Shown in pieces: positions 1-64,000 of a stretch of DNA of 64,000 nt. Source of the DNA: Maribacter sp. HTCC2170 (GTDB lineage: Bacteria > Bacteroidota > Bacteroidia > Flavobacteriales > Flavobacteriaceae); the NCBI RefSeq assembly GCF_000153165.2, contig NC_014472.1:1733501-1797500 (forward strand). The letters are read 5' to 3'. A program made the position numbers and the translations under genes. Below the pieces are notes generated by a model, which was given only the letters and a program-made list of their open reading frames with translations, ran no database searches and had not been told where the DNA came from. Numbering within the stretch: position 1 is the first letter of the stretch; each line of letters begins with the position of its first letter.

Positions 1-2
1 AT

Positions 3-218
3 GAAGGTGAGCTCGATGAAGCCATGGAACAACTCAAAAATTTTGCTACAGAGGATAATTACCAATACTGGATTTTACTATTTATGAGAAAGGACCCAGT
101 TATGAAACCATTGCAATCTCATCCAGAATTTGACAAAACCCTACAAAAAATTGAAGACCAGTTTTGGGAGAATCAAGCTTTGCTTAGAAAATCATTAGAA
201 GAAAAGGAGTTGATATAA
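3..218 (+). CDS. C-terminal fragment of a probable TPR-type regulatory protein (cut by window edge)
   Basis: An open frame runs in from the left edge (first full codon at 3) and stops at 218, so only about the last 71 residues are visible. They are charged and helical, with a segment of the type KDPxxKPLQSHPEF followed by QKIEDQFW. I associate such tails with flavobacterial adenylate-cyclase/TPR or helix-turn-helix/TPR proteins, where they follow the last tetratricopeptide repeat. That link comes from memory of the family, not from a domain I can see. No catalytic residue is in the window. A methionine at 24 gives an apparent 64-residue ORF, but the frame stays open upstream of it, so 24 is unlikely to be the start. 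Confidence 0.55.
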   Translation, partial: EGELDEAMEQLKNFATEDNYQYWILLFMRKDPVMKPLQSHPEFDKTLQKIEDQFWENQALLRKSLEEKELI

Positions 219-798
219 TCCTAAATAGATTAAAAAAACAAAAAGTACCAAAAGTAGGTGAATCTTGAAACTTTTTTATGCAGTAGGGAATACCGGAGTC
301 GAACCGGTGACTTCTTGCCTGTTAGGCTTCTGTTTGAAAAACAAAGAAATTTCTATTACGATATATGTAATTGATAATCAATAACATATGAATTATTTTT
401 TTGAAATCGTTTATTTTCGTTTAAAATCAATGAAAAGTGTGCAATCTGCAAATTTGTTGAAATAACGAAATGTTTGTGCAAATTATGAGACACAAAAATT
501 GAACCTTAATAAAACCTATAGTATTACTGCAGTACATAAAAATGTTTCTGCGTTCTCTTAATTTCGAATAATTGTCGGTTGAATTATATGGGACTTTCAA
601 TTGCGCAAAGAATATCAAAAAAGCAAAGAGTTGTAAGCCTTACTACTTTTTTGGTCTAACGAGTCAATTCGTCAATAAAACTGCTTATATTTAATAGGGA
701 GTCATTAAAAGTTTGACAAATCAATGCCCATTGGGAAAGTCAAAATATTGTGGCTTGTCCCCAAATTGTTAATGGGGCAACCATTATTAAAAGAACAC
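219..798. other. Long intergenic region, no convincing gene
   Basis: This ~580-base AT-rich stretch contains the tRNA 3'-end fragment at 288-327 and nothing else I can support strongly. A 63-codon reading frame on the minus strand at 427-618 has no recognisable features and is probably chance. Near 690 the plus strand has TATATTTA, one mismatch from the Bacteroidota -7 box, about 100 bases before the probable start at 799; it could be the promoter of the downstream operon, but no clear TTTG is placed upstream of it. Confidence 0.5.
288..327 (-). repeat. tRNA-Ala 3'-half fragment, candidate att site
   Basis: Bases 288-327 match 7320-7359, the anticodon-loop-to-3'-end half of the intact tRNA-Ala gene, in the same orientation. 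The first 24 bases are identical, and 37 of 40 match overall. The T-arm is fully preserved, but the 5' half of the tRNA (acceptor 5' strand, D-arm, 5' anticodon stem) is missing, so this cannot be a working tRNA. Similarity stops at the tRNA 3' end. This is the geometry left by tyrosine-recombinase integration into the 3' end of a tRNA gene: intact tRNA at one end of the element and a direct repeat of its 3' part at the other. No integrase gene lies between the two copies. Confidence 0.8.
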
Positions 799-1515
799 AT
801 GATTGCAAATAAAAAATGTCTGTTCTTATTAGTTTTTCTTGTTACATGTTTAGGTTCCTATTCACAGTCTGTAACGAAAAGCATTATTCATCATGTATAT
901 GATGGACTCGTAGGCCTTGATAACACAGGGCTTTTTAATGGCCCCGAATTTAAGGATCAGTATTTAGACTCTTGGGATGACAGTCATATTTATCTAAACT
1001 CCTCTGCCATCATGAGTGGTACAGTCGTATATAACAATCAGTTTTATACCAAAGTATTGATGAAATATGATATTTTGGAGGATAATCTGATTATAAGATC
1101 CAATGACAAGTTGAATCATTTTCTGATTAAACCATTATCTGGGAATATCTCACAATTTAGAATTCATAACAAAACCTTTGTTAGGTTAATGGATGAGAAA
1201 CTGAACCTTGAGGGTAATGGTTTTTTCGAGGCCGCCCTACAGGGTGAAAGGGTATCACTTTATATAAAGCAGGTCAAAAAGAGAAAAAGGCAAACCGTGG
1301 ACAATGTTTTACAGTACCGCTTTTATCAGGACAATTATTACGTGTTGTTGTACAAGGGGAAATATCACACCATTTTTTCTATCAAGGATTTAAAGAATGT
1401 GATTCCTGATAAGTACAAGCAAATCCGAAATTTTCAAAAACAAAACAAAACTTTGTATAGAAACAACATGGATAGTTTTATGACTTCGCTTGTAAAATTT
1501 CTGGATGCAAATTAA
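799..1515 (+). CDS. Secreted protein of unknown function, first gene of the TonB/DUF4249 operon
   Basis: I do not recognise a domain. The frame is open from an ATG at 724, but the start at 799 is preferred because it puts a normal signal peptide at the N-terminus: lysine pair, hydrophobic run LFLLVFLVTCLG, then SYSQ as a likely cleavage region. That gives 238 residues. The mature part is rich in aromatic, Lys and Asn residues, with a basic stretch (KKRKRQ) near the middle and no cysteine pairs or metal motifs. It precedes the TonB receptor by 28 bases, so it is probably cotranscribed and acts in the periplasm or at the outer membrane with the receptor. It lies inside the tRNA-bounded segment 288-7389. 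Confidence 0.7.
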   Translation: MIANKKCLFLLVFLVTCLGSYSQSVTKSIIHHVYDGLVGLDNTGLFNGPEFKDQYLDSWDDSHIYLNSSAIMSGTVVYNNQFYTKVLMKYDILEDNLIIRSNDKLNHFLIKPLSGNISQFRIHNKTFVRLMDEKLNLEGNGFFEAALQGERVSLYIKQVKKRKRQTVDNVLQYRFYQDNYYVLLYKGKYHTIFSIKDLKNVIPDKYKQIRNFQKQNKTLYRNNMDSFMTSLVKFLDAN

Positions 1516-1543
1516 ACCAACCGCTATTGTGGTAAAACGCCGA

Positions 1544-4300
1544 ATGAAAAAGAATCTGCTAATGTTTATTGCCCTGTTTGGCTTTATTTGTGTCATGCAG
1601 GGCCAAAATGAGCGGATCATAACCATAGCATTTGACAACATTCCTCTAAAAGACGCATTACTCAAGCTGGAGGATAAAACCAATTACTTTTTTTACTTTG
1701 AAGAAGTTTGGTTGAAGGATCACAGGGTTACCAAGAATTATAACAACAGGAAAATAAGGGCGATATTAAACGAACTGTTTGAAGAAACAAGCCTCAATTA
1801 TTTTATAAAAGACAATCGTATCATCTTGCTGAACAATGCTATTGTTCTTGAACAGTTGCCCTTTGATTTTTTTGACGAAGGAAATTTAAAAGAAGAAATT
1901 CAGGATAGATCGGCTCCCATTTTTCAAGAGGAATTTCTGCCCAAAGGCACGAATAGAAAACGGGGTCCCATTACCATTGGCAAACAAAACCCTAACACAA
2001 GAGACAAGGAATTCACGATTTCTGGAAGGGTTACGAATATGAATAATAATGAGCCCGTTCAGAATTTGTCAATTTTCACAATAGATAGAGAAATCTATAC
2101 AAATACGGACAGCGATGGGTTCTATTCTTTTAAATTGCCGCAAGGCCTGAATAGGCTGGAAACTAATTTATTGGGATATGAGAAGGTATACCAGGATTTG
2201 ATAATATATGGGAACGGCGCCATGAACTTGGAAATATCCGAGGATGTTGAAGTATTGGATGAGGTAGTTGTAGAATCCAAAAAAAACGCAAATGTTAGGG
2301 ACGCGGTGGTTGGAGCCTCAATAATCAATGTTGAGGGAATAAAGACAATACCTTTGGTGTTAGGAGAACGTGACATGCTAAAAGCAGCCTTAACATTGCC
2401 AGGAATCAAGACTGCTGGAGAAGGATCTGGTGGGTTAAATGTACGGGGAGGTAGGGCAGATCAGAATTTAATGTTGCTGGATGATATAGTAATCTATAAT
2501 CCCACACATTTCTTGGGTTTATTCTCTGCAATCAATCCCTTTACCACGCAAAGTCTGGAAATCTATAAGGCAAGTATACCTGCTGAATATGGGGGGCGAT
2601 TGTCTTCAGTCTTTGACATTGAGACGAAAATTGGTAATACTGAAAAGATTTCGGGAGAAGGGTCAATTGGCCCTATTACGGCCAACCTAGCTTTAGAGGT
2701 TCCGCTAATTAAAAAAAAGGCGTCCATAATTGCAGGTTTCCGAGCCACCTATGCCGACTATATTCTAAAGAATCTTGATGAAGAATCTTTGAATAATAGC
2801 GAGGCTTCATTTTATGACGGGATAGTAAAATATTCCCACGATGTGAATGAAAACAATTCGGTGCAGAGTACTATATATTATAGTAAGGACAAGTTTAGCA
2901 TAACATCGGATTCTGTTTTTGGATACAGTAATGGACTGGTTTCTTTAAAATGGAACCATAAATTCAGTGAAAAGAGTAGGGCCAGTATAATAGTTGGTAA
3001 TAGTAGATATCAATATGATATTCTTTATAAAGCTGAGGCAAATAATGACTTTGATTTCGGATATGTCCTGAACGAGAGCCTCTTCAAAGTGAACCTTTAC
3101 AATGCCCTGAGTAATAAACATAAATTGAGCTATGGCCTTAGTAGTAAATTGTACGTTTCGGATCCAGGCACCATTAAACCAATAGGATCAGATTCCAATG
3201 TTCAACAAAGGAAGATAGACAGAGAGAAGGGGCTGGAATCAGCACTTTATATATCGGACCTTTTTGAGGTGGATGACAAATTGTTGCTTGACATAGGCTT
3301 ACGTTATTCCCTCTTTGCCGGTTTGGGTGAAGCTTCCCAAAATGTTTATGTTGAAGGTGTGCCTAAAAGCGAAGGCTCAATTGCCGAAGTGCGTAATTAT
3401 GGTAACAATGAAGTAATAAAGACTCATGGCGGGTTCGAATACCGCATTTCAGGACGGTATCTGTTGGACAAGGACCTGTCTCTAAAGGCCGGTTTCAATC
3501 GAACATTACAGTACCTACATTTGCTGACTACCAACACTACGATGTCTCCAACAGATATTTGGAAATTATCGGACCTGAACATTAAACCACAAAGGGCGGA
3601 TCAATACTCCATAGGTATATTCAAGAATATTGTGGAGAACGATTTGGAATTTAGCCTTGAAGGTTATTATAAAAAAATGCATGACCTTTTGGACTATAAG
3701 ATCGGTGCGCAATTGATCCTGAACGATGCTTTGGAAACTGAATTACTACAAGGCCAAGGGAAAGCATATGGTGTTGAAGCATTGATTAAAAAGACGGCAG
3801 GAAGATTTAATGGGTACCTTGGTTACAGTTATTCCAGGGCATTGATAAAATTGAACAGTGCAATACAGCAAGAGCAGGTAAACAACGGGGATTTCTTTCC
3901 AGCGAATTTTGACAAACCCCATGATTTATCGTTGATAGGAAATTACAGGTTTAATAAACGTATAAGTGCTTCGGCTAATTTTGTTTATCAAACAGGAAGA
4001 CCAATTACTTACCCTGTAGGAAAGTTTATTTATGCCAATGAGGAACAGGTACTGTACAGTGATCGCAACCAATTTCGGATTCCAGATTATTACCGTTTAG
4101 ATCTTGGAATAAACATTGAAGGCAACCATAAAAAGAAAAAAATTGGACACAGTTTTGTGAATATTTCGGTCTATAATGTTTTAGGAAGGAATAATCCATA
4201 TTCGGTGTTTTTTGTAAATGAAGAGGGGCGAATAAAGGCGTTTAAAACCTCTATATTCTCGATTCCTGTACCAACCATTACATACAATTTTAAGTTTTAA
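1544..4300 (+). CDS. TonB-dependent receptor with STN and carboxypeptidase-like N-terminal domains
   Basis: About 918 residues from the ATG at 1544; an in-frame ATG at 1505 would overlap the previous gene and bury the signal peptide (MKKNLLMFIALFGF...QGQ). Order seen: signal peptide; STN (secretin/TonB short N-terminal) domain at about 25-100; a carboxypeptidase-D regulatory-like beta-sandwich from about 160 (ISGRVTNMN, GFYSFKLP, LGYEKVY); a TonB plug from about 250 with GGLNVRGGRADQNLMLLDD; then a beta-barrel ending in aromatic Phe (YNFKF). STN domains in this class usually relay a signal to an anti-sigma factor, but no FecI/FecR pair is adjacent. With the DUF4249 protein downstream it should form an outer-membrane uptake or binding unit; the ligand is unknown. 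Confidence 0.9.
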   Translation: MKKNLLMFIALFGFICVMQGQNERIITIAFDNIPLKDALLKLEDKTNYFFYFEEVWLKDHRVTKNYNNRKIRAILNELFEETSLNYFIKDNRIILLNNAIVLEQLPFDFFDEGNLKEEIQDRSAPIFQEEFLPKGTNRKRGPITIGKQNPNTRDKEFTISGRVTNMNNNEPVQNLSIFTIDREIYTNTDSDGFYSFKLPQGLNRLETNLLGYEKVYQDLIIYGNGAMNLEISEDVEVLDEVVVESKKNANVRDAVVGASIINVEGIKTIPLVLGERDMLKAALTLPGIKTAGEGSGGLNVRGGRADQNLMLLDDIVIYNPTHFLGLFSAINPFTTQSLEIYKASIPAEYGGRLSSVFDIETKIGNTEKISGEGSIGPITANLALEVPLIKKKASIIAGFRATYADYILKNLDEESLNNSEASFYDGIVKYSHDVNENNSVQSTIYYSKDKFSITSDSVFGYSNGLVSLKWNHKFSEKSRASIIVGNSRYQYDILYKAEANNDFDFGYVLNESLFKVNLYNALSNKHKLSYGLSSKLYVSDPGTIKPIGSDSNVQQRKIDREKGLESALYISDLFEVDDKLLLDIGLRYSLFAGLGEASQNVYVEGVPKSEGSIAEVRNYGNNEVIKTHGGFEYRISGRYLLDKDLSLKAGFNRTLQYLHLLTTNTTMSPTDIWKLSDLNIKPQRADQYSIGIFKNIVENDLEFSLEGYYKKMHDLLDYKIGAQLILNDALETELLQGQGKAYGVEALIKKTAGRFNGYLGYSYSRALIKLNSAIQQEQVNNGDFFPANFDKPHDLSLIGNYRFNKRISASANFVYQTGRPITYPVGKFIYANEEQVLYSDRNQFRIPDYYRLDLGINIEGNHKKKKIGHSFVNISVYNVLGRNNPYSVFFVNEEGRIKAFKTSIFSIPVPTITYNFKF

Positions 4301-4306
4301 AAGACC

Positions 4307-5491
4307 ATGGGAAGGATTAGAACTAAAAACATACTGCTCTATTTTCTTTTTTTAGTGCAAACAACTTGTACAGAGCCCTTTGTCATTAAATCCATAGATT
4401 TTGATAGTGTACTAGTAGTGGAAAGCACCCTCACCGATGAGTTAAAAAGACAGGTTGTTAAATTATCCAGGACCATTGGCTTGGAAGAGTTTGGTGAAAG
4501 CACTGAGGGTTCCGCAGATGTAAATATCGAGGACAGTAATGCCACAGTATTCACTTTCTCTTATGACTCTAAGACGAAGACCTACCTTTCAGATATTGAG
4601 TTCCAAGCTGAGACGAATATCCAGTATACCTTAAAAATCAGAACCTCCGATGGTCGTGGCTATACTTCCAAAGTTGTTGGGCTTCCCCCTAAGTCCCAAT
4701 TAGAAAAAGTCTATGCGGAGTTTGTTTCGGCAAACGGAAAAGAGGGCATACAGGTCTTTGTTGATTCGGATAATGCAACAGGTGCCGAGTATTTTAGATA
4801 CGAGTATGAGGAGACCTATAAAGTAAGGCTCCCAGCAAATGCAAAATTTGATTGGGAGATTGTAAATTATAGCGATTTTACCCAATTTGGTGAAATAGTG
4901 CTTACCCCCAGGGAATGGTCTGACGAGGAGTTCTGCTATCCCACGGATAGTTCTGTTGGGTATGTCCAAACCTCAACAAATGACATGGAAGAGAAACGGA
5001 TAACCCGTTTCCCGATACGGTTTATCGACAAGGAGAATCCTGTTCTTAGGGAGCGTTACAGTATCCTGGTAAGGCAGTATACCCAGAGCATTGAGGCGCA
5101 TACCTTTTATAAGACCTTAGCAGATCTGAGTAGTGAAGAGAACCTGTTGTCCCAAGGTCAACCTGGTTTTGTTTCGGGCAATATTGCCTCAGATACCGAC
5201 CCAGATGAAAAGGTACTGGGCTATTTTGGGGCCGCCTCGGTATACTCACAAAGAATCTACTTCGACCATAATGATTTTAGCTTGGATCTGCCACCGTATT
5301 TTGTGGAGTGCGTTTGGCTCATTTCTAATGAGATTAGTTTTCAAGAGTTAAGAAGAAAGCTTGAATTCGAGAACTACCAGGTTTATTCTACTGATGATAT
5401 CGTGGAAGGCCCTCATTACATTACAAAATCGGAGTGCTCTAAATGCACTGCATTTTCAACACATATAAAACCCGACTATTGGGAGGACTAA
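4307..5491 (+). CDS. DUF4249 domain-containing probable outer-membrane lipoprotein
   Basis: 394 residues. The hydrophobic N-terminus ILLYFLFLVQTTC ends in a Cys at about 21, a plausible though imperfect lipobox (QTTC). The DUF4249 pattern is visible: an early VVxSTLTDE-type strand, ATVFTFSYD, then IQYTLKIRTSDGRGYTSKVVGLPP at about 110-130, followed by a long beta-rich body and a late Cys-containing segment (SECSKC). DUF4249 proteins in Bacteroidota are usually encoded directly beside STN/TonB receptors, as here (gap of 6 bases upstream, 3 downstream). I infer a surface or periplasmic partner of the receptor, by analogy with SusD-type lipoproteins; the biochemical role is not established. Confidence 0.85.
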   Translation: MGRIRTKNILLYFLFLVQTTCTEPFVIKSIDFDSVLVVESTLTDELKRQVVKLSRTIGLEEFGESTEGSADVNIEDSNATVFTFSYDSKTKTYLSDIEFQAETNIQYTLKIRTSDGRGYTSKVVGLPPKSQLEKVYAEFVSANGKEGIQVFVDSDNATGAEYFRYEYEETYKVRLPANAKFDWEIVNYSDFTQFGEIVLTPREWSDEEFCYPTDSSVGYVQTSTNDMEEKRITRFPIRFIDKENPVLRERYSILVRQYTQSIEAHTFYKTLADLSSEENLLSQGQPGFVSGNIASDTDPDEKVLGYFGAASVYSQRIYFDHNDFSLDLPPYFVECVWLISNEISFQELRRKLEFENYQVYSTDDIVEGPHYITKSECSKCTAFSTHIKPDYWED

Positions 5492-5494
5492 CCT

Positions 5495-7228
5495 ATGAAA
5501 CCTAAAGATCTGATCTTCGTATTACTTTGTATCACTTTTGTTGTAAAGGGCCAAATTTCCCGTGACCAAATTTTAGGGGATGTTCAGATTTTTCCAGATG
5601 AGAGGACGAAGCTGGTAATCAATACCAATATATTATTGGCAGGGGAACCACTTCAGTATAAAATCTATAACCATACCGATTCAAACACTTCAAGTACCTT
5701 GAGCAAGGTTGCCTATGTTTCACTTCGGGGGGTAAACGATTCTGTAATATTTGAACATAAGCTGAGATTGAAAAAAGGTATGAGTCAAGGGTCTTTTTTC
5801 ATCCCAACAGGTTTGGAAACAGGTATTTATCAGCTTTTGAGCTACACGAATTTCTCATTGAATAATTTGGAAAATGGGATTACACCCAAAACTATTTACA
5901 TTATCAATCCTTATGTAAAGGGGAATGTTCATTTGAAAAATGAAATCGATTCTGCCCAACGCGTTAGAATATTTCCCAGTACAGCTTCGGATGTCCTTCC
6001 TCGGCCAGAGGCCAGATATTTTTCCCTCAAAACCGATAAATCTATATATGCATTACGTGAGGAGGTGAATCTTACTGTAGAAAACCTGAATGACCAAGAA
6101 GGGTCTGGAAACTATGCGTTGTCGGTACGAAGACTTGATCCAATTCAAGTTTCGGAACCTCATGCGGAAACTGAAAAATATAGTATACGGGGCAGAAACC
6201 TTTTTTACCTTCCCGAACTTCGGGGTGAGCTTATTTTTGGAAGAGTACTGTCGGTTGATGGAGAGAAACCTATTGAGAACCAAGTGGTAGCGTTCACTGT
6301 TCCGGGAAAGGACTATATTTTTAAAATGGCAAAAACAAATCTTCAAGGACGGTTTTTTATCTCCATAGATCAGTCCTATGAAACTGCAAAAAGCATAATG
6401 CAGGTAGTAGGGCCTGATAAGGAACAATATAAAATTGTCTTAGAGGATGCTACTTTTGATTCAACCGAATTGAAATCGACTTATGACTTGCAGTTAAATC
6501 CGGAAATCAAAGATTGGCTGCAAGAAAGAAGCATCCAATTACAGATTCATAATGCCTACTTCAATGAAGAAAGTATTGTTGTATCCAAAGGAGAGAGCGG
6601 TGACCGATTTTATAGTAATATTGGTAGAGATTACTTTTTAGATGATTATACACGTTTTCCATCTATAAGGGAGACCATGGTTGAGGTTGTAGGTTTTGCG
6701 AGAATTCGGAGGAAGAATGGTAAGGAAGCATTTGAGGTGTTTGACCCATATAACCCATACAAGAAAGGACCTTTTAGTTCAAATGACCCACTACTATTAG
6801 TGGATGGCATACTGGTACAGGACCATGATGAGGTTTTAGGTAATAGTGCACACGACCTAGAGCGTATTCATGTATTTCCAGGGCCATACCGCTATGGACC
6901 TGAGGTATTTTGGGGAATTATTGATATTATCTCAAAAAATGGGGATTTTGTACCGCAACTGAGTGGTGAATACATAACGGAATTTGAATTGGAAGGCCCT
7001 ATGTTATACAAAAGATATTCATCTCCTGATTATTCTACCAAGGCGCTCCAAAGGATTCCTGATTATAGGACCCAATTGTTTTGGGGGCCCAATGTTCGCC
7101 TCGATTCAAAAAAACTTACCCAACATTTTTATGTCTCCGATGTTCCAGGTACATACCGGATTTTATTAGAGGGATATTCTGATGAGGGGAGCTACATAAT
7201 GGAAGAACATTTTTTTGAGGTTAAATAG
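5495..7228 (+). CDS. Secreted MG2-like protein with a C-terminal TonB-plug-like segment
   Basis: 577 residues with a signal peptide (DLIFVLLCITFVVKGQ). The first ~140 residues resemble the MG2/macroglobulin-like beta-sandwich of flavobacterial surface proteins (extended strands, LETGIYQLLSYT). A central region may hold a carboxypeptidase-regulatory-type fold (GRVLSVDGEKPIENQVV, then GRFFISID). Near 425-490 is a plug-like stretch: LLLVDGILV, then ERIHVFPGPYRYG and GIIDIISKNGD, like the plug of TonB receptors but with no barrel after it. It is the last gene of the four-gene operon and is followed by a strong hairpin. A partner role in receptor assembly or gating is inference. Confidence 0.75.
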   Translation: MKPKDLIFVLLCITFVVKGQISRDQILGDVQIFPDERTKLVINTNILLAGEPLQYKIYNHTDSNTSSTLSKVAYVSLRGVNDSVIFEHKLRLKKGMSQGSFFIPTGLETGIYQLLSYTNFSLNNLENGITPKTIYIINPYVKGNVHLKNEIDSAQRVRIFPSTASDVLPRPEARYFSLKTDKSIYALREEVNLTVENLNDQEGSGNYALSVRRLDPIQVSEPHAETEKYSIRGRNLFYLPELRGELIFGRVLSVDGEKPIENQVVAFTVPGKDYIFKMAKTNLQGRFFISIDQSYETAKSIMQVVGPDKEQYKIVLEDATFDSTELKSTYDLQLNPEIKDWLQERSIQLQIHNAYFNEESIVVSKGESGDRFYSNIGRDYFLDDYTRFPSIRETMVEVVGFARIRRKNGKEAFEVFDPYNPYKKGPFSSNDPLLLVDGILVQDHDEVLGNSAHDLERIHVFPGPYRYGPEVFWGIIDIISKNGDFVPQLSGEYITEFELEGPMLYKRYSSPDYSTKALQRIPDYRTQLFWGPNVRLDSKKLTQHFYVSDVPGTYRILLEGYSDEGSYIMEEHFFEVK

Positions 7229-7283
7229 GTTTGAAGCCTTCTAATTATTTCCCAAAAATTACTTTTATCATTTTGCTAAAAAA

Positions 7284-7307
7284 AGCTGAACGTAAGTTCA
7301 GCTTTTT
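7284..7307. terminator. Bidirectional intrinsic terminator
   Basis: An 8-bp perfect stem (7284-7291 with 7296-7303) and a GTAA loop, flanked by A-run and T-run. On the plus strand it ends the operon finishing at 7228; on the minus strand it lies just past the 3' end of tRNA-Ala. Confidence 0.85.
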
Positions 7308-7314
7308 GTCTTTT

Positions 7315-7389
<75 letters not shown>

Positions 7390-7470
7390 GACTTTTAGAG
7401 GGTCAAAGGAAATACTTTTTGTTTAAGTATCAAAATACTATATTCGTTTTCTTCAATCTAACTAAACATT

Positions 7471-8184
7471 ATGACAGTTTTAAAGGGTAAAGTAGCGTAC
7501 ATTACTGGTGGATCAAAAGGAATAGGGCTTGGAGTAGCTCAATCATTGCTTAAAGAGGGAATGAAAGTGGCCATAAGCGGTAGAAGCGTAAAATCTCTTG
7601 AAGCTGCGGCTAGGCAGTTGAATAACAAAGAAAACGTTTTAATCCTTGAATCTGACGTAACCAAACATGTGGACGAAGAAGAGGCGATAAAAACCATTAT
7701 TGGCAAATGGGGACAATTGGATGTGGTTTTGGCCAATGCAGGTGTTGGGCATTTTGCTCCTGTAGACGAAATGACCGAGTTGCAGTGGCATAATATGATC
7801 AATACCAACTTAAATGGTGTATTTCACACCTTAAAAGCCTCTGTAGAGGCTTTGAAAGTGTCTAAGGGATATTATATTACGTTAGCAAGTCTTGCGGGCA
7901 CTAATTTCTTTGCCATGGGTGCAGGTTACAATGCAACAAAGTTTGGAGTTGTTGGTTTCACCCAAGCAGCGATGTTGGATCTTCGCAAATATGACATTAA
8001 AGTTTCTACAATAATGCCAGGCTCTGTAGCAACACACTTTAATAACAACGAACCTTCAGATAAAGATGCTTGGAAAATTCAACCTGAGGATATTGGTGAG
8101 CTGGTATTGGATCTATTGAAAATGCACCCAAGAACGCTTCCTAGTAAAATAGAAGTTAGACCAAGCAGACCAGATAAAAAATAA
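7471..8184 (+). CDS. Short-chain dehydrogenase/reductase (SDR)
   Basis: 237 residues, the usual length of a classical SDR. The Rossmann glycine motif TGGSKGIG is at 12-19, the structural LANAG near 86-90, and the catalytic Ser140, Tyr153 and Lys157 are in place (TLASLAG, then GYNATK). It is therefore an NAD(P)-dependent cytoplasmic oxidoreductase, most like the 3-oxoacyl-ACP reductase/YdfG branch; the substrate cannot be read from sequence. It converges on the AddB-type nuclease gene with only 2 bases between the stop codons. It stands outside the tRNA-bounded segment to its left. Upstream, near 7440, a TATATTCG (one mismatch from TAnnTTTG) may be its -7 box. Confidence 0.88.
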   Translation: MTVLKGKVAYITGGSKGIGLGVAQSLLKEGMKVAISGRSVKSLEAAARQLNNKENVLILESDVTKHVDEEEAIKTIIGKWGQLDVVLANAGVGHFAPVDEMTELQWHNMINTNLNGVFHTLKASVEALKVSKGYYITLASLAGTNFFAMGAGYNATKFGVVGFTQAAMLDLRKYDIKVSTIMPGSVATHFNNNEPSDKDAWKIQPEDIGELVLDLLKMHPRTLPSKIEVRPSRPDKK

Positions 8185-8186
8185 CA

Positions 8187-10937
8187 TCAAACCTCCTTTT
8201 CGACAAAAGGGATGTTGGGGTCACATATTTCAATAATTAATCTTTTTAATTCTGTACTGAAAGTCTTAAGGGTTTCAGTTGTAATGGTTTTATCCTTGCT
8301 GCGGCTGTTTCTTTTTTCTTTTGTTGCGAAACTCAAAGTACCAGCATTTAAGTTCTTAAAGGAAACAATACCTGCCTCAAGCTGATTTAAGGGAGCCTTA
8401 TCGTTAAACATAAGGGCATAGCACAATAATTGGAATGCCTTACTAAATTTGAAGTCTTCGGTGATCAAAGACCAATCAAATATTTCAACTTGATTTAACA
8501 TCACCTTTCCAGATTTGTAATCTAAGATACGCAGGACACCGTCTTTTTCATCAATACGGTCCAACTTACCTTTTAGTTTGACCGGAAACCCCAATTCGGG
8601 CATGTTCATTGTTATTTCCATTTTTTCTTCTAACCCAAGAATTTTTATCTGGGAATCTTGGCATTGCTTTATCTCCAAATCAATAAAATTCTCAACATAT
8701 TTTATAATCACATTGTAGGCGATTAAGTTTTTACCTTGGATGGTATTCAAATTTGAATACGTTTTTGCAAAATGTTTCTTCACCAACGCCGTTATATTGG
8801 CTTTCATGCCTTTTAGAACCTCCTTGTTTAGATAACGACCAATAAAAGGTTTATACAGGTCTTCTAAAGTATCATGTATGATAGTTCCAAATGTATTTGC
8901 TGCAACGGTTTCTTCCACCTCCATTAAATCATTAATACCCAAAAGATTCTGCTTGTAGAAATCCATGGGGTTTCTAATGTAATTACTTAGTGAGGAAGGA
9001 GAGAATCCTTTAGTTGCTAGCTCTTTGATAAGATTTACTAGTGAAGCATCCTTGGTTATTTGGTTTTCTTTGTTTATTTCAACTTTTATTTCGGGTACCG
9101 CTATGAACTCTGTGATATTATCTTTGATATTCGTATCAGTTAAAAGTTGCGTTATTAATCGACTTCTTTCACCTCCTTCTAACACATCTGGTTCAGTATT
9201 ATAAACTAGATACACATTTTTTGCACGTTGCAGTAAACGGTAAAAATGATACGTATAGACCGCATCTTTTTCTTTGAATGTAGGCAGCCCAAATGCTCTT
9301 TTTAAATCTAAAGGAACAAAGGAATTATTGGATTTCCCAGAGGGAATAATTCCTTCATTGACCGATGTGATGATTACTGTTTCAAAATCAAGATTTCTAC
9401 TTTCCAGCATTCCCATCAATTGTAATCCTTCCAGAGGGTCACCTTTAAAATCCAAGTTTTCCATGGATAGCAATTCAACAAATAGGGCCTGTAAAGATTT
9501 TAAGTCACTTATAAAATCGTGTTCTTTAATCAATTGCTGCATTTGGTTGAAAACGCTATAAAATCTAAACAACTCTTCCAAAGCCAATTTGTTTTCTGAG
9601 GCCTGGAGCTTAGTTTTTAATATCGAGATTATTTGCAAACAGTGCTCAATAAATTGATTGGGCGAGGGAATTTGTTCAAAGAACAATTGAGTTAAGGTTT
9701 TGTTGGGATTCTTGGCTAAAGAATTAATTATGTTGTTATTTAAAAAAGTTAGATTGTTTAATTTAATACCAGAGATCAAAGATTCAGGCATATTTTCGTC
9801 CTGATCATCTAAAAGTAAATGGGTATTCGCATCGGATAAGAAGTTTAATACATTTTTATAATACCAACCATTGTTTTGTTTAGTTATATACAGGTTGAAA
9901 AATTGATTGAAAAAATTGTCAAAAGGTGATTTATTCAAGGGGTAGCCCATAGTGATATTCACCTTTTCAATTTCCGATGGGATAGCATTTAACAACGGGT
10001 TAAGTAATGCCTCATCACTTAAAACAATGGCGGTACGTTTTAACGTATCACTATTTTCATTATTCAGTGTTCTGAGAAGAGAACCCACAAATTTAACCTG
10101 TGAAACGTTTTTTGGCACGCCGGCTATCTGAATATTCTTTTCTTGTAAAAATGTAGTGCTGATTCCTTTAAGTGTGTTGTTTTGTAGATAGGGCCATTTT
10201 TTTTTGTGGTCTCTAATAAAATAGCCTGCATCATGTATTGGGTCATTAAGATAATAAGTATCCGCGTCCCAATAGATTTGGGCATTTTTAGTCTCAAGAA
10301 TTCGCTGTATAATATTACTTTCCGATGTATTGAGAGCATTAAAACCTATGAAAATATGCTGAGTGGATTTGTTGGCTTCTAAATAGGTTTCTACCTTTTC
10401 GTGAGCTTTTCTATATATAAGCCCTTGGTGTCCTATTTTTTTTTGAAGCAGTCTTTCATTGAACGCAATATAAAGTTGGTGGAGATTGTTCCAAAATTTA
10501 ATATAATCTTCGACCATCTTGGTCTTTTCAGATGCCAAATACCAATGATTGATTTCCTGGATGGCTGATAAGTTTGAAAAAAGCCCATCAACATCTATCA
10601 GGTATCTATCTATCTCGTTAATATCTTGTAATAGAGTTTGTCCCCACTTGGAGAAATCCAAAAAATGTTCTGGGTTGCCCTTGTTTTGTTCAAGGTAAGC
10701 ATAGTATAGCTCGAAAAGTTGTCGAGTGTTAGTGGCCGTTGAGAGTCCTGAAATATTACCTATGAACTCTTCAATGCTAAATATTTCAGGTGAGAATATT
10801 GTATTTGAAGTAATTTTGGCAAGACTGTTTCTTAGAAACGTACCAGCCCTTTTACTCGGAAGGATGAATATAGTGTCCTCAAAACATTTTTGTTCACTAT
10901 ATATATTATTTACAACTTCTTCTATAAAACTACGCAT
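8187..10937 (-). CDS. AddB-like PD-(D/E)XK nuclease/helicase-like repair protein
   Basis: 916 residues from the ATG at 10937 (MRSFIEE); the longer frame begins inside the terminator hairpin at 10951-10980. The N-terminus has a degenerate Walker-A-like FILPSKRAGTF, as in AddB subunits that cannot hydrolyse ATP. A middle region carries UvrD/AddB-like blocks (ESRNLDFETVIITSVNEGIIP, then YHFYRLLQRAKNVYLVYN). The C-terminal RecB-type nuclease has TIIHDTLEDLY, GKLDRID and LDYKSGK. The segment where AddB proteins carry the first iron-sulphur cysteine reads NYIRNPMDFYKQN, with no Cys, so the cluster is probably absent. It should act with the AddA-like protein at 13675-16788 in double-strand-break resection. 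Confidence 0.82.
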   Translation of the reverse strand: MRSFIEEVVNNIYSEQKCFEDTIFILPSKRAGTFLRNSLAKITSNTIFSPEIFSIEEFIGNISGLSTATNTRQLFELYYAYLEQNKGNPEHFLDFSKWGQTLLQDINEIDRYLIDVDGLFSNLSAIQEINHWYLASEKTKMVEDYIKFWNNLHQLYIAFNERLLQKKIGHQGLIYRKAHEKVETYLEANKSTQHIFIGFNALNTSESNIIQRILETKNAQIYWDADTYYLNDPIHDAGYFIRDHKKKWPYLQNNTLKGISTTFLQEKNIQIAGVPKNVSQVKFVGSLLRTLNNENSDTLKRTAIVLSDEALLNPLLNAIPSEIEKVNITMGYPLNKSPFDNFFNQFFNLYITKQNNGWYYKNVLNFLSDANTHLLLDDQDENMPESLISGIKLNNLTFLNNNIINSLAKNPNKTLTQLFFEQIPSPNQFIEHCLQIISILKTKLQASENKLALEELFRFYSVFNQMQQLIKEHDFISDLKSLQALFVELLSMENLDFKGDPLEGLQLMGMLESRNLDFETVIITSVNEGIIPSGKSNNSFVPLDLKRAFGLPTFKEKDAVYTYHFYRLLQRAKNVYLVYNTEPDVLEGGERSRLITQLLTDTNIKDNITEFIAVPEIKVEINKENQITKDASLVNLIKELATKGFSPSSLSNYIRNPMDFYKQNLLGINDLMEVEETVAANTFGTIIHDTLEDLYKPFIGRYLNKEVLKGMKANITALVKKHFAKTYSNLNTIQGKNLIAYNVIIKYVENFIDLEIKQCQDSQIKILGLEEKMEITMNMPELGFPVKLKGKLDRIDEKDGVLRILDYKSGKVMLNQVEIFDWSLITEDFKFSKAFQLLCYALMFNDKAPLNQLEAGIVSFKNLNAGTLSFATKEKRNSRSKDKTITTETLKTFSTELKRLIIEICDPNIPFVEKEV

Positions 10938-10940
10938 AAC

Positions 10941-10948
10941 CAAAAATA
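10941..10948 (-). promoter_or_regulatory. Candidate -7 box of the addB-like gene, 3 nt from ATG
   Basis: TATTTTTG on the minus strand is a perfect TAnnTTTG box and ends 3 bases before the ATG at 10937, so a transcript from it would start at or next to the start codon. No TTTG sits 17-20 bases upstream; that space is filled by the ompA terminator. Confidence 0.45.
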
Positions 10949-10950
10949 GA

Positions 10951-10980
10951 AAAAGCCCTGACAATTCTGTCAGGGCTTTT
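10951..10980 (-). terminator. Intrinsic terminator after the ompA-family gene
   Basis: A 13-bp perfect stem (10951-10963 with 10968-10980), a 4-base loop and a T-run on the minus strand, 35 bases past the stop codon of the OmpA gene and just before the addB-like start. Confidence 0.9.
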
Positions 10981-11014
10981 CAAATTTATTTTGATAGGTA
11001 TTTCGAAGAAGAAA

Positions 11015-12355
11015 TTACTTTACTAAGTTGATTTCAACTCTTCTGTTTTGTTTTCTACCTGATCTTGTATTGTTAGTAGCAATTGGCTTGTCTTCACCGT
11101 AACCGATTGCAGACAATCTACTAGAACCAATTCCTTTGTCGATTAAGAAATCACGAACAGAATTTGCTCTAGACTCAGACAATGTTTGGTTTAATTTAGC
11201 ACTACCAACGCTATCAGTGTGACCTTCAACAGTAAACTTAGCAGTTGGGTACTCACTCAATATTTGAATGATATCAACCATTACTGAAGTTGACTCAGCT
11301 TTAATAGAAGATTTACCAGTGTCAAACAAGATAGTTCTTGCATAGTCGTTCAATTGTTTTTGAACTTCTTCAGTTACTTCTGGGCAACCATTGTTTGCAA
11401 CAGTACCAGCAACATCAGGACATTGATCATCTTTATCTAAAACACTATCACCATCTTTATCAGTCCAAGGGCATCCTTTGTTTTCAGAAGGACCAGCTTC
11501 GTTAGGACAAGAATCATCTTTATCAGCAACACCGTCACCGTCAGCATCAGGACAACCTGCAAGAGCAGCAGTACCAGCTTCGTTAGGACAAGCATCATCT
11601 TTATCAGCAACACCGTCACCGTCAGCATCAGGACAACCGTTCATTTCTTTAGAACCAGCAGCATTAGGACAGCTATCTTTGCTATCTTCTATGCCATCGC
11701 CATCTGCATCAGGACAACCATTGAATGCCTCAAGACCAGCAACTTCTGGACAAGCATCATCTTTGTCATAAATACCATCACCATCGGTATCTGTACCACC
11801 AAATTTAATGGCAAGACCGGCTAAGTGTTGAAAATGCTTAACGCCATAATCTTCAAAAGCATGCTTATAGTTTGTTTGTAATGTAAGACCAATGTTTTCT
11901 GTAAACCAGAAATTAACACCTAATCCACCATTTACAGTACCAGCACCAATTTCATCAACCCATGTATAACCACCACCTATTTCTAAGAAAGGGTCAACAA
12001 CAGTGTTTTTAGCAAAATTGTACTTAATAGTACCGTCAAGTGCATAATAAGAAAGATCATCAACAGATGTATTTCCCCATTTGCTAATTTTATTTAAGGA
12101 ACCTCTTGCACCAACAGAGAAACCATCGCCTACTGATTTAGATACGCCAACGTAAGAGATAGAAGGAAGAATGTTCCAGTGGTCGCTTACATTAAAGAAG
12201 TCTTCACCAAACGAACTTACATCACCAGTTGGAAATACGTCAACGGCATTTACCCCAAAACTAACTTGCCAAGGGTTGTTCTCGTCTTGCGCTTGTATAC
12301 TGTTAAAGCCTACTACAAGTAAGGCAACAACCATTAATTTGCTAAGATGTTTCAT
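11015..12355 (-). CDS. OmpA-family outer-membrane protein with thrombospondin type 3 repeats
   Basis: 446 residues from the ATG at 12355 (the 12361 frame start is TTG). Order: signal peptide ending SIQAQ at about 23; an N-terminal ~170-residue beta-barrel of OmpA type; about five calcium-binding thrombospondin type 3 repeats ([15 protein letters not shown] pattern, about 190-320); then a C-terminal OmpA peptidoglycan-binding domain with [25 protein letters not shown] and [11 protein letters not shown]. It should tie the outer membrane to peptidoglycan. Two TSP3 units are near-identical at DNA level with an 81-base period (compare 11501 and 11582). It has its own promoter (12390-12420) and terminator, so it is a separate unit between the two AddAB-like genes. 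Confidence 0.93.
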
Positions 12356-12389
12356 GTTCAAAATTTTAAGTTTAAGTGTTTATTAGCTG

Positions 12390-12420
12390 CAAATGTAAGT
12401 TGTTAAATATTATTAACAAA
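12390..12420 (-). promoter_or_regulatory. Promoter of the ompA-family gene
   Basis: On the minus strand, TTTG (12420-12417), a 19-base spacer and TACATTTG (12397-12390) match the Bacteroidota promoter consensus fully. The start codon is 35 bases further on. Confidence 0.75.
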
Positions 12421-12468
12421 ATCATACTCCCATTTTTTTTAACGCATTTCATGGGCGTAAAGATGCAT

Positions 12469-13662
12469 TTAAACGATTTTTAATAGTTTACCCACTTCAA
12501 CAAAAGCTGCGATGGCTTTATTCAAATGTTCAATTTCATGGGCGGCTGAAAGTTGCACACGTATTCTGGCTTTATTCTTTGGAACTACAGGATAGAAAAA
12601 CCCGATAACATAGATGCCGCGTTCTAATAATAAGTTGGCCATCTGTTGCGATAATTTTGCATCATACAACATAACAGGAACTATTGCTGAGTCACCGTCG
12701 ATGATATCGAATCCCGCATCTTTCATTCCTTTCTTAAAGTATTCGGTATTCGATTGAAGTTTATCTCTTAGTGAGGTGTCATTGGACAACATATCAAAAA
12801 CCTTTATTGAAGCTCCTACAATGGCCGGTGCCAATGAATTTGAGAACAAGTATGGTCTAGACCTTTGTCTAAGTATTTCTATTATTTCTTTTTTCCCGGT
12901 TGTATAACCTCCCATTGCCCCACCAAGTGCTTTGCCTAATGTGCCGGTAACAATATCCACGCGGCCCATTACCCCTTTTTCTTCAAGCGTGCCCTTGCCT
13001 CGGGAACCAATGAAACCTGTGGCATGGCATTCATCTACCATTACCATGGCATCATACTTATCGGCCAAATCGCAAATTTTATCCAACGGCGCCAATAAGC
13101 CATCCATAGAAAAAACACCGTCAGTAACAATTATCTTAAAACGTGCCTGATCTTTTTGGGCTTGAATCAGCTGTTTCTCCAAATCCTCCATATTGCTGTT
13201 GGCATAGCGATAACGCATCGCCTTGCATAGACGAACCCCATCGATAATAGAAGCGTGGTTCAATGAATCCGAGATAATGGCGTCTTCTGCAGTTAACAAT
13301 GGTTCAAAAACACCTCCATTTGCATCAAAAGCGGCAGCATATAGAATGGTATCTTCAGTCCCATAAAATTCAGCGATTTTTCTCTCAAGTTTTTTATGAA
13401 TGTCTTGTGTGCCACAGATAAAACGCACCGAGGACATTCCAAAGCCGTGGGTATCCATGGTGTCTTTTGCGGCTTCAATCACTTCTGGATGGGATGAAAG
13501 TCCTAGATAGTTGTTGGCACAAAAATTTATTACTTCTTCACCTGTAGATATTTTAATAACCGCATCTTGGGGAGACGTGATTATTCTTTCTTGCTTAAAA
13601 AGGCCATCATTTTTAATAGACTCCAGTTCTTTTGTCAGGTGATCTTTTATTTTTCCGTACAT
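12469..13662 (-). CDS. kbl: Glycine C-acetyltransferase (2-amino-3-ketobutyrate CoA ligase)
   Basis: 397 residues, the normal length for this fold-type I PLP enzyme. It interconverts 2-amino-3-oxobutyrate plus CoA with glycine plus acetyl-CoA, in threonine degradation. Visible marks: [15 protein letters not shown] near the N-terminus, [18 protein letters not shown], the PLP phosphate/Asp region [11 protein letters not shown], and the Schiff-base lysine in [14 protein letters not shown]. The family also includes 8-amino-7-oxononanoate synthase and serine palmitoyltransferase; the [13 protein letters not shown] and [15 protein letters not shown] segments favour Kbl. It starts 12 bases after the addA-like stop, so both are probably on one transcript. 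No threonine dehydrogenase gene is adjacent. Confidence 0.9.
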
Positions 13663-13674
13663 AATATATAGTAA

Positions 13675-16600
13675 TTAAATGTATTCAATTGTTATCTGGT
13701 CATTGATATAGGCTATGATTTTGTCCTTGATCTTGTAGCCCATATCTTCAAGGGCGGTTGCATAGGAATTTAATTGCCTAGAATAAGAAGCATTTTCTTT
13801 ACCAGTTTTATAATCTATAATAGTAGCCTTTCCTTCATTTATTATTACTCTGTCAGGCCTTAATATTTCACCGTTTTTGGTAATTATCTCTTTTTCGTTT
13901 TTGACAACAACTCCTTTGGAATAGTACTTTTTAAGGTTGACATGATTAACGACATTCAATACTTTTTCTCTTAAAGGAGCAGTCTCTTCGTCATTTATTG
14001 CTCCTTTTTGCTCTAAATCTTTAAAAACAAGGTCAATATCGACACTGGTCTCAATCAAACCCATAATATAATGTATAAGGTTACCTCTTAAAAGTGCCTT
14101 CTCCTGTTTTGTATCCCATAGCAAACCAGCTTTTGTCATTATACTGAAATTAGGATTGTCCTTATTACTGTATTCAAAGGGAAATGATTTTTCCAAAGAC
14201 AAATCCTCTTGAATATTGGGGTTAATTTTTAAAGACCCAAAAGTATAGATTAAATCAGTACTGTTCCAAAGGTTTTTGGTTTTCAAATAATGAATAAACA
14301 CATCTGAATAATGGGTTTTTCGATTAGATTTTATTGAAGCTTCGTCTTTGATGGTAATTATGAACATGGCTTTTTCTGCCCGTGTCATTGCCACATACAA
14401 AATATTAAAAGCGTCCAACTCTAGTCTATGTTGCTCTTCTTCAAATACCTTCAAGGCATTACTCCCATATTCAAGAACTTCTTTTTTCTTGCTTATTAAA
14501 ACTTCATTGAATCCGTTGAATTTTGACTGATCCACTGACAACCATAATTTAGGATCTATTTCTTTGTAAATGTTTGAGTTTGCAAACGGAAATATTACAA
14601 TGGGAAACTCTAACCCTTTTGATTTATGAATGCTCATTATTTTAATCGCATTCAGGTTGTTTGGCGCGGCAATACTGTATTTGTCTTTTTTCTTTTCCCA
14701 GTTGACTAAAAATGTGTTTAGGCCAGCCCCTTCTTTTTGCTCAACTTCCAAAGCAATGTCCAAAAGAAAAGTTACAGACGCGTCAGAATCAGGAATAAGG
14801 TCAAAACATTTAATTGCGAGTTCCAAACCATCATAGACCGACATTTTCTTTAGGTTCGACAATTCGAAATTATAAGTCTCTTTCAAGAAGTCATCCAAAT
14901 TGTGTAAATGTGCACTAATAATGGCATGTTTGTTTTCTTTCCCTCCAGCTAAAAAGTATAGGATATTGTAGCAGGCATTCAGATCATCTTTATGACCGGT
15001 ATAATGCAAAAGATTAATAAGAAACTGAACTTTGTTGTTATTTGAAATCAACAATGAATCAGGGGAAACAATCGGGATTCCCTTTTTCGTTAAAAATTCG
15101 GCCAGTAGTATACCATGCTTATTGTCCCGAACCAAAATGGCAATTTCGTTTAATGCATAAGATTTCTGCAGAATAGATTGAATGGTGGAAAAGACTTCTT
15201 CACAATACAATTCATCTAAATTCTGCTCCTGATCTTCCTCAAGAAATGTCATTTGAACCAAACCACCTTTTTTGTTGTTTGATTCTTGTTGGTTGCCCTT
15301 TTCGAATAAGTCTTGATATAGCCCGTTGTTCAAAAACGGACTGGTCCTGTTGAAAAAGTCATTGTTAAATTTTATTACATTTTCATGACTTCTATAATTT
15401 GAGGGCAGGTCGTAGGTTTTGGGTTCAACTACAAAAGGATTAGTGTGTTCATTGACCAAACTTAAAAATTGTTCTGCTCTACCACCCCGCCAACGATATA
15501 TAGCTTGTTTTGCATCGCCGACCAAAAACAAAGAGCCGCTATTGCCTTGTGTATCTTCCCCTTCCAAAGCATTGCTTATCAAAGGTACAAGATTGTTCCA
15601 TTGAAGTTCAGAGGTGTCTTGAAATTCATCAATGAAATAATGCCGATATTTTTCTCCCAAACGTTCATAAATAAAAGGCGCAGGTTGGTTTTTTATTTCA
15701 TTTGAAATTATCGTGTTGAATTCTGAAATTGATAATAGCCTGCGCTCTTCTTGAATGTTTTTCACTTCTTTTTGAATTGCGTTCAATACGGTTAAAGGCA
15801 AAAGGTTTTTGTAAATGTTTTGCAAGAAAAGTGTTTGATGAAATATATCTTTGATCCTATTGAAAATTGAAATGAACTGTGGATGTAGATTATCTAAAAT
15901 GGTCTTAATATCCTCGGGGCAGGTTTTTGTGTAAAGGGGGGTAGTTTCAAAGTTTTGTTTCCAACCAGCATTAAAGTCAAAGTCAATTTCACCATTTGCT
16001 ATCTTCATCATGAATTTAGGGAAATAACCAGATTTGAAATTTTCGATTACCAAACCATTATTCTCAATTGTCATAATAACTTCAGAGGCTTTTTGAATCA
16101 ACTCTTGCTTGAAGTCCTGAATGTTTTCAGAAAGAATTTTCTTTAGCTCTTCAAAATCAGAAACCTCTTTGTCCTTGATAAGACTTAAATGTTTGGCATT
16201 GGTTTCATTGAAAAGAAGTTTGCCAATTTTGTTCAGATCAAAAGAAACATCCCATGTTTTGTCTTCATTTATTTTTTCCAGGGCAAAATCCATAAGAACC
16301 TTGGTCATTTTTTTGTCCTGACCTACTTTCTCCAAAAGTTTGTCGACCGCTTCACTTAGTAATAAGTCAGTATCCAGTACTACCTCAAAGTTTTGTGCAA
16401 TCTTTAGGTCTTTGGCGAAGGTCCTGATGATTCTATGCGTAAACTTATCTATAGTCGAAATATCAAAGAAACCGTAGTTATGTAAAATGTCTTTAAGTGT
16501 TCTTTTGGCTTTTTTCCGAAGTGCATCAACTTCTAAATCGAGTTCGGACATAAGGTCACTAAACAATACAGATGCATTGCCAACTTCATCAGTATTTGAA

Positions 16601-16788
16601 AATTCAAAAAGACTACTAAGAATCCTTTCTTTCATTTCATTAACCGCTTTATTGGTAAAAGTAATGGCTAAGATTTGACCATATGAATTAGGGGATGAGA
16701 GGACTATTTTGAGGTATTCCTTAGTCAGAGTATGGGTCTTACCAGAACCGGCAGAAGCATTGAATATTTTGAATGGATTACCTGACAC
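13675..16788 (-). CDS. AddA/RecB-like UvrD-family helicase-nuclease
   Basis: 1037 residues; the start is GTG at 16788. All SF1A helicase motifs are visible: Walker A ASAGSGKTHT (about 11-20), Ia ILAITFTNKAVNEMKERI, II YFIDEFQDTSELQW, III LVGDAKQAIYRWRGG, IV LPSNYRSHENV, V MSIHKSKGLEFPIV and VI YVAMTRAEKAMF. The C-terminus carries a RecB-type nuclease: GNLIHYIMG, RPDRVI and TIIDYKTGK. Paired with the AddB-like gene at 8187-10937 it should process double-strand ends for RecA loading. The pair is split by kbl and the OmpA gene, an arrangement I recall in other Flavobacteriaceae. Flavobacterial Chi sequences cannot be inferred here. Confidence 0.88.
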   Translation of the reverse strand: MSGNPFKIFNASAGSGKTHTLTKEYLKIVLSSPNSYGQILAITFTNKAVNEMKERILSSLFEFSNTDEVGNASVLFSDLMSELDLEVDALRKKAKRTLKDILHNYGFFDISTIDKFTHRIIRTFAKDLKIAQNFEVVLDTDLLLSEAVDKLLEKVGQDKKMTKVLMDFALEKINEDKTWDVSFDLNKIGKLLFNETNAKHLSLIKDKEVSDFEELKKILSENIQDFKQELIQKASEVIMTIENNGLVIENFKSGYFPKFMMKIANGEIDFDFNAGWKQNFETTPLYTKTCPEDIKTILDNLHPQFISIFNRIKDIFHQTLFLQNIYKNLLPLTVLNAIQKEVKNIQEERRLLSISEFNTIISNEIKNQPAPFIYERLGEKYRHYFIDEFQDTSELQWNNLVPLISNALEGEDTQGNSGSLFLVGDAKQAIYRWRGGRAEQFLSLVNEHTNPFVVEPKTYDLPSNYRSHENVIKFNNDFFNRTSPFLNNGLYQDLFEKGNQQESNNKKGGLVQMTFLEEDQEQNLDELYCEEVFSTIQSILQKSYALNEIAILVRDNKHGILLAEFLTKKGIPIVSPDSLLISNNNKVQFLINLLHYTGHKDDLNACYNILYFLAGGKENKHAIISAHLHNLDDFLKETYNFELSNLKKMSVYDGLELAIKCFDLIPDSDASVTFLLDIALEVEQKEGAGLNTFLVNWEKKKDKYSIAAPNNLNAIKIMSIHKSKGLEFPIVIFPFANSNIYKEIDPKLWLSVDQSKFNGFNEVLISKKKEVLEYGSNALKVFEEEQHRLELDAFNILYVAMTRAEKAMFIITIKDEASIKSNRKTHYSDVFIHYLKTKNLWNSTDLIYTFGSLKINPNIQEDLSLEKSFPFEYSNKDNPNFSIMTKAGLLWDTKQEKALLRGNLIHYIMGLIETSVDIDLVFKDLEQKGAINDEETAPLREKVLNVVNHVNLKKYYSKGVVVKNEKEIITKNGEILRPDRVIINEGKATIIDYKTGKENASYSRQLNSYATALEDMGYKIKDKIIAYINDQITIEYI

Positions 16789-16864
16789 GTATTTTTAAAT
16801 GCAAATTACATATTCTAAAATTGTTCTTAACAAATTATTATCTCAATATATCTATCAAAAAATG

Positions 16865-16872
16865 TAAATTTG
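16865..16872 (+). promoter_or_regulatory. Candidate -7 box upstream of superoxide dismutase
   Basis: TAAATTTG matches the TAnnTTTG box exactly and lies 34 bases before the sod start codon. No good TTTG is at the -33 position. Confidence 0.5.
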
Positions 16873-16906
16873 AGAAACATTATATTCTAACATAAAAATT
16901 ACGACT

Positions 16907-17515
16907 ATGGCTTTTGAACTACCAAAATTACCTTATGCATATGATGCATTGGAACCACATATTGATGCCAGAACTATGGAAATTCACCATACTAAACATC
17001 ATAACGGATATACTAATAACCTTAATGGTGCAATAGCAGGAACAGACCTTGAAACCAAATCCATAGAGGATATCCTCGCAAATTTGGATATGGATAATGG
17101 TGCTGTTCGCAACAATGGAGGTGGTTTTTATAATCATGCGTTGTTCTGGGAAATAATGTCTCCGGATGGAGGCGGCGAACCTTCAGGTGAACTGGCTGAT
17201 GCCATAAATGAGGCTTTTGGGTCATTTGAATCTTTCAAAGAAAAATTTAGTAAGGCTGCAGGCACTAGATTTGGTTCTGGATGGGCCTGGCTATGTGTAC
17301 ATAAAGGGGGAAAGGTAGAAGTTTGTTCTACTCCGAACCAAGATAATTCACTTATGCCAAATGTTGGTTGCGGTGGCCATCCTATTTTAGGTTTGGATGT
17401 TTGGGAACATGCATATTATTTAAACTATCAGAATAGAAGACCTGATTATGTGAACGCATTTTTCAATGTTATAAATTGGAGCAAAGTATCTGAATTATAC
17501 GCTGCAAATAAGTAA
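16907..17515 (+). CDS. sodA: Superoxide dismutase, Mn/Fe family, Mn-type signature
   Basis: 202 residues, typical length. It dismutates superoxide to peroxide and oxygen in the cytoplasm; there is no signal peptide. Metal ligands are His27, His77, Asp164 and His168 ([25 protein letters not shown]). The second-shell pattern is of Mn type: Gly in the NNGGGFYNH segment and Gln145 in NQDN, whereas Fe enzymes place the Gln near the second His. The family includes cambialistic enzymes, so metal use is an inference. A 17-bp terminator follows at once, and the gene sits alone between the addA-like gene (divergent) and the small-RNA-like array. Confidence 0.93.
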
Positions 17516-17536
17516 GTAGGTAAAAGCAGTTATTTT

Positions 17537-17580
17537 AAAAGACCCGATAGAGAAATCTCTCTATCGGGTCTTTTCTTTTT
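17537..17580. terminator. Strong intrinsic terminator after sodA
   Basis: A 17-bp perfect stem (17537-17553 with 17558-17574) with a 4-base loop, an A-run before and a T-run after, 21 bases past the sodA stop. The symmetrical A/T flanks let it also stop leftward transcription coming out of the array. Confidence 0.92.
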
Positions 17581-17586
17581 AAATAG

Positions 17587-17657
17587 AAAAGGGCGGAGAA
17601 GCCTCCACCCTTTTCGTCCCAAATCTTACCATAAACTTAACCTACTTATGCTATGGC
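17587..17657 (-). ncRNA. Small-RNA-like unit 1 of 5 (divergent copy)
   Basis: On the minus strand a core starting CCATAGC (17656) runs about 45 bases into a terminator hairpin (17591-17610) and T-run. The hairpin pairs fully only as minus-strand RNA, where one position is a U-G wobble; the plus strand would have a C-A mismatch. The -7 box is TAATTTAG (17669-17662), one mismatch from consensus, with no clear -33. In this copy the core ATG of the others, read on the plus strand, is ATA, so a conserved plus-strand peptide is not supported. Ends are estimates from promoter and T-run. Confidence 0.65.
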
Positions 17658-17783
17658 ATGACTAAATTACTGGTATTGCGGGAAATAAAAAAGAATTTTT
17701 AACAAATTTTAGGTTTATAAAGCAGTCCACATATGTATTATGATCAATAAAAGTGAGTTTCCCCCTATTAATTATAGAGTAAT

Positions 17784-17854
17784 AAAAAAGGTAGAGCATT
17801 GCTCCACCTTTTTCCCCAAATCTTACCATGAACTTAACCTACTTATGCTATGGT
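17784..17854 (-). ncRNA. Small-RNA-like unit 2 of 5
   Basis: Promoter on the minus strand: TTTG ending at 17884, a 17-base spacer, TATGTTTG (17866-17859). The predicted RNA starts near 17854, carries the shared core (CCATAGC at 17853-17847 onward) and ends in a hairpin at 17790-17808 with a T-run. The hairpin has a G-U wobble on this strand where the other strand has an A-C mismatch. About 70 nt. No homology to a named RNA family is known to me. Confidence 0.7.
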
Positions 17855-17858
17855 CCTC

Positions 17859-17887
17859 CAAACATAGGGCATTAATCAAAACACAAA
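17859..17887 (-). promoter_or_regulatory. Promoter of small-RNA unit 2 (same at units 3 and 4)
   Basis: TTTG, 17-base spacer, TATGTTTG on the minus strand, a full match to the Bacteroidota consensus. Identical promoters lie at 18062-18090 and 18265-18293. Confidence 0.7.
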
Positions 17888-17987
17888 AAAGGTTTTAGAC
17901 AAGCTTCCTGATCTATGGTTGAAATACGTTTTCTACTGTTTAGTATTACAGGGATTATAAGAAGAGATTTGAGATGTAGATAAAAAT

Positions 17988-18057
17988 AAAAAGGTGGAGC
18001 ATTGCCCCACCTTTTTCCCCAAATCTTACCATGAACTTAACCTACTTATGCTATGGT
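17988..18057 (-). ncRNA. Small-RNA-like unit 3 of 5
   Basis: Same plan as unit 2: TATGTTTG at 18069-18062, core from about 18056, terminator hairpin 17993-18011 (G-U wobble only on the minus strand), T-run to 17988. The core sequence is identical to that of unit 2 as far as I can see. The hairpin differs at two bases, and stem pairing survives as wobble pairs. Confidence 0.7.
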
Positions 18058-18190
18058 CCTCCAAACATAGAACATTAATCAAAACACAAAAAAGGTTTTA
18101 GACAAACTTCCTGATCTATGGTTGAAATGCGTTTTCTACTGTTTAGTATTACAGGGATTGTAAGAAGAGATTTGAGATGTAGATAAAAAT

Positions 18191-18260
18191 AAAAAGGTGG
18201 AGCATTGCCCCACCTTTTTCCCCAAATCTTACCATGAACTTAACCTACTTATGCTATGGT
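18191..18260 (-). ncRNA. Small-RNA-like unit 4 of 5
   Basis: TATGTTTG at 18272-18265 with TTTG 17 bases upstream; core from about 18259; terminator hairpin 18196-18214, identical to unit 3, T-run to 18191. The first and last four bases of the core's 5' part (CCAU and AUGG) could close a loop containing an unpaired conserved stretch, which may be the functional part. Confidence 0.7.
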
Positions 18261-18418
18261 CCTCCAAACATAGAGCATTAATCAAAACACAAAAAAGGTT
18301 TTAGATGAAAACCCATATCCTTGGATAAAGTGTAAGGTCAGATAAAAATATCACTTTGATATTTTGTCGAATATGGAAATAGCAGGGAATGGGAATAGGT
18401 GTCATACGTGAGCAAAAT

Positions 18419-18490
18419 AAAAAAGGTGGAGAAGTCTCCACCTTTTTTGCCCCAAATCTTACCATGAACTTAACCTACTTATGCTATGGC
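18419..18490 (-). ncRNA. Small-RNA-like unit 5 of 5 (divergent copy)
   Basis: Core CCATAGC starts at 18489 and is conserved for about 40 bases; the terminator hairpin (18425-18442) is perfect on both strands, with a T-run to 18419. The -7 box is TACTTTAG (18502-18495), one mismatch. Sequence outside core and terminator differs from units 2-4, so conservation is limited to the predicted RNA. Confidence 0.65.
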
Positions 18491-18550
18491 AAGTCTAAAG
18501 TAGGCGGGCATGGTTCCATACGGACTAAAAACCCGTTCAAATGCATATAT

Positions 18551-18588
18551 TATCGATGAACTACACAATATTGTGTAGTTCATCGATA
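18551..18588. repeat. 38-bp perfect palindrome just after purF
   Basis: Two 19-base arms with no loop, 6 bases beyond the purF stop codon. On the minus strand no T-run follows (AATATATG), so it is a poor intrinsic terminator. It could stabilise the purF mRNA 3' end, extrude as a cruciform or bind a dimeric protein. I did not see a second copy in the window. Confidence 0.75.
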
Positions 18589-18594
18589 AAAGGT

Positions 18595-20493
18595 TTAATA
18601 GGCCCTTTCATTTTTTCCCTCAAAAAAGTTGATAAATGCTTGGTTTACCACCCTGTTGCCTCCGGGTGTTGGGTAGTTTCCAGTAAAGTACCAATCCCCT
18701 AAATTTTTTGGGCAGGCTTCATGTAGGCTTTCGATGGTCTGATAAATAATTTTTACCTCTGCTTTAATACCTTTTGGGCTTAAAAGTTCACCGATTTTTG
18801 CAGAAATCTGGTCGGCAGTAAATGGGGCATAGAAATCTTTTACATAATTAACTACATCATTGTCATGCGAGTTGGCTTGTTCTTTACATTTCTGATATAT
18901 CTTTTCAACTACATCCAAACTACTTTGGTCTTTGTGTAGCGCCAATGCTGCTCTAAAAGCGGCAAAATCCTCTAATTTTGCCATATCAATTCCGTAACAG
19001 TCTGGGTACCGAATTTGAGGGGCAGAAGAAACAACGATTATTTTTTTCGGAGATAACCTATCCAATATTCTAAGAATGCTTTTCTTAAGTGTTGTACCAC
19101 GTACAATACTGTCATCAATTATGACGAGATTATCATCTTTATCCACAGAGCCATATGAAATGTCATAAACATGGGCCACAAGGTCATCCCTGCTACTATC
19201 TTGGGTAATAAAGGTCCTAAGTTTGGCATCTTTTATGGCCACTTTTTCGATTCTGGGTCTCACAGCCAAAATATTGTGTAATTCTTCCCTAGTAATTTTT
19301 GTGCCAATCGATAGTATCTGTTCTTCCTTTTTTTGGTTCAAATAGTTTTGTGCCTCCTTGACCATTCCAAAAAATGAGGTCTCAGCTGTATTCGGTATAT
19401 AAGAAAAAACGGTCTTCTTTATATTATGGTCAATGGCATCTAAAATTTGGGGAAATAAAAGTTTCCCGAGCTCTTTTCTTTCTTGATAAATTTCTTTATC
19501 ACTTCCTCTCGAAAAATAGATGCGCTCAAAAGAACATGCTTTTCTTTCTTTCGGCTTTAAAACTTCCTGAATTGAAGAACTTCCGTCTTTTTTAATAATG
19601 ATTGCACTTCCTGGGTCCAGTTCACTAACTTTTTCAAAAGGAACATTAAACACGGTTTGAATCGCCGGCCTCTCAGAAGCAACAACAACTATTTCATCAT
19701 CTTTATAGTAATAAGCTGGTCTTATTCCTGATGGGTCTCTAAGGACAAATGCATCACCATGGCCCAACATTCCTGCCATCGTATACCCGCCATCAAAATT
19801 TTTGGCCGCCCTTCTTAGAATTTTCCTCAATTTCAATCGTTCAGCAATCAAAGGGGAAGCCTCAAGTTTATTATACCCTTCTTTCTTTATTTGCTTATAT
19901 AACTTTGCAACTGCGTCATCCAAAAAATGACCAATTTTTTCCATAACTGTTACAGTATCCGCCATTTCTTTTGGATGTTGGCCTAACTGAACAAGGTTGT
20001 CAAATAGCTCATGAACATTGGTCATGTTAAAATTACCGGCAACAATAAGGTTGCGATGCATCCAATTATTCTGTCTTAGAAAAGGATGCACACTTTCTAT
20101 ACTGTTCTTTCCGAAAGTACCATAACGCACATGACCTAAAAGTACTTCACCTATATATGGAATGTTTTTTTTCTGAGCGGCAACATCATCCTTGTATTCT
20201 GGATGTTCAACAAACGCCGTATTGATCCGATCATTGATTTGGTCAAAAATATCTTGAATAGGCTGTTTTTGAATTGAGCGTACACGGCTCATATAACGCT
20301 CGCCGGCATCCATATCTAATTTGATACTTGCAAAACCAGCACCATCCTGGCCTCGATTGTGTTGCTTCTCCATCATAAGGTACATTTTGTTTACCCCATA
20401 AAAGGCTGTACCATATTTCTCCTTATAATACTCAAGCGGTTTAAGTAAACGTATTACCGAAATTCCACATTCATGTTTAATTGCGTCACTCAT
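18595..20493 (-). CDS. purF: Amidophosphoribosyltransferase, long Bacteroidota type
   Basis: 632 residues from the ATG at 20493 (20496 would be TTG). It catalyses the first committed step of purine synthesis, PRPP plus glutamine to phosphoribosylamine. The N-terminal class II glutaminase has its nucleophile at Cys9 (KHECGISV), implying a short propeptide, plus KQHNRGQDGAG and GHVRYGT. The C-terminal phosphoribosyltransferase has the PRPP loop VIIDDSIVRGTTLKK. It is longer than the ~500-residue E. coli enzyme, with extra helical segments between the halves and a ~100-residue C-terminal extension. It is the last of four minus-strand genes (purN, rnhA, kinase, purF), though a terminator separates it from the kinase. 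Confidence 0.88.
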   Translation of the reverse strand: MSDAIKHECGISVIRLLKPLEYYKEKYGTAFYGVNKMYLMMEKQHNRGQDGAGFASIKLDMDAGERYMSRVRSIQKQPIQDIFDQINDRINTAFVEHPEYKDDVAAQKKNIPYIGEVLLGHVRYGTFGKNSIESVHPFLRQNNWMHRNLIVAGNFNMTNVHELFDNLVQLGQHPKEMADTVTVMEKIGHFLDDAVAKLYKQIKKEGYNKLEASPLIAERLKLRKILRRAAKNFDGGYTMAGMLGHGDAFVLRDPSGIRPAYYYKDDEIVVVASERPAIQTVFNVPFEKVSELDPGSAIIIKKDGSSSIQEVLKPKERKACSFERIYFSRGSDKEIYQERKELGKLLFPQILDAIDHNIKKTVFSYIPNTAETSFFGMVKEAQNYLNQKKEEQILSIGTKITREELHNILAVRPRIEKVAIKDAKLRTFITQDSSRDDLVAHVYDISYGSVDKDDNLVIIDDSIVRGTTLKKSILRILDRLSPKKIIVVSSAPQIRYPDCYGIDMAKLEDFAAFRAALALHKDQSSLDVVEKIYQKCKEQANSHDNDVVNYVKDFYAPFTADQISAKIGELLSPKGIKAEVKIIYQTIESLHEACPKNLGDWYFTGNYPTPGGNRVVNQAFINFFEGKNERAY

Positions 20494-20506
20494 CAATAAT
20501 CTAGAT

Positions 20507-20534
20507 TAAAAAACCCCAACAAATTTGTTAGGGT
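20507..20534 (-). terminator. Intrinsic terminator after the PfkB-type kinase
   Basis: Inverted repeat 20513-20523/20524-20534 with one wobble on the minus strand and a run of six T, placed 7 bases after the kinase stop and before purF. Confidence 0.75.
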
Positions 20535-20540
20535 ATGTCA

Positions 20541-21467
20541 TTATTGTAATTCAATATCAAATTGGGTCAAAGCTTTAAATTGATGCAGTCTCTTATTTAC
20601 TTCATCTCTGTTTAAATTATTCATTCTTTCGGTCCCAAAACGTTCAACACAAAATGAAGCCAAATTTGAACCATGAATAACAGCGTTCTTTAAATTATTG
20701 AACGATGTGTTTTCAGTTGCTGCCAAATAACCTGCAAATCCGCCAGCGAATGTATCACCTGCTCCGGTTGGGTCAAAAACTTCTTCTAACGGTAAAGCCG
20801 GCGCAAAGAAAACATTATCTTCATTAAAGAGCAATGCCCCATGCTCTCCTTTTTTTATCACCACATATTTAGGTCCCATTTTCTGTATCTCCTCAGCGGC
20901 TTTTACCAAAGAGTATTCATTAGTTAGCTGTCTAGCCTCTTCGTCATTGATGGTAATTACATCTGTGTGTTTAATAACTTCGATCAATTCTGCAAGGGTA
21001 TTGTCCATCCAAAAATTCATAGTGTCCAAAATAACCAATTTTGGTCTTTGTGACATCTGATTGATTACGCTCATTTGGACGCTTGGATGTAAATTTCCTA
21101 ACATGACAACATCTGAATCCTTAAAGTTATTGGGAACTACTGGATTAAAATCTGCAAGGGTATTTAGTTCGGTAACCAAAGTATCTCGCGAGTTTAAATC
21201 ATTGTGGTATTTGCCCTTCCAGAAAAAAGTCTTTCCTCCTTCAACAATTTCTAAAGAAGAAATATCAATGCTTTTATTTTTTAAAAGGTCAAGATATTCT
21301 TGCGGAAAATCATCGCCAACAACAGAAACAATTGCCGATTGTACTTCAAACTGAGAGGCTGCAAGTCCAATAAAAGTCGCAGCGCCACCCAAAATCTTGT
21401 CAGTCTTTCCAAAAGGTGTTTCAATAGCATCAAAAGCGACGGTGCCAACAATCAGTAATTTACCCAT
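20541..21467 (-). CDS. PfkB-family sugar/nucleoside kinase
   Basis: 308 residues from the ATG at 21467 (MGKLLIVGTVAFD). The ribokinase fold is clear: the N-terminal GG motif (LGGAATFIGLAAS) and the C-terminal signature DPTGAGDTFAGGFAGYLA with the catalytic Asp. VVIKKGEHGALLF precedes it as usual. Members phosphorylate sugars or adenosine; the purine-gene context could hint at a nucleoside or ribose substrate, but that is only inference. The GTVAFDAIETPFG segment is typical of a conserved flavobacterial subgroup annotated just as sugar kinase. Cytoplasmic. Confidence 0.85.
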   Translation of the reverse strand: MGKLLIVGTVAFDAIETPFGKTDKILGGAATFIGLAASQFEVQSAIVSVVGDDFPQEYLDLLKNKSIDISSLEIVEGGKTFFWKGKYHNDLNSRDTLVTELNTLADFNPVVPNNFKDSDVVMLGNLHPSVQMSVINQMSQRPKLVILDTMNFWMDNTLAELIEVIKHTDVITINDEEARQLTNEYSLVKAAEEIQKMGPKYVVIKKGEHGALLFNEDNVFFAPALPLEEVFDPTGAGDTFAGGFAGYLAATENTSFNNLKNAVIHGSNLASFCVERFGTERMNNLNRDEVNKRLHQFKALTQFDIELQ

Positions 21468-21554
21468 TAAATATAAATTTTGCTGCAAATATACATTAAT
21501 GAACTTCTAAAATCCAGAGCTAACAACCCTAATTCTAAAAAATCATTCTCGGTA

Positions 21555-22190
21555 TTATTTTCTGCCAAAATCGGCAGGAATTTCGCCCCAGGCCTTTGTT
21601 TCCCATTTGACGATTGGGGTGTTGTAAGAATTATTTTTAAGCCATGAAATGGCGCGACGAATTAAATCGAACAATACTTTGTTATCTTTTGTCTCGACCA
21701 GTTTGGTATTGCATGTCTTTTTGCGAACCCAACTCATGGCTGTCCTGGAATCGGTATATATTATTCTATCGCTTTGATGTTGTTTCAAAAATGCCAGTCC
21801 ATGTACAATTGCCAAAAACTCACCTATATTGTTTGTTCCTTCTGCAAAAGGACCTTGCCTGAACAATTTTTTACCTGTTTTTGTGTCGACTCCCTGGTAC
21901 TCCATTACTCCTGGGTTTCCACTTGAAGCAGCATCAACTGAAATGGAATGGTTATTTGGATCTCCGATTTTTAGCAATTGCTCTGGAGTTAAACTTGCCT
22001 TTGAATTCTTTTTACCTTTATATTCTTCGTAATTTGAGTTATAGGCTTTTTTGGCTTCGTCAAAGGTTGAGAATGATTTGTATTGTGCTCCTTTATAGCC
22101 GGTAATTGCAGCTTTGCAATCTTCCCAAGTAGAGTATACACCAGGTCTTTTACCTTTCCAGACTACATAAAATTTTGACTTTTTTGCCAT
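21555..22190 (-). CDS. rnhA: Ribonuclease H1 with N-terminal hybrid-binding (viroplasmin-type) domain
   Basis: 211 residues. Residues 5-50 form the RNase H1/caulimovirus hybrid-binding domain (KFYVVWKGKRPGVYSTWEDC, then the AQYKSFSTFDEA segment). After a Lys-rich linker comes the catalytic RNase H fold with acidic residues in SVDAASSGNPG, GEFLAIVHGL, YTDSRTAMSWV and a final Asp in IPADFGRK. It removes RNA from RNA-DNA hybrids. Its start overlaps the last base of the purN stop, implying one transcript and translational coupling. Confidence 0.92.
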   Translation of the reverse strand: MAKKSKFYVVWKGKRPGVYSTWEDCKAAITGYKGAQYKSFSTFDEAKKAYNSNYEEYKGKKNSKASLTPEQLLKIGDPNNHSISVDAASSGNPGVMEYQGVDTKTGKKLFRQGPFAEGTNNIGEFLAIVHGLAFLKQHQSDRIIYTDSRTAMSWVRKKTCNTKLVETKDNKVLFDLIRRAISWLKNNSYNTPIVKWETKAWGEIPADFGRK

Positions 22191-22759
22191 CAGAGACCCA
22201 CTAATAATTGCTCAATTACTTTAGGAAAATGTTCGTATTCCAAGGCGTGAACCTTCGAAGCTATATCTTCAACTTTATCGTTGGAAGTTACTTTTGTTTT
22301 GGCTTGATGAATTATAGCGCCTTCATCATAATTCTCATTTACATAGTGAATGGTGATTCCGGTTTCAGTTTCACCTTGCTCTTTCACAGCTTTATGCACA
22401 TTGTCACCATACATACCCTTACCCCCATATTTGGGCAGAAGAGCTGGGTGAATGTTGATGATTTTATTTGGGAAAGCTCTTATTATTTTCTCTGGTATTT
22501 TCCATAGAAACCCTGCGAGAACAATCAAATCGGGTTTGACGCTTTTTAACAAGTCAAGAACACAGTCGGTATGTTGAAAAGCAGTTCTATTGAAATATAA
22601 AGAACGGATATTCAATCTATTACATCGGTCTAAAACTTTGGCATCCCTTTTGTTAGTCAATACCATGGCTATAGTAACGTTTGTACTTTCCTGAAAATGC
22701 TGTACTATGTTTTCAACATTAGATCCAGAACCAGAGGCAAAAAGAACAATATTTTTCAT
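22190..22759 (-). CDS. purN: Phosphoribosylglycinamide formyltransferase
   Basis: 189 residues, standard size. It transfers formyl from 10-formyl-THF to GAR in purine synthesis. The N-terminal motif FASGSGSNVENI binds the phosphate; catalytic Asn, His and Asp lie in INIHPALLPKYGGKGMYG and TETGITIHYVNENYDEG. It overlaps rnhA by one base and is divergent from acpP. On the minus strand upstream, TATTTTAG near 22800 is one mismatch from the -7 box. Confidence 0.93.
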   Translation of the reverse strand: MKNIVLFASGSGSNVENIVQHFQESTNVTIAMVLTNKRDAKVLDRCNRLNIRSLYFNRTAFQHTDCVLDLLKSVKPDLIVLAGFLWKIPEKIIRAFPNKIINIHPALLPKYGGKGMYGDNVHKAVKEQGETETGITIHYVNENYDEGAIIHQAKTKVTSNDKVEDIASKVHALEYEHFPKVIEQLLVGL

Positions 22760-22878
22760 TTAAAGAATAAGCGTTACCGAAGAAGAATTATTTTGGGCTA
22801 AAATAATACACTTGTGTTTAAATTTCTTAAATTACCTGACATTTTAACGACAAATGGTGTTATTAAACCAAAGTTTTT

Positions 22879-22886
22879 TATTTTTG
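22879..22886 (+). promoter_or_regulatory. Candidate -7 box of acpP
   Basis: TATTTTTG is a perfect TAnnTTTG box, 32 bases before the acpP ATG. No TTTG is at the matching -33 distance. Confidence 0.5.
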
Positions 22887-22918
22887 CCAACAATTTAAAT
22901 TTTTAAAACAATATTATT

Positions 22919-23152
22919 ATGTCAGACATTGCATCAAGAGTTAAAGCTATCATCGTTGATAAACTAGGAGTTGATGAAAACGAAGTGGTAACGGAAGCTA
23001 GCTTTACTAACGACTTAGGGGCAGATTCACTGGATACTGTTGAGTTGATTATGGAATTCGAAAAAGAATTCGATATTCAAATCCCTGATGATCAAGCTGA
23101 AAATATCGCAACAGTTGGCCAAGCCATAAGCTATATAGAAGAAGCAAAGTAA
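22919..23152 (+). CDS. acpP: Acyl carrier protein
   Basis: 77 residues, acidic, four-helix ACP. Ser37 in [18 protein letters not shown] is the phosphopantetheine site. It carries growing acyl chains in type II fatty-acid synthesis, and its neighbour fabF uses it. A terminator hairpin sits between the two, so acpP can be made in excess, as its stoichiometric role requires. Confidence 0.97.
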
Positions 23153-23179
23153 TCATATGATTGCTTAAATACGTTAATA

Positions 23180-23220
23180 AATATCCATGTGGTAATAATG
23201 CTGCATGGATATTTTTATTT
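23180..23220 (+). terminator. Intrinsic terminator after acpP
   Basis: A 10-bp stem (23180-23189 with 23204-23213), a 14-base loop and a T-rich tail, 27 bases past acpP. It probably attenuates rather than abolishes read-through to fabF. Confidence 0.75.
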
Positions 23221-23255
23221 AATTTCACTTGGCTTATTAATATAAAATTGGTTCA

Positions 23256-24506
23256 ATGCAATTAAAGCGAGTTGTAGTTACAGGATTAGGTGCGTTGACA
23301 CCTATTGGTAACAATATTGAAGAATACTGGGATGGTCTTGTAAATGGTAAAAGTGGTTCAGCGCCCATTACTTATTATGACAGTGAAAAATTTAAGACCA
23401 AGTTCGCTTGCGAGCTTAAAAATTTTAATGCCCAAGATCATTTTGACAGAAAAGAAGCCCGCAAATTAGACCGTTTTGCACAGTATGCATTGGTGTCTTC
23501 TGATGAGGCGATTCTTGACTCCAAATTGGATTTGGATGCAATTGATAAATTTCGCGTGGGGGTGATCTGGGGAGCTGGTATTGGTGGCTTGGAAACCTTT
23601 CAGAACGAGGTTATTAATTTTGCGGAAGGGGATGGAACTCCTAGATTTAATCCATTTTTTATCCCTAAGATGATTGCAGATATTGCTCCTGGCAACATCT
23701 CAATCAAACATGGATTTATGGGCCCTAACTATACCACTGTTTCGGCTTGTGCTTCATCTGCGAATGCGATGATAGATGCACTTAATTATATTCGACTAGG
23801 CCATTGCGACATTATTGTTACTGGTGGCAGTGAAGCTGCTGTAACCATTGCAGGAATGGGTGGTTTTGGAGCAATGCACGCACTTTCAAAAAGAAATGAC
23901 AGCCCAGAAACGGCCTCAAGGCCTTTTGATGCCACAAGAGATGGATTTGTCTTGGGTGAAGGAGCGGGAGCATTAATTCTTGAGGAATATGAACATGCCA
24001 AGGCAAGAGGAGCAAAGATTTATGCCGAAGTAATTGGTGGTGGTATGTCTAGTGATGCTTATCACATGACTGCGCCACATCCTGATGGAATAGGAGTGGT
24101 TAAGGTAATGGAGAATTGTTTGAGAGATGCTGGGATTGGGATTGAAGAAGTAGACGCCATAAATACACATGGTACATCAACCCCTCTTGGTGATGTTGCA
24201 GAGTTAAAGGCAATTACGCAGGTCTTTGGCGATCATGCACCCAACATTAATATAAATTCCACAAAATCTATGACCGGGCATTTATTAGGTGCTGCCGGGG
24301 CAATTGAGGCAATTGCGTCTATATTGTCTATGAAGCATGGAATTGTACCACCAACAATAAATCATACCACAGTTGATGAGAATATTGACCCCAAGCTAAA
24401 TTTAACATTAAATAAAGCGCAAAAAAGAGAGGTAAATGTTGCTATGAGTAATACCTTTGGTTTTGGCGGGCATAATGCTTGTGTAGTTTTCAAGAAAATC
24501 AGCTAA
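23256..24506 (+). CDS. fabF: Beta-ketoacyl-ACP synthase II
   Basis: 416 residues. It elongates acyl-ACP with malonyl-ACP. The catalytic triad of KAS I/II enzymes is visible: Cys165 (SACASSANA), His305 (NTHGTSTPLGD) and His342 (SMTGHLLGAAGA). The N-terminal VVVTGLGALTPIG is standard. The Cys-His-His set separates it from FabH (Cys-His-Asn). It precedes rnc by 7 bases; the acpP-fabF-rnc order is common across Bacteroidota. Confidence 0.96.
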   Translation: MQLKRVVVTGLGALTPIGNNIEEYWDGLVNGKSGSAPITYYDSEKFKTKFACELKNFNAQDHFDRKEARKLDRFAQYALVSSDEAILDSKLDLDAIDKFRVGVIWGAGIGGLETFQNEVINFAEGDGTPRFNPFFIPKMIADIAPGNISIKHGFMGPNYTTVSACASSANAMIDALNYIRLGHCDIIVTGGSEAAVTIAGMGGFGAMHALSKRNDSPETASRPFDATRDGFVLGEGAGALILEEYEHAKARGAKIYAEVIGGGMSSDAYHMTAPHPDGIGVVKVMENCLRDAGIGIEEVDAINTHGTSTPLGDVAELKAITQVFGDHAPNININSTKSMTGHLLGAAGAIEAIASILSMKHGIVPPTINHTTVDENIDPKLNLTLNKAQKREVNVAMSNTFGFGGHNACVVFKKIS

Positions 24507-24513
24507 TTAGATA

Positions 24514-25251
24514 ATGAATTTCCCATCCAATATATTTAATTCCCATTCCAAACAGGATGGGGATTTTTTTTTGGGAATAACTAAGATTTTGGGGTTTAAA
24601 CCCAAAAATTTAAAGATATTCAAGAAAGCATTTCTTCATAGATCGGCCAACCGAAAAGATGAAGATGGTAACCCAATGAATTACGAACGGTTAGAGTTTT
24701 TGGGAGATGCAATGTTGGGAACCATTATTTCCAAACACTTGTATAACGAGGTGCCAGATGGGGATGAAGGATATCTTACAAAGATGCGCTCTAAAATTGT
24801 AAGTAGAGAGCATTTGAATGAATTGGGCAAAGATCTGAACCTAATAAAGTTTGTTGAGAGTAGGATTCCTAAAACACATTTTGGAGATAATATTCACGGC
24901 AATGTTTTTGAAGCTTTAGTAGGGGCTATTTATTTAGACAGGGGATACAACTACTGTGAAAAGTTTATTCATGAAAGGGTAATTTTACCTTATGTTGATA
25001 TTGAACAATTAGAAGGAAAAGTAATAAGCTATAAAAGTTTGGTCATTGAGTGGTGTCAGAAGCAAAAGAAAAGCTTTAAATATAACGTCTACGAGGATAC
25101 GGGAAAAGACGTGCTCAAACATTTTGCTGTTAAACTATCGATAGGTGATAATGTAGTTGCTAAAGCACGGGCCACTTCAAAAAAGAAAGCTGAGGAAAGG
25201 GCATCAAAAAGGGCCTTTTTTGCACTTCAAGACAAGATGGACAAAACATGA
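24514..25251 (+). CDS. rnc: Ribonuclease III
   Basis: 245 residues. The RNase III signature ERLEFLGDAMLG, with the second acidic cluster NVFEALVGAIYLDRGY, forms the Mg-dependent active site; a double-stranded-RNA-binding domain follows from about 170 (SYKSLVIEWCQKQKKSFKY, then KKKAEERASKRAF). It cleaves dsRNA in rRNA and mRNA processing. It is cotranscribed with fabF. The N-terminus (about 25 residues) is longer than in E. coli, a usual feature in the phylum. Confidence 0.95.
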   Translation: MNFPSNIFNSHSKQDGDFFLGITKILGFKPKNLKIFKKAFLHRSANRKDEDGNPMNYERLEFLGDAMLGTIISKHLYNEVPDGDEGYLTKMRSKIVSREHLNELGKDLNLIKFVESRIPKTHFGDNIHGNVFEALVGAIYLDRGYNYCEKFIHERVILPYVDIEQLEGKVISYKSLVIEWCQKQKKSFKYNVYEDTGKDVLKHFAVKLSIGDNVVAKARATSKKKAEERASKRAFFALQDKMDKT

Positions 25252-25363
25252 TGATTTAAAGAATCATTACTAAAACGTTATAGTTTGCTCAAAATGACCT
25301 TTAGGCTTTGGTAGCTTAGGCAGTATTCTTTATTAATTATATATTTACGTTTTTTGTGCGCAT

Positions 25364-25828
25364 ATGGCGGCAATACATAAAATTAGTGAAGATTTTTACG
25401 AAGATTCCTTTACGCTGATAGCGTTACATACCAGTATGGAAGATTATGCTGCTGTGTATGCCATTAATTTGGAAGTTAGATCCATATTTAGGAGATCATC
25501 GGCAGATTTGGAGTTATCTGAGTTTAGGTCGTTTCCTTTTTTTGAATGGGAAGATGGACAACATGATCGTTACTGGACTTTGATTACAAATAAGAGTACA
25601 AAAAAAGAACGCTTGGTAAGAGTAGGTCTTTTTCAAGACGAGCCTTCATTTACGGAACACTATTTAGTGCCAGAGTATAAAGATGTTGATTTTTTTATTA
25701 AGATTGAACATGATGATGACTTAGATGAGTCTTTGCTAGTTAAAAGCTTACTTGCGATACCAAAAATAGTTACTGCATATAGTATTGATGCAGATGAATT
25801 AAAATCAAAAAACAACTTAATTTTTTAA
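25364..25828 (+). CDS. IPExxxVDY family protein
   Basis: 154 residues, cytoplasmic, unknown function. The family motif appears as VPEYKDVDFF, a small variant of IPExxxVDY, at about 106-115, followed by IKIEHDDD. The family sits between rnc and pyk in many Bacteroidota, as here, and its stop codon abuts pyk, so it is probably cotranscribed with pyruvate kinase. No catalytic motif is visible. Confidence 0.85.
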   Translation: MAAIHKISEDFYEDSFTLIALHTSMEDYAAVYAINLEVRSIFRRSSADLELSEFRSFPFFEWEDGQHDRYWTLITNKSTKKERLVRVGLFQDEPSFTEHYLVPEYKDVDFFIKIEHDDDLDESLLVKSLLAIPKIVTAYSIDADELKSKNNLIF

Positions 25829-25831
25829 GTG

Positions 25832-27274
25832 ATGCCAAATATAAAGAAGACGAAAATAGTTGCAACCTTAGGTCCTGCTACAAGCAAAAAGGAAGTGATT
25901 ATTGATATGATAAAGGCTGGTGTTGATGTCTTTAGAATTAATTTTTCACATGCTGATTATGAAGATGTTACCGCACGTGTAAAAATGATTCGTGAGGTTA
26001 ATGAAGAAATAGATTCCAATATCGCAATTTTAGGAGATTTACAAGGGCCTAAACTAAGAGTAGGTGTTATGTCGGGTGAGGTGGTTGTTACTCCCGGTGA
26101 TGAAATAGATTTTGTTACTGGCGAACCTTTTGAAGGCAATTCTGAACGGGTTTATATGAACTATGCAGCTTTCCCAAAAGATGTAAATCCAGGAGAGCGA
26201 ATATTATTGGATGATGGTAAGTTGATGTTCGAGGTAGTTTCAACCAATAAAAAAGATAAAGTAAGGGCAAAGGTAATTCAAGGTGGTCCACTTAAATCCA
26301 AAAAGGGGGTTAATTTGCCCAATACGAACATTTCTTTACCAGCACTTACAGAGAAAGATGTTAAAGATGCAAAATTTGCTATATCATTAGATGTAGATTG
26401 GATTGCACTTTCCTTTGTAAGGCATAGTCAGGATATAATCGACCTTCAAAATATTATTAAAGAGCACGCCGAACACAAGATTCCTATTATTGCGAAAATC
26501 GAGAAACCCGAAGCTGTAGAGAATATAGATAAGATTGTTTCTTATTGTGACGGACTAATGGTTGCTCGTGGAGATCTAGGAGTTGAGGTTCCTGCCCATG
26601 AAGTGCCCTTGATTCAGAAAAAATTAGTGCTGAGGGCAAAAAAAGCTAGAATTCCGGTAATTATCGCTACGCAAATGATGGAGACTATGATTACCAGTCT
26701 TACACCAACTCGTGCTGAGGTAAACGATGTTGCCAATTCTGTAATGGATGGTGCTGATGCTGTTATGCTTTCCGGGGAAACCTCTGTTGGAAATTACCCT
26801 GTTCAGGTAATTGAAAAAATGGCCAGTATTCTTGAAAGTGTAGAGAATTCAGATCTGATAACCGTTCCACAGGAGCCACCACATATTAGAACCAACAGAT
26901 ACATTACAAAGTCTGTGTGTTATCATGCGGCAACTATGGCAAATGAAATCAAGGCCAAAGCAATATCAACTTTGACCAATAGTGGTTATACAGCTTTTCA
27001 GATATCGGCTTGGAGACCAAGTGCTCATATTTTGGTATTTACATCCAACAAAAGAATTTTGACCCAATTGAATTTACTTTGGGGTGTAAAGGCCTTTTAT
27101 TACGACAAGTACGTTTCTACAGACGAAACTATTGAAGATGTAAATGGGATAGCCTGTAAAAAAGGATTTTTGGATGTCGGAGATATGCTTATCAGCCTTG
27201 CGGCCATGCCTATCAAGGACAAAGGTATGGTAAACACACTTAGGGTTACCGAGATAGAAACCTGTACCTTTTAA
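25832..27274 (+). CDS. pyk: Pyruvate kinase
   Basis: 480 residues from the ATG at 25832; a GTG at 25829 is also in frame but the ATG gives the usual MPNIKKTKIVATLGPAT. It converts PEP and ADP to pyruvate and ATP. Visible: the N-terminal RINFSH, the active-site signature IPIIAKIEKPEAVENID with the catalytic Lys, MVARGDLGVEVP, and ATQMMETMI. A C-terminal regulatory domain is present, somewhat divergent, so allosteric control may differ from E. coli PykF. Confidence 0.95.
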   Translation: MPNIKKTKIVATLGPATSKKEVIIDMIKAGVDVFRINFSHADYEDVTARVKMIREVNEEIDSNIAILGDLQGPKLRVGVMSGEVVVTPGDEIDFVTGEPFEGNSERVYMNYAAFPKDVNPGERILLDDGKLMFEVVSTNKKDKVRAKVIQGGPLKSKKGVNLPNTNISLPALTEKDVKDAKFAISLDVDWIALSFVRHSQDIIDLQNIIKEHAEHKIPIIAKIEKPEAVENIDKIVSYCDGLMVARGDLGVEVPAHEVPLIQKKLVLRAKKARIPVIIATQMMETMITSLTPTRAEVNDVANSVMDGADAVMLSGETSVGNYPVQVIEKMASILESVENSDLITVPQEPPHIRTNRYITKSVCYHAATMANEIKAKAISTLTNSGYTAFQISAWRPSAHILVFTSNKRILTQLNLLWGVKAFYYDKYVSTDETIEDVNGIACKKGFLDVGDMLISLAAMPIKDKGMVNTLRVTEIETCTF

Positions 27275-27358
27275 TACTGGTTTTTATAAAACGAGGTAAG
27301 GTTACAAGCTTTGAAAGGACTAATAGGTTCTAATGAACTTATTAAATTCTTCGGGCAT

Positions 27359-28207
27359 ATGAAATTCGAATTTCATGATATAAAAATGGGATCCATATTT
27401 GGATTTACAGATGATATCAAAAGATATGAAAATCGTTTTTCCATCAATTCAGGCAATATCAGTGTTTTATGGAACAGAAATTCTACTGTAACTGAAATCG
27501 AAGTAGATAATGTAATTGTTAGGTTGCGACCGAATCAATTGATTACTACCACATATCTCCAGCATATTTCATACGATAATTCAAAGCTTCCTTTAACAGC
27601 TTTTTTATTTAACAGGGAATTTTATTGTATATCAGACCATGATAGTGAAGTTTCCTGTAATGGCATATTGTTTTTTGGAACACAAGACCTGCCCATAATT
27701 ACCATTCCAAAAGAACAAGAACGTAAATTCAACACTTTATATGAGGTGTTTGAAGATGAATTTTCCACACCAGATAAAATTCAGGGCGACATGTTGCAAA
27801 TGCTATTGAAGCGTTTGATAATAATTTGTACCCGTTTGGCCAAAAATCAACTAATCGTAAAAGAACTGAATAATGAGCAATTGGACATAGTTCGCAAATT
27901 CAACGTATTGGTAGACACCCATTATAAGACCAAACGAAAGGTTAGTGATTATGCTGACTTGCTTTTCAAAAGCCCTAAGACACTTTCGAATCTTTTTGCA
28001 TTATATAATCAAAAGTCACCACAACAAATAATTCAAGAGCGACTAATGCTAGAGGCCAAAAGGTTATTGCATTTTACGGAAAAGCAGAATCAGGAAATAG
28101 CTTATGAATTAGGGTTTAATGACCCAGCACATTTTAGCCGTTTTTTTAAAAAAATGACCAGTAGTTCACCTTCCCAGTACCGAGAAATGACCCCAATATC
28201 TGCCTAA
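27359..28207 (+). CDS. AraC-family transcriptional regulator
   Basis: 282 residues from the ATG at 27359; an upstream TTG at 27311 would add 16 residues. The N-terminal ~150 residues form a cupin-like sensing domain (VIVRLRPNQLITTTYLQH). The C-terminus carries the double helix-turn-helix of AraC proteins: KRKVSDYADLLFKSPKTLSNLF, then QEIAYELGFNDPAHFSRFFKK with SPSQYRE. Such proteins often control nearby genes; the AhpD-like and cupredoxin-like genes just downstream on the same strand are the obvious candidates, though ~290 bases separate them. Confidence 0.88.
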   Translation: MKFEFHDIKMGSIFGFTDDIKRYENRFSINSGNISVLWNRNSTVTEIEVDNVIVRLRPNQLITTTYLQHISYDNSKLPLTAFLFNREFYCISDHDSEVSCNGILFFGTQDLPIITIPKEQERKFNTLYEVFEDEFSTPDKIQGDMLQMLLKRLIIICTRLAKNQLIVKELNNEQLDIVRKFNVLVDTHYKTKRKVSDYADLLFKSPKTLSNLFALYNQKSPQQIIQERLMLEAKRLLHFTEKQNQEIAYELGFNDPAHFSRFFKKMTSSSPSQYREMTPISA

Positions 28208-28500
28208 AGGGAAATTTCTACAAGCCTTCGGGCAATCTTTCATAACACCAACTTGATATTAGGCCACATCTTTGCCTTGTAATTTAAAAACAGAGGAAGA
28301 TGAACCTGAAACATATTTCCATATTCAATCTGATTGAGATATTCAGTGGGACTAAAAAAAAAGAACTGAACAATGTTGTACCAAAAACACATTGTGATCA
28401 AAGACAGCATCATGATTATTACTGCGATGTTGAAAAGCCCTACACCCAATAAAACTAAGTAAGATTTGAAAATGAATTAATAACATAAAAAGCAAATATT

Positions 28501-29049
28501 ATGAGCACATTTAATGTACCTAAAAGAGAAGAAGTAAGCACAAAGAACAAGTCCATTTTTGATAATCTTGAAAAAGCGGTGGGTTTTGTACCAAATCTTT
28601 ACGCTACCTATGCACATTCTGAGAACGCCTTGGAAAACTATCTGAATTTGAGCAATGCCAAGACATCGCTTTCAGCTAAGGAAAAGGAAGTGGTAAATCT
28701 AGCGGTGAGTGAAGTGAACAATTGCATCTATTGTTTGTCAGCCCATACAGCTATTGGGAAAATGAACGGGTTTAGCGATAATCAGATACTGGAGCTAAGA
28801 GCGGGGAGAGCATCATTTGACAAAAGGCTGAACGCATTGGCAAGTTTGGCAAAAAACATTACAGAAACAAGGGGGGCTACCAACAATGTCATTGTTCAAG
28901 ATTTTCTTAGTTCAGGTTGGACGAAAGAAAATCTTATTGATACAATTGTTTTGGTGGGAGATAAAACAATATCCAATTACCTGCATAAGACAACAAATGT
29001 GCCGGTAGATTTCCCAGTGGCCCAACCTTTGGATTTAATCGAAGCTTAA
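28501..29049 (+). CDS. AhpD-like carboxymuconolactone decarboxylase family protein
   Basis: 182 residues. The CMD/AhpD core motif SEVNNCIYCLSAH has the redox pair CxxC and the following His, as in alkylhydroperoxidase AhpD-type proteins that reduce peroxides through a thiol relay. The N-terminal FVPNLYATYAHSENALENYL is typical of the peroxidase-related subgroup. It is followed after 27 bases by a secreted cupredoxin-like gene, suggesting a small oxidative or redox response unit under the AraC regulator upstream. The substrate is unknown. Confidence 0.87.
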   Translation: MSTFNVPKREEVSTKNKSIFDNLEKAVGFVPNLYATYAHSENALENYLNLSNAKTSLSAKEKEVVNLAVSEVNNCIYCLSAHTAIGKMNGFSDNQILELRAGRASFDKRLNALASLAKNITETRGATNNVIVQDFLSSGWTKENLIDTIVLVGDKTISNYLHKTTNVPVDFPVAQPLDLIEA

Positions 29050-29076
29050 ATAATATAAATCTTAAAATAACAAACA

Positions 29077-29466
29077 ATGAAAAAAATAGCATTAGTATTA
29101 ATATTGGTGATTGGATTGGTAACAACTTCAAATGCCCAAGATGATGTGATGAAAAAAACGCCAAATGTCATTTCTTTGGAGCAGACCAAGGGGGAGTTCA
29201 CCCAAAAACAAATAACCGTTTCTGAAGGAACTTACGTTTTTGAAATTTTCAATAATGGAGTTGGTCATGATGTGGGATTTGTCCTTGTGCAAAAAGGGAA
29301 GGATATCAGTAAACCTGAAAATCACATTAAGGCAGCTTATGTAACAAAAGCCGTTGCAACTGGAAAGAAACAATCATCAAAGGCAACAGTTTTAAGCAAA
29401 GGGGAATATGTATATTTCTGTCCTTTAAATCCAACTTCTACAGATAATACGTTGGTCGTAAAATAG
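29077..29466 (+). CDS. Secreted cupredoxin-like protein, incomplete copper site
   Basis: 129 residues with a signal peptide (IALVLILVIGLVTTSNAQ). A Greek-key cupredoxin pattern is visible: FTQKQITVSEGTYVFEIFNNGVGHDVGF, then GEYVYFCPLNP. In a type-1 copper protein the Cys is followed a few residues later by a His ligand; here the sequence after it is PLNPTSTDNTLVVK with no His and no obvious Met. One His (GVGHDV) and the Cys remain, so normal type-1 copper binding is doubtful. It probably sits in the periplasm and shares a transcript with the AhpD-like gene. Confidence 0.8.
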   Translation: MKKIALVLILVIGLVTTSNAQDDVMKKTPNVISLEQTKGEFTQKQITVSEGTYVFEIFNNGVGHDVGFVLVQKGKDISKPENHIKAAYVTKAVATGKKQSSKATVLSKGEYVYFCPLNPTSTDNTLVVK

Positions 29467-29506
29467 CATTATGCCTAACTACAGATCAAATTTCAATTGA
29501 ATATAG

Positions 29507-29533
29507 ACCGAGTCTTCTTTAGGCTCGGTTTTT
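29507..29533 (+). terminator. Intrinsic terminator after the cupredoxin-like gene
   Basis: An 8-bp stem with one T-G wobble (29507-29514 with 29522-29529), a 7-base loop and a run of T; 40 bases beyond the stop at 29466. Confidence 0.75.
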
Positions 29534-29617
29534 CCCAAATTAGGGGCTTTGTGATAGGGTCTAATAAATAAGTAAAATCTTCATATTTTTTTAATCAATT
29601 TTTAAGAGAAAAAAACA

Positions 29618-30127
29618 GTGTTCTTATTGTTTAGGGTGGTAGTTTCGCAGCTTCTTAACCAATATATTGTGATTGTAGATTTTATTATAGCAATGTTGTG
29701 GAGTTTGTCTCCTTTTGGAGAGGCTAAAGTGGGTATTCCTTATGGAATGTATAATGGCCTTAATATCTACTGGGTATTCGCAGTTTGTTTTTTGTCCAAT
29801 CTACTTGTTTTTCCCTTGATGATATTCTTTTTGGAAAAGATAAATCGCCACTTCATAAAATGGAGTTTATACAAAAAAATTGCAATTTATGTAGCTCGAA
29901 GAGCGAAATTGGGTTCAGGGAATAAAATCCAAAAATTCGGATTTTTAGGGCTGGTATTCTTTGTCATGATTCCTTTGCCAGGTACAGGGGTATATGCAGG
30001 TAGTATTGCAACGTATTTGTTCAGGATAGAAAAGCAAAAAGCTTTTATTGCCAATGCTATTGGTATATTCTTCTCTTCTGTTATTATCTGGACAACGACT
30101 TTATTGTCCATGAAAAGTTTTGTGTAA
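29618..30127 (+). CDS. Small multidrug export protein (COG2426 type)
   Basis: 169 residues, start GTG at 29618. About four hydrophobic segments make it an inner-membrane protein. The family marks are SPFGEAKVGIPYGM near 30 and MIPLPGTGVYAGSIATYL near 110, the latter resembling a re-entrant PxPGTG loop of DedA-like proteins. The 'export' name is a family label; transport activity is not well shown for the group. It converges on dinB with 22 bases between stops. Confidence 0.8.
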   Translation: MFLLFRVVVSQLLNQYIVIVDFIIAMLWSLSPFGEAKVGIPYGMYNGLNIYWVFAVCFLSNLLVFPLMIFFLEKINRHFIKWSLYKKIAIYVARRAKLGSGNKIQKFGFLGLVFFVMIPLPGTGVYAGSIATYLFRIEKQKAFIANAIGIFFSSVIIWTTTLLSMKSFV

Positions 30128-30149
30128 GCGGTGTTTCCGTTTTTTTGAT

Positions 30150-31250
30150 CTAAAACTCAAACTTCAGCTGTACTGAAACAGATTCTTCCTTAGGCTCGGT
30201 TTTCTTTTTTTCAGTATTGAGGTTTGCCAAAGAAATGCCTAATAACCGTACTGAATTTTCCATTTTCTCTTGGTACAAAAGTTCTTTTGCGACCTCAAGA
30301 ATCAATGATTTGTTAGAGACGAAATACGGCAAGGTTTTGCTACGGGTCTGCAGGGTAAAATCGCTATATTTTATTTTTAGGGTAACGGTTTTTCCAGCGA
30401 TTTTGGTTTTAGACAATCGTCTTTCCAATTCATTGGCAATATGCTCCAACCGCTCCAACATAAATATCTCACTACTTAGATTTTCACTAAAAGTTCGCTC
30501 AGCGCCTACAGATTTGGGAACTCGATGTGGTTTAACAGCACCATTATGAATTCCCCTTACAACCTTGTGGTAATGTGAACCACTTTTCCCAAAATTTTCT
30601 ATTAAGAATTCCTCTGATTTTGTTTTAAGCTCTTTCCCGGTAAAAATTCCAAGTTTGTACATTTTTTCAGCCGTAACTTTGCCAACGCCAAAAAAACTCC
30701 GTATTTCCAGGTCTTCCAAAAATTGAAGAACTTCCTCAGGATTTACGGTTTTTTGACCATTGGGTTTGTTAAAGTCGCTGGCAACTTTTGCTACAAATTT
30801 GTTAACCGAAATACCGGCTGAAGCCTTTAACCCCACTTCGTCCTGAATTCGTTTTCGAATTTCTTGGGCTATCAAAGTGGCAGACGGATTTCCTTTTTTA
30901 TTGACCGTTACATCCAAATAGGCTTCATCTAATGAAAGAGGTTCGACAAGATCGGTATAGTCGAAAAAGATATTTCGTATCTGTTTGGAGATTTCTTTAT
31001 ACCGATTATAACGAGGTTTAACAAAGGTCAAATGTGGGCAATTTCTTTTGGCCATGACACCGCTCATAGCACTGCGGACACCAAACTTTCTGGCTTCGTA
31101 ATTGGCTGCAGAAACGACACCTCTAACTTCATTTCCACCAACAGCAAGAGGTTTTCCTTTAAGTTCAGGATTATCCATTTCTTCTACGGAAGCATAAAAG
31201 GCATCCATATCTACATGGATTATTTTTCGCAAAGGAAACTCTTCGGGCAT
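30150..31250 (-). CDS. dinB: DNA polymerase IV (Y-family translesion polymerase)
   Basis: 366 residues from the ATG at 31250; the upstream in-frame codon at 31256 is a TTG inside the -7 box. Catalytic acidic residues lie in HVDMDAFYASVE (Asp14) and SLDEAYLDV. GRVVSAANYEARKFGVRSAM-type finger residues, an HhH region (IRSFFGVGKVTAEKMYKLGI) and the little-finger domain follow. The C-terminal QLKFEF resembles a beta-clamp-binding motif. It copies damaged DNA with low fidelity. The -7 box lies 3 bases before the ATG, so its mRNA may be leaderless. Confidence 0.95.
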   Translation of the reverse strand: MPEEFPLRKIIHVDMDAFYASVEEMDNPELKGKPLAVGGNEVRGVVSAANYEARKFGVRSAMSGVMAKRNCPHLTFVKPRYNRYKEISKQIRNIFFDYTDLVEPLSLDEAYLDVTVNKKGNPSATLIAQEIRKRIQDEVGLKASAGISVNKFVAKVASDFNKPNGQKTVNPEEVLQFLEDLEIRSFFGVGKVTAEKMYKLGIFTGKELKTKSEEFLIENFGKSGSHYHKVVRGIHNGAVKPHRVPKSVGAERTFSENLSSEIFMLERLEHIANELERRLSKTKIAGKTVTLKIKYSDFTLQTRSKTLPYFVSNKSLILEVAKELLYQEKMENSVRLLGISLANLNTEKKKTEPKEESVSVQLKFEF

Positions 31251-31253
31251 AAA

Positions 31254-31261
31254 CAAATTTA
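31254..31261 (-). promoter_or_regulatory. Candidate -7 box of dinB, 3 nt from ATG
   Basis: TAAATTTG on the minus strand, then TTT, then the ATG. The same spacing is found at the addB-like gene. No well-placed TTTG lies upstream. Confidence 0.45.
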
Positions 31262-31278
31262 AACCTTATCTTAGTTTT

Positions 31279-31944
31279 ATGGAGACTAAATTGAAAACAG
31301 CTATAATATTGGGTGCTACAGGATTGACTGGTAGTTTGCTTTTACAACGGTTGTTGAAAGACAAGCGCTATGGTAAAATAAAGTTGTTTTCAAGGTCAAG
31401 TACAGGGAAAGAAAATGCAAAACTCGAGGAATTTATAGGAGATGTAATTGAGCTTGAAAACTTTAAAAATGATTTTGAAGCCGATGAGGTTTTTTGTTGT
31501 ATAGGAACCACCAAGGCAAAAACTCCTGACAAGGATATTTATAAAAAGATTGATTTTGGCATACCTGTACAAGCAGCAGAGCTTTGTAAGAAAAATGGAA
31601 TTGATACTTTGATTATCATTTCTGCTTTGGGAGCAAATTCAAAGAGCAAGTTGTTCTATAATAGGACCAAAGGGGAAATGGAAGATGCAGTTTTAAAAAT
31701 GCAAATACCAAAAACACATATTTTACAACCCTCATTGATAAGTGGCAAAAGAGAGGAAAAGAGAATAGGTGAGTTAGTTTTCAAACAATTGATGAAAGTG
31801 GCAAATCTGGTAATGGCTGGGCCTTTGAAAAAATTCAAATCAATCCATCCTCAGGACATTGCCAAAACCATGCTTTGGGTGGCAAATAACACCTACAATA
31901 GAATCAGGATTCCTTCAGATTTAATTCAAAAAATCAGTAAATAA
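31279..31944 (+). CDS. NAD(P)-binding atypical SDR oxidoreductase
   Basis: 221 residues. N-terminal Rossmann motif ILGATGLTGSLLLQRLL (about 11-27), then CCIGTTKAKTPDKD and a YNRTKGEME motif with Tyr and Lys at the expected catalytic spacing. This matches the NAD(P)H-binding/HTATIP2-like atypical SDR group; the substrate is unknown. It is divergent from dinB with only 28 bases between start codons, so promoters must overlap; TATCTTAG just before its ATG is one mismatch from a -7 box. Confidence 0.8.
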   Translation: METKLKTAIILGATGLTGSLLLQRLLKDKRYGKIKLFSRSSTGKENAKLEEFIGDVIELENFKNDFEADEVFCCIGTTKAKTPDKDIYKKIDFGIPVQAAELCKKNGIDTLIIISALGANSKSKLFYNRTKGEMEDAVLKMQIPKTHILQPSLISGKREEKRIGELVFKQLMKVANLVMAGPLKKFKSIHPQDIAKTMLWVANNTYNRIRIPSDLIQKISK

Positions 31945-31981
31945 GCGCCAATAAAACTAACTTGCGAGATATTTTTATATT

Positions 31982-31997
31982 ATATGTATAGACATAT
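31982..31997. promoter_or_regulatory. Candidate GntR/HutC-type operator of the mannoside operon
   Basis: A perfect inverted repeat ATATGT-ATAG-ACATAT. Its centre GTATAGAC fits the HutC-subfamily operator consensus GTnTAnAC. It covers the place where the -33 element should be relative to TAATTTTG at 32011. The operon encodes a GntR/UTRA regulator (40757-41494), a HutC-subfamily protein, so autoregulation by this site is likely. A second palindrome, ACATATATATGT (32000-32011), lies beside it. Confidence 0.6.
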
Positions 31998-32010
31998 GAA
32001 CATATATATG

Positions 32011-32018
32011 TAATTTTG
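32011..32018 (+). promoter_or_regulatory. Candidate -7 box of the mannoside operon
   Basis: TAATTTTG matches TAnnTTTG exactly, 25 bases before the first start codon of the operon at 32044. The expected -33 zone (about 31987-31994) lacks TTTG and is occupied by the palindromic operator. Confidence 0.55.
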
Positions 32019-32043
32019 TGATGATCATCGTAGAGTTGGTATT

Positions 32044-33813
32044 ATGCAACGAAAGACTTCACAAGATTTAATTCCCCTAAACAAGAAGAAGACTAATGAA
32101 TCATGTTATGACATTTACCCTTCCCATTCTTTAAAGAGCAGGACTATTAAAAGTGGATATGCTTCCTTGGCGAAAGAAACCTGTATCTATAAGACAGTTG
32201 TTCTTGACGGATATATTGGAGTAGACTGGAATGAAGTGCAAAGTGCTCTGGAGATTTCATTAGAAGAAATTGGGGTAACATCTACCTTTCTTGATATCAA
32301 AGATTTTTTGAAACCAAAAGATGGGATATCAACCTTGGTAGAACCTTTTTTAGGAGGTGAGGACCCTATTTTCGGTTTTAAAGCGAATATAGAACTCTCT
32401 GATTACTTTGATTCGGAGAAGTTGAAAAGCATCACTTTAGATGACAATGTTGACATCCAAATCATATATGGCACTGGGGCAAGTGTAGCAGGTATTGAGG
32501 GTCATTTGGTTTATTTTGATATTCCAAAAAATGAATTGCAGTTTCGTATGAGGGCGAATGAGGTTACCAACTTTGGTTTTAAATCTCCCAAAGCCCATAA
32601 ACAAATGTATAAGCATTTTTACTTTGTTGATTGGCCCGTATTGAACAATGTGAAGAAGAAATTACTGCCAAAAATTTCCATAATCGTAGATCAACAGAGA
32701 CCAGGAAATCCGGTTTGGATGAAAGGTGAAGATTTAAGAAATGGCCTTCATAGTATGTCGCAAAGCGCATTCAGGGTAAGACCCTGGTTTGAGCCAGGTG
32801 TTTGGGGAGGACAATGGATGAAAGAGCGTTTTAGGGATTTAAATCGGAACGTACCCAATTATGCTTGGTCGTTTGAAATGATAGTGCCTGAAAATGGATT
32901 ATTATTCGAAAGTGATGGGGCTTTGCTCGAGGTGTCTTTTGATATGTTGATGTTTCAGGAAAACGAAAATGTATTGGGTAAAGCAGCAGAACGATTTGAA
33001 GATGAGTTTCCTATCCGCTTTGATTTTTTGGATACTTTCGATGGCGGTAACCTGTCAGTACAGTGTCATCCAAAACCAGATTTTATCAAAGACCGATTTG
33101 GCGAAAATTTTACCCAAGATGAAACCTATTATATTCTTGATGCTGGTGATAATGCTGAAGTGTATTTAGGATTTCAGGAAAATATCAATCCAAACGAATT
33201 CAAAAAAGCCCTGGAACAGAGTTTCAAGACAAAGGAAGAGCTACAGGTAGAGAATTATGTGCAAAAGCTTCCTGCTAAAAAACATGATTTATTTCTTATT
33301 CCGCATGGAACAATCCATTGTTCTGGCATAAATAATCTAGTACTTGAGATTAGTGCGACCCCGTATATTTTCACATTTAAAATGTACGATTGGCAAAGAT
33401 TGGATTTAGACGGTAATCCTAGGCCATTGAATATTGATCGAGCTTTTGAAAATCTCAATTTTGAAAGAAAAGGACAAGTGGTTCAAGAAACTCTCATTTC
33501 AAAACCAAGAATTGTAGAATCAGGAATAGATTGGCAAAAGATTCATTTGCCAACACATCCTGATCACTTTTACGAGATTTATCGATATGAATTTGAAGAA
33601 GAAGTAAAGATCAACACGAATAATCAATGTCATGTCTTGATGTTGGTGGAGGGTGAATCATTGCAAGTGAAAATCAAGGGTTTCGAAAATCAGACCTTTC
33701 ATTTTGCCGAGACCTTTGCCATTCCTGCAGCTGCCAAAAATTATTCCTTGGTCAATAAAGGGAAAGCAAAGGCAAAGGTTGTAATCTCATTTGTTAAAGA
33801 TACAGCTTGTTAA
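32044..33813 (+). CDS. Class I mannose-6-phosphate isomerase with a ~250-residue N-terminal extension
   Basis: 589 residues, against ~320-390 for ordinary class I enzymes. The C-terminal part, from about 255, is a cupin isomerase: PGVWGGQWM, then SVQCHPKPDF, DETYYILDAG and PHGTIHCSGINNLVLEIS, giving the usual Gln/His/Glu/His zinc ligands. It interconverts mannose-6-P and fructose-6-P. The N-terminal part has YGTGASVAG, IPKNELQFRMRA and FYFVDWPVLN; I do not recognise its fold, though it looks like a degenerate kinase-like domain. First gene of the mannoside operon and 9 bases from GH92. Its start is the ATG closest to the predicted promoter. Confidence 0.82.
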   Translation: MQRKTSQDLIPLNKKKTNESCYDIYPSHSLKSRTIKSGYASLAKETCIYKTVVLDGYIGVDWNEVQSALEISLEEIGVTSTFLDIKDFLKPKDGISTLVEPFLGGEDPIFGFKANIELSDYFDSEKLKSITLDDNVDIQIIYGTGASVAGIEGHLVYFDIPKNELQFRMRANEVTNFGFKSPKAHKQMYKHFYFVDWPVLNNVKKKLLPKISIIVDQQRPGNPVWMKGEDLRNGLHSMSQSAFRVRPWFEPGVWGGQWMKERFRDLNRNVPNYAWSFEMIVPENGLLFESDGALLEVSFDMLMFQENENVLGKAAERFEDEFPIRFDFLDTFDGGNLSVQCHPKPDFIKDRFGENFTQDETYYILDAGDNAEVYLGFQENINPNEFKKALEQSFKTKEELQVENYVQKLPAKKHDLFLIPHGTIHCSGINNLVLEISATPYIFTFKMYDWQRLDLDGNPRPLNIDRAFENLNFERKGQVVQETLISKPRIVESGIDWQKIHLPTHPDHFYEIYRYEFEEEVKINTNNQCHVLMLVEGESLQVKIKGFENQTFHFAETFAIPAAAKNYSLVNKGKAKAKVVISFVKDTAC

Positions 33814-33822
33814 AAATCAAAT

Positions 33823-36800
33823 ATGGGAACAAAAAGCAACTTCGTATTAATTGCCATTTTATTGTCCATTTATGGTCAGGCCCAACAACAGGTTTTATGG
33901 CAAATAGGTAAAGCAGATAATAGTAGTCACGAATTTGCACTAGCACCTAGCTACTACGCAAAATTTCTTAAAAACGATTTTGGTTGGGAAGACGGATCTT
34001 TTGTGATAGGCCATTCAAATATCAAAAAAGATTTTCCATATGTATTACCTGGAGCTATGGATTATTGGGGGGGTACTTCAGGGTTGTCTGGTATTCGACC
34101 TCATCAATTGAATTTGTTGTTTGCAATTAAAGACAAACCAAATCACGGGGATTGGAAATTGGTAATTGATATTCTGGAATGTAGTCCTGAAAAACCACCA
34201 TTATTCAAGGTCACCGTTAACGGGAAATCGTGGAAATTCCAACTGAAGAAAGGATTGAATGCTGAGGCTCTAAACGGTTCTATTGATAATACTGTAGAGC
34301 AAAAGTTTGAAATCACACTGGACTCTCAAATCATAAAAAAAGGGGGGAATGAAATACAATTGACTTCTTTGGATGGTAGTTGGCTTCTCTTTGATCAAAT
34401 ACGATTAGAAGGGCCACAGAAAGCAAAATTACTTGAATCAAAAAATATTCTATTAAGAGAAGTTGCCCCTGCGAACTATGAGATAGCTAACGGAAGTTCA
34501 AGGATGCAACCTATGTTAGTTGATCTTCAACATATAAGCGGTACCCCAGAATTGACAATACAACTTGATAACGAGGAGATTTTTAAAAAGAAAGTAGAAC
34601 ATGGGCGAAAAATATTTGAAGTGCCCATGCCTATAGTGGAAACACCTTTTAAAAGCGGGTATAAAGTACTTGTTGATGATGAAACCATAGAAGAGGGTTT
34701 CATTCAAAGGGCCCCACAAGATAAAAACCAAAATATAGATTATGTAGACACAAAAATTGGTTCTGGCCATTCTAGATGGATGATTGCCCCTGGACCTTGG
34801 ATGCCTTTTGGAATGGTAAAAATAAGTCCCGACAATCAAAACGAAGGTTGGCAAGCTGGCTATCAGCCAACGTTCGAGAGCGTAGGTACCTTTAGCCATA
34901 TTCATGAGTGGACAATGGCTGGTCTTGGTGTATTTCCAACGAATGGACCACTAATAACTGAAATTGGTAAACAAGGCAATCCTGATACGGGTTATCGTTC
35001 GCGTATAGATAAATCAACAGAGGAAACACCCTTGGGGTATTATGCTGTGACATTGAGCGATTATAATGTTAGGGCGGAGCTAACTGCCACCACTCGATGT
35101 AGTTTTCAGCGATACACCTATCCAAAAGAAATTCCCGATTCAAGAATTCTTGTCGATTTGAAAATACCGGCCGAATATGGGTACGATATAGAAGAAGTGT
35201 ATTTCAAGAAGGTGAGTGACACCAAAATAGAAGGATTTAGCACACAGATTTCGGCGTCAATTTGGGGTGAGCAGTATTATAGAAAACAAATGGTCGATGA
35301 TGGTGATAAAAAAAAGGAGTGGGATGAAATCGCCCAAGAATATACAGTTCATTTTGTAATGGAATTTGATAAACCAATTCAGAGGTTTGGCATTGTAAGA
35401 AACAACAAAAAGGAAGAATCCGTTTTTCTTGAAGTTGGTGAGGAATGGACTATTGGAAATCCTGAAGCAGTCGTGGCCTTTTTAGAATTTGATACCAAAA
35501 AGAACCAAGTTGTTCAGACAAGAACAGGTTTGTCTTATGTAAGTATTGAAAACGCCGCCTTGAATTTAGAGAAGGAAGTGGAAGAACCATTCGGGTGGAG
35601 TTTCGAGGCTGTACGTAGCCATCAGGAAAGTACTTGGGAAAATCTGTTGAAAAGAGTGCAAATATCTACTCCTGATAGATTGGAGAAAACAAGATTTTAT
35701 TCGAATATGTACCGAGCATTGGTAAGTCGTAACATATTCAGTGATGTCGATGGTAGTTGGATGGATGCCACGGAGCAAATACAGAAATTTAAGAACCCTG
35801 ATGATGTGGCTTTGGGGTGTGATGCTTTTTGGAACACCTTTTGGAATCTGAACCAATTTTGGAACCTCATCACGCCTGACTGGTCATCGAAATGGGTTAA
35901 ATCACAATTGGCGATGTACGATGCCACAGGCTGGCTGGCTAAAGGCCCTGCGGGTATGGAGTACATTCCTGTCATGGTTGCGGAACATGAAATCCCCCTT
36001 ATTGTAGGGGCATATCAAATGGGTATACGGGATTTTGATGAAGAAAAGGCCTTTAAGGCGGTTTACAAAATGCAAACAACAACTGGCCAGCAAGTAGGTA
36101 ATGGTTTTGCAGGCAATAGAGATTTGGATACTTATCTTAAACACAGATTTGTTCCTTATAATAAAGGTCGTTTTTCAAACTCCCTAGAGTATTCCTTTGA
36201 TGATTTCACGGTATCGCAATTTGCCTTGGCATTAAATAAAAAGGAGGAGTACCGTGAATTTATTAATCGTGGGTATTGGTGGCAGAATGTTATTGACCCA
36301 AATATTGGTTTTGCAAGACTTAAACATTCTGATGGCTCCTGGTACAAAGATTTTGATCCCATAAAGACAGGTGGAAACCATCAATATGTAGAGGGCAATG
36401 CATGGCAGCTTACTTTTTTCGTGCCGCAGGATGTACCCAGTTTGGCCGATATTATTGGGGAGGAAGAATTTACCAATAGATTGGATAGTGGTTTTAACGT
36501 TAGCAGTACTTGGCGTTATAATGCACCCAATGAGCTTTATTGGGATTTCCCGGTGATTCAAGGAAACCAACAATCCATGCATTTTGCATATTTATTCAAT
36601 TGGGTCAAAAAACCATGGCTGACCCAAAAATGGAGCCGGGATATCATGGATCGTTATTATGGTTTTGGAATTTCCAATGCCTATTTGGGCGATGAGGATC
36701 AGGGGCAAATGAGTGCTTGGTTCGTAATGTCTTCACTCGGGCTTTTTCAAACTGATGGAGGCACAAGGGTCAATCCTATTTATGAAATTGGAAGTCCTTT

Positions 36801-37056
36801 GTTCGAAGAAGTAACAATTGATCTTGGCCAACTATATGGGCGAGGTAAGTCTTTTACAATTTTGGCAGAGAATACCTCTTTCCACAATAAGTATGTGCAA
36901 AAAGCAATGCTAAATGGGGTTGAATTGAACAATTTTTGGGTTCCATCCAGTGAACTTTTAAAAGGGGGAAAACTCGTATTGACTATGGGCCCTGAGCCTA
37001 ATTTTAAATGGGGAACCGCGGTATTGCCTATAAGTCCGAAAAATATAGAAGAATGA
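33823..37056 (+). CDS. GH92 alpha-mannosidase with N-terminal carbohydrate-binding-like domain
   Basis: 1077 residues with a signal peptide (LIAILLSIYGQAQ). Residues ~25-200 form a beta-sandwich like polysaccharide-lyase accessory domains (VLWQIGKADNSSHEF, then WLLFDQIRLEGP). The GH92 part starts near 305: VDTKIGSGHSRWMIAPGPWMPFGMV, TFSHIHEWTMAG, then YVEGNAWQLTFFVPQD with the Glu acid and GDEDQGQMSAWFVMSSLGLF with the Asp base. GH92 enzymes are calcium-dependent, inverting exo-alpha-mannosidases, mostly alpha-1,2 or 1,3. Secreted to periplasm or surface. Its TGA overlaps the start of the next GH92 gene (ATGA). Confidence 0.93.
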   Translation: MGTKSNFVLIAILLSIYGQAQQQVLWQIGKADNSSHEFALAPSYYAKFLKNDFGWEDGSFVIGHSNIKKDFPYVLPGAMDYWGGTSGLSGIRPHQLNLLFAIKDKPNHGDWKLVIDILECSPEKPPLFKVTVNGKSWKFQLKKGLNAEALNGSIDNTVEQKFEITLDSQIIKKGGNEIQLTSLDGSWLLFDQIRLEGPQKAKLLESKNILLREVAPANYEIANGSSRMQPMLVDLQHISGTPELTIQLDNEEIFKKKVEHGRKIFEVPMPIVETPFKSGYKVLVDDETIEEGFIQRAPQDKNQNIDYVDTKIGSGHSRWMIAPGPWMPFGMVKISPDNQNEGWQAGYQPTFESVGTFSHIHEWTMAGLGVFPTNGPLITEIGKQGNPDTGYRSRIDKSTEETPLGYYAVTLSDYNVRAELTATTRCSFQRYTYPKEIPDSRILVDLKIPAEYGYDIEEVYFKKVSDTKIEGFSTQISASIWGEQYYRKQMVDDGDKKKEWDEIAQEYTVHFVMEFDKPIQRFGIVRNNKKEESVFLEVGEEWTIGNPEAVVAFLEFDTKKNQVVQTRTGLSYVSIENAALNLEKEVEEPFGWSFEAVRSHQESTWENLLKRVQISTPDRLEKTRFYSNMYRALVSRNIFSDVDGSWMDATEQIQKFKNPDDVALGCDAFWNTFWNLNQFWNLITPDWSSKWVKSQLAMYDATGWLAKGPAGMEYIPVMVAEHEIPLIVGAYQMGIRDFDEEKAFKAVYKMQTTTGQQVGNGFAGNRDLDTYLKHRFVPYNKGRFSNSLEYSFDDFTVSQFALALNKKEEYREFINRGYWWQNVIDPNIGFARLKHSDGSWYKDFDPIKTGGNHQYVEGNAWQLTFFVPQDVPSLADIIGEEEFTNRLDSGFNVSSTWRYNAPNELYWDFPVIQGNQQSMHFAYLFNWVKKPWLTQKWSRDIMDRYYGFGISNAYLGDEDQGQMSAWFVMSSLGLFQTDGGTRVNPIYEIGSPLFEEVTIDLGQLYGRGKSFTILAENTSFHNKYVQKAMLNGVELNNFWVPSSELLKGGKLVLTMGPEPNFKWGTAVLPISPKNIEE

Positions 37057-39446
37057 AACAGATTATCGCCTTTCTAATTATATTATTATGTTTTGCGAGT
37101 TGCAAAGACAATAAAGAACTACAGCAGCAAAAACCATTACACGATTTAGTTCAATACGTAGATCCGCAGATTGGCTCAGTACACGGCCGATGGTTCTTTT
37201 ACACTCCTGCAGCTCGTCCATTCGGAATGGCCAAATTGGCACCTCACACCAACGCCTATAACAGCCAAGGTGGGTGGGGACCTACGGGATACGACGATAG
37301 GCATACTTCAATAGAGGGTTTTGGTCATTTTCACGAGTTTCAGATTGGTGGTTTGGTTTTTATGCCAACTGTTGGGGAATTAAAAACGGTACCCGGCACT
37401 TTGGAGGATCCAGATATAGGTTACAGATCTCGATTTTATAAAAAAGATGAAACGGCCGAACCAGGATACTATAAGGTAAGATTAAAGAATTATAACATAA
37501 AAGCAGAGATTACAGCAACTGAGCGTGTGGGGTACCACCGGTATACTTTCCCTAAAACCAAAGAAGCGAATGTAATCATTGATATTGGACACAAGCAGGG
37601 AGAAAGTAGTGATGTGGTTTCAGCACATGCAAAATTGGTGAATGATACCGAAATAGAAGGATATATCGAAACCAATCCCGAATACGCAAAGTTTTGTGAC
37701 CCTGGTAAAACGGTAAAAATGTATTTCGTTGCCAGACTTGGCAAAGAAGCTCTTCAAATGGGGAGCTTCGTAAATGAAATAAGGCATGAAGGTGCGGTAG
37801 AGACCATTGGAACTGATAATGGCCTTTACTTGACATTCAATATGGAAAAAGATAGTGTGCTTGAAATCCAGACTGGATTAAGCTATACTTCCATCGCCAA
37901 TGCACGTTTAAATTTAAAGACTGAAACCAATGGAAAGACCTTTGAATCGGTAAAACAGGAGTCTAAGGATGATTGGAACAAGAAACTGAATAAAATCGTT
38001 GTGGAAGGAGGTAAAAAGGAAGACAGGGTAAAGTTCTATACTGGCTTGTATCATGCTCTATTGGGACGCGGACTATCAAATGATGCGAACGGGGATTATC
38101 CTTTATCTGAAGATAAAATTGGGCATACCGCATTAAATGAAAAGGGTAAACCTAAATACAATCATTACAATACGGACGGTATTTGGGGAGGTTTTTGGAA
38201 TTTGAGCCAAGTATGGGCATTGGCCTATCCTGACTATTTTAGTGACTATATACAATCAAATATCGATTTCTACAAAGATACGGGCTGGCTGCATGATGGC
38301 ACAGCAAATGGAGTTTTTACAAATGGTGTTCAAACTAATTTTCAAGGATTATTATTGGCTTCGGCGTACAATGTTGGGATTCGGGATTTTGATGTGAAAA
38401 CAGGTTATGAAGCTGCGTTAAAGAATGAATTGGAATACAACGGACGCAACTTGGGGAATGGTAAATATGACCTGAGCTATTTTGTCAAAGACAAGTATGT
38501 GCCTTATAAGGATACCATAATCTCAAACGGATGGGTTTTCAATTTTGGAGCTTCCCATACTTTGGAATATAGCTTTAGTTCCTATGCCGTGGCTCAGATG
38601 GCAAAGGATAAAAAGGATGAGGTCAACTACGAGAAGTTGATGAAGCAGGCAGATTATTATAAGAACCTATTTGACCCAGTTACTAAATTCATTAGGCCCA
38701 AATTGAAGAATGGCTCCTTTATCAAGGATTTTGATCCAATGAAAGGCTGGGATGGTTTTCAAGAAGGAAATGCCTATCAATTCACATGGTATGTTCCCCA
38801 AGATCCTAAAGGACTAATTGATTTAGTAGGAAAACCACTTTTTAATGAGCGTTTGGAAACCATGTTCAACGACGCACAGAAAAGTATGTTTGGCGGTGGG
38901 TCGGAAGAAATACATAGTTTTTCTGGAGTCGAAAAATTATACAATCATGGGAATCAACCCTGTCTGCATAACCCTTGGCTGTTCAATTATTCAGGAAAAC
39001 CCTGGTTGACTCAAAAATGGGTTCGTACCATTTGTAATGAGTTTTACGGTACGGAACCATTGCATGGGTATGGTGTAGGACAAGATGAAGATCAGGGACA
39101 ACTGGGGGCTTGGTATGTAATGGCTTCCTTGGGATTGTTTGATGTTCAGGGCCATACCTCTGCGAACCCTTCCTTTCAATTTGGAAGTCCGTTATTTGAA
39201 AGGATCACCATCCAATTGGATAATGACTATTACGAAGGAAAAGAACTTGTACTTGAAACCAAAAATCAAAGTCAGGAGAATTTATACATCCAGTCGCTTT
39301 CATTTAATGGAAAACCAGTGAACAATAATTGGATGTATCGCAAAGAACTTATAAATGGAGGAAAACTTATTTTTGAATTAGGCCCTGAACCTAACAAGCA
39401 ATGGGGTATAGAAGTGCTGCCTCCCTCAATGTCAAATGAAAAATAA
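37053..39446 (+). CDS. GH92 alpha-mannosidase, lipoprotein
   Basis: 797 residues from the ATG at 37053, which overlaps the previous stop codon (ATGA), giving translational coupling. The N-terminus IIAFLIILLCFASC is a lipoprotein signal with Cys at about 17. It lacks the extra accessory domain of its neighbour. GH92 marks: VDPQIGSVHGRWFFYTPAARPFGMAKL, GFGHFHEFQIGG, then FQEGNAYQFTWYVPQD (catalytic Glu) and GQDEDQGQLGAWYVMASLGLF (Asp base). Having two GH92 genes suggests two linkages are handled. The Trp/Phe/Tyr-rich start (RWFFYTP) differs from the first enzyme (RWMIAPG), consistent with a different subsite. Confidence 0.93.
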   Translation: MKQIIAFLIILLCFASCKDNKELQQQKPLHDLVQYVDPQIGSVHGRWFFYTPAARPFGMAKLAPHTNAYNSQGGWGPTGYDDRHTSIEGFGHFHEFQIGGLVFMPTVGELKTVPGTLEDPDIGYRSRFYKKDETAEPGYYKVRLKNYNIKAEITATERVGYHRYTFPKTKEANVIIDIGHKQGESSDVVSAHAKLVNDTEIEGYIETNPEYAKFCDPGKTVKMYFVARLGKEALQMGSFVNEIRHEGAVETIGTDNGLYLTFNMEKDSVLEIQTGLSYTSIANARLNLKTETNGKTFESVKQESKDDWNKKLNKIVVEGGKKEDRVKFYTGLYHALLGRGLSNDANGDYPLSEDKIGHTALNEKGKPKYNHYNTDGIWGGFWNLSQVWALAYPDYFSDYIQSNIDFYKDTGWLHDGTANGVFTNGVQTNFQGLLLASAYNVGIRDFDVKTGYEAALKNELEYNGRNLGNGKYDLSYFVKDKYVPYKDTIISNGWVFNFGASHTLEYSFSSYAVAQMAKDKKDEVNYEKLMKQADYYKNLFDPVTKFIRPKLKNGSFIKDFDPMKGWDGFQEGNAYQFTWYVPQDPKGLIDLVGKPLFNERLETMFNDAQKSMFGGGSEEIHSFSGVEKLYNHGNQPCLHNPWLFNYSGKPWLTQKWVRTICNEFYGTEPLHGYGVGQDEDQGQLGAWYVMASLGLFDVQGHTSANPSFQFGSPLFERITIQLDNDYYEGKELVLETKNQSQENLYIQSLSFNGKPVNNNWMYRKELINGGKLIFELGPEPNKQWGIEVLPPSMSNEK

Positions 39447-39452
39447 CAGAAG

Positions 39453-40748
39453 ATGAACAAACTATTGATTTTCGTTTTTGGACTCCTATTAATGGGATGT
39501 GCCGAGCAAAAAAAGGAAGAGAATGAATTAGCCAATAAAATTTTGGCTAATGAACAATTTAAAGATGTAAAAAGTAGGGCAATAGCGGTGGTGAAAACTG
39601 GATTCAATGCAGGTGATGGCTATCGTGAGGTCTGGATAAGGGACTATAATACTTTTATAGAGCTTTCGGCTGAAGTCTATCCTGCTGAGGAATTAAAAGA
39701 AAATCTTCTTGTGTTTTTCCGTATGCAGGGTGATGATGGGAATATTCTTGACGGATTTACACCTGCAGAAAAAATATCGAAAGAGGAGACCGACTTTAGT
39801 TATTTTGAATTGGAACCGCGTTATGCCGGACACAAAAACACGGTAGAAACAGATCAGGAAACCTCATTGATTCAAACGGTATACAAATATGTACAATCAA
39901 CCGGAGATGAATCTATTCTTGATGTTCAAGTTGGGGATAAAACTGTGGCCCAACGTATGGAAAGGGCAATGCAGTTTCTAATGAATGAACGATTTTCTAC
40001 TGAATATGGTTTAATATGGGGTGCAACCACTGCCGATTGGGGCGATGTACAACCAGAACATGGTTGGGGTGTTGATATTGATGAGAACACGCACAGGGCA
40101 ATAGACATTTATGACAATGCCATGTTCATAATAGCTCTCGATAATATGATTGAGCTATTGCCAGATGTAAGAGAAAAATGGCTTCCTATTCGTCATAAAT
40201 TGGCTAAAAATTCTAGAAAACACCTTTGGGATGGAAACGACAAAAAATTCATTCCTCATATATACTTGGATGGCAGTCCGTTCCCTGAAGATTTCAATGA
40301 AAGTGAAATCTATTATTTCGGGGGCACAGCAATCGCTATTGAAGCCGGGTTATTATCTGAAGATGAGATCAATGTTTCTATAAAAGAAATGATATCAAGG
40401 GTAAAACAAGCAGGGGCCGCTTCCATAGGGTTAACCTTGTACCCACCATATCCAGATGGGTACTTTGTAAACCAAATTATGAATCCAGAATACAGCTATC
40501 AAAATGGAGGTGATTGGACGTGGTTTGGCGCTAGGATGATTAGCCAATTGGTAAAAAATGGCTTTATCAAGGATGCCTACGAGCAGTTATTACCTATGAC
40601 GGAAAGAGTAGTAACTAATGACGGGTTTTATGAATGGTACACCAAAGAGAACGAACCTAAAGGATCGGGTACTTTCAGGGGTTCTGCCGGGGTACTGTAT
40701 ACAGCCATTCTTCAATTGGAGGAGTGGGCCAAATCTCAAAACAAATAG
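39453..40748 (+). CDS. Lipoprotein six-hairpin (alpha/alpha)6-barrel glycosidase, family uncertain
   Basis: 431 residues; LLIFVFGLLLMGC is a clear lipobox with Cys at about 16. The body reads as an (alpha/alpha)6-barrel: GYREVWIRDYNTFIELS near 60, IWGATTADWGDVQPEHGWG near 190, YSYQNGGDWTWFGARM near 350 and FRGSAGVLYTAIL at the C-terminus. The WxRD near the N-terminus recalls GH125 exo-alpha-1,6-mannosidases (MWLRDS), and the length agrees, but the rest is not a clear match; GH15/GH63-like families are alternatives. Its place between two alpha-mannosidases and mannose metabolism genes supports a role in trimming a mannoside, perhaps a different linkage. Confidence 0.7.
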   Translation: MNKLLIFVFGLLLMGCAEQKKEENELANKILANEQFKDVKSRAIAVVKTGFNAGDGYREVWIRDYNTFIELSAEVYPAEELKENLLVFFRMQGDDGNILDGFTPAEKISKEETDFSYFELEPRYAGHKNTVETDQETSLIQTVYKYVQSTGDESILDVQVGDKTVAQRMERAMQFLMNERFSTEYGLIWGATTADWGDVQPEHGWGVDIDENTHRAIDIYDNAMFIIALDNMIELLPDVREKWLPIRHKLAKNSRKHLWDGNDKKFIPHIYLDGSPFPEDFNESEIYYFGGTAIAIEAGLLSEDEINVSIKEMISRVKQAGAASIGLTLYPPYPDGYFVNQIMNPEYSYQNGGDWTWFGARMISQLVKNGFIKDAYEQLLPMTERVVTNDGFYEWYTKENEPKGSGTFRGSAGVLYTAILQLEEWAKSQNK

Positions 40749-40756
40749 TTGATTTT

Positions 40757-41494
40757 ATGAATTTCAAATTAAATCATAACAGCCCAATTCCTCTACATGC
40801 ACAAATTGAAGCATATTTAAGGGATTTAGTAAAACAGGATGAATATTGCGAAGGGAAAAGGTTTTTACCCAAAGAAGTGACCCTTGCTAAAAGATTGGGG
40901 GTTTCTAGGAATACGGTGCGACAGGCGGTCAATACCTTGGTAAATGAGCATTTGATTGAACGTAAAAAAGGGGTTGGCACCAAAGTGGTCAATAAAAAAA
41001 TAGCCACTAAACTTGACAATTGGATCAGTTTCACAAAAGAAATGCGCAAACAAGGGATTGAAGTGGTCAATTACCTCGTAACTGTTTCATTGGTCAAAGC
41101 CCCAGAAGAAGTATATGAAGCCTTATCTGTTTCTAAGGAGAAGAAATTATGGAAGCTGGAAAAAATTCGGGGATCAAAAGATGCCAAATATTTGTATTCC
41201 GTATCCTTTTTTCATCCAAGAGTAGGTATTACTGGGAATGAGGATTTTGTATTGCCATTGTATGAGGTGTTGGAAGTCGAGCATGATATTCTGGTAGCTA
41301 CTTCCAAAGAAAAGATAAGTGCCATAAAAGCAGATAAAACCCTTAGTTCAATTCTCGAACTCACAACCAATATGCCAATATTGAAACGAGAGCGATTAGT
41401 ATGTGATCCAGGAGATAGACCAATAGAATATAACATTGTTTATTATCATACAGACTATTTTACATACGATATTGAAATTAAAAGAGAATTCTAA
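40757..41494 (+). CDS. GntR-family regulator with UTRA sensor domain (HutC subfamily)
   Basis: 245 residues from the ATG at 40757, 8 bases after the upstream stop; the earlier ATG at 40724 would overlap. The winged helix is at about 10-75: IPLHAQIEAYLRDLV, then LAKRLGVSRNTVRQAVNTLV and IERKKGVGTKV. The UTRA ligand domain follows from about 95 (ITGNEDFVLPLYEVLE, then ERLVCDPGDRPIEYNIVYYHTDYF). UTRA repressors usually bind a sugar phosphate from the pathway they control; mannose-6-P or a related sugar would fit. A HutC-type palindrome lies in the operon promoter at 31982-31997. Confidence 0.9.
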   Translation: MNFKLNHNSPIPLHAQIEAYLRDLVKQDEYCEGKRFLPKEVTLAKRLGVSRNTVRQAVNTLVNEHLIERKKGVGTKVVNKKIATKLDNWISFTKEMRKQGIEVVNYLVTVSLVKAPEEVYEALSVSKEKKLWKLEKIRGSKDAKYLYSVSFFHPRVGITGNEDFVLPLYEVLEVEHDILVATSKEKISAIKADKTLSSILELTTNMPILKRERLVCDPGDRPIEYNIVYYHTDYFTYDIEIKREF

Positions 41495-41506
41495 ATCAAA
41501 ATAATT

Positions 41507-42436
41507 ATGAAAAAAGATATAGCCATTGGAGTTGATGTTGGCGGAAGTCATATTGTTAGTGCTGCCGTGAACCTGAAAACCAATGAAATAATTCTGGCGA
41601 CCACTCATTCTGTCAAAGTAAACAACAAGGAATCCAAGGATGTTGTATTAGAAAACTGGAGCAGAGCTATTAACGAGACCATTGAAAGTGCTGGGATTGT
41701 AAATACAACTAATATTGGGTTTGCTATTCCAGGACCTTTTAATTACAAAAGCGGAGTGGCGATGTTCGAAGGTGATAATGACAAATATGAGAGCTTGTAT
41801 AAAGTTTCGATACCCGAAGAATTACCTAAATATATCAATAGTGATGAAGTTGATTTAAGATTTTTAAACGATGCTACTTCCTTTGGTGTTGGCGTATCAA
41901 AACAAGGAAAAGCGAAATTGTATAGCAAAGTGATTGTTGTAACGTTGGGCACGGGGTTTGGTTCTGCTTTTATCGAAAATGGCATCCCGCAAGTACATAG
42001 TGATGAAGTACCCGAGGGAGGATGTTTGTGGGATAAACCATTTAAATCTGGTATTAGTGATGACTATTTTTCTACGCGATGGTGCATAAACAGGTACGAG
42101 GAGCTTACAGGGGAAAAGTTACTAGGTGTTAAAGAGGTGGCAATGGTGAATAATCCTCATTCAAAAGCAGTTTTTGACGAATTTGGTTTGAACATGGCAA
42201 CGTTCATGATGCCTTTTATTGAAAGGTTCAAAGCGGATATTATTGTAATGGGAGGTAATATTTCAAAGGCAAGCGAGCTATTTCTACCGACTTTTGAAAA
42301 GAAAATGTTGGATTATGGGTCACGGGTTGAAATTGAAATATCGAACTTAATGGAAGATGCCGCTATATTGGGTAGTGCTAAGCTATTTGACCCTGTTTTT
42401 TGGCAATCGGTGAAAGACGAATTACCTGAACTTTAA
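41507..42436 (+). CDS. ROK-family sugar kinase
   Basis: 309 residues. The ATP-binding motif DVGGSHIVSAAV is at about 9-20, followed by GFAIPGPFNY and catalytic Asp in FLNDATSFGVGV. VTLGTGFGSAFIENG is the phosphate 2 motif. The zinc-binding Cys cluster common in many ROK kinases (CxCGxxGC) is absent. With the isomerase and mannosidases it most simply phosphorylates mannose to mannose-6-P; glucose or N-acetylmannosamine are possible too. Cytoplasmic; 12 bases after the regulator gene. Confidence 0.85.
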   Translation: MKKDIAIGVDVGGSHIVSAAVNLKTNEIILATTHSVKVNNKESKDVVLENWSRAINETIESAGIVNTTNIGFAIPGPFNYKSGVAMFEGDNDKYESLYKVSIPEELPKYINSDEVDLRFLNDATSFGVGVSKQGKAKLYSKVIVVTLGTGFGSAFIENGIPQVHSDEVPEGGCLWDKPFKSGISDDYFSTRWCINRYEELTGEKLLGVKEVAMVNNPHSKAVFDEFGLNMATFMMPFIERFKADIIVMGGNISKASELFLPTFEKKMLDYGSRVEIEISNLMEDAAILGSAKLFDPVFWQSVKDELPEL

Positions 42437-42446
42437 ATCAATAAAG

Positions 42447-43604
42447 ATGACTTCAAAAAAAATCGAGGTTAGCAAACTGTTTCCGGTCTTCCTAACATTT
42501 ATTGTCATGGGCTTTGTTGATATTGTTGGGGTTTCAACAGGATACGTGCAGAAAGATTTTGGTCTTTCAGATTCTATGGCACAGTTTATTCCTTCAATGG
42601 TTTTTATATGGTTTTTTGTTTTTTCAATCCCTGTAGGAATCCTTCAAGATAAACTTGGTAAAAAGAAAATGATGAACATTGGGATCATCATTACAATTTT
42701 AGGAATGTTGATTCCTTTCCTGCATTATTCTTTTGAGGTGATATTAATCGCTTTTGTGTTTATGGGTATAGGTAATACCATTGTACAGGTGGCGGCAAGC
42801 CCTTTACTGCAAGAAGTATCATCTAAAAACAAACTCTCTAGTTTTTTAAGCCTTTCCCAGTTTATAAAGGCCATAACTTCTTTAACGGGACCAATTATTG
42901 CTACCTATTTGGCCATAACCTATGATAATTGGATATTGGTATTTCTCATATATGCCATAATATCATTAGTAAATCTACTTTGGCTTTCCTTGACTAAGAT
43001 TGATGAAAATATAAAATCTGAAGCGCCAGCAACATTCGGTTCATGTATGGCATTACTGACCAATAAATTTGTACTGACCATGGTAATTGCAATTTTTCTT
43101 ATTGTCGGTGCAGATGTGGGTATGAACACTAATATTCAGGCTTTTTTGATGAAAATTCACGGACTTACTTTGGAAAATGCCTCCTATGGGATAAGTGTTT
43201 ATTTTACTGCATTAATGATCAGTAGGTTTACTGGGGCCATTTTGTTACAGTATTTAAAACCGATGTTTTTTTTGGTGACCACCACGGTTTTATCCATTAT
43301 CGGTACTACGGCGATTATGTTTTCTGCTACCGAGGTAATGGCCTATATATCAATATTTATTGTGGGACTAGGTGCTGGCAATCTTTTCCCTTTGGTGTTT
43401 TCTATGGCTATTAATAAAATGCCCACAAGATCAAATGAGATATCGGGTCTATTGATAATGGCAATTGTGGGAGGAGCTATAATTCCGCCTATTATGGGTT
43501 TTGTAAGCTCGTACTCGGGAATATTGGGAAGTCTTACTGTTCTTGGTTTATGCTTTGTCTATTTGCTTATTATTCCATTTTCCATGAAGAAAGAAAATAC
43601 ATAA
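42447..43604 (+). CDS. MFS sugar transporter (probable mannose/monosaccharide importer)
   Basis: 385 residues with about 12 membrane segments. The MFS loop 2-3 motif appears as GILQDKLGKKKMMNIG at about 62-77. It starts with the Gly-rich TM1 FIVMGFVDIVGVSTGYVQKDFG, resembling the FucP/sugar:proton branch of Bacteroidota. Placed last after the kinase, it should bring released monosaccharide through the inner membrane. No SusC/SusD pair is in the operon, so the outer-membrane step must be served by another locus or by porins. Confidence 0.85.
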   Translation: MTSKKIEVSKLFPVFLTFIVMGFVDIVGVSTGYVQKDFGLSDSMAQFIPSMVFIWFFVFSIPVGILQDKLGKKKMMNIGIIITILGMLIPFLHYSFEVILIAFVFMGIGNTIVQVAASPLLQEVSSKNKLSSFLSLSQFIKAITSLTGPIIATYLAITYDNWILVFLIYAIISLVNLLWLSLTKIDENIKSEAPATFGSCMALLTNKFVLTMVIAIFLIVGADVGMNTNIQAFLMKIHGLTLENASYGISVYFTALMISRFTGAILLQYLKPMFFLVTTTVLSIIGTTAIMFSATEVMAYISIFIVGLGAGNLFPLVFSMAINKMPTRSNEISGLLIMAIVGGAIIPPIMGFVSSYSGILGSLTVLGLCFVYLLIIPFSMKKENT

Positions 43605-43700
43605 CATGATTAAATAGCCTTCTTAGCACAATAATGCCCTATTAATTCTAAGGGTGTTTGGTTTGATTTGTATATTTTTAGCGGTAAAGACCGTTCAATA

Positions 43701-44168
43701 ATGATAGAAATAGAACGCAAGTTTTTGGTTAAATCTGATGAGTTCAAAAATGAAGCAACTTCGAAAAGAAGAATTGTCCAAGGTTTTTTGAATACCCATC
43801 CCGAAAGAACAGTACGCGTAAGAATCAATGAGGACATAGGATATTTGACAATAAAGGGAAAATCAAATGAAGAAGGTACTTCTCGTTTTGAATGGGAGAA
43901 GGAAATAGATTTACAAGAAGCAGAAGCCTTATTGGGCTTGTGCGAGAAATCAGTTATCAATAAAATGAGGTATGAAATACCTGCAGGAAAATATATCTTT
44001 GAGGTAGATGAGTTTTTTGATGACAATAAAGGTCTTATAGTTGCCGAAATCGAATTGCAAAACGAAAATGATGAATTTGACCGACCAGACTGGTTAGGAG
44101 AAGAAGTAACGGGTCAGGTTAAATATTACAATTCACTATTGAGCAAAGCACCTTTTAAAAAGTGGTAA
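43701..44168 (+). CDS. CYTH-domain protein (inorganic triphosphatase/adenylyl cyclase class IV-like)
   Basis: 155 residues from the ATG at 43701. The family start motif ExExK is present as EIERKFLV, followed by conserved charged strands: RTVRVRINEDIGYLTIKGKS, FEWEKEID, then YIFEVDEFFDDNKGLIVAEIEL and the closing YYNSLLSK. Charged residues line the CYTH tunnel that binds triphosphates with metal. Many bacterial single-domain members are inorganic triphosphatases of unclear role; adenylyl cyclase activity is less likely. It ends one base before the YCII lipoprotein gene, so the pair is probably cotranscribed. Confidence 0.87.
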   Translation: MIEIERKFLVKSDEFKNEATSKRRIVQGFLNTHPERTVRVRINEDIGYLTIKGKSNEEGTSRFEWEKEIDLQEAEALLGLCEKSVINKMRYEIPAGKYIFEVDEFFDDNKGLIVAEIELQNENDEFDRPDWLGEEVTGQVKYYNSLLSKAPFKKW

Positions 44169-44169
44169 G

Positions 44170-44664
44170 ATGAAATATACTCTATGCTTGTTGACTTTAT
44201 GTGTTTTTGTGTCTTGTAAACAAGAGCAAAGTGCTGTAACTGAAGTTGATGAAATAGTTGAAGTAGTGAAAGAAAAATCAGTTCGGGAAATTAATGAAGA
44301 GTTGATTAAAAAAGGGTATAAAACATTTGATTTTGTGGATGAGGTTACTAAAGACACTATGTTGATGCAACAGTATTTTATAGCTTTTCTTAAAAGAGGT
44401 CCTAACCGTTCACAGAATAAAGCTGAGAGTGATAGTCTACAAACTATGCATATGGAGCATTTAGGAAGAATGTACGAGGAAGGTTATGCCGATATTTCTG
44501 GTCCATTTGGTGATGATGGTGATATTCGTGGTATCACGATTTATAATACTCCGACCTTGGAAATAGCCGATAGCCTTGCCAATATGGACCCTATGGTAAA
44601 AGCGGGTCGTTTGGTAATAGAAATTCATCCTTGGTGGGCAGCAAAGGGTTTTCCCTTGCGCTAA
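44170..44664 (+). CDS. YCII-related domain lipoprotein
   Basis: 164 residues. Signal LCLLTLCVFVSC gives a lipoprotein Cys at about 16. After a Glu/Val-rich linker comes a YCII-like domain: QQYFIAFLKRGPN, then HLGRMYEEGYADISGPFGDDGDIRG and EIADSLANMDPMVKAGRLVIEIHPWW. YCII proteins are small ferredoxin-like folds of unsettled function, usually cytoplasmic; a lipid-anchored version is somewhat unusual but occurs in Bacteroidota. Converges on 44668-45063 with 3 bases between. Confidence 0.8.
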   Translation: MKYTLCLLTLCVFVSCKQEQSAVTEVDEIVEVVKEKSVREINEELIKKGYKTFDFVDEVTKDTMLMQQYFIAFLKRGPNRSQNKAESDSLQTMHMEHLGRMYEEGYADISGPFGDDGDIRGITIYNTPTLEIADSLANMDPMVKAGRLVIEIHPWWAAKGFPLR

Positions 44665-44667
44665 TAG

Positions 44668-45063
44668 TTATTGGGCTAGGATTCCTTTTTTGTCCAATAG
44701 TGGGATTTTGGCCAATGCTTTTTCGGTTACTGAACCTTTTGGAAAAAGGAACTTTTTTTCAAACAATGTACCATCTACATAATAGGTTAAATGAAACTCA
44801 TTGTTTAGTTGGAGTACCTCGTTTTGAACGAATTCTATTTTTTGAAAGGATTGGGCATCCAAAGCTTCCATACTGTGGCGCATTAAAGCAGTTTTGGTTT
44901 CTCCATCATGACCTTTAGAGACAATGAAAACCATTTCAATGGTATTTGATCCATTATTTAAAAGATACGCATTCCATTCATCGGTCTTGAATTCATCATT
45001 CCATTCTAATACCATAGCTATATGAATATCTTTAACTACGGGTATTTCAATATCTTTTTTCAA
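44668..45063 (-). CDS. Conserved hypothetical protein downstream of pheS
   Basis: 131 residues, cytoplasmic, no domain that I recognise. It is acidic and beta-rich, with IAMVLEWNDEFKTDEWNAYLLNN and FIVSKGHDGETKTALMRHS as its most distinctive segments. It begins 10 bases after the pheS stop on the same strand, so cotranscription is likely. I recall unnamed proteins of this kind beside pheS in other flavobacteria, but cannot confirm it here. Confidence 0.7.
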   Translation of the reverse strand: MKKDIEIPVVKDIHIAMVLEWNDEFKTDEWNAYLLNNGSNTIEMVFIVSKGHDGETKTALMRHSMEALDAQSFQKIEFVQNEVLQLNNEFHLTYYVDGTLFEKKFLFPKGSVTEKALAKIPLLDKKGILAQ

Positions 45064-45073
45064 TAAGAAAAAG

Positions 45074-46093
45074 TTATAGGGTGCTTTTAAATTGCTCTAA
45101 GAAACGAACATCATTTTCACTCAATAATCGAATATCAGATATTTGATGAAGTAATAAGGCAATACGATCTATTCCCATCCCAAAGGCAAAACCTGAATAC
45201 TCGTTTGAGTCTATCCCACAATTTTCCAGTACGTTTGGATCAACCATACCACAGCCCATTATTTCTAACCAACCGGTCCCTTTGGTCATCTTATAATCGG
45301 TTTCAGTCTCGAGTCCCCAGTAAACATCAACTTCTGCACTTGGTTCGGTAAATGGGAAGTATGATGGTCTTAGCCTGATTTTTGATTTCCCGAACAACTC
45401 AGTTGTGAAAAACTGTAGGGTCTGCTTAAGATCTGCAAAAGAAACATCCTTGTCAATATATAAACCTTCCACTTGATGAAAAAAGCAATGTGAACGAGCA
45501 GATATGGCCTCGTTTCTATAAACCCTTCCAGGAGAAATCGTTCGGATTGGAGGTTTGTTGTTCTCCATATAACGCACCTGAACGGATGAAGTATGCGTTC
45601 TTAATAAGATATCTGGATCGGTTTGAATGAAGAATGTGTCCTGCATATCCCTTGCTGGATGATATTCAGGAAGGTTTAAAGCTGTAAAGTTATGCCAATC
45701 ATCTTCAATTTCGGGCCCCTCTGAAACATTGAAGCCTATTCTTGAAAAAATGTCGATAATCTGGTTCTTTACAAGAGAGATAGGATGCCTTGAGCCTAAT
45801 GCCATTGCTTCACCTGGCCGGGTTAAATCCCCATAAATACTAGCCTCGTCCGTTTTGTTCTCCAATGTATCTTTTAAGGAATTAACTCTTTCCGTGGCCG
45901 AAATCTTCAACTTGTTTATTGTTTGGCCAAATTCCTTTTTTTGCTCGTTGGGAACGTTTTTAAACTCAGCAAAAAACTCATTGAGAAGACCTTTTTTCCC
46001 CAAATATTTAATTCGAAAAGCCTCTAAAGCTTCATTAGATTCAGCTTTGAAATTTTCAACTTCAGCAATATGTTCCTTTATCTTATCGATCAT
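45074..46093 (-). CDS. pheS: Phenylalanyl-tRNA synthetase alpha subunit
   Basis: 339 residues, standard. An N-terminal coiled-coil arm for tRNA (about 1-90) precedes the class II catalytic core: motif 2 in [20 protein letters not shown], motif 3 in [31 protein letters not shown] and [17 protein letters not shown] complete the Phe-binding site. It acts as an alpha2-beta2 tetramer; pheT is not in the window. On the minus strand TAGTTTTG ends 4 bases before the ATG. Confidence 0.96.
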
Positions 46094-46097
46094 GATA

Positions 46098-46105
46098 CAA
46101 AACTA
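46098..46105 (-). promoter_or_regulatory. Candidate -7 box of pheS, 4 nt from ATG
   Basis: TAGTTTTG on the minus strand, with ATTG 17 bases upstream as a partial -33. A second perfect box, TAAATTTG, lies at 46119-46112 and would give a short leader, so the start site is ambiguous. Confidence 0.45.
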
Positions 46106-46153
46106 AGAGGACAAATTTAAAACAATCTATGAAGTATAGCCACTCAAAGGCAT

Positions 46154-46184
46154 AAAAAACCGCGTCTTTATCGAGGACACGGTT
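46154..46184 (-). terminator. Intrinsic terminator after the SulP gene
   Basis: On the minus strand a 10-bp stem pairs fully with one U-G wobble and is followed by a T-run, 23 bases past the SulP stop. The plus strand would have a mismatch, fixing the direction. Confidence 0.8.
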
Positions 46185-46206
46185 TATTTGCTGTTAAAAC
46201 TATATT

Positions 46207-48072
46207 CTAGTGTTTATAATCTACATGTTCTTTAATCCACTTGGCACAATCCTTAAAAGTATCGAAAATATGTTCTTCAGGAATAAAATCAGGAATAATG
46301 TCAATACGTTCCATCATATATCTGGGCTGTCTCAATAGGTCAACAAAAAGTACGGTAATATCTTTTTTGTTGAGTTCTTGCAAAACATCTTCCATGGCAT
46401 ATAGACCAGACTGATCCATATATTGCATTCTATCAAGTCGAATGATAGTATAGGATGCGGTACTAGGAATCTGATTTGCCAGTTGTTGAAATTCACTAGT
46501 TGTTCCAAAGAATAAAGGCCCTTTAATGTGTTTAATAAAGACTTCTTCTTCAAACTCTTTTGGAAAATCTGCTTCATCGGCCCATCCTTTCTCTTTACCC
46601 AATGACTTTACCTCTGAGCGCTCAGCGGTAAGATCACCAAGTTTCTTCATGAACATTAAGGAGGCAATCACCAATCCAATACCCACTGCGTATACGAGAT
46701 TCCAAAAAGTGGAAAGTACCAATACCACAATCATTACGACTACCTCAGAGCTTAGCTTTAATGGCCCTAACTTTATATCTTTTGGTAAATTGGGAATAGC
46801 TTTTAGTCCTTTATAATCCATCACCGCTATACCTACGGTTATTAAAATACCCGCTAAAACAGCGGCTGGAATTTGTGATGCTATTGGCCCCATTGCTAGT
46901 AGAATCACTAATAAAAGAATCCCAGCAACCATTCCGGATAATCTGGTCTTTCCGCCTGAATTAATGTTTACTACTGTTCTTATGGTTGCACCGGCTCCAG
47001 GAATTCCACCAAAAATACTGGCGATTGTATTTCCTATTCCCTGACCAATCAACTCCTTATTTGGTTTGTGCTTGGTTTTAGTCATATTATCAGCAACAAC
47101 CGATGTTAATAACGAATCGATAGCTCCTAAGAGTGCGAGGGTTAGAGCCGTGAATATATAGGGAGAAATGGATCCAAACTCAAACGCTGTGAATATCTCC
47201 AAATTGGGCATTGGAAAACCTTCTGGGATTTTTTCAATTGTTCTGTAATCAAGTCCAAAACCATAAGCAACTCCTGAAACCAGTATCAATGCAACAAGCG
47301 TACTAGGTACTGTTGTGGTGATGCGCTTAAATCCATAAATAATTAGAATGGTCGCAAGAGCAAGACCGAGTTCGAGCCAATTTATATTTTTCAAAGCTCT
47401 GGGCAAGACCTTAATAGCACCCAAAACACCTGAAGCTTCCTTAGCTGCCAAAGTCTTCGATTCTTCCCAAATGGTTGTTTCAGTTACTTCGTCGGCCCTT
47501 GAGATGGTTTCTTTAAAATCTTCCAGTACGAGAATACCTTCTCCAGCTTCATCTTTAAGGATGTTTTCTAAAATCAATTCTTCAGCCTGAGGTTTAAAGG
47601 GTTCAACCCAAGAATCATCTTCTTTCGGATAGTACCCTAAAGCAGGCATAATCTGGGTGATAAGTATAATAACACCTATTGCTGTCATAAAACCTGAAAC
47701 CACGGGATAAGGAATGTATCTAATGTATTTTCCAATACCCAAAAGACCTAAACCTATTTGCATTAAACCTGCCAATAAGAATATTGTCAAGATAGCTGGG
47801 AGTGCTTTTTCAACACTGCCGTCATAAACAGCAATAATACCAGCAATGACCACCATACTTACTGCGGTCATTGGTGCAGTTGGGCCGGAAATTTGAGTGT
47901 TTGTACCCCCAAACAAAGCGGCGAAAAAACTAATGAATATTGCGCCATAAAGACCTGCACTAGGCCCTAGACCTGAACTTACACCAAATGCAAGTGCCAA
48001 GGGGAGGGCAACAATTCCTGCAGTGATTCCTCCTAGAAGATCACCTTTAAAATTTGAAAATAAATTTTTCAT
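46207..48072 (-). CDS. SulP-family anion transporter with STAS domain, probable bicarbonate transporter
   Basis: 621 residues. Typical SulP start: GDLLGGITAGIVALPLALAFGVSSGLGP, then TQISGPTAPMT; about 10-12 membrane helices up to ~480, then a cytoplasmic STAS domain (about 510-615) with YMDQSGLYAMEDVL. Between helices near 148-232 lies an unusual hydrophilic, mostly acidic insert (KEDDSWVEPFKPQAEEL and more). SulP proteins carry sulphate, bicarbonate and other anions. The beta-carbonic anhydrase gene 18 bases upstream on the same strand makes bicarbonate (BicA-like) the most reasonable substrate; this is inference from context. Confidence 0.9.
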   Translation of the reverse strand: MKNLFSNFKGDLLGGITAGIVALPLALAFGVSSGLGPSAGLYGAIFISFFAALFGGTNTQISGPTAPMTAVSMVVIAGIIAVYDGSVEKALPAILTIFLLAGLMQIGLGLLGIGKYIRYIPYPVVSGFMTAIGVIILITQIMPALGYYPKEDDSWVEPFKPQAEELILENILKDEAGEGILVLEDFKETISRADEVTETTIWEESKTLAAKEASGVLGAIKVLPRALKNINWLELGLALATILIIYGFKRITTTVPSTLVALILVSGVAYGFGLDYRTIEKIPEGFPMPNLEIFTAFEFGSISPYIFTALTLALLGAIDSLLTSVVADNMTKTKHKPNKELIGQGIGNTIASIFGGIPGAGATIRTVVNINSGGKTRLSGMVAGILLLVILLAMGPIASQIPAAVLAGILITVGIAVMDYKGLKAIPNLPKDIKLGPLKLSSEVVVMIVVLVLSTFWNLVYAVGIGLVIASLMFMKKLGDLTAERSEVKSLGKEKGWADEADFPKEFEEEVFIKHIKGPLFFGTTSEFQQLANQIPSTASYTIIRLDRMQYMDQSGLYAMEDVLQELNKKDITVLFVDLLRQPRYMMERIDIIPDFIPEEHIFDTFKDCAKWIKEHVDYKH

Positions 48073-48090
48073 TTTACAGATTGAATTTGA

Positions 48091-48720
48091 TTATAGTAAG
48101 ACAACTTTACCTGTAGAAAGGTGATATACGCCGCCTACAATATTGATTTCGCCATTGACTTCCATTTCTTTAAGAATTGGACTCTTTTCACGAATTCTTT
48201 CAATAGAAAGTGCAACGTTATTTTCTACGGTTTTTGCTACAAATTCACTGTTTGAAGAACTGGCTTCACCCTCAACTTGGTCTGATGTTTGTTTTACTGC
48301 AGGCAGAATGTTTCCTAACATTGAGGTGATGTTTCCTAATTCAACACCGTCGATAGCAGCTTTTACTGCACCACAGGATTCATGGCCCAATACCAACACC
48401 AGTTTACTACCAGCAGCTTTACAAGAGTATTCAAGGCTTCCTAAAATGTCGGTGTTTTCAAAATTTCCGGCAACGCGTGCAACGAAAACATCACCGATAC
48501 CTTGGTCAAAAATGGTTTCTACAGGAACTCTGGAGTCAATACAAGATAAAACCACAGCTTTGGGGAATTGTCCACCGACGGTTTGGTTTCTTTGACTTTC
48601 AAGATCCCTGGATTCCATTTTCGTTTCAATGAATCTTTTATTCCCATCCATTAAATCAATTAGCACACCATTTGGTGTTAAGGATGATTGTGTTGCTTTA
48701 TCTAGTGCTTTATGTATCAT
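48091..48720 (-). CDS. Beta-class carbonic anhydrase
   Basis: 209 residues. Zinc ligands are visible as CIDSRVP (Cys, with the Asp-Arg dyad) and GHESCGAV (His and Cys). It interconverts CO2 and bicarbonate. No signal peptide, so cytoplasmic. It precedes the SulP gene by 18 bases, an arrangement widespread in bacteria and taken as a bicarbonate uptake/hydration module. Confidence 0.94.
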   Translation of the reverse strand: MIHKALDKATQSSLTPNGVLIDLMDGNKRFIETKMESRDLESQRNQTVGGQFPKAVVLSCIDSRVPVETIFDQGIGDVFVARVAGNFENTDILGSLEYSCKAAGSKLVLVLGHESCGAVKAAIDGVELGNITSMLGNILPAVKQTSDQVEGEASSSNSEFVAKTVENNVALSIERIREKSPILKEMEVNGEINIVGGVYHLSTGKVVLL

Positions 48721-48812
48721 TTCAATAGTTTTAAATTGGTAAATAGTAAAATCCCCTATAAGATATATAAGGTAAGAACTTCAAATTGAACAGATGAAGT
48801 ATTATTATAAAA

Positions 48813-49118
48813 CTAACTTAATTCCGGGGGGGGAAGAAAAATGTTCAATGTAGGGCCATAACACTCCTCAAGATAGAATGTGTTGTTTCCAGATTTACTT
48901 ACTGAATAAGAAGAAAGGGAATTATTCCAAATGTGATAAAAGGTGTCTTTATCACTACTTTCTTTTTCACCTTCCTTATTTTCTTTTTGGTTGTCGTCCT
49001 CATTTTGGTCCAAGACCAACTCCATTTTATTATCAGAATCAATTAAGGAAATAACCGAAGGGGCCACAATGCTTGTTGCAAGAAAAATAGAAAGAACAAT
49101 TTGCAAAAAGAGTTTCAT
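48813..49118 (-). CDS. Small secreted or anchored acidic protein, unknown
   Basis: 101 residues. The N-terminus LFLQIVLSIFLATSIVAPSVI is a signal peptide or anchor. Next comes a highly charged stretch (about 35-58) rich in Glu, Asp, Lys and Asn, then an aromatic/Ser-rich tail. The last codons contain eight consecutive C on the coding strand (48826-48833), encoding PPP; slippage would change only the last few residues. No homologue known to me. Not obviously part of the Bat operon, which ends 64 bases upstream on the same strand. Confidence 0.6.
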   Translation of the reverse strand: MKLFLQIVLSIFLATSIVAPSVISLIDSDNKMELVLDQNEDDNQKENKEGEKESSDKDTFYHIWNNSLSSYSVSKSGNNTFYLEECYGPTLNIFLPPPELS

Positions 49119-49182
49119 TGTTGGCTATTCTTGAATTTCGGCTAAAATAATGGACTTTCCTTTAAATAGCGTTAAAGAAAGA

Positions 49183-49941
49183 CTAAAAATCCTTTAACAG
49201 TTTAATACTTTCTGAAGTAACCCAGCCGGTTTTGCCATCAACTATCTTGATTTTTTTCCATTCATTCAATTCTTCAAGAACATTTACCTTGGTGCCTTCA
49301 TGGAGTATAAATATCTGTTCACTTCTTTTGTTAGGTTCGGCCTTAATGCGTACTTCACTGTCAAAGACAATCGCGGGCTGATCTGAACTGAAGTCACTAT
49401 ACTGTATAAAAGCAAATATCACTGCAATAATTGAAACAAAAAGACAGGCAAAACTGCCAATAAAGGCGATTCGCTTTTTAGTGGCATAAGTAAAATAGTA
49501 GAAAGCTATATATAGTAGCACAAATAAAATCATGAATACAATCGCGGTATAGCTCCATTGATCAAAAGTCATTATTCCAGTAATGGTCTTGTATATTTTT
49601 GTTAAACCTGTTTCTGGCAAGGTTTCAATGGCATCAAGAGTCATATTTTGAGCATAAGAAAGGTTGTTTTTTATTTCGTTATCATTGGGCGACAACAAAA
49701 GAGCTTTCTCATAATTATAAATGCTTGGCGCGATTTGGTTCAGCTTATAATAGGCATTGCCTAAATTAAAATAGAGTTCCGCGGAATGTTGTCCGTTTTC
49801 TAAAATCTTCGAATAACTATCAATAGATGTTTGATAGTCTCCGTTATTATATGCCTCGGTGGCCTTATTGAAAATAACGTCATTTTGAGCAATTCCCAAA
49901 AATGAGAATAGGAATACAATTATGGAAAGTAGTTGCTTCAT
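49183..49941 (-). CDS. batE: BatE: TPR and SH3 domain membrane protein
   Basis: 252 residues: signal peptide (LLSIIVFLFSFLGIAQ), TPR repeats (about 20-95; NDVIFNKATEAYNNGDYQ, AELYFNLGNAYYKL), two membrane helices (about 135-155 and 165-185) and a C-terminal bacterial SH3 domain (RIKAEPNKRSEQIFILHEGTKV, WVTSESIK). This is the domain order of BatE, last gene of the Bat (Bacteroides aerotolerance) operon. It follows BatD by 3 bases. Confidence 0.88.
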   Translation of the reverse strand: MKQLLSIIVFLFSFLGIAQNDVIFNKATEAYNNGDYQTSIDSYSKILENGQHSAELYFNLGNAYYKLNQIAPSIYNYEKALLLSPNDNEIKNNLSYAQNMTLDAIETLPETGLTKIYKTITGIMTFDQWSYTAIVFMILFVLLYIAFYYFTYATKKRIAFIGSFACLFVSIIAVIFAFIQYSDFSSDQPAIVFDSEVRIKAEPNKRSEQIFILHEGTKVNVLEELNEWKKIKIVDGKTGWVTSESIKLLKDF

Positions 49942-49944
49942 AGT

Positions 49945-51720
49945 CTATAATTGTTTGTCCAGATAAGAGATTACCTCACTAGCCTTATCATAATCCTGTT
50001 GCATCTGAACATCTGAAAAGGGACTGTATCGGGCCATTTCGCAGTTCTTCAGTAAACCTATAAAACCATCTTTTGTTGGCTCATCTACTTTCTTTTCGAT
50101 TAACAAAGTTGCTATTTTATCCTTGCTGAATTCAGAAGTCTCAATCTTTAATTTGGCCTTCAAGTAATTATGTAATGCTTTTTCCAAGGCTACATAGAAC
50201 GCATCTTTTTTACCTAAGGTCTTTTTAGCCGCTGATAAATATTTTCTGGCCAATTTATTGGCTCTTTTTATTTTATTGCCTGCTATATCACCTGCAATGG
50301 CCTCGCGTTTCTTTCTGAATACAATCGCTAACGGAATTAACAACAGCGGTAATAACCACCATAGGAAGAAGCATGTTGAGCCAAAAAAGTAATTACTCCC
50401 TATTGTCTTAAGATTTGGTTTTAATTTTATGAAACTAAATTGATTCCCTGTGGTAACGACCGATTGTTTGGATGTGCTTGTATTTGCAGATGGAGAGGTT
50501 GTAGAATTCGTTGGCCCCTCTATTACATTGATTACTATTTCTTCAGAATTCAGCGTATGGTATTTTGCTGTTTTAGGATTGAAGTAACTAAAAGCAATAC
50601 TTGGCACTGGGTATTTTCCTTTGAATGAAGGAACAATAGTATAACTATCACTTACCTTACCCCTCATACCACCAAGGTTGGTTCGGACACTTTCATTATG
50701 TTCAGGGTCGTATACCTCCAACGAACCTGGTAATTCTGGTTTCGGTAATTGAAACAATTTAAGATTTCCTTTACCATCAACTTCAACAACCGCCTGAAGT
50801 GATTCAGACGCATTTAAACTGGACTTACTAGTTGTGACACTAAAGTCAAATTCGCCAACAGCCCCTCCAAAATCTGCAGGTTTACCTGCAGTAGGCAACG
50901 CTTTTACATTAATTGTTCTTTTGCCTGCGGCTACTGTTTTGTTAGTCTGCGTATAAACTCTTCCCCCAAAAAAGTCACGCTTATTTGTTGGGACATCAAC
51001 AGTAACATCCAAAGACAAGGGTTCAATCTCTAATTTTCCAGTTTTTTGAGGATATAACACTACCCTTTTCAATATGACGTAGCGATAGGGTTTTCCCTTA
51101 TAAGTCCCGTTTTCTGCATTTAGACGCTGCACTGGAATATCTTGGCTCCAGAAATTATTGTATTTGGGGTTGTCCAATTGACGGTAATTGGAAACACGGA
51201 TAGACGGACTTACATACAGTTTATAAACTACACTGATTTCTTCATTAAGGTAGGGATCGCTTTTGGACACCTCTGCTACCAAATGTAAATTGTCACTGGC
51301 ATAATCGTCTGCGGTAGTTTGGCCATTAGGTTTATCAACAGCAGCGGTTACCTCAACCTTTTTCGCCAATGATTTATAGGTTTTCCCTTCTATGACGATA
51401 GAAGCCTGTTTTATAGTGTAATTGCCACGAGCCGTAGGGGCCAGCGTATATGAATAAGTTTTGGAATAAGAACGTACTCCATTGATCCATGAGGAACTAA
51501 TTGCCTGTGAAGGTCCCATAAGCACCCTAAACCCATTAAAATCAGGAGGTGTAAAGTCGTCGCCATCTTTGTTCATGGTAAACTCAACACGTAATCTTTC
51601 ATTGATTCCCAGTTTTTCTTTACTGAGATTCATTTCAAAAGTCACGGCATCACCCTGAGCGTTCATCACAAAAGCAATGAACAACAACGGAAGAAATGAT
51701 ATGAGGGTTTTTAAATTCAT
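49945..51720 (-). CDS. batD: BatD: oxygen-tolerance protein
   Basis: 591 residues from the ATG at 51720 (LKTLISFLPLLFIAFVMNAQ signal). A long Ig-like periplasmic region (about 25-440) with PDFNGFRVLMGPSQAISSS and FWSQDIPVQRL precedes a Ser/Thr-rich linker, one membrane helix near 465-485 and a C-terminal cytoplasmic helical segment. This matches BatD. Role: scaffold for the MoxR-VWA machine; exact function unsettled. It begins 5 bases past the BatC stop. Confidence 0.9.
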   Translation of the reverse strand: MNLKTLISFLPLLFIAFVMNAQGDAVTFEMNLSKEKLGINERLRVEFTMNKDGDDFTPPDFNGFRVLMGPSQAISSSWINGVRSYSKTYSYTLAPTARGNYTIKQASIVIEGKTYKSLAKKVEVTAAVDKPNGQTTADDYASDNLHLVAEVSKSDPYLNEEISVVYKLYVSPSIRVSNYRQLDNPKYNNFWSQDIPVQRLNAENGTYKGKPYRYVILKRVVLYPQKTGKLEIEPLSLDVTVDVPTNKRDFFGGRVYTQTNKTVAAGKRTINVKALPTAGKPADFGGAVGEFDFSVTTSKSSLNASESLQAVVEVDGKGNLKLFQLPKPELPGSLEVYDPEHNESVRTNLGGMRGKVSDSYTIVPSFKGKYPVPSIAFSYFNPKTAKYHTLNSEEIVINVIEGPTNSTTSPSANTSTSKQSVVTTGNQFSFIKLKPNLKTIGSNYFFGSTCFFLWWLLPLLLIPLAIVFRKKREAIAGDIAGNKIKRANKLARKYLSAAKKTLGKKDAFYVALEKALHNYLKAKLKIETSEFSKDKIATLLIEKKVDEPTKDGFIGLLKNCEMARYSPFSDVQMQQDYDKASEVISYLDKQL

Positions 51721-51725
51721 TTTAA

Positions 51726-52583
51726 TTACCAATCCTTTTCATTTTTGACCTTGGCACCTTTGACCTTTTGGGCATCTATTTTTTCCTGTACTTTTTTCTC
51801 CTCGTTCTGCATGGCCTCTAACAGATTTTGAATCTGTTGCTTGGACAATTGATTGGGTCTTGGCTGCTGCTTTTGTTCCTGAGGTTGATCTCCTTTTTCA
51901 GGCTGTTTTTTTTCTTCCTCCTTTTTATCACCATCACCTTCTTTATTGTCCTCTTTCTTTTCTTCGCCTTTATCCCCTTCGTCGCCCTCGTCTTTTTTGT
52001 CGCTTTCGTCCTGATCCTTGTTATCCTCTTTGTTATCCCCGTCGTTCTTTTGATCTTGGTCTTGTTTGTCTTTCTGGTCCTGATTATCCTTGTTTTCGTC
52101 GTTTTTCTCTTGCTCTTCTTGTTCCTTTTTTAAAAGCTCTTTGGCCAAAGCAAGATTATAGCGGGTTTCTTCATCTTTCGGATTGTTTCTCAACGCCTCT
52201 TTGTATGCTTCAACCGCTTTTTCATACTGCTTCTGTTTCATGAACACATTGCCCATATTGTGGTAGGCCTTGTGTTTATCTGCTTTTCCATTGGCCAATT
52301 CACCAGCTTGTTTAAAACGTCCAAAGGCCTCGCTATAGGTTTCCTTATTGTAATAAGCATTTCCTAAATTATAGGGTGCGGCATTGTTCTCTTCACTTTT
52401 GGCAATCGCTCTTCGGTAATCTACTTCAGCAGAAACAAAATTATCTTCAGACAAGGATTTGTTTCCTTCCCAAGTTAAGTTAGTCGACTCATTGAGAGCC
52501 TTCTCTTTTAGCTTCTCCTCTTTCTTGTCTTGTGCAATAGAGGCAGAACCTATAAATAACAATATGAGTAAATACTTGTTCAT
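51726..52583 (-). CDS. batC: BatC: TPR protein with highly charged low-complexity tail
   Basis: 285 residues from the ATG at 52583, one base past the BatB stop. A signal peptide (YLLILLFIGSASIAQ) is followed by TPRs (about 25-135; AAPYNLGNAYYNKE, AYHNMGNVFMKQKQYEKAVE). Then about 100 residues are almost only Lys, Asp, Glu, Gln, Asn and Gly, and a conserved helical end (SKQQIQNLLEAMQNEEKKVQEK) closes the protein. The charged tail is common in flavobacterial BatC but extreme in composition here. Likely periplasmic partner of the VWA proteins. Confidence 0.88.
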   Translation of the reverse strand: MNKYLLILLFIGSASIAQDKKEEKLKEKALNESTNLTWEGNKSLSEDNFVSAEVDYRRAIAKSEENNAAPYNLGNAYYNKETYSEAFGRFKQAGELANGKADKHKAYHNMGNVFMKQKQYEKAVEAYKEALRNNPKDEETRYNLALAKELLKKEQEEQEKNDENKDNQDQKDKQDQDQKNDGDNKEDNKDQDESDKKDEGDEGDKGEEKKEDNKEGDGDKKEEEKKQPEKGDQPQEQKQQPRPNQLSKQQIQNLLEAMQNEEKKVQEKIDAQKVKGAKVKNEKDW

Positions 52584-52584
52584 C

Positions 52585-53634
52585 TTATGTTTCTCTATTC
52601 TTTTCATTGAAAAGGTTCAACTTTTTAAGCCATTTGGTCTTTTTATCAAGAATAAAAACATCCAAAAATAAAAATAAAAGCCCTCCTCCTAAAAACCATT
52701 GAAACTGATCTTTATATTCTGCGAATTGCTTGGCTTCAAACTCGGTCTTGTCCATTTGAAGAAGAATCTCCTTTATCTGTTCTACTGCATCTGAGGTATT
52801 GGAACCATCTATATATTCCCCTTCCCCTTCGCTTGCGATATCTTGTAAAATGGTTTCATTCAATTTTGTGATCACTACCTCCCCCTGTCTGTCTTTTTTC
52901 AAACTTTCTACAACACCGTTTCTTTTAATGGGGATGGGTGCTCCTTTACTTTTTCCCACTCCGATTGTAAAGATTTGAATACCTTCTTCGATAGCATCAT
53001 CTACCGCTTTCAAGGTTGTTCCCTCTGAATGGTCTTCGCCATCTGAAATAATAAACAAAACACGATTGGTCTGTTCCTCGTCATCGTAATATGTGGTCGC
53101 CAATTCAATGGCTTCGTTGATAGCCGTGCCTTGGGAGGTCAACATATTGGTGTTCATATTTTGGAGGAACATCTTTGCAGCACCATAATCAGTGGTGATT
53201 GGCAACTGTGGGAATGCTTGCCCAGCATAGGCAATTATTCCAATACGATCACTTGCCAATTGGTTGATAATTTCTGAAACCAGACGTTTAGCCTTTTCCA
53301 GACGATTTGGCGCAATATCCTCAGCCAGCATACTTTTAGAAACATCTACCGCAAAAACAATGTCAACACCTTCTCTTTTTACAGTTTCCAATTTTGTCCC
53401 AATCTTGGGGTTGACCAACCCCAGAGTCAATAAAGTAATACCCAAAAGAAAGAACAATAATTTTAAGGTGGACTTAAAACTAGACCTATTGGGTGTTAAT
53501 CTTTTAAACAATGCTATATCGGCGAATTTTTTCTGTGTGCGTTTTTTCCAGATTTGGAGCAAAATGAACAGCACTACCATTACCGGAATGATGGCAAGCA
53601 CATAGAAATATATTTTTTCGTCGAACTGAATCAT
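52585..53634 (-). CDS. batB: BatB: VWA-domain membrane protein
   Basis: 349 residues. Two N-terminal membrane segments, then a von Willebrand A domain with a complete MIDAS (FAVDVSKSMLAED, plus Thr in TSQGTAI and Asp in IISDGEDHSEG), and a C-terminal membrane helix (WFLGGGLLFLFLDVFIL). It pairs with BatA under the MoxR AAA ATPase. Gap of 3 bases from BatA. Confidence 0.92.
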   Translation of the reverse strand: MIQFDEKIYFYVLAIIPVMVVLFILLQIWKKRTQKKFADIALFKRLTPNRSSFKSTLKLLFFLLGITLLTLGLVNPKIGTKLETVKREGVDIVFAVDVSKSMLAEDIAPNRLEKAKRLVSEIINQLASDRIGIIAYAGQAFPQLPITTDYGAAKMFLQNMNTNMLTSQGTAINEAIELATTYYDDEEQTNRVLFIISDGEDHSEGTTLKAVDDAIEEGIQIFTIGVGKSKGAPIPIKRNGVVESLKKDRQGEVVITKLNETILQDIASEGEGEYIDGSNTSDAVEQIKEILLQMDKTEFEAKQFAEYKDQFQWFLGGGLLFLFLDVFILDKKTKWLKKLNLFNEKNRET

Positions 53635-53637
53635 ATC

Positions 53638-54636
53638 TTAAATAAAACTTCGGAACAATGTATTACGGAACAACCACTCCAATAGAAGTAGAGCCCCTGC
53701 CAAAAAAATCCATGGCCTAAACTTCTCCTCGTATTTGTAATATTTGAATTCCTCTACTTCTGTTTTTTCCAATTTGTTGATTTCATCGTAAATGGCTTCC
53801 AGTTTTTCATTGTCGGTTGCCCTAAAGTATTTGCCACCTGTGGTCTCAGCTATTCCTTCTAATAATTTTTCATCGATTTCTACCTGGCGCATTCCATATC
53901 TATAAGAACCATCTGCATTATACGCTATTGGCGAAAGGGCATTTCCGTTGGTTCCAAGACCAATAGTGTATGATTTTATGCCATACTCAACGGCAAGATC
54001 GGCAGCCGTTTGTGGCTCGATAAAACCGGAGTTGTTTACACCATCTGTAAGCAAGATGATAATTTTACTTATTGCCTTACTTTCTTTAAGACGGTTTACT
54101 GAAGTCGCCAAACCCATTCCAATAGCGGTACCATCATTCAATTGCCCATAGGTGATTTCACGAAGTGAATTCAATACAATTGATTTATCACTGGTAATCG
54201 GAGTTTTAGTAAAGGCTTCCCCTGCATAAGCAACAAGGCCTATTCTATCATTAGGTCTTTGACGAATAAAATCAGCCGCAACTTCCTTTAATGCTGATAA
54301 ACGATTAGGTTTTAAATCTCTTGCCAACATGCTCGAAGAAACATCAATGGCCATTACAATATCTATACCCTTAGTTGTTTTTGTCCTAGTTGAAATATCC
54401 TCGGTCTGTGGTCGTGCCATTGCGACAATTATAGATGCCAAAGCCAATATTCGAAACACGAATAACAATGGTTTTATTTTTGGAAGGATGCTCGATTTTG
54501 AAAAACCTTTCAAACTCGAAATTTTAAGAGAAGCTGTTTGCTCACGTCGTTTTAGAACATACCACAGAATGGCCAGTGGAAGCAGCAATAGCAACCAAAG
54601 GAACTCCGGATTCGCGAATGATATATTCTCTATCAT
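53638..54636 (-). CDS. batA: BatA: VWA-domain membrane protein
   Basis: 332 residues. N-terminal membrane helices (FLWLLLLLPLAILWYVL and LLFVFRILALASIIVAM), a VWA domain with MIDAS residues (AIDVSSSMLARD, DGTAIGMGL, LLTDGVNNSGF) and a C-terminal helix (WIFLAGALLLLEWLF). It follows the DUF58-BatX genes directly. BatA and BatB are near-equal-length paralogues. Confidence 0.92.
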   Translation of the reverse strand: MIENISFANPEFLWLLLLLPLAILWYVLKRREQTASLKISSLKGFSKSSILPKIKPLLFVFRILALASIIVAMARPQTEDISTRTKTTKGIDIVMAIDVSSSMLARDLKPNRLSALKEVAADFIRQRPNDRIGLVAYAGEAFTKTPITSDKSIVLNSLREITYGQLNDGTAIGMGLATSVNRLKESKAISKIIILLTDGVNNSGFIEPQTAADLAVEYGIKSYTIGLGTNGNALSPIAYNADGSYRYGMRQVEIDEKLLEGIAETTGGKYFRATDNEKLEAIYDEINKLEKTEVEEFKYYKYEEKFRPWIFLAGALLLLEWLFRNTLFRSFI

Positions 54637-56298
54637 TTATACTTCTGTTTTAACTTCAACAGTTGTCAATATTCTATCTATAATCTCTTGTGCATAGGTG
54701 TCTCCATCTTGCCAGGTCAACAGGATTTGTTGTTGAAATCCTTTGCCCCCAAAACTTAGGATTACATATTTCCCTTTAATCAGATCTTCCGATTCTGGAA
54801 CTTTGAATTTTCCGCTTCCATAAGTTTTTATGCCTTTAACCCCTGTTACGGTAACAAACTCTTCTTGTTTGGTAATGATGTTTTTTGCCCCCTGATTTTC
54901 AAAGTTTTTGAGCAATTGCTCAATCGTCTTCTCAAATTCTGGCTCAGCTGGTTGGGTAAAAGTGGTTGAGGTACTCGCCAAAGTCAATAGCGCTTTATCA
55001 TCTCTAAAGGCAAAAGATTGCAATTCTTTTATGGTTGCTTTTGCCTCAGCAGGGATTTCAATTACCTGTCTTACCAAAACTTCTGGTGTTTCTAAATTTA
55101 TTGGAGGAGATCCGTAGGAACTTGCAACCCATTCGTTATCCAATAGTTTTTTAGTAGGGTGCCCAGACACAGTGTCCCAAGCTTTTTTCACCCCATAATA
55201 ACTGACAAATGTTACAGCGGAAACCAACACTAAAGCAGCTGCCGCAGTTCCTGCTAGCACCCATTTTTTTCGTTGTTGTTTGCGCGCCAATTCTTCTAGA
55301 TATTCTTCTTGTGCCATAAGTTCCTCAAGGGTCGGTTCTGGAATGGCGTCGTGTGTCTTCACCACAATTTGTTCAACTGCCTTGCGATCTTGATGGGCCA
55401 CCGAAGTCGGAGGTTTTGACTTGGCAAATTTCACTAAATCGGCAGTTTGAAGAATGTTTTTGAATTGTTTAATGGTGTCAGTATCTAGGTCAAGTTCTCC
55501 GGCATCTTTAAGCATCTCTAACTTGGTAATCAACTCATTAGTAGTACTTTCAAGTGCTGATACATTGGCATCTTCCTCTAAATATGAACGAACAATATCT
55601 GTAAGTTCAGAATAGTATTGTTTGTATTCGTCTTTAATCAAGTACTTGGAGTTGTCCAACTTTTTCAATTCTAGAAGTGCCCTATCATATGGTGGTAGAA
55701 GCGCTTCTTTCTCTTCTTCCGTCAAGGGCTTTTTACGCAGTACAAACCAATATACCAAGGCTCCTATAATTCCTAAAACAACGAGAACGATTAATAAGAT
55801 GATCCACCATTGAGAGTTACTTTTCTCGACTTGTATCAATGGTTTTATGTCATACATTTTTTGTGCGAGGGTATCTACAGGAACCGTAGCAACATTTACA
55901 AGTAATGAATCGGTGAAAAATCCTTTGCCATTGATTTCGATGCGCTGCGATGGCAATTTGTAGAATCCAGAATCAAACTGCGTAAGGGCATAGGTTTTCA
56001 ATAGAGTTACCCTGTCGTTCTTTCGAGTTGTATCTGTGGCAAATGCCTCAACGGTTTCCAGTGGAGAGAATGTTTGACCTTCTGGAAAAATGACAATATC
56101 GGTAGAATCTACTTCAACGATGACTTTGAATTTTAGTTGATCACCAATTTTTATGAAGGTGGTATCAACTTCTGAGGAAACTTTTGGAGCGTTCTGTCCA
56201 AATCCATTTAAAGAAACTAAAAACAGGCATATAACCATACATCGCAAGCTTTGCGATGGTATCTTTATATTCTGTATTTCAAAATTCAAACTTCCCAC
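54637..56298 (-). CDS. Bat-operon membrane protein of unknown function (BatD-like)
   Basis: Up to 553 residues from a GTG at 56298 that abuts the DUF58 stop; an ATG at 56238 would give 533 residues but leave a short basic-poor signal, so the start is uncertain. A signal-like helix, then a ~120-residue Ig-like domain (SSEVDTTFIKIGDQLKFKVIV) as in BatD, a membrane helix near 165-190, a helical cytoplasmic region (about 200-330) and a second helix near 345-370. The C-terminal ~170 residues are predicted periplasmic. It lies between DUF58 and batA, a common extra gene in the Flavobacteriaceae operon, and likely assists the complex. Confidence 0.75.
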   Translation of the reverse strand: MGSLNFEIQNIKIPSQSLRCMVICLFLVSLNGFGQNAPKVSSEVDTTFIKIGDQLKFKVIVEVDSTDIVIFPEGQTFSPLETVEAFATDTTRKNDRVTLLKTYALTQFDSGFYKLPSQRIEINGKGFFTDSLLVNVATVPVDTLAQKMYDIKPLIQVEKSNSQWWIILLIVLVVLGIIGALVYWFVLRKKPLTEEEKEALLPPYDRALLELKKLDNSKYLIKDEYKQYYSELTDIVRSYLEEDANVSALESTTNELITKLEMLKDAGELDLDTDTIKQFKNILQTADLVKFAKSKPPTSVAHQDRKAVEQIVVKTHDAIPEPTLEELMAQEEYLEELARKQQRKKWVLAGTAAAALVLVSAVTFVSYYGVKKAWDTVSGHPTKKLLDNEWVASSYGSPPINLETPEVLVRQVIEIPAEAKATIKELQSFAFRDDKALLTLASTSTTFTQPAEPEFEKTIEQLLKNFENQGAKNIITKQEEFVTVTGVKGIKTYGSGKFKVPESEDLIKGKYVILSFGGKGFQQQILLTWQDGDTYAQEIIDRILTTVEVKTEV

Positions 56299-57165
56299 TT
56301 ATCCTCTTCTTTTAAAATAGCCTAATAGCTTCTTCACATAACTCTCATCAACTCTACAGCTCAAAACCCCACAACCTGATTTGGTAAAGGTCTCCTGAAA
56401 ATACTTTACCCTATCGCGATGATGTTGCCCATAAGCATTACGCACCCTTTTTGATTGGGTGTTTATCAATTGAAAGGCACCCGTTTCAGCATCTTGCATT
56501 TGTACCATGCCCAAATTTGGAATGTGTTCTTCACGCTCATCATAAACCCTTATTCCGGTAACATCATGTTTGTTGCCGGTAATTTTTAAGGTTCGTTCAT
56601 AATCCTCAGCAATGAAATCTGAAAGCACAAATACGATGGCCTTCTTCTTCATTACATTGGTCAAATATTTTAAGGCCTCGGCAATATCTGTTTTGTTGCT
56701 TTTTGGCTTAAATTCAAGTAATTCCCTAATGATTCTTAGAACATGCGTCTTTCCCTTTTTGGGTGGAATAAAAAGCTCTACCTCATCGGAAAACAGAATT
56801 AGCCCCACTTTATCATTATTCTGCAAAGCAGAAAACGCCAAGGTGGCTGAAATTTCAGTGATAACTCCTTTTTTGAATTGATTGGTTGTTCCGAAAAGTT
56901 CGGACCCACTCACATCAACCATCAACATCATGGTGAGTTCCCGTTCTTCCTCAAAGACTTTTACATAAGGTTCATTATATCTCGCAGTAACATTCCAGTC
57001 TATACTACGTACATCATCACCAAATTGATACTGCCGGACTTCACTAAAAGTCATTCCGCGACCTTTGAAGGTGGAATGGTATTCCCCTCCAAAAATATGA
57101 TCGGAAAGACGCCGTGTCTTAATCTCGATCTTACGAACTTTCTTTAGTAATTCTTTGGTATCCAT
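56299..57165 (-). CDS. DUF58-domain protein of the Bat operon
   Basis: 288 residues. The DUF58 signature KGRGMTFSEVRQYQFGDDVRSIDW is at about 35-58, and a VWA-like core with MVDVSGSELFG and VLSDFIAEDY follows, partly degenerate in the MIDAS. No membrane helix, so it is cytoplasmic and probably cooperates with MoxR. 92 bases separate it from moxR. Confidence 0.92.
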   Translation of the reverse strand: MDTKELLKKVRKIEIKTRRLSDHIFGGEYHSTFKGRGMTFSEVRQYQFGDDVRSIDWNVTARYNEPYVKVFEEERELTMMLMVDVSGSELFGTTNQFKKGVITEISATLAFSALQNNDKVGLILFSDEVELFIPPKKGKTHVLRIIRELLEFKPKSNKTDIAEALKYLTNVMKKKAIVFVLSDFIAEDYERTLKITGNKHDVTGIRVYDEREEHIPNLGMVQMQDAETGAFQLINTQSKRVRNAYGQHHRDRVKYFQETFTKSGCGVLSCRVDESYVKKLLGYFKRRG

Positions 57166-57257
57166 TGTCGTTTAATAAACCTTACTTATCATTTAGAAAA
57201 AGTAGTAGGTTATTTAGGGGGTTGATGAAGTTTTTGGCATTTGACCAATCCTTATTT

Positions 57258-58259
57258 TTAAGGCACCTCAACCTCATTAACAATTTTGTTGATGATTTCC
57301 TCAGAAGTAATGTTCTCAGCTTCGGCTTCATAGGTAATGCCTATTCTGTGCCTGAGCACATCATGCACTACAGCCCTTACATCCTCTGGGACAACATACC
57401 CCCTTCGTTTGATAAAAGCATAACATTTAGCAGCATTTCCTAGATTAATACTACCACGTGGTGAAGCTCCAAAGCTAATTAAGGGTTTTAGGTTTTCTAG
57501 GTTATATTTTTCTGGATAACGGGTCGCAAAGACAATATCCAAAATGTATTTTTCTATTTTCTCATCCATGTAGACCTCTCTAACTGCCTTTTGGGCACTT
57601 AGGATCTGCTTGGTAGTAATGACCGGTTTTACTTCATCGTATTTACCTAAAAGATTCTGGCGCATAATCAATTGCTCCTCATTCATTTTAGGATAGTCAA
57701 TAACTGTTTTCAACATAAAACGGTCAACCTGTGCCTCAGGTAGTGGATAGGTACCTTCCTGTTCTACTGGGTTTTGGGTAGCCATAACCAAGAATGGTTT
57801 ATCCAGGATAAAAGTCTCGTCACCAATGGTTACTTGCTTTTCTTGCATTGCTTCCAATAGTGCTGATTGTACCTTTGCCGGTGCCCTATTTATTTCATCT
57901 GCCAACACAAAGTTGGCGAAGATTGGCCCTTTCTTAATCGAAAAATCATTTTCTTTCATGTTGTAGATCAATGTACCCACAACATCTGCAGGCAAAAGAT
58001 CGGGCGTAAACTGTATTCTGCTAAAACTTCCTTTAACGGCTTTTGCCAAGGTAGTTATGGCGAGGGTTTTTGCAAGTCCAGGAACACCTTCCAATAAAAT
58101 ATGACCTTGTCCTAAAAGACCAATGAGCAATCTTTCGACCATATGTTTTTGGCCTACGATTACCTTATTCATTTCCAACATTAGCAAGTCTATAAAAGCA
58201 CTTTCCTTGGCAATTTTCTCGTTCACTGCGCTAATGTCTACAGTAGTATTTTCTTCCAT
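57258..58259 (-). CDS. MoxR-family AAA+ ATPase, first gene of the Bat operon
   Basis: 333 residues. The MoxR-type Walker A is LLEGVPGLAKTLAI at about 53-66, Walker B VLADEINRAPAKVQSALLEAMQE near 118, sensor 1 ATQNPVEQEGTYPLPEAQVDRF and a C-terminal lid (GASPRGSINLGNAAK). MoxR ATPases act as chaperones with VWA partners, here DUF58, BatA and BatB. The operon runs moxR-DUF58-BatX-batA-batB-batC-batD-batE (58259 to 49183). Loss of Bat genes affects aerotolerance or envelope stress in Bacteroides, which is established; the flavobacterial role is not. Confidence 0.94.
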   Translation of the reverse strand: MEENTTVDISAVNEKIAKESAFIDLLMLEMNKVIVGQKHMVERLLIGLLGQGHILLEGVPGLAKTLAITTLAKAVKGSFSRIQFTPDLLPADVVGTLIYNMKENDFSIKKGPIFANFVLADEINRAPAKVQSALLEAMQEKQVTIGDETFILDKPFLVMATQNPVEQEGTYPLPEAQVDRFMLKTVIDYPKMNEEQLIMRQNLLGKYDEVKPVITTKQILSAQKAVREVYMDEKIEKYILDIVFATRYPEKYNLENLKPLISFGASPRGSINLGNAAKCYAFIKRRGYVVPEDVRAVVHDVLRHRIGITYEAEAENITSEEIINKIVNEVEVP

Positions 58260-58419
58260 ATATTTTAATATGTTTTCTGGTAATGGTTTGTTTTGATCTT
58301 AACAGTGGTGCAAATTGAAAATTTATTCATTGTATCGCTGTTAACGATTGGTTAAAAAATGACGATAGCCCCTATTTTTATGAAGTTTTTAAGTGATTTC
58401 TTTTTAATTTCACATACCT

Positions 58420-59295
58420 ATGGCAAACATAACAAAATTTTCAAAAATTATTGCTGGAACCATGACTTGGGGCAGATGGGGAAAACAGCTTAAAAAAAAG
58501 GAAATAATCGGCTTAATGCAGCACTGTTTCGAGTTGGGAATCACCACTTTTGACCATGCCGATATTTATGGTGGATACACTACTGAGGAGGACTTCGGAA
58601 ATGCATTCCCAAATACTAAAATCAAAAGAGAAGATATTCAGCTGATCTCTAAATGCAGTATTCAATTAATGTCTGATAATCGGAAAAGCACTGTTAACCA
58701 CTACAATTATACTAAGGAGCATATTATTTGGTCTACAGAAAATTCACTTAAAAACTTGAAGACTGATTATTTAGATTTGTTATTGTTACACAGACCCAGC
58801 CCGTTAATGGATCCTGATGTTATTAAAGAAGCCGTTGAAGAACTTTTGAAAGCGGGAAAGATATTAGAGATCGGAGTATCTAATTACACACCTTCCCAAA
58901 TGGCCATGCTTGAGTCCAGATTGCCAATGGCAGCTAACCAAATAGAGTTTTCTTTAACAGCTAATTCTGTGATGTATGATGGTTCTTTGGATGATATTGT
59001 GGCAAACAATAGATTGGCCATGTCATGGAGTCCGTTAGGGAGTTATTTTAGGGAAAACACACCAAAAACACAACGTATTCGGAGAGAATTGGCACCCATG
59101 ATGGATAAATACAATGCAACCGAAGACCAACTTTTATTGGCCTGGATTATGAAGCATCCCGCAAAAGTACTTCCGGTGGTTGGCACCACAACTAAAAATC
59201 GTTTGACAGATGCCCTTAAGGCAAGTGACATACAAATGGACTTGGAAGATTGGTTCATTTTATTGGAGGCCAGTCTTGGTCATTCGGTACCATAA
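58420..59295 (+). CDS. Aldo/keto reductase (YdhF-like)
   Basis: 291 residues, a TIM-barrel AKR. The catalytic tetrad is visible: Asp and Tyr in FDHADIYGGY (about 47-56), Lys in LISKCSI (about 75-81) and His in LLLHRPSPLMD (about 124). ADIYGGYTTEEDFGNAF and the C-terminal PVVGTTTKNRL are typical of the COG4989/YdhF group. NADPH-dependent; the substrate is unknown. Next to an SDR 15 bases downstream, so both may serve one route of carbonyl reduction. Confidence 0.88.
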   Translation: MANITKFSKIIAGTMTWGRWGKQLKKKEIIGLMQHCFELGITTFDHADIYGGYTTEEDFGNAFPNTKIKREDIQLISKCSIQLMSDNRKSTVNHYNYTKEHIIWSTENSLKNLKTDYLDLLLLHRPSPLMDPDVIKEAVEELLKAGKILEIGVSNYTPSQMAMLESRLPMAANQIEFSLTANSVMYDGSLDDIVANNRLAMSWSPLGSYFRENTPKTQRIRRELAPMMDKYNATEDQLLLAWIMKHPAKVLPVVGTTTKNRLTDALKASDIQMDLEDWFILLEASLGHSVP

Positions 59296-59310
59296 TATTG
59301 ATTGAATAAT

Positions 59311-60066
59311 ATGAATAAAATAGCTTTAATAACTGGGGCGACAAGTGGCATTGGTCGCGCAACAGCTCAACTTTTTGCAGAGAACAATTTCAATATAGTC
59401 CTTTGTGGAAGGCGTCAAGAAAGATTGGACGCATTAGAAAAAGAACTGGAAAAATTAACCCGAGTGCATACCTTGAATTTTGATGTTCGCAACAAGGCAG
59501 ATGTCACAAGTAAAATTAACGCATTGCCCAAGGATTTTTGCAATATTGACATTTTGGTAAATAATGCGGGGAATGCCCATGGATTGGATTCCATTGAAGA
59601 AGGAAGCCTAGACGATTGGGATGCCATGATCGATATTAATGTGAAAGGGTTACTTTATGTCTCGAAAGCTGTATTGCCAACTATGGTTGCTGAAAAGGCT
59701 GGTCATATCATAAATATAGGATCGACAGCCGGGAAAGAAGTGTACCCCAAAGGAAATGTGTATTGTGCAAGTAAACATGCGGTTGATGCTATCAATCAAG
59801 GCATGCGTATCGATTTGAATCAATATGGAATTCGAGTGGGGGCGGTAAACCCTGGATTGGTTGAGACCGAATTCAGTCAGGTACGTTTTAAAGGTGATGA
59901 TAATAAGGCCGATGTTGTCTATAAAGGATTCCAACCCTTAAAACCAGAAGATATTGCCGATATCATTCTTTTTGTTGTGACTCGACCATATCATGTGAAC
60001 ATTGCAGATCTAGTAGTTATGCCAACAGCGCAAGCAAGTAGTACGATTGTGAAGAAAGAACTATGA
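59311..60066 (+). CDS. Short-chain dehydrogenase, YdfG-like
   Basis: 251 residues from the ATG at 59311 (59302 is TTG). TGATSGIGRATAQLF binds the cofactor, NNAGNAHGLDSIEEGSLDDWD follows, and the catalytic Ser-Tyr-Lys lies in IGSTAGKEVYPKGNVYCASKHAVDAI. It resembles 3-hydroxy acid dehydrogenase YdfG. Its stop overlaps the next start (ATGA, 4 bases). Confidence 0.9.
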   Translation: MNKIALITGATSGIGRATAQLFAENNFNIVLCGRRQERLDALEKELEKLTRVHTLNFDVRNKADVTSKINALPKDFCNIDILVNNAGNAHGLDSIEEGSLDDWDAMIDINVKGLLYVSKAVLPTMVAEKAGHIINIGSTAGKEVYPKGNVYCASKHAVDAINQGMRIDLNQYGIRVGAVNPGLVETEFSQVRFKGDDNKADVVYKGFQPLKPEDIADIILFVVTRPYHVNIADLVVMPTAQASSTIVKKEL

Positions 60067-61199
60067 TCAACAAACGCCTTCTCGTAAAAAACCTTCTCGC
60101 ACATAACGACGAGAATAGTTTCTACGACAAAAAGCGTTTTATTGCCATTGGTCACAAAGAAGGAAAAGCCAAGTTTTTAAAACATGTTTGTGCTCTTGCC
60201 AATAGCAATCCAAAAAACAATTCATTTATCGTCGTCGGGGTGGAAGATGAAGACAATAAGATTGTTGGGGTCGATTTTTTTGATGATAGTAAGATCCAAA
60301 ACTTGGTAAATGCCTATCTAGATAATCCACCGTTGATTGCTTATGAGAATATTCCGTTTCCGCATTTAGAGGAAGGTAGGGTCGTTGGCTTGGTTACCAT
60401 AAAATCGAACGGACGGGTATGTGCTCTTCGAAAAAATATTTGGAAGTACTACGGCGGTTCGGTCTTTTTTAGAGAAGGTAGTATCAGCTTGCCCAAGGCC
60501 TATGATATAGAGTTGAAAGACATTAATTCCGAGGCTGTTTCCACCATTGAACTGCACGCCCGTAACAATATTGAACTTACCCTCGATGGTGTTATTGACT
60601 TTATAAATAATCGACATAAGGACCTTGAAAGTAACTACAAGGTTTTTAAAGAACAGTTTGTGGTCTGTTGGGCGGGGAACACTAAAAAAGTAAAAGAGGA
60701 AGTATATTTTTCCAGGGTAGATATTGAGCTGATCAACGAACAGGTAAAACTGTTCTATTCTACCTTGGATGAGGTGTCTATTCATTATGATGACACCACC
60801 TTTAGCACCATCGAATATGTTCGTTTAGGTTTGGGAAATAAACTCAATTATTACCCCTTGGAAAAGGTGGCGATTACCTTTGAAGATAATGGCACGTACC
60901 AAATTCAGAGTGAGCTTGTTTTTAATCCTCCCCAATATGAAAAAAAGACCCTCCATCACATTCTCAATGCTAATAATACCTTACTTCAAAAACTGGAGAA
61001 AAATATCGCCTTGAGTCGAGTAGAAAAAGGAGATTTAAGACTATTACCTGCCACCTACCTTATCTGTTATTTAAACGGATTTGAAGAGGCCAAGGAACAA
61101 ATGGAAAAGGCAAGACCACTTTTAAAAAAGAATAATCAAGAAGTGTATAAATCGCTAAAAGAGTCGTTGCGCATCTTAAGAAAGGTGAAGTATAATTGA
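60063..61199 (+). CDS. AlbA_2/Schlafen-type domain protein (putative ATP- or nucleic-acid-binding)
   Basis: 378 residues. Residues ~20-150 look like an AlbA_2/Schlafen domain: GKAKFLKHVCALANSNPKNNSFIVVGVEDEDNKIVG, then the KSNGRVCALRKN and YYGGSVFFREGS segments, the usual pattern of divergent AAA_4 proteins. The remaining ~220 residues are mixed alpha/beta without a motif I know. It is translationally coupled to the SDR, which is odd for a nucleic-acid-binding protein. Some relatives are transcriptional regulators and others act in defence; nothing here decides. Confidence 0.72.
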   Translation: MINKRLLVKNLLAHNDENSFYDKKRFIAIGHKEGKAKFLKHVCALANSNPKNNSFIVVGVEDEDNKIVGVDFFDDSKIQNLVNAYLDNPPLIAYENIPFPHLEEGRVVGLVTIKSNGRVCALRKNIWKYYGGSVFFREGSISLPKAYDIELKDINSEAVSTIELHARNNIELTLDGVIDFINNRHKDLESNYKVFKEQFVVCWAGNTKKVKEEVYFSRVDIELINEQVKLFYSTLDEVSIHYDDTTFSTIEYVRLGLGNKLNYYPLEKVAITFEDNGTYQIQSELVFNPPQYEKKTLHHILNANNTLLQKLEKNIALSRVEKGDLRLLPATYLICYLNGFEEAKEQMEKARPLLKKNNQEVYKSLKESLRILRKVKYN

Positions 61200-61338
61200 T
61201 TTTATGTTACCTGTTGCAAAATCCAATTCGAAATTACGCTAAATACCAATTGGGGAAAGCTTTGTTCAATAACTCCAAATTCATTTGTAGAACAATATAA
61301 TTGTACAACTAGTAGAACGGAGAGTCTCAATTTAAAAA

Positions 61339-61932
61339 TCATTCTTCCAAGGTTTTGATAAGGCTGTCAATTTTTTGCAGTCTTGGCATGTAGATTTTTT
61401 TGACAATCCATCTAAAATATAAGTAATAGGCAATACTTGCACCCATCCCGAGAAGTAGTGTTAATAAAAAGAAGGCAGTAGGGCCTTTTGCGTAGAGATG
61501 AGCACCGATAATAAACATGAAATAACCAGTCATCGGTGGCAAGATATACCAGTACATTGCCGTGTCTGTCATATTTTTAAGATACCTTAAGTAACCTCTG
61601 TTTTTCTTTAGGTAATCCAAATAGTTTAGTAGAATTGATTTTGGTTGTTTTTCTTTTATTTTTCTAAGTCTAAACATGTACCATATGGCCCACAACACTA
61701 TTAGAAAAGACGCAATTTTAGATAGTACAGGAGGCACCCAGTAAACAATAAACAAGAATACAGGAATAATTATAATAACAGCAATTTGCTCTACCAAAAG
61801 ACTATACTTTATCAACCTATGAAATCGATCTAAACTCGATTGCATGTCTAGCATCAATCTCGATTTCTCGAATTTTATTTGTTCCTGTTCGGGGGAGGAT
61901 TGCCAGATTTGTATCAATTCGTCTTCTATCAT
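61339..61932 (-). CDS. Membrane protein paired with the ECF sigma factor
   Basis: 197 residues. The first ~45 residues are cytoplasmic (MIEDELIQIWQSSPEQEQIKFEKSRL-like charged helix), followed by four or so membrane helices (about 48-65, 70-88, 125-145, 150-170). It overlaps the sigma gene by 4 bases (ATGA). The arrangement suggests an anti-sigma or sensor partner, but it lacks a zinc-binding HxxxCxxC, so the role is inferred from position only. Confidence 0.7.
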   Translation of the reverse strand: MIEDELIQIWQSSPEQEQIKFEKSRLMLDMQSSLDRFHRLIKYSLLVEQIAVIIIIPVFLFIVYWVPPVLSKIASFLIVLWAIWYMFRLRKIKEKQPKSILLNYLDYLKKNRGYLRYLKNMTDTAMYWYILPPMTGYFMFIIGAHLYAKGPTAFFLLTLLLGMGASIAYYLYFRWIVKKIYMPRLQKIDSLIKTLEE

Positions 61933-62444
61933 GATATAGGTCTTAAACAGTTCAACAATTTCTTTTTGATGCGCTTTATTTTTACAGCAATATTATTTTC
62001 CGTCAAGCCGGTAACTTTGGATATCTCTTTATAAGGCAGTTGCTCCAAATAAAGTGTGATGACTGCTTTATCGGCTTCGTTGAGTTGTTTGATGCATTTT
62101 CGTAATTGTAAAAGTTGACCATGCCTTTCTTGATCATCTTCCGTAGCGATTTCAGTTTTGTGAAAGTGAATGGCTTGACTGTTCATTCGTAACATCTTCT
62201 TTTTCCTCTTTATTTCCTTTGTTTTTAATCGAAGACAAACGTTCAAGGTAATCCGGAACATCCATGTACCCATCGAGGAATTCCCTTTGAAAGAAGGCAT
62301 TGATTTCCAGATATGAATCAAAACTTCTTGAAAAAGGTCTTTGGTGTCTTCAGTATCTTTGCCATAAACAGAGCAAATCCTGAAGAGTTTCTGCTGGTTT
62401 TGCTCCAAGGTCTTCAGAAAGGTGGTTTCAAGTGTTTCGTTCAT
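61929..62444 (-). CDS. ECF-type RNA polymerase sigma factor
   Basis: 171 residues with region 2 (LFQEVLIHIWKSMPSFKGNS, then WMFRITLNVCLRLKTKEI) and region 4 (LEQLPYKEISKVTGLTENNIAVKIKRIKKKL), the two domains of ECF factors, and no region 1 or 3. It directs RNA polymerase to a small regulon; no target promoter can be proved. TAAATTTA at about 62473 on the minus strand may be part of its own promoter. Confidence 0.92.
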   Translation of the reverse strand: MNETLETTFLKTLEQNQQKLFRICSVYGKDTEDTKDLFQEVLIHIWKSMPSFKGNSSMGTWMFRITLNVCLRLKTKEIKRKKKMLRMNSQAIHFHKTEIATEDDQERHGQLLQLRKCIKQLNEADKAVITLYLEQLPYKEISKVTGLTENNIAVKIKRIKKKLLNCLRPIS

Positions 62445-62649
62445 TTTTAATTCTTCTCTCTACTAAATTTAGTTACAAGATCTGTTGATTTATGACAAAG
62501 AGTTCAACTTTTTTAAGCTTTTTTCCAGAAACGGCTTAAAACAACTCATATTTCAGAAAGGGTGTTATAAACCCAATTCCACTCTGTTTTTAAGCGAATT
62601 ATACCGTAACTTTAGAGAGGTTTCACCGCTTTTATAATGCTCTTTAATT

Positions 62650-63510
62650 TTGGACAAGAAGAAAAAAATCATAGATAGGATTTTTAAGGCCCAAGGAAAA
62701 AATGGCTTTTGGAAAACACTGCCTCAAACCCACAAATATTATCCTGATTATACACATTATGTTCCAAATTTCAAGGCAACATTATGGACATTGATTCTTT
62801 TGGCAGACCTTGAGCATGATCAAAATGATCCAAGGGTAAAAAAACCCTTAAAAGAGATACAACAACATTTTTTTGACACCAAACATGGTATCTATACCCT
62901 AAAAAAAGATCATTTTCCTATTCCCTGTTTAAATGGGAATATGATTTATCTTGATGCCTACTTTAATGACAATCCAAGTGATAAAAGTTTCAGAGCGCTG
63001 GAATTCTTTTATAAATACCAAAGGTTTGATGATGGTTGTTATATAGGTGATAAAAATGAATTTTGCTCTAACACCAGTTGCTATGGCAAACATTCCTGTT
63101 ATTGGGGAATCACCAAATTATTGAAAGGTATTTCATTCATTCCAAAGCAATTAAGAACGGCCCAGACAAACGATTTATTGAACAGATGCATTCAGTATGT
63201 TTTGTTACATAAGGTTTGTTATAGTTCTAGAGATAGCTCCAAGGTTATGATCAAAGGGATAGATAGACTTACCTTTCCTAATATGTACAAGAGTGATTTT
63301 TTAGAAATACTGTGGTTATTAAAACGAGAAAAGGTAAAATCTCATGAACTCGATGCTGCAATTGTGCTTTTAAGGTCAAAAAAACAAGAAGACGATAACT
63401 GGAACTTGGAAAAACAGATGCATAATATGGTGACGAGTATTGGGGCAAAAGACCGGCCAAATGCTTTTGTAACTAAAAGAGGACATGAAGTCTTGGAATA
63501 TTATTCTTAA
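62650..63510 (+). CDS. Alpha/alpha-toroid (prenyltransferase/squalene-cyclase-like) protein, unknown function
   Basis: 286 residues; the start is a TTG at 62650 and no ATG is in frame for the first ~95 residues. The sequence has alternating helices with QGKNGFWKTLPQTHKYYPDYTHY, a Gly-Trp/Phe repeat style of terpene-cyclase toroids, and a Cys-rich centre: FCSNTSCYGKHSCYWG, with three Cys at 5-residue steps. The catalytic DxDD of cyclases is absent, so enzyme activity is uncertain. It is divergent from the ECF sigma gene; a shared control region lies in 62445-62649. Confidence 0.65.
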   Translation: MDKKKKIIDRIFKAQGKNGFWKTLPQTHKYYPDYTHYVPNFKATLWTLILLADLEHDQNDPRVKKPLKEIQQHFFDTKHGIYTLKKDHFPIPCLNGNMIYLDAYFNDNPSDKSFRALEFFYKYQRFDDGCYIGDKNEFCSNTSCYGKHSCYWGITKLLKGISFIPKQLRTAQTNDLLNRCIQYVLLHKVCYSSRDSSKVMIKGIDRLTFPNMYKSDFLEILWLLKREKVKSHELDAAIVLLRSKKQEDDNWNLEKQMHNMVTSIGAKDRPNAFVTKRGHEVLEYYS

Positions 63511-63540
63511 ACTTGATATAGATTTCATAATTATTAAAAA

Positions 63541-64000
63541 ATGAACAACTTTTTAGTCAATGTCGAATGGTTAAATACTCATCTTAAAGAGCCCAACATG
63601 GTAGTTCTTGATGCAAGTCAACCCAGTAGTCCTTCAGAACCAATAAGCATTCCTGGCGCTCGCGTCTTTGACCTAAAAAACACTTTTAGCGATACAAGTT
63701 CTGAATACCCAAATACCTTTCCTTTAGTTGAACAATTTGAACGGGAAAGTAGAAGATTGGGTATAAACAAGAAAAGTAAGGTCGTGGTGTATGACAATCG
63801 TGGCATCTATTTTAGTCCTAGGGTCTGGTGGATGTTTAAAGTTATGGGGCATGAGAATGTAGCCGTTTTGGATGGTGGTTTGCCAGAATGGGAACAACAA
63901 GGATTTAAAACTGAAACTAGAAAAACCATCAAATATGCAATCGGTGATTTCACTGCTTCATTGCAGCCTAATGTGTTGAAGAACTTTGATTTTGTTTTAA
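63541..64000 (+). CDS. Rhodanese/sulphurtransferase, 5' part (cut by window edge)
   Basis: 153 residues visible from the ATG at 63541. Rhodanese fold start: VNVEWLNTHLKEPNMVVLDAS, then IPGARVFDL, VVVYDNRGIYFSPRVWWMFKVMGHENVAVLDGGLPEWEQQG. The first domain of two-domain thiosulphate or 3-mercaptopyruvate sulphurtransferases matches this; the catalytic Cys lies in the second domain, beyond the window. No signal peptide. Confidence 0.88.
   Translation, partial: MNNFLVNVEWLNTHLKEPNMVVLDASQPSSPSEPISIPGARVFDLKNTFSDTSSEYPNTFPLVEQFERESRRLGINKKSKVVVYDNRGIYFSPRVWWMFKVMGHENVAVLDGGLPEWEQQGFKTETRKTIKYAIGDFTASLQPNVLKNFDFVL

Follow-up and report, generated by a model that had tools for sequence, protein, structure and literature searches.

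The closest described system is FopS (RF04319), a set of paralogous Bacteroides sRNAs that pair at the translation starts of surface-protein mRNAs; the FopS seed, R1, lies in a single-stranded 5′ part that is followed by a terminator, and the targets are SusC mRNAs (PMC11697453). In the genus Flavobacterium, the sRNA Rfp18 is conserved, and its deletion lowers the levels of two metalloprotease mRNAs, as described in the accessible part of PMC9723704. Paralogous sRNA sets are also known as Qrr in Vibrio, LhrC in Listeria and OmrA/B in Enterobacteriaceae (all named in the available text of PMC11697453). The family described here is like these three sets, going by that account, in having several near-identical copies on overlapping (here predicted) targets, although they belong to other phyla and are likened to it by arrangement, not by sequence. 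Several of these sets depend on Hfq. Small RNAs can themselves be controlled by sponges, or target mimics, which are RNAs that carry copies of a target site and titrate the sRNA.

We analysed a window of 64,000 nucleotides, the whole stretch of DNA under study, which contains an array of five short units. These resemble FopS as multicopy paralogues from the same phylum with an intrinsic terminator and with start-region pairing, shown for FopS (in the available text of PMC11697453) and predicted here. In contrast, the two RNAs align only weakly (20.4 bits, with UUCAUGGUA and AGAUUU in common), the present RNA scores 20.0 and 20.4 bits with the FopS model, far below the 56-bit gathering cut-off, and the FopS model found no match in the array's own genome at E 0.001. 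Moreover, the 5′ end of FopS is described as single-stranded, whereas all five present units have a 5′ hairpin; the locus and the copy arrangement also differ, and the available text of PMC11697453 names no decoy family. Rfp18 of F. psychrophilum pairs through its third stem-loop, according to the accessible part of PMC9723704, whereas the present RNA has two, a comparison made by description alone; the present RNA may be one of the other Rfp1-89 RNAs. From the evidence presented below, we consider it probable that the units are multicopy trans-acting sRNAs that prevent mRNAs for surface proteins from being translated, and that target-mimic RNAs, made together with some of the targets, titrate them.

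Five minus-strand units share a near-invariant core

A first-pass annotation had described five minus-strand units between sodA and purF, and the array indeed occupies 17581-18490 between these genes (Table 1), with a unit-to-unit spacing of 197, 203, 203 and 230 bp; the genes were named from their protein sequences, and that annotation gave the same names. Each unit consists of ACCATAGCATAAGTAGGTTAAGTTCATGGTAAGATTTGGGG or a near copy, then a G+C-rich hairpin, then a T run, and is 75-77 nt long, near the ~70 nt that had been proposed. The core, put at ~40 bases, measures 39 nt in the alignment of the five units (positions 2-40, invariant bar one C/T), and the intrinsic terminator ascribed to each unit folds as a hairpin in all five. 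The claim that conservation ends at the edges of the RNA could be kept only in part: it fails for units 2-4, which are conserved past the RNA edge because they also form a 203-bp tandem repeat with copies 97% and 69% identical to the reference, and it is refined by an upstream TANNTTTR box that also recurs at a fixed distance across the family. A terminator-stem position that is G-U in the RNA and a mismatch on the other strand occurs, as had been noted, in units 1 to 4; unit 5 has none. Elsewhere in the window, we noted tandem 81-bp repeats (11485-11785, ~3.5 copies), perhaps within a coding region because their length is a multiple of three.

Table 1. Positions in the window of the units, their associated elements and the neighbouring genes
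Feature	Position	Strand	Basis and remarks
sRNA unit 1	17581..17657	-	sodA-proximal subtype, UUUAUGG, GGGACGAAAAGGG terminator; alignment, folding; R1 107.3 bits (unit 1 is in R1)
sRNA unit 2	17780..17854	-	alignment, folding; R1 73.7 bits
sRNA unit 3	17981..18057	-	alignment, folding; R1 77.6 bits
sRNA unit 4	18184..18260	-	alignment, folding; R1 77.6 bits
sRNA unit 5	18414..18490	-	purF-proximal, first in array; alignment, folding; R1 106 bits (unit 5 is in R1)
-7-like box TAATTTAG, unit 1	17662..17669	-	sequence; family-wide TANNTTTR peak
-7-like box TATGTTTG, unit 2	17859..17866	-	sequence; family-wide TANNTTTR peak
-7-like box TATGTTTG, unit 3	18062..18069	-	sequence; family-wide TANNTTTR peak
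-7-like box TATGTTTG, unit 4	18265..18272	-	sequence; family-wide TANNTTTR peak
-7-like box TACTTTAG, unit 5	18495..18502	-	sequence; family-wide TANNTTTR peak
Intrinsic terminator hairpin, unit 1	17586..17615	-	folding; helix covariation
Intrinsic terminator hairpin, unit 2	17785..17813	-	folding; helix covariation
Intrinsic terminator hairpin, unit 3	17988..18016	-	folding; helix covariation
Intrinsic terminator hairpin, unit 4	18191..18219	-	folding; helix covariation
Intrinsic terminator hairpin, unit 5	18419..18448	-	folding; helix covariation
Perfect inverted repeat, 20-bp arms, TCGATGAA-N18-TTCATCGA	18550..18589	.	inverted-repeat search
purF	18595..20496	-	upstream neighbour, same strand as array; conserved synteny
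sodA	16907..17515	+	convergent neighbour of array; conserved synteny

The family is widespread in Flavobacteriaceae and holds its place

We searched the array's own genome (G000, 3.87 Mb) with R1, a model made from units 1 and 5, which recovers the five units at 74-107 bits (units 1 and 5 by construction) and finds nothing else above 27 bits. By blastn, unit 5 has matches in 120 of 149 Flavobacteriaceae genomes (119 of 148 by genus), counts that in some genomes include antisense matches to the anti-RNAs described below; the seven matches in the own genome are the five units and two anti-RNAs. A model search across Bacteroidota was among the checks proposed with the first-pass annotation; in a phylum-wide draw, R1 matched 25 of the 30 listed family genomes and 4 of 266 others. 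We rejected these four as relatives outside the family; they are weak (≤37.7 bits), and we take them to be matches to the terminator because none of the four loci contains AGTAGGTTAAG. R1 also matched every one of the 17 genomes listed for g127, the largest genus in the draw, which we take to be Flavobacterium. If that assignment is right, the Rfp list of PMC9723704 may include an unrecognised copy.

A named scan matched at least 118 stretches. Among the 80 matches listed, five were labelled Bacteroidetes or Bacteroidota only and one Flavobacteriia, and the other listed matches carried the label Flavobacteriaceae or the name of a genus that belongs to this family (Maribacter, Zobellia, Flavobacterium, Aquimarina and Winogradskyella among others); the closest PurF among the matched loci (L114, labelled uncultured Maribacter) is 87.5% identical. 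Both purF and sodA are present at 77 of these 118 loci, and one or both at 111, flank length permitting. In 20 longer loci (L039-L058, 14-15 kb), the units are accompanied by both genes at 15, by sodA alone at L048, by purF alone at L049 and L052, and by neither at L053 and L058.

Since units 2-4 form a 203-bp tandem repeat, we considered that the core might be a mobile or DNA-level repeat rather than a set of RNA genes, but it occupies mostly one locus across genera, has no dispersed copies in the own genome, where the genome-wide repeat envisaged as a counter-case by the first-pass annotation reduces to five copies, and shows compensatory changes in the terminator stem. Nor did any of 50,697 phage or 72,556 plasmid records match it. 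We rejected this reading on the own-genome, phage and plasmid searches, and regard it as very improbable.

The first-pass annotation knew of no named family with this core, and no Rfam family reaches its own cut-off on it. In the Rfam scan of the window only a tRNA (7316-7389) reached the gathering score, nothing reached it at seven anti-RNA, target and unit loci, and the best sub-threshold alignments rest mainly on terminator-like hairpins. Among open-access full texts, judged by titles and abstract openings, we found no description of the core. The putative RNA family of the five units is unnamed, and it runs through much of Flavobacteriaceae.

Folding, covariation and a fixed upstream box point to a structured RNA

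The predicted fold of all five units comprises a 5′ hairpin, a linker without pairing and a hairpin terminator (z-scores -3.7 to -4.5), and it was equalled by no more than 1 of 200 dinucleotide shuffles. In a structural alignment of 150 relatives (A6, 137 distinct), 98.6% of cells are paired, and 97.7% in helix 1, the 5′ hairpin, although these counts lean towards the model because the alignment was fitted to it. Both sides change in 11 of the 13 pairs of the terminator helix, and the covariation score was 0.298, compared to 0.131 in shuffles and ≤0.085 with the partner slid. The 5′ hairpin is near-frozen: 3 of its 11 pairs show both-sided changes (6 cells in total), 4 vary on one side only and 3 never vary, and support for this predicted helix rests on near-invariance rather than covariation.

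A TANNTTTR box was present within -27 to -21 relative to AGTAGG in 224 of the 367 unit contexts, most often at -23 (179); the 367 contexts contain AGTAGGTTAAG by selection (one row offset), and one organism is perhaps counted twice. The gap between ATGGTA and GATTTGG is one base in 213 of the 367 units and none in 151, with 3 off-pattern. Thus, the core is not coding, since a 1-nt length difference shifts any reading frame. A small peptide made by each unit from ATGGTAAGATTTGGG (MVRFG..) would fit the 55- and 54-aa open frames that units 2 and 5 have from that point, but not this subtype difference, on which we rejected it, nor a downstream terminator stem that varies by paired changes; we give the idea almost no credence.

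The first-pass annotation had argued from the G-U position for selection on the structure of the minus-strand RNA, and this argument is strengthened by conservation in 120 of 149 family genomes, by the covariation of the terminator, by the box at a fixed distance and by the frame-shifting 1-nt difference. Its reading of the units as a putative paralogous small-RNA family is likewise supported at the level of sequence.

The inverted repeat between purF and unit 5, which lies ~50 bp upstream of the -7 box of unit 5, is a candidate operator of the array. In other genomes, too, TTCATCGA upstream of first units often lies within such an inverted repeat (TCGATGAA-N18-TTCATCGA). Of the 367 unit contexts, 63 have TTCATCGA, in either orientation, in the 250 nt upstream, compared to 3.5 occurrences expected, and the exact motif occupies -84 to -78 before 41 of 172 first units, compared to 4 of 195 later units. 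The motif of the array also occurs at the anti-RNA promoters, and is common to many first sRNA units and most anti-RNAs.

Complements of the loop and linker lie at the starts of surface-protein mRNAs

The loop of the predicted sRNA reads AAGUAGGUUAAG and the single-stranded linker before the terminator reads GAUUUGGGG; no other parts of the RNA are as constant. Complements of both are conserved in two places, the starts of mRNAs for exported proteins and the anti-RNAs. We searched the 149 genomes with a pattern blind to genes and promoters (CCCAAATCN{11,34}CTTAACC), and examined 30 of its 48 matches as loci. While the bare count was little enriched (48, compared to 35 for the reversed pattern), 18 of the 30 loci lie at a translation start, compared to 505 of 12,000 segments drawn at random from these loci; the other 12 are not at a start. 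The 18 loci comprise one SprB-like gene (10 loci), a second gene (3) and five other genes (5), and represent only 7 independent genes because the 10 and the 3 are orthologues of two genes. The SprB-like protein has ~2,850 aa, or 2,839-2,926 aa in the three copies that were read to the end, and the copy that was scanned contains SprB repeats (PF13573) as well as a type IX sorting domain (PF13585). The second gene encodes 1,607 aa in both copies that were read to the end, and PF13585 is also present in its scanned copy. The N-termini of the five others look exported by eye.

A protein search yielded 14 N-terminal SprB-like orthologues, including that of the own genome (G000:2467435, 55% identity over the 400 residues used), and the pattern itself supplied 7 more. 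The loop complement stands directly before the ATG in 20 of these 21 orthologues (CTTAACCT in 17, ATTAACCT in 3), and in 13 of the 14 that came from the protein search; at one SprB-like orthologue, L490, the script found no start-site complement. The own genome has no exact match of the gene-blind pattern, and its SprB-like site reads CCCCAATTC. The linker complement lies ~30-45 nt upstream of the ATG in the SprB-like mRNAs.

Predicted duplexes of the core with the 20 SprB-like starts have a mean of -27.5 kcal/mol, compared to -16.6 for 200 shuffled cores (best -21.5, none as low as the real core), and the mean at 53 gene starts of the window is -14.1 kcal/mol; these energies ignore accessibility, and the longest duplexes require opening of AUGG in the hairpin stem. 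Values in the own genome were -30.1 to -33.6 kcal/mol for the SprB-like gene, -28.9 to -31.4 for a 35-aa ORF and -21.7 to -25.9 for a collagen-repeat protein. The start codon of the 35-aa ORF is predicted to pair with the CAU of the sRNA's CCAU, and that of the SprB-like gene with C8, A9 and U14 across a 4-nt bulge. Thus, the predicted sRNA has conserved complementarity to the start regions of unlinked mRNAs, as is expected of a trans-acting sRNA.

Complementarity alone fits either sign of control, and a linker complement so far upstream of the SprB-like ATG could remodel the 5′ UTR. We therefore considered that the sRNAs might activate their targets, by 5′ UTR pairing that opens an inhibitory structure or protects the mRNA, with the anti-RNAs acting as a brake. 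However, the loop complement abuts the start codon, and both the own SprB-like gene and the 35-aa ORF have their start codon within the duplex, which is the usual geometry of translational blocking. Activation is accordingly unlikely in our view, and we favour repression.

Targeting of SusC mRNAs as in FopS found no support in the own genome: duplexes at 30 loci averaged -13.1 kcal/mol (best -16.7), compared to -14.1 at the gene starts of the window, for 30 of 49 TIGR04056 matches, 8 of them whole-length and over the cut-off, with the start taken as the first ATG of the longest ORF.

A family of putative anti-RNAs carries several target-like sites

A pattern search of the own genome for the complement of the core (ATCTTACCATGAAC) gave 61 matches, five of them the units and two the anti-RNAs, compared to 50 for the control. 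As a marker of target starts the pattern was rejected, being hardly enriched and yielding no convincing start among 26 loci (L246-L271). Two of its matches led to an anti-RNA array ~0.3 Mb from the sRNA array, downstream of a gene for an HflX-like GTPase (identified by eye), in which plus-strand units, with two clear copies, have their own -7-like boxes and terminators. Unit A of this array is complementary to nt 13-41 of the sRNA with one mismatch (-34.8 to -39.9 kcal/mol). Besides the two clear copies, G000:1456002-1456153 (L309) holds a more diverged unit of this kind, whose complementarity is weaker (-24.3 to -24.8 kcal/mol, core only).

By blastn, the anti-RNA has relatives in 39 of 149 genomes, although some of the matches are terminators or sRNA units themselves and many of the weaker ones cover the terminator only. 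We aligned 23 units, present in 14 of the 17 stretches examined and representing 10 genomes (own included, one of the own genus; a spurious match, L305, was left out), and these have a fixed geometry. TTCATCGA lies at -91/-92 (17 of 23 within one mismatch) and TTCACAACA boxes lie at -62/-63 in 19 units and at -41/-42 in all 23; these are followed by TANNTTTACA, CCCCAAATC, a variable stretch and TGAACTTAACC, and then usually by one or two more such blocks and the terminator, such that the anti-RNAs mostly have two or three sites complementary to the sRNA. The 23 units average 2.65 linker-complement and 2.57 loop-complement blocks, compared to 0.38 and 0.23 in mononucleotide shuffles, with blocks that were chosen after the alignment was seen. 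The bases opposite AUGGUA, which closes the 5′ hairpin of the sRNA, vary between genera; the blocks opposite the loop and linker are kept. Among promoter sites of this kind, the 40 that were classed as anti-RNA by a loose match have a mean duplex energy of -27.4 kcal/mol, compared to -17.7 for 60 shuffled cores (best -21.1), and two of the 40 are apparently copies of the second RNA type described below (30 counted under a looser test order, compared to 28). The anti-RNAs would thus be a second RNA with conserved complementarity to the sRNA, the mark of an RNA sponge.

A sequence model of the anti-RNA promoter and 5′ part (R2) had matches at E < 1e-6 in 24 of 149 genomes (in some, to the promoter part only). 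All 24 have at least three blastn matches of unit 5, a co-occurrence that is not independent evidence if the 24 genomes form one clade. Three genera without an R2 match (G005, G109 and G141) have start-site complements at the second adhesin gene, and the function at mRNAs may thus be older than the decoy.

The anti-RNA promoters are the more elaborate ones, with TTCATCGA, tandem TTCACAACA, a -7 box and fixed spacing, as might be expected if the anti-RNAs were the regulators and the five-unit RNAs their sponge. However, it is anti-RNA-like sequence that the mRNAs carry, that is, sites complementary to the five-unit RNA, which makes the latter the would-be mRNA binder. Furthermore, many genera that lack a strong match to the anti-RNA model, including the three just mentioned, do have the five-unit family. 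We hold this exchange of roles to be quite improbable, and retain the five-unit RNA as the regulator.

A circuit that may control surface adhesion

Flavobacteriaceae are major degraders of algal polysaccharides, and many glide on surfaces with type IX adhesins. To our knowledge, post-transcriptional control has been little mapped in this family. From the units, their conservation and structure, the complementary sites and where these lie at start codons, and the shared upstream motif, all of which are observed, we propose that the five units are paralogous genes, presumably transcribed, of a ~75-nt trans-acting base-pairing sRNA, each with its own promoter and terminator. The sRNA would use a bipartite seed, made up of the loop of the 5′ hairpin and the single-stranded linker, to pair with the start regions of mRNAs for exported surface proteins, chiefly the giant SprB-repeat type IX adhesin. 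Repression as the direction of control, and titration, are inferred from the pairing geometry: with the start codon inside the predicted duplex, translation would most likely be blocked, and the anti-RNAs of this clade, expressed from tandem TTCACAACA promoters with mostly two or three target-like sites, would most likely be decoys that titrate the sRNA. Some mRNAs under the same promoter type would be induced, presumably by a regulator, while the anti-RNAs titrate the sRNA.

Taken as a whole, we lean, if only slightly, towards a previously undescribed post-transcriptional circuit of Flavobacteriaceae, in which a near-frozen multicopy sRNA uses its bipartite seed to repress a programme of surface adhesion (SprB-like type IX adhesins, exported lipoproteins and tiny ORFs), and co-regulated multi-site decoys, driven by a promoter class common to several targets, release it as a threshold switch. 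Compared to the usual sponges, the decoy here differs as a multicopy family with mostly two or three sites and with a promoter class common to some target mRNAs.

The whole core is near-frozen, including the helix strands, beyond what seeds alone need, and FopS RNAs bind the RRM protein RbpB (available text of PMC11697453). Thus, the core could be a protein-binding RNA that titrates an RNA-binding protein, with the complementarity elsewhere being secondary. This would leave unexplained why the start sites of several unrelated genes, and the anti-RNAs, are complementary to the core, and we think it improbable as the whole account, although protein binding and base-pairing can both hold.

On the base-pairing account, the findings suggest a circuit through which surface adhesion and gliding are controlled. 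An sRNA that is found family-wide, has named start-site targets in adhesin genes and is matched by a decoy family would make adhesin control open to simple reporter and deletion tests, and would be a second example, beside FopS, of multicopy sRNAs aimed at surface proteins in this phylum, the targeting here being predicted.

Other transcripts of the tandem promoter class

The class of tandem TTCACAACA promoters comprises 122 distinct sites, of which 40 are anti-RNA, 28 belong to a different conserved RNA and 54 are others. Among these 54, 37 have the linker complement, 23 the loop complement and 18 both, compared to 1.8, 3.5 and 0.14 in shuffles, an enrichment that is partly ascertained because R2, which was used to choose the loci, contains one site. 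Cases in the own genome are the 35-aa ORF (R2 match G000:1500625) and the collagen-repeat protein (G000:111821), which has a signal peptide by eye.

We also noted two conserved tiny ORFs (M-EAQINH..KKLFML and MLYDTYGEEYL..ELDY), at L359 in the own genome (35 aa) and at L379, L383, L393 and others (32 aa). Many of them have an sRNA-complementary 5′ UTR, and the two sequences scanned had no Pfam match.

The different conserved RNA-like unit has the core TTTTTTCATTTTCATATAGTGTTCTCGTAAAAGAG and then a terminator, under the tandem TTCACAACA promoter, and was seen at L361, L374, L375, L377, L380, L381 and more loci, as well as at an R2 match in the own genome (G000:2836919). The linker complement occurs in 1 of its 28 copies. 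We also observed a hybrid type under the TTCACAACA promoter (L401, L421, L424 and L426), from which it seems that some copies of this second RNA may bind the sRNA; the hybrid has the motif CCCAAATC(T/C)TA(T/C)CA, which at L401, L421 and L424 is followed by TATAGTGTT of the second RNA.
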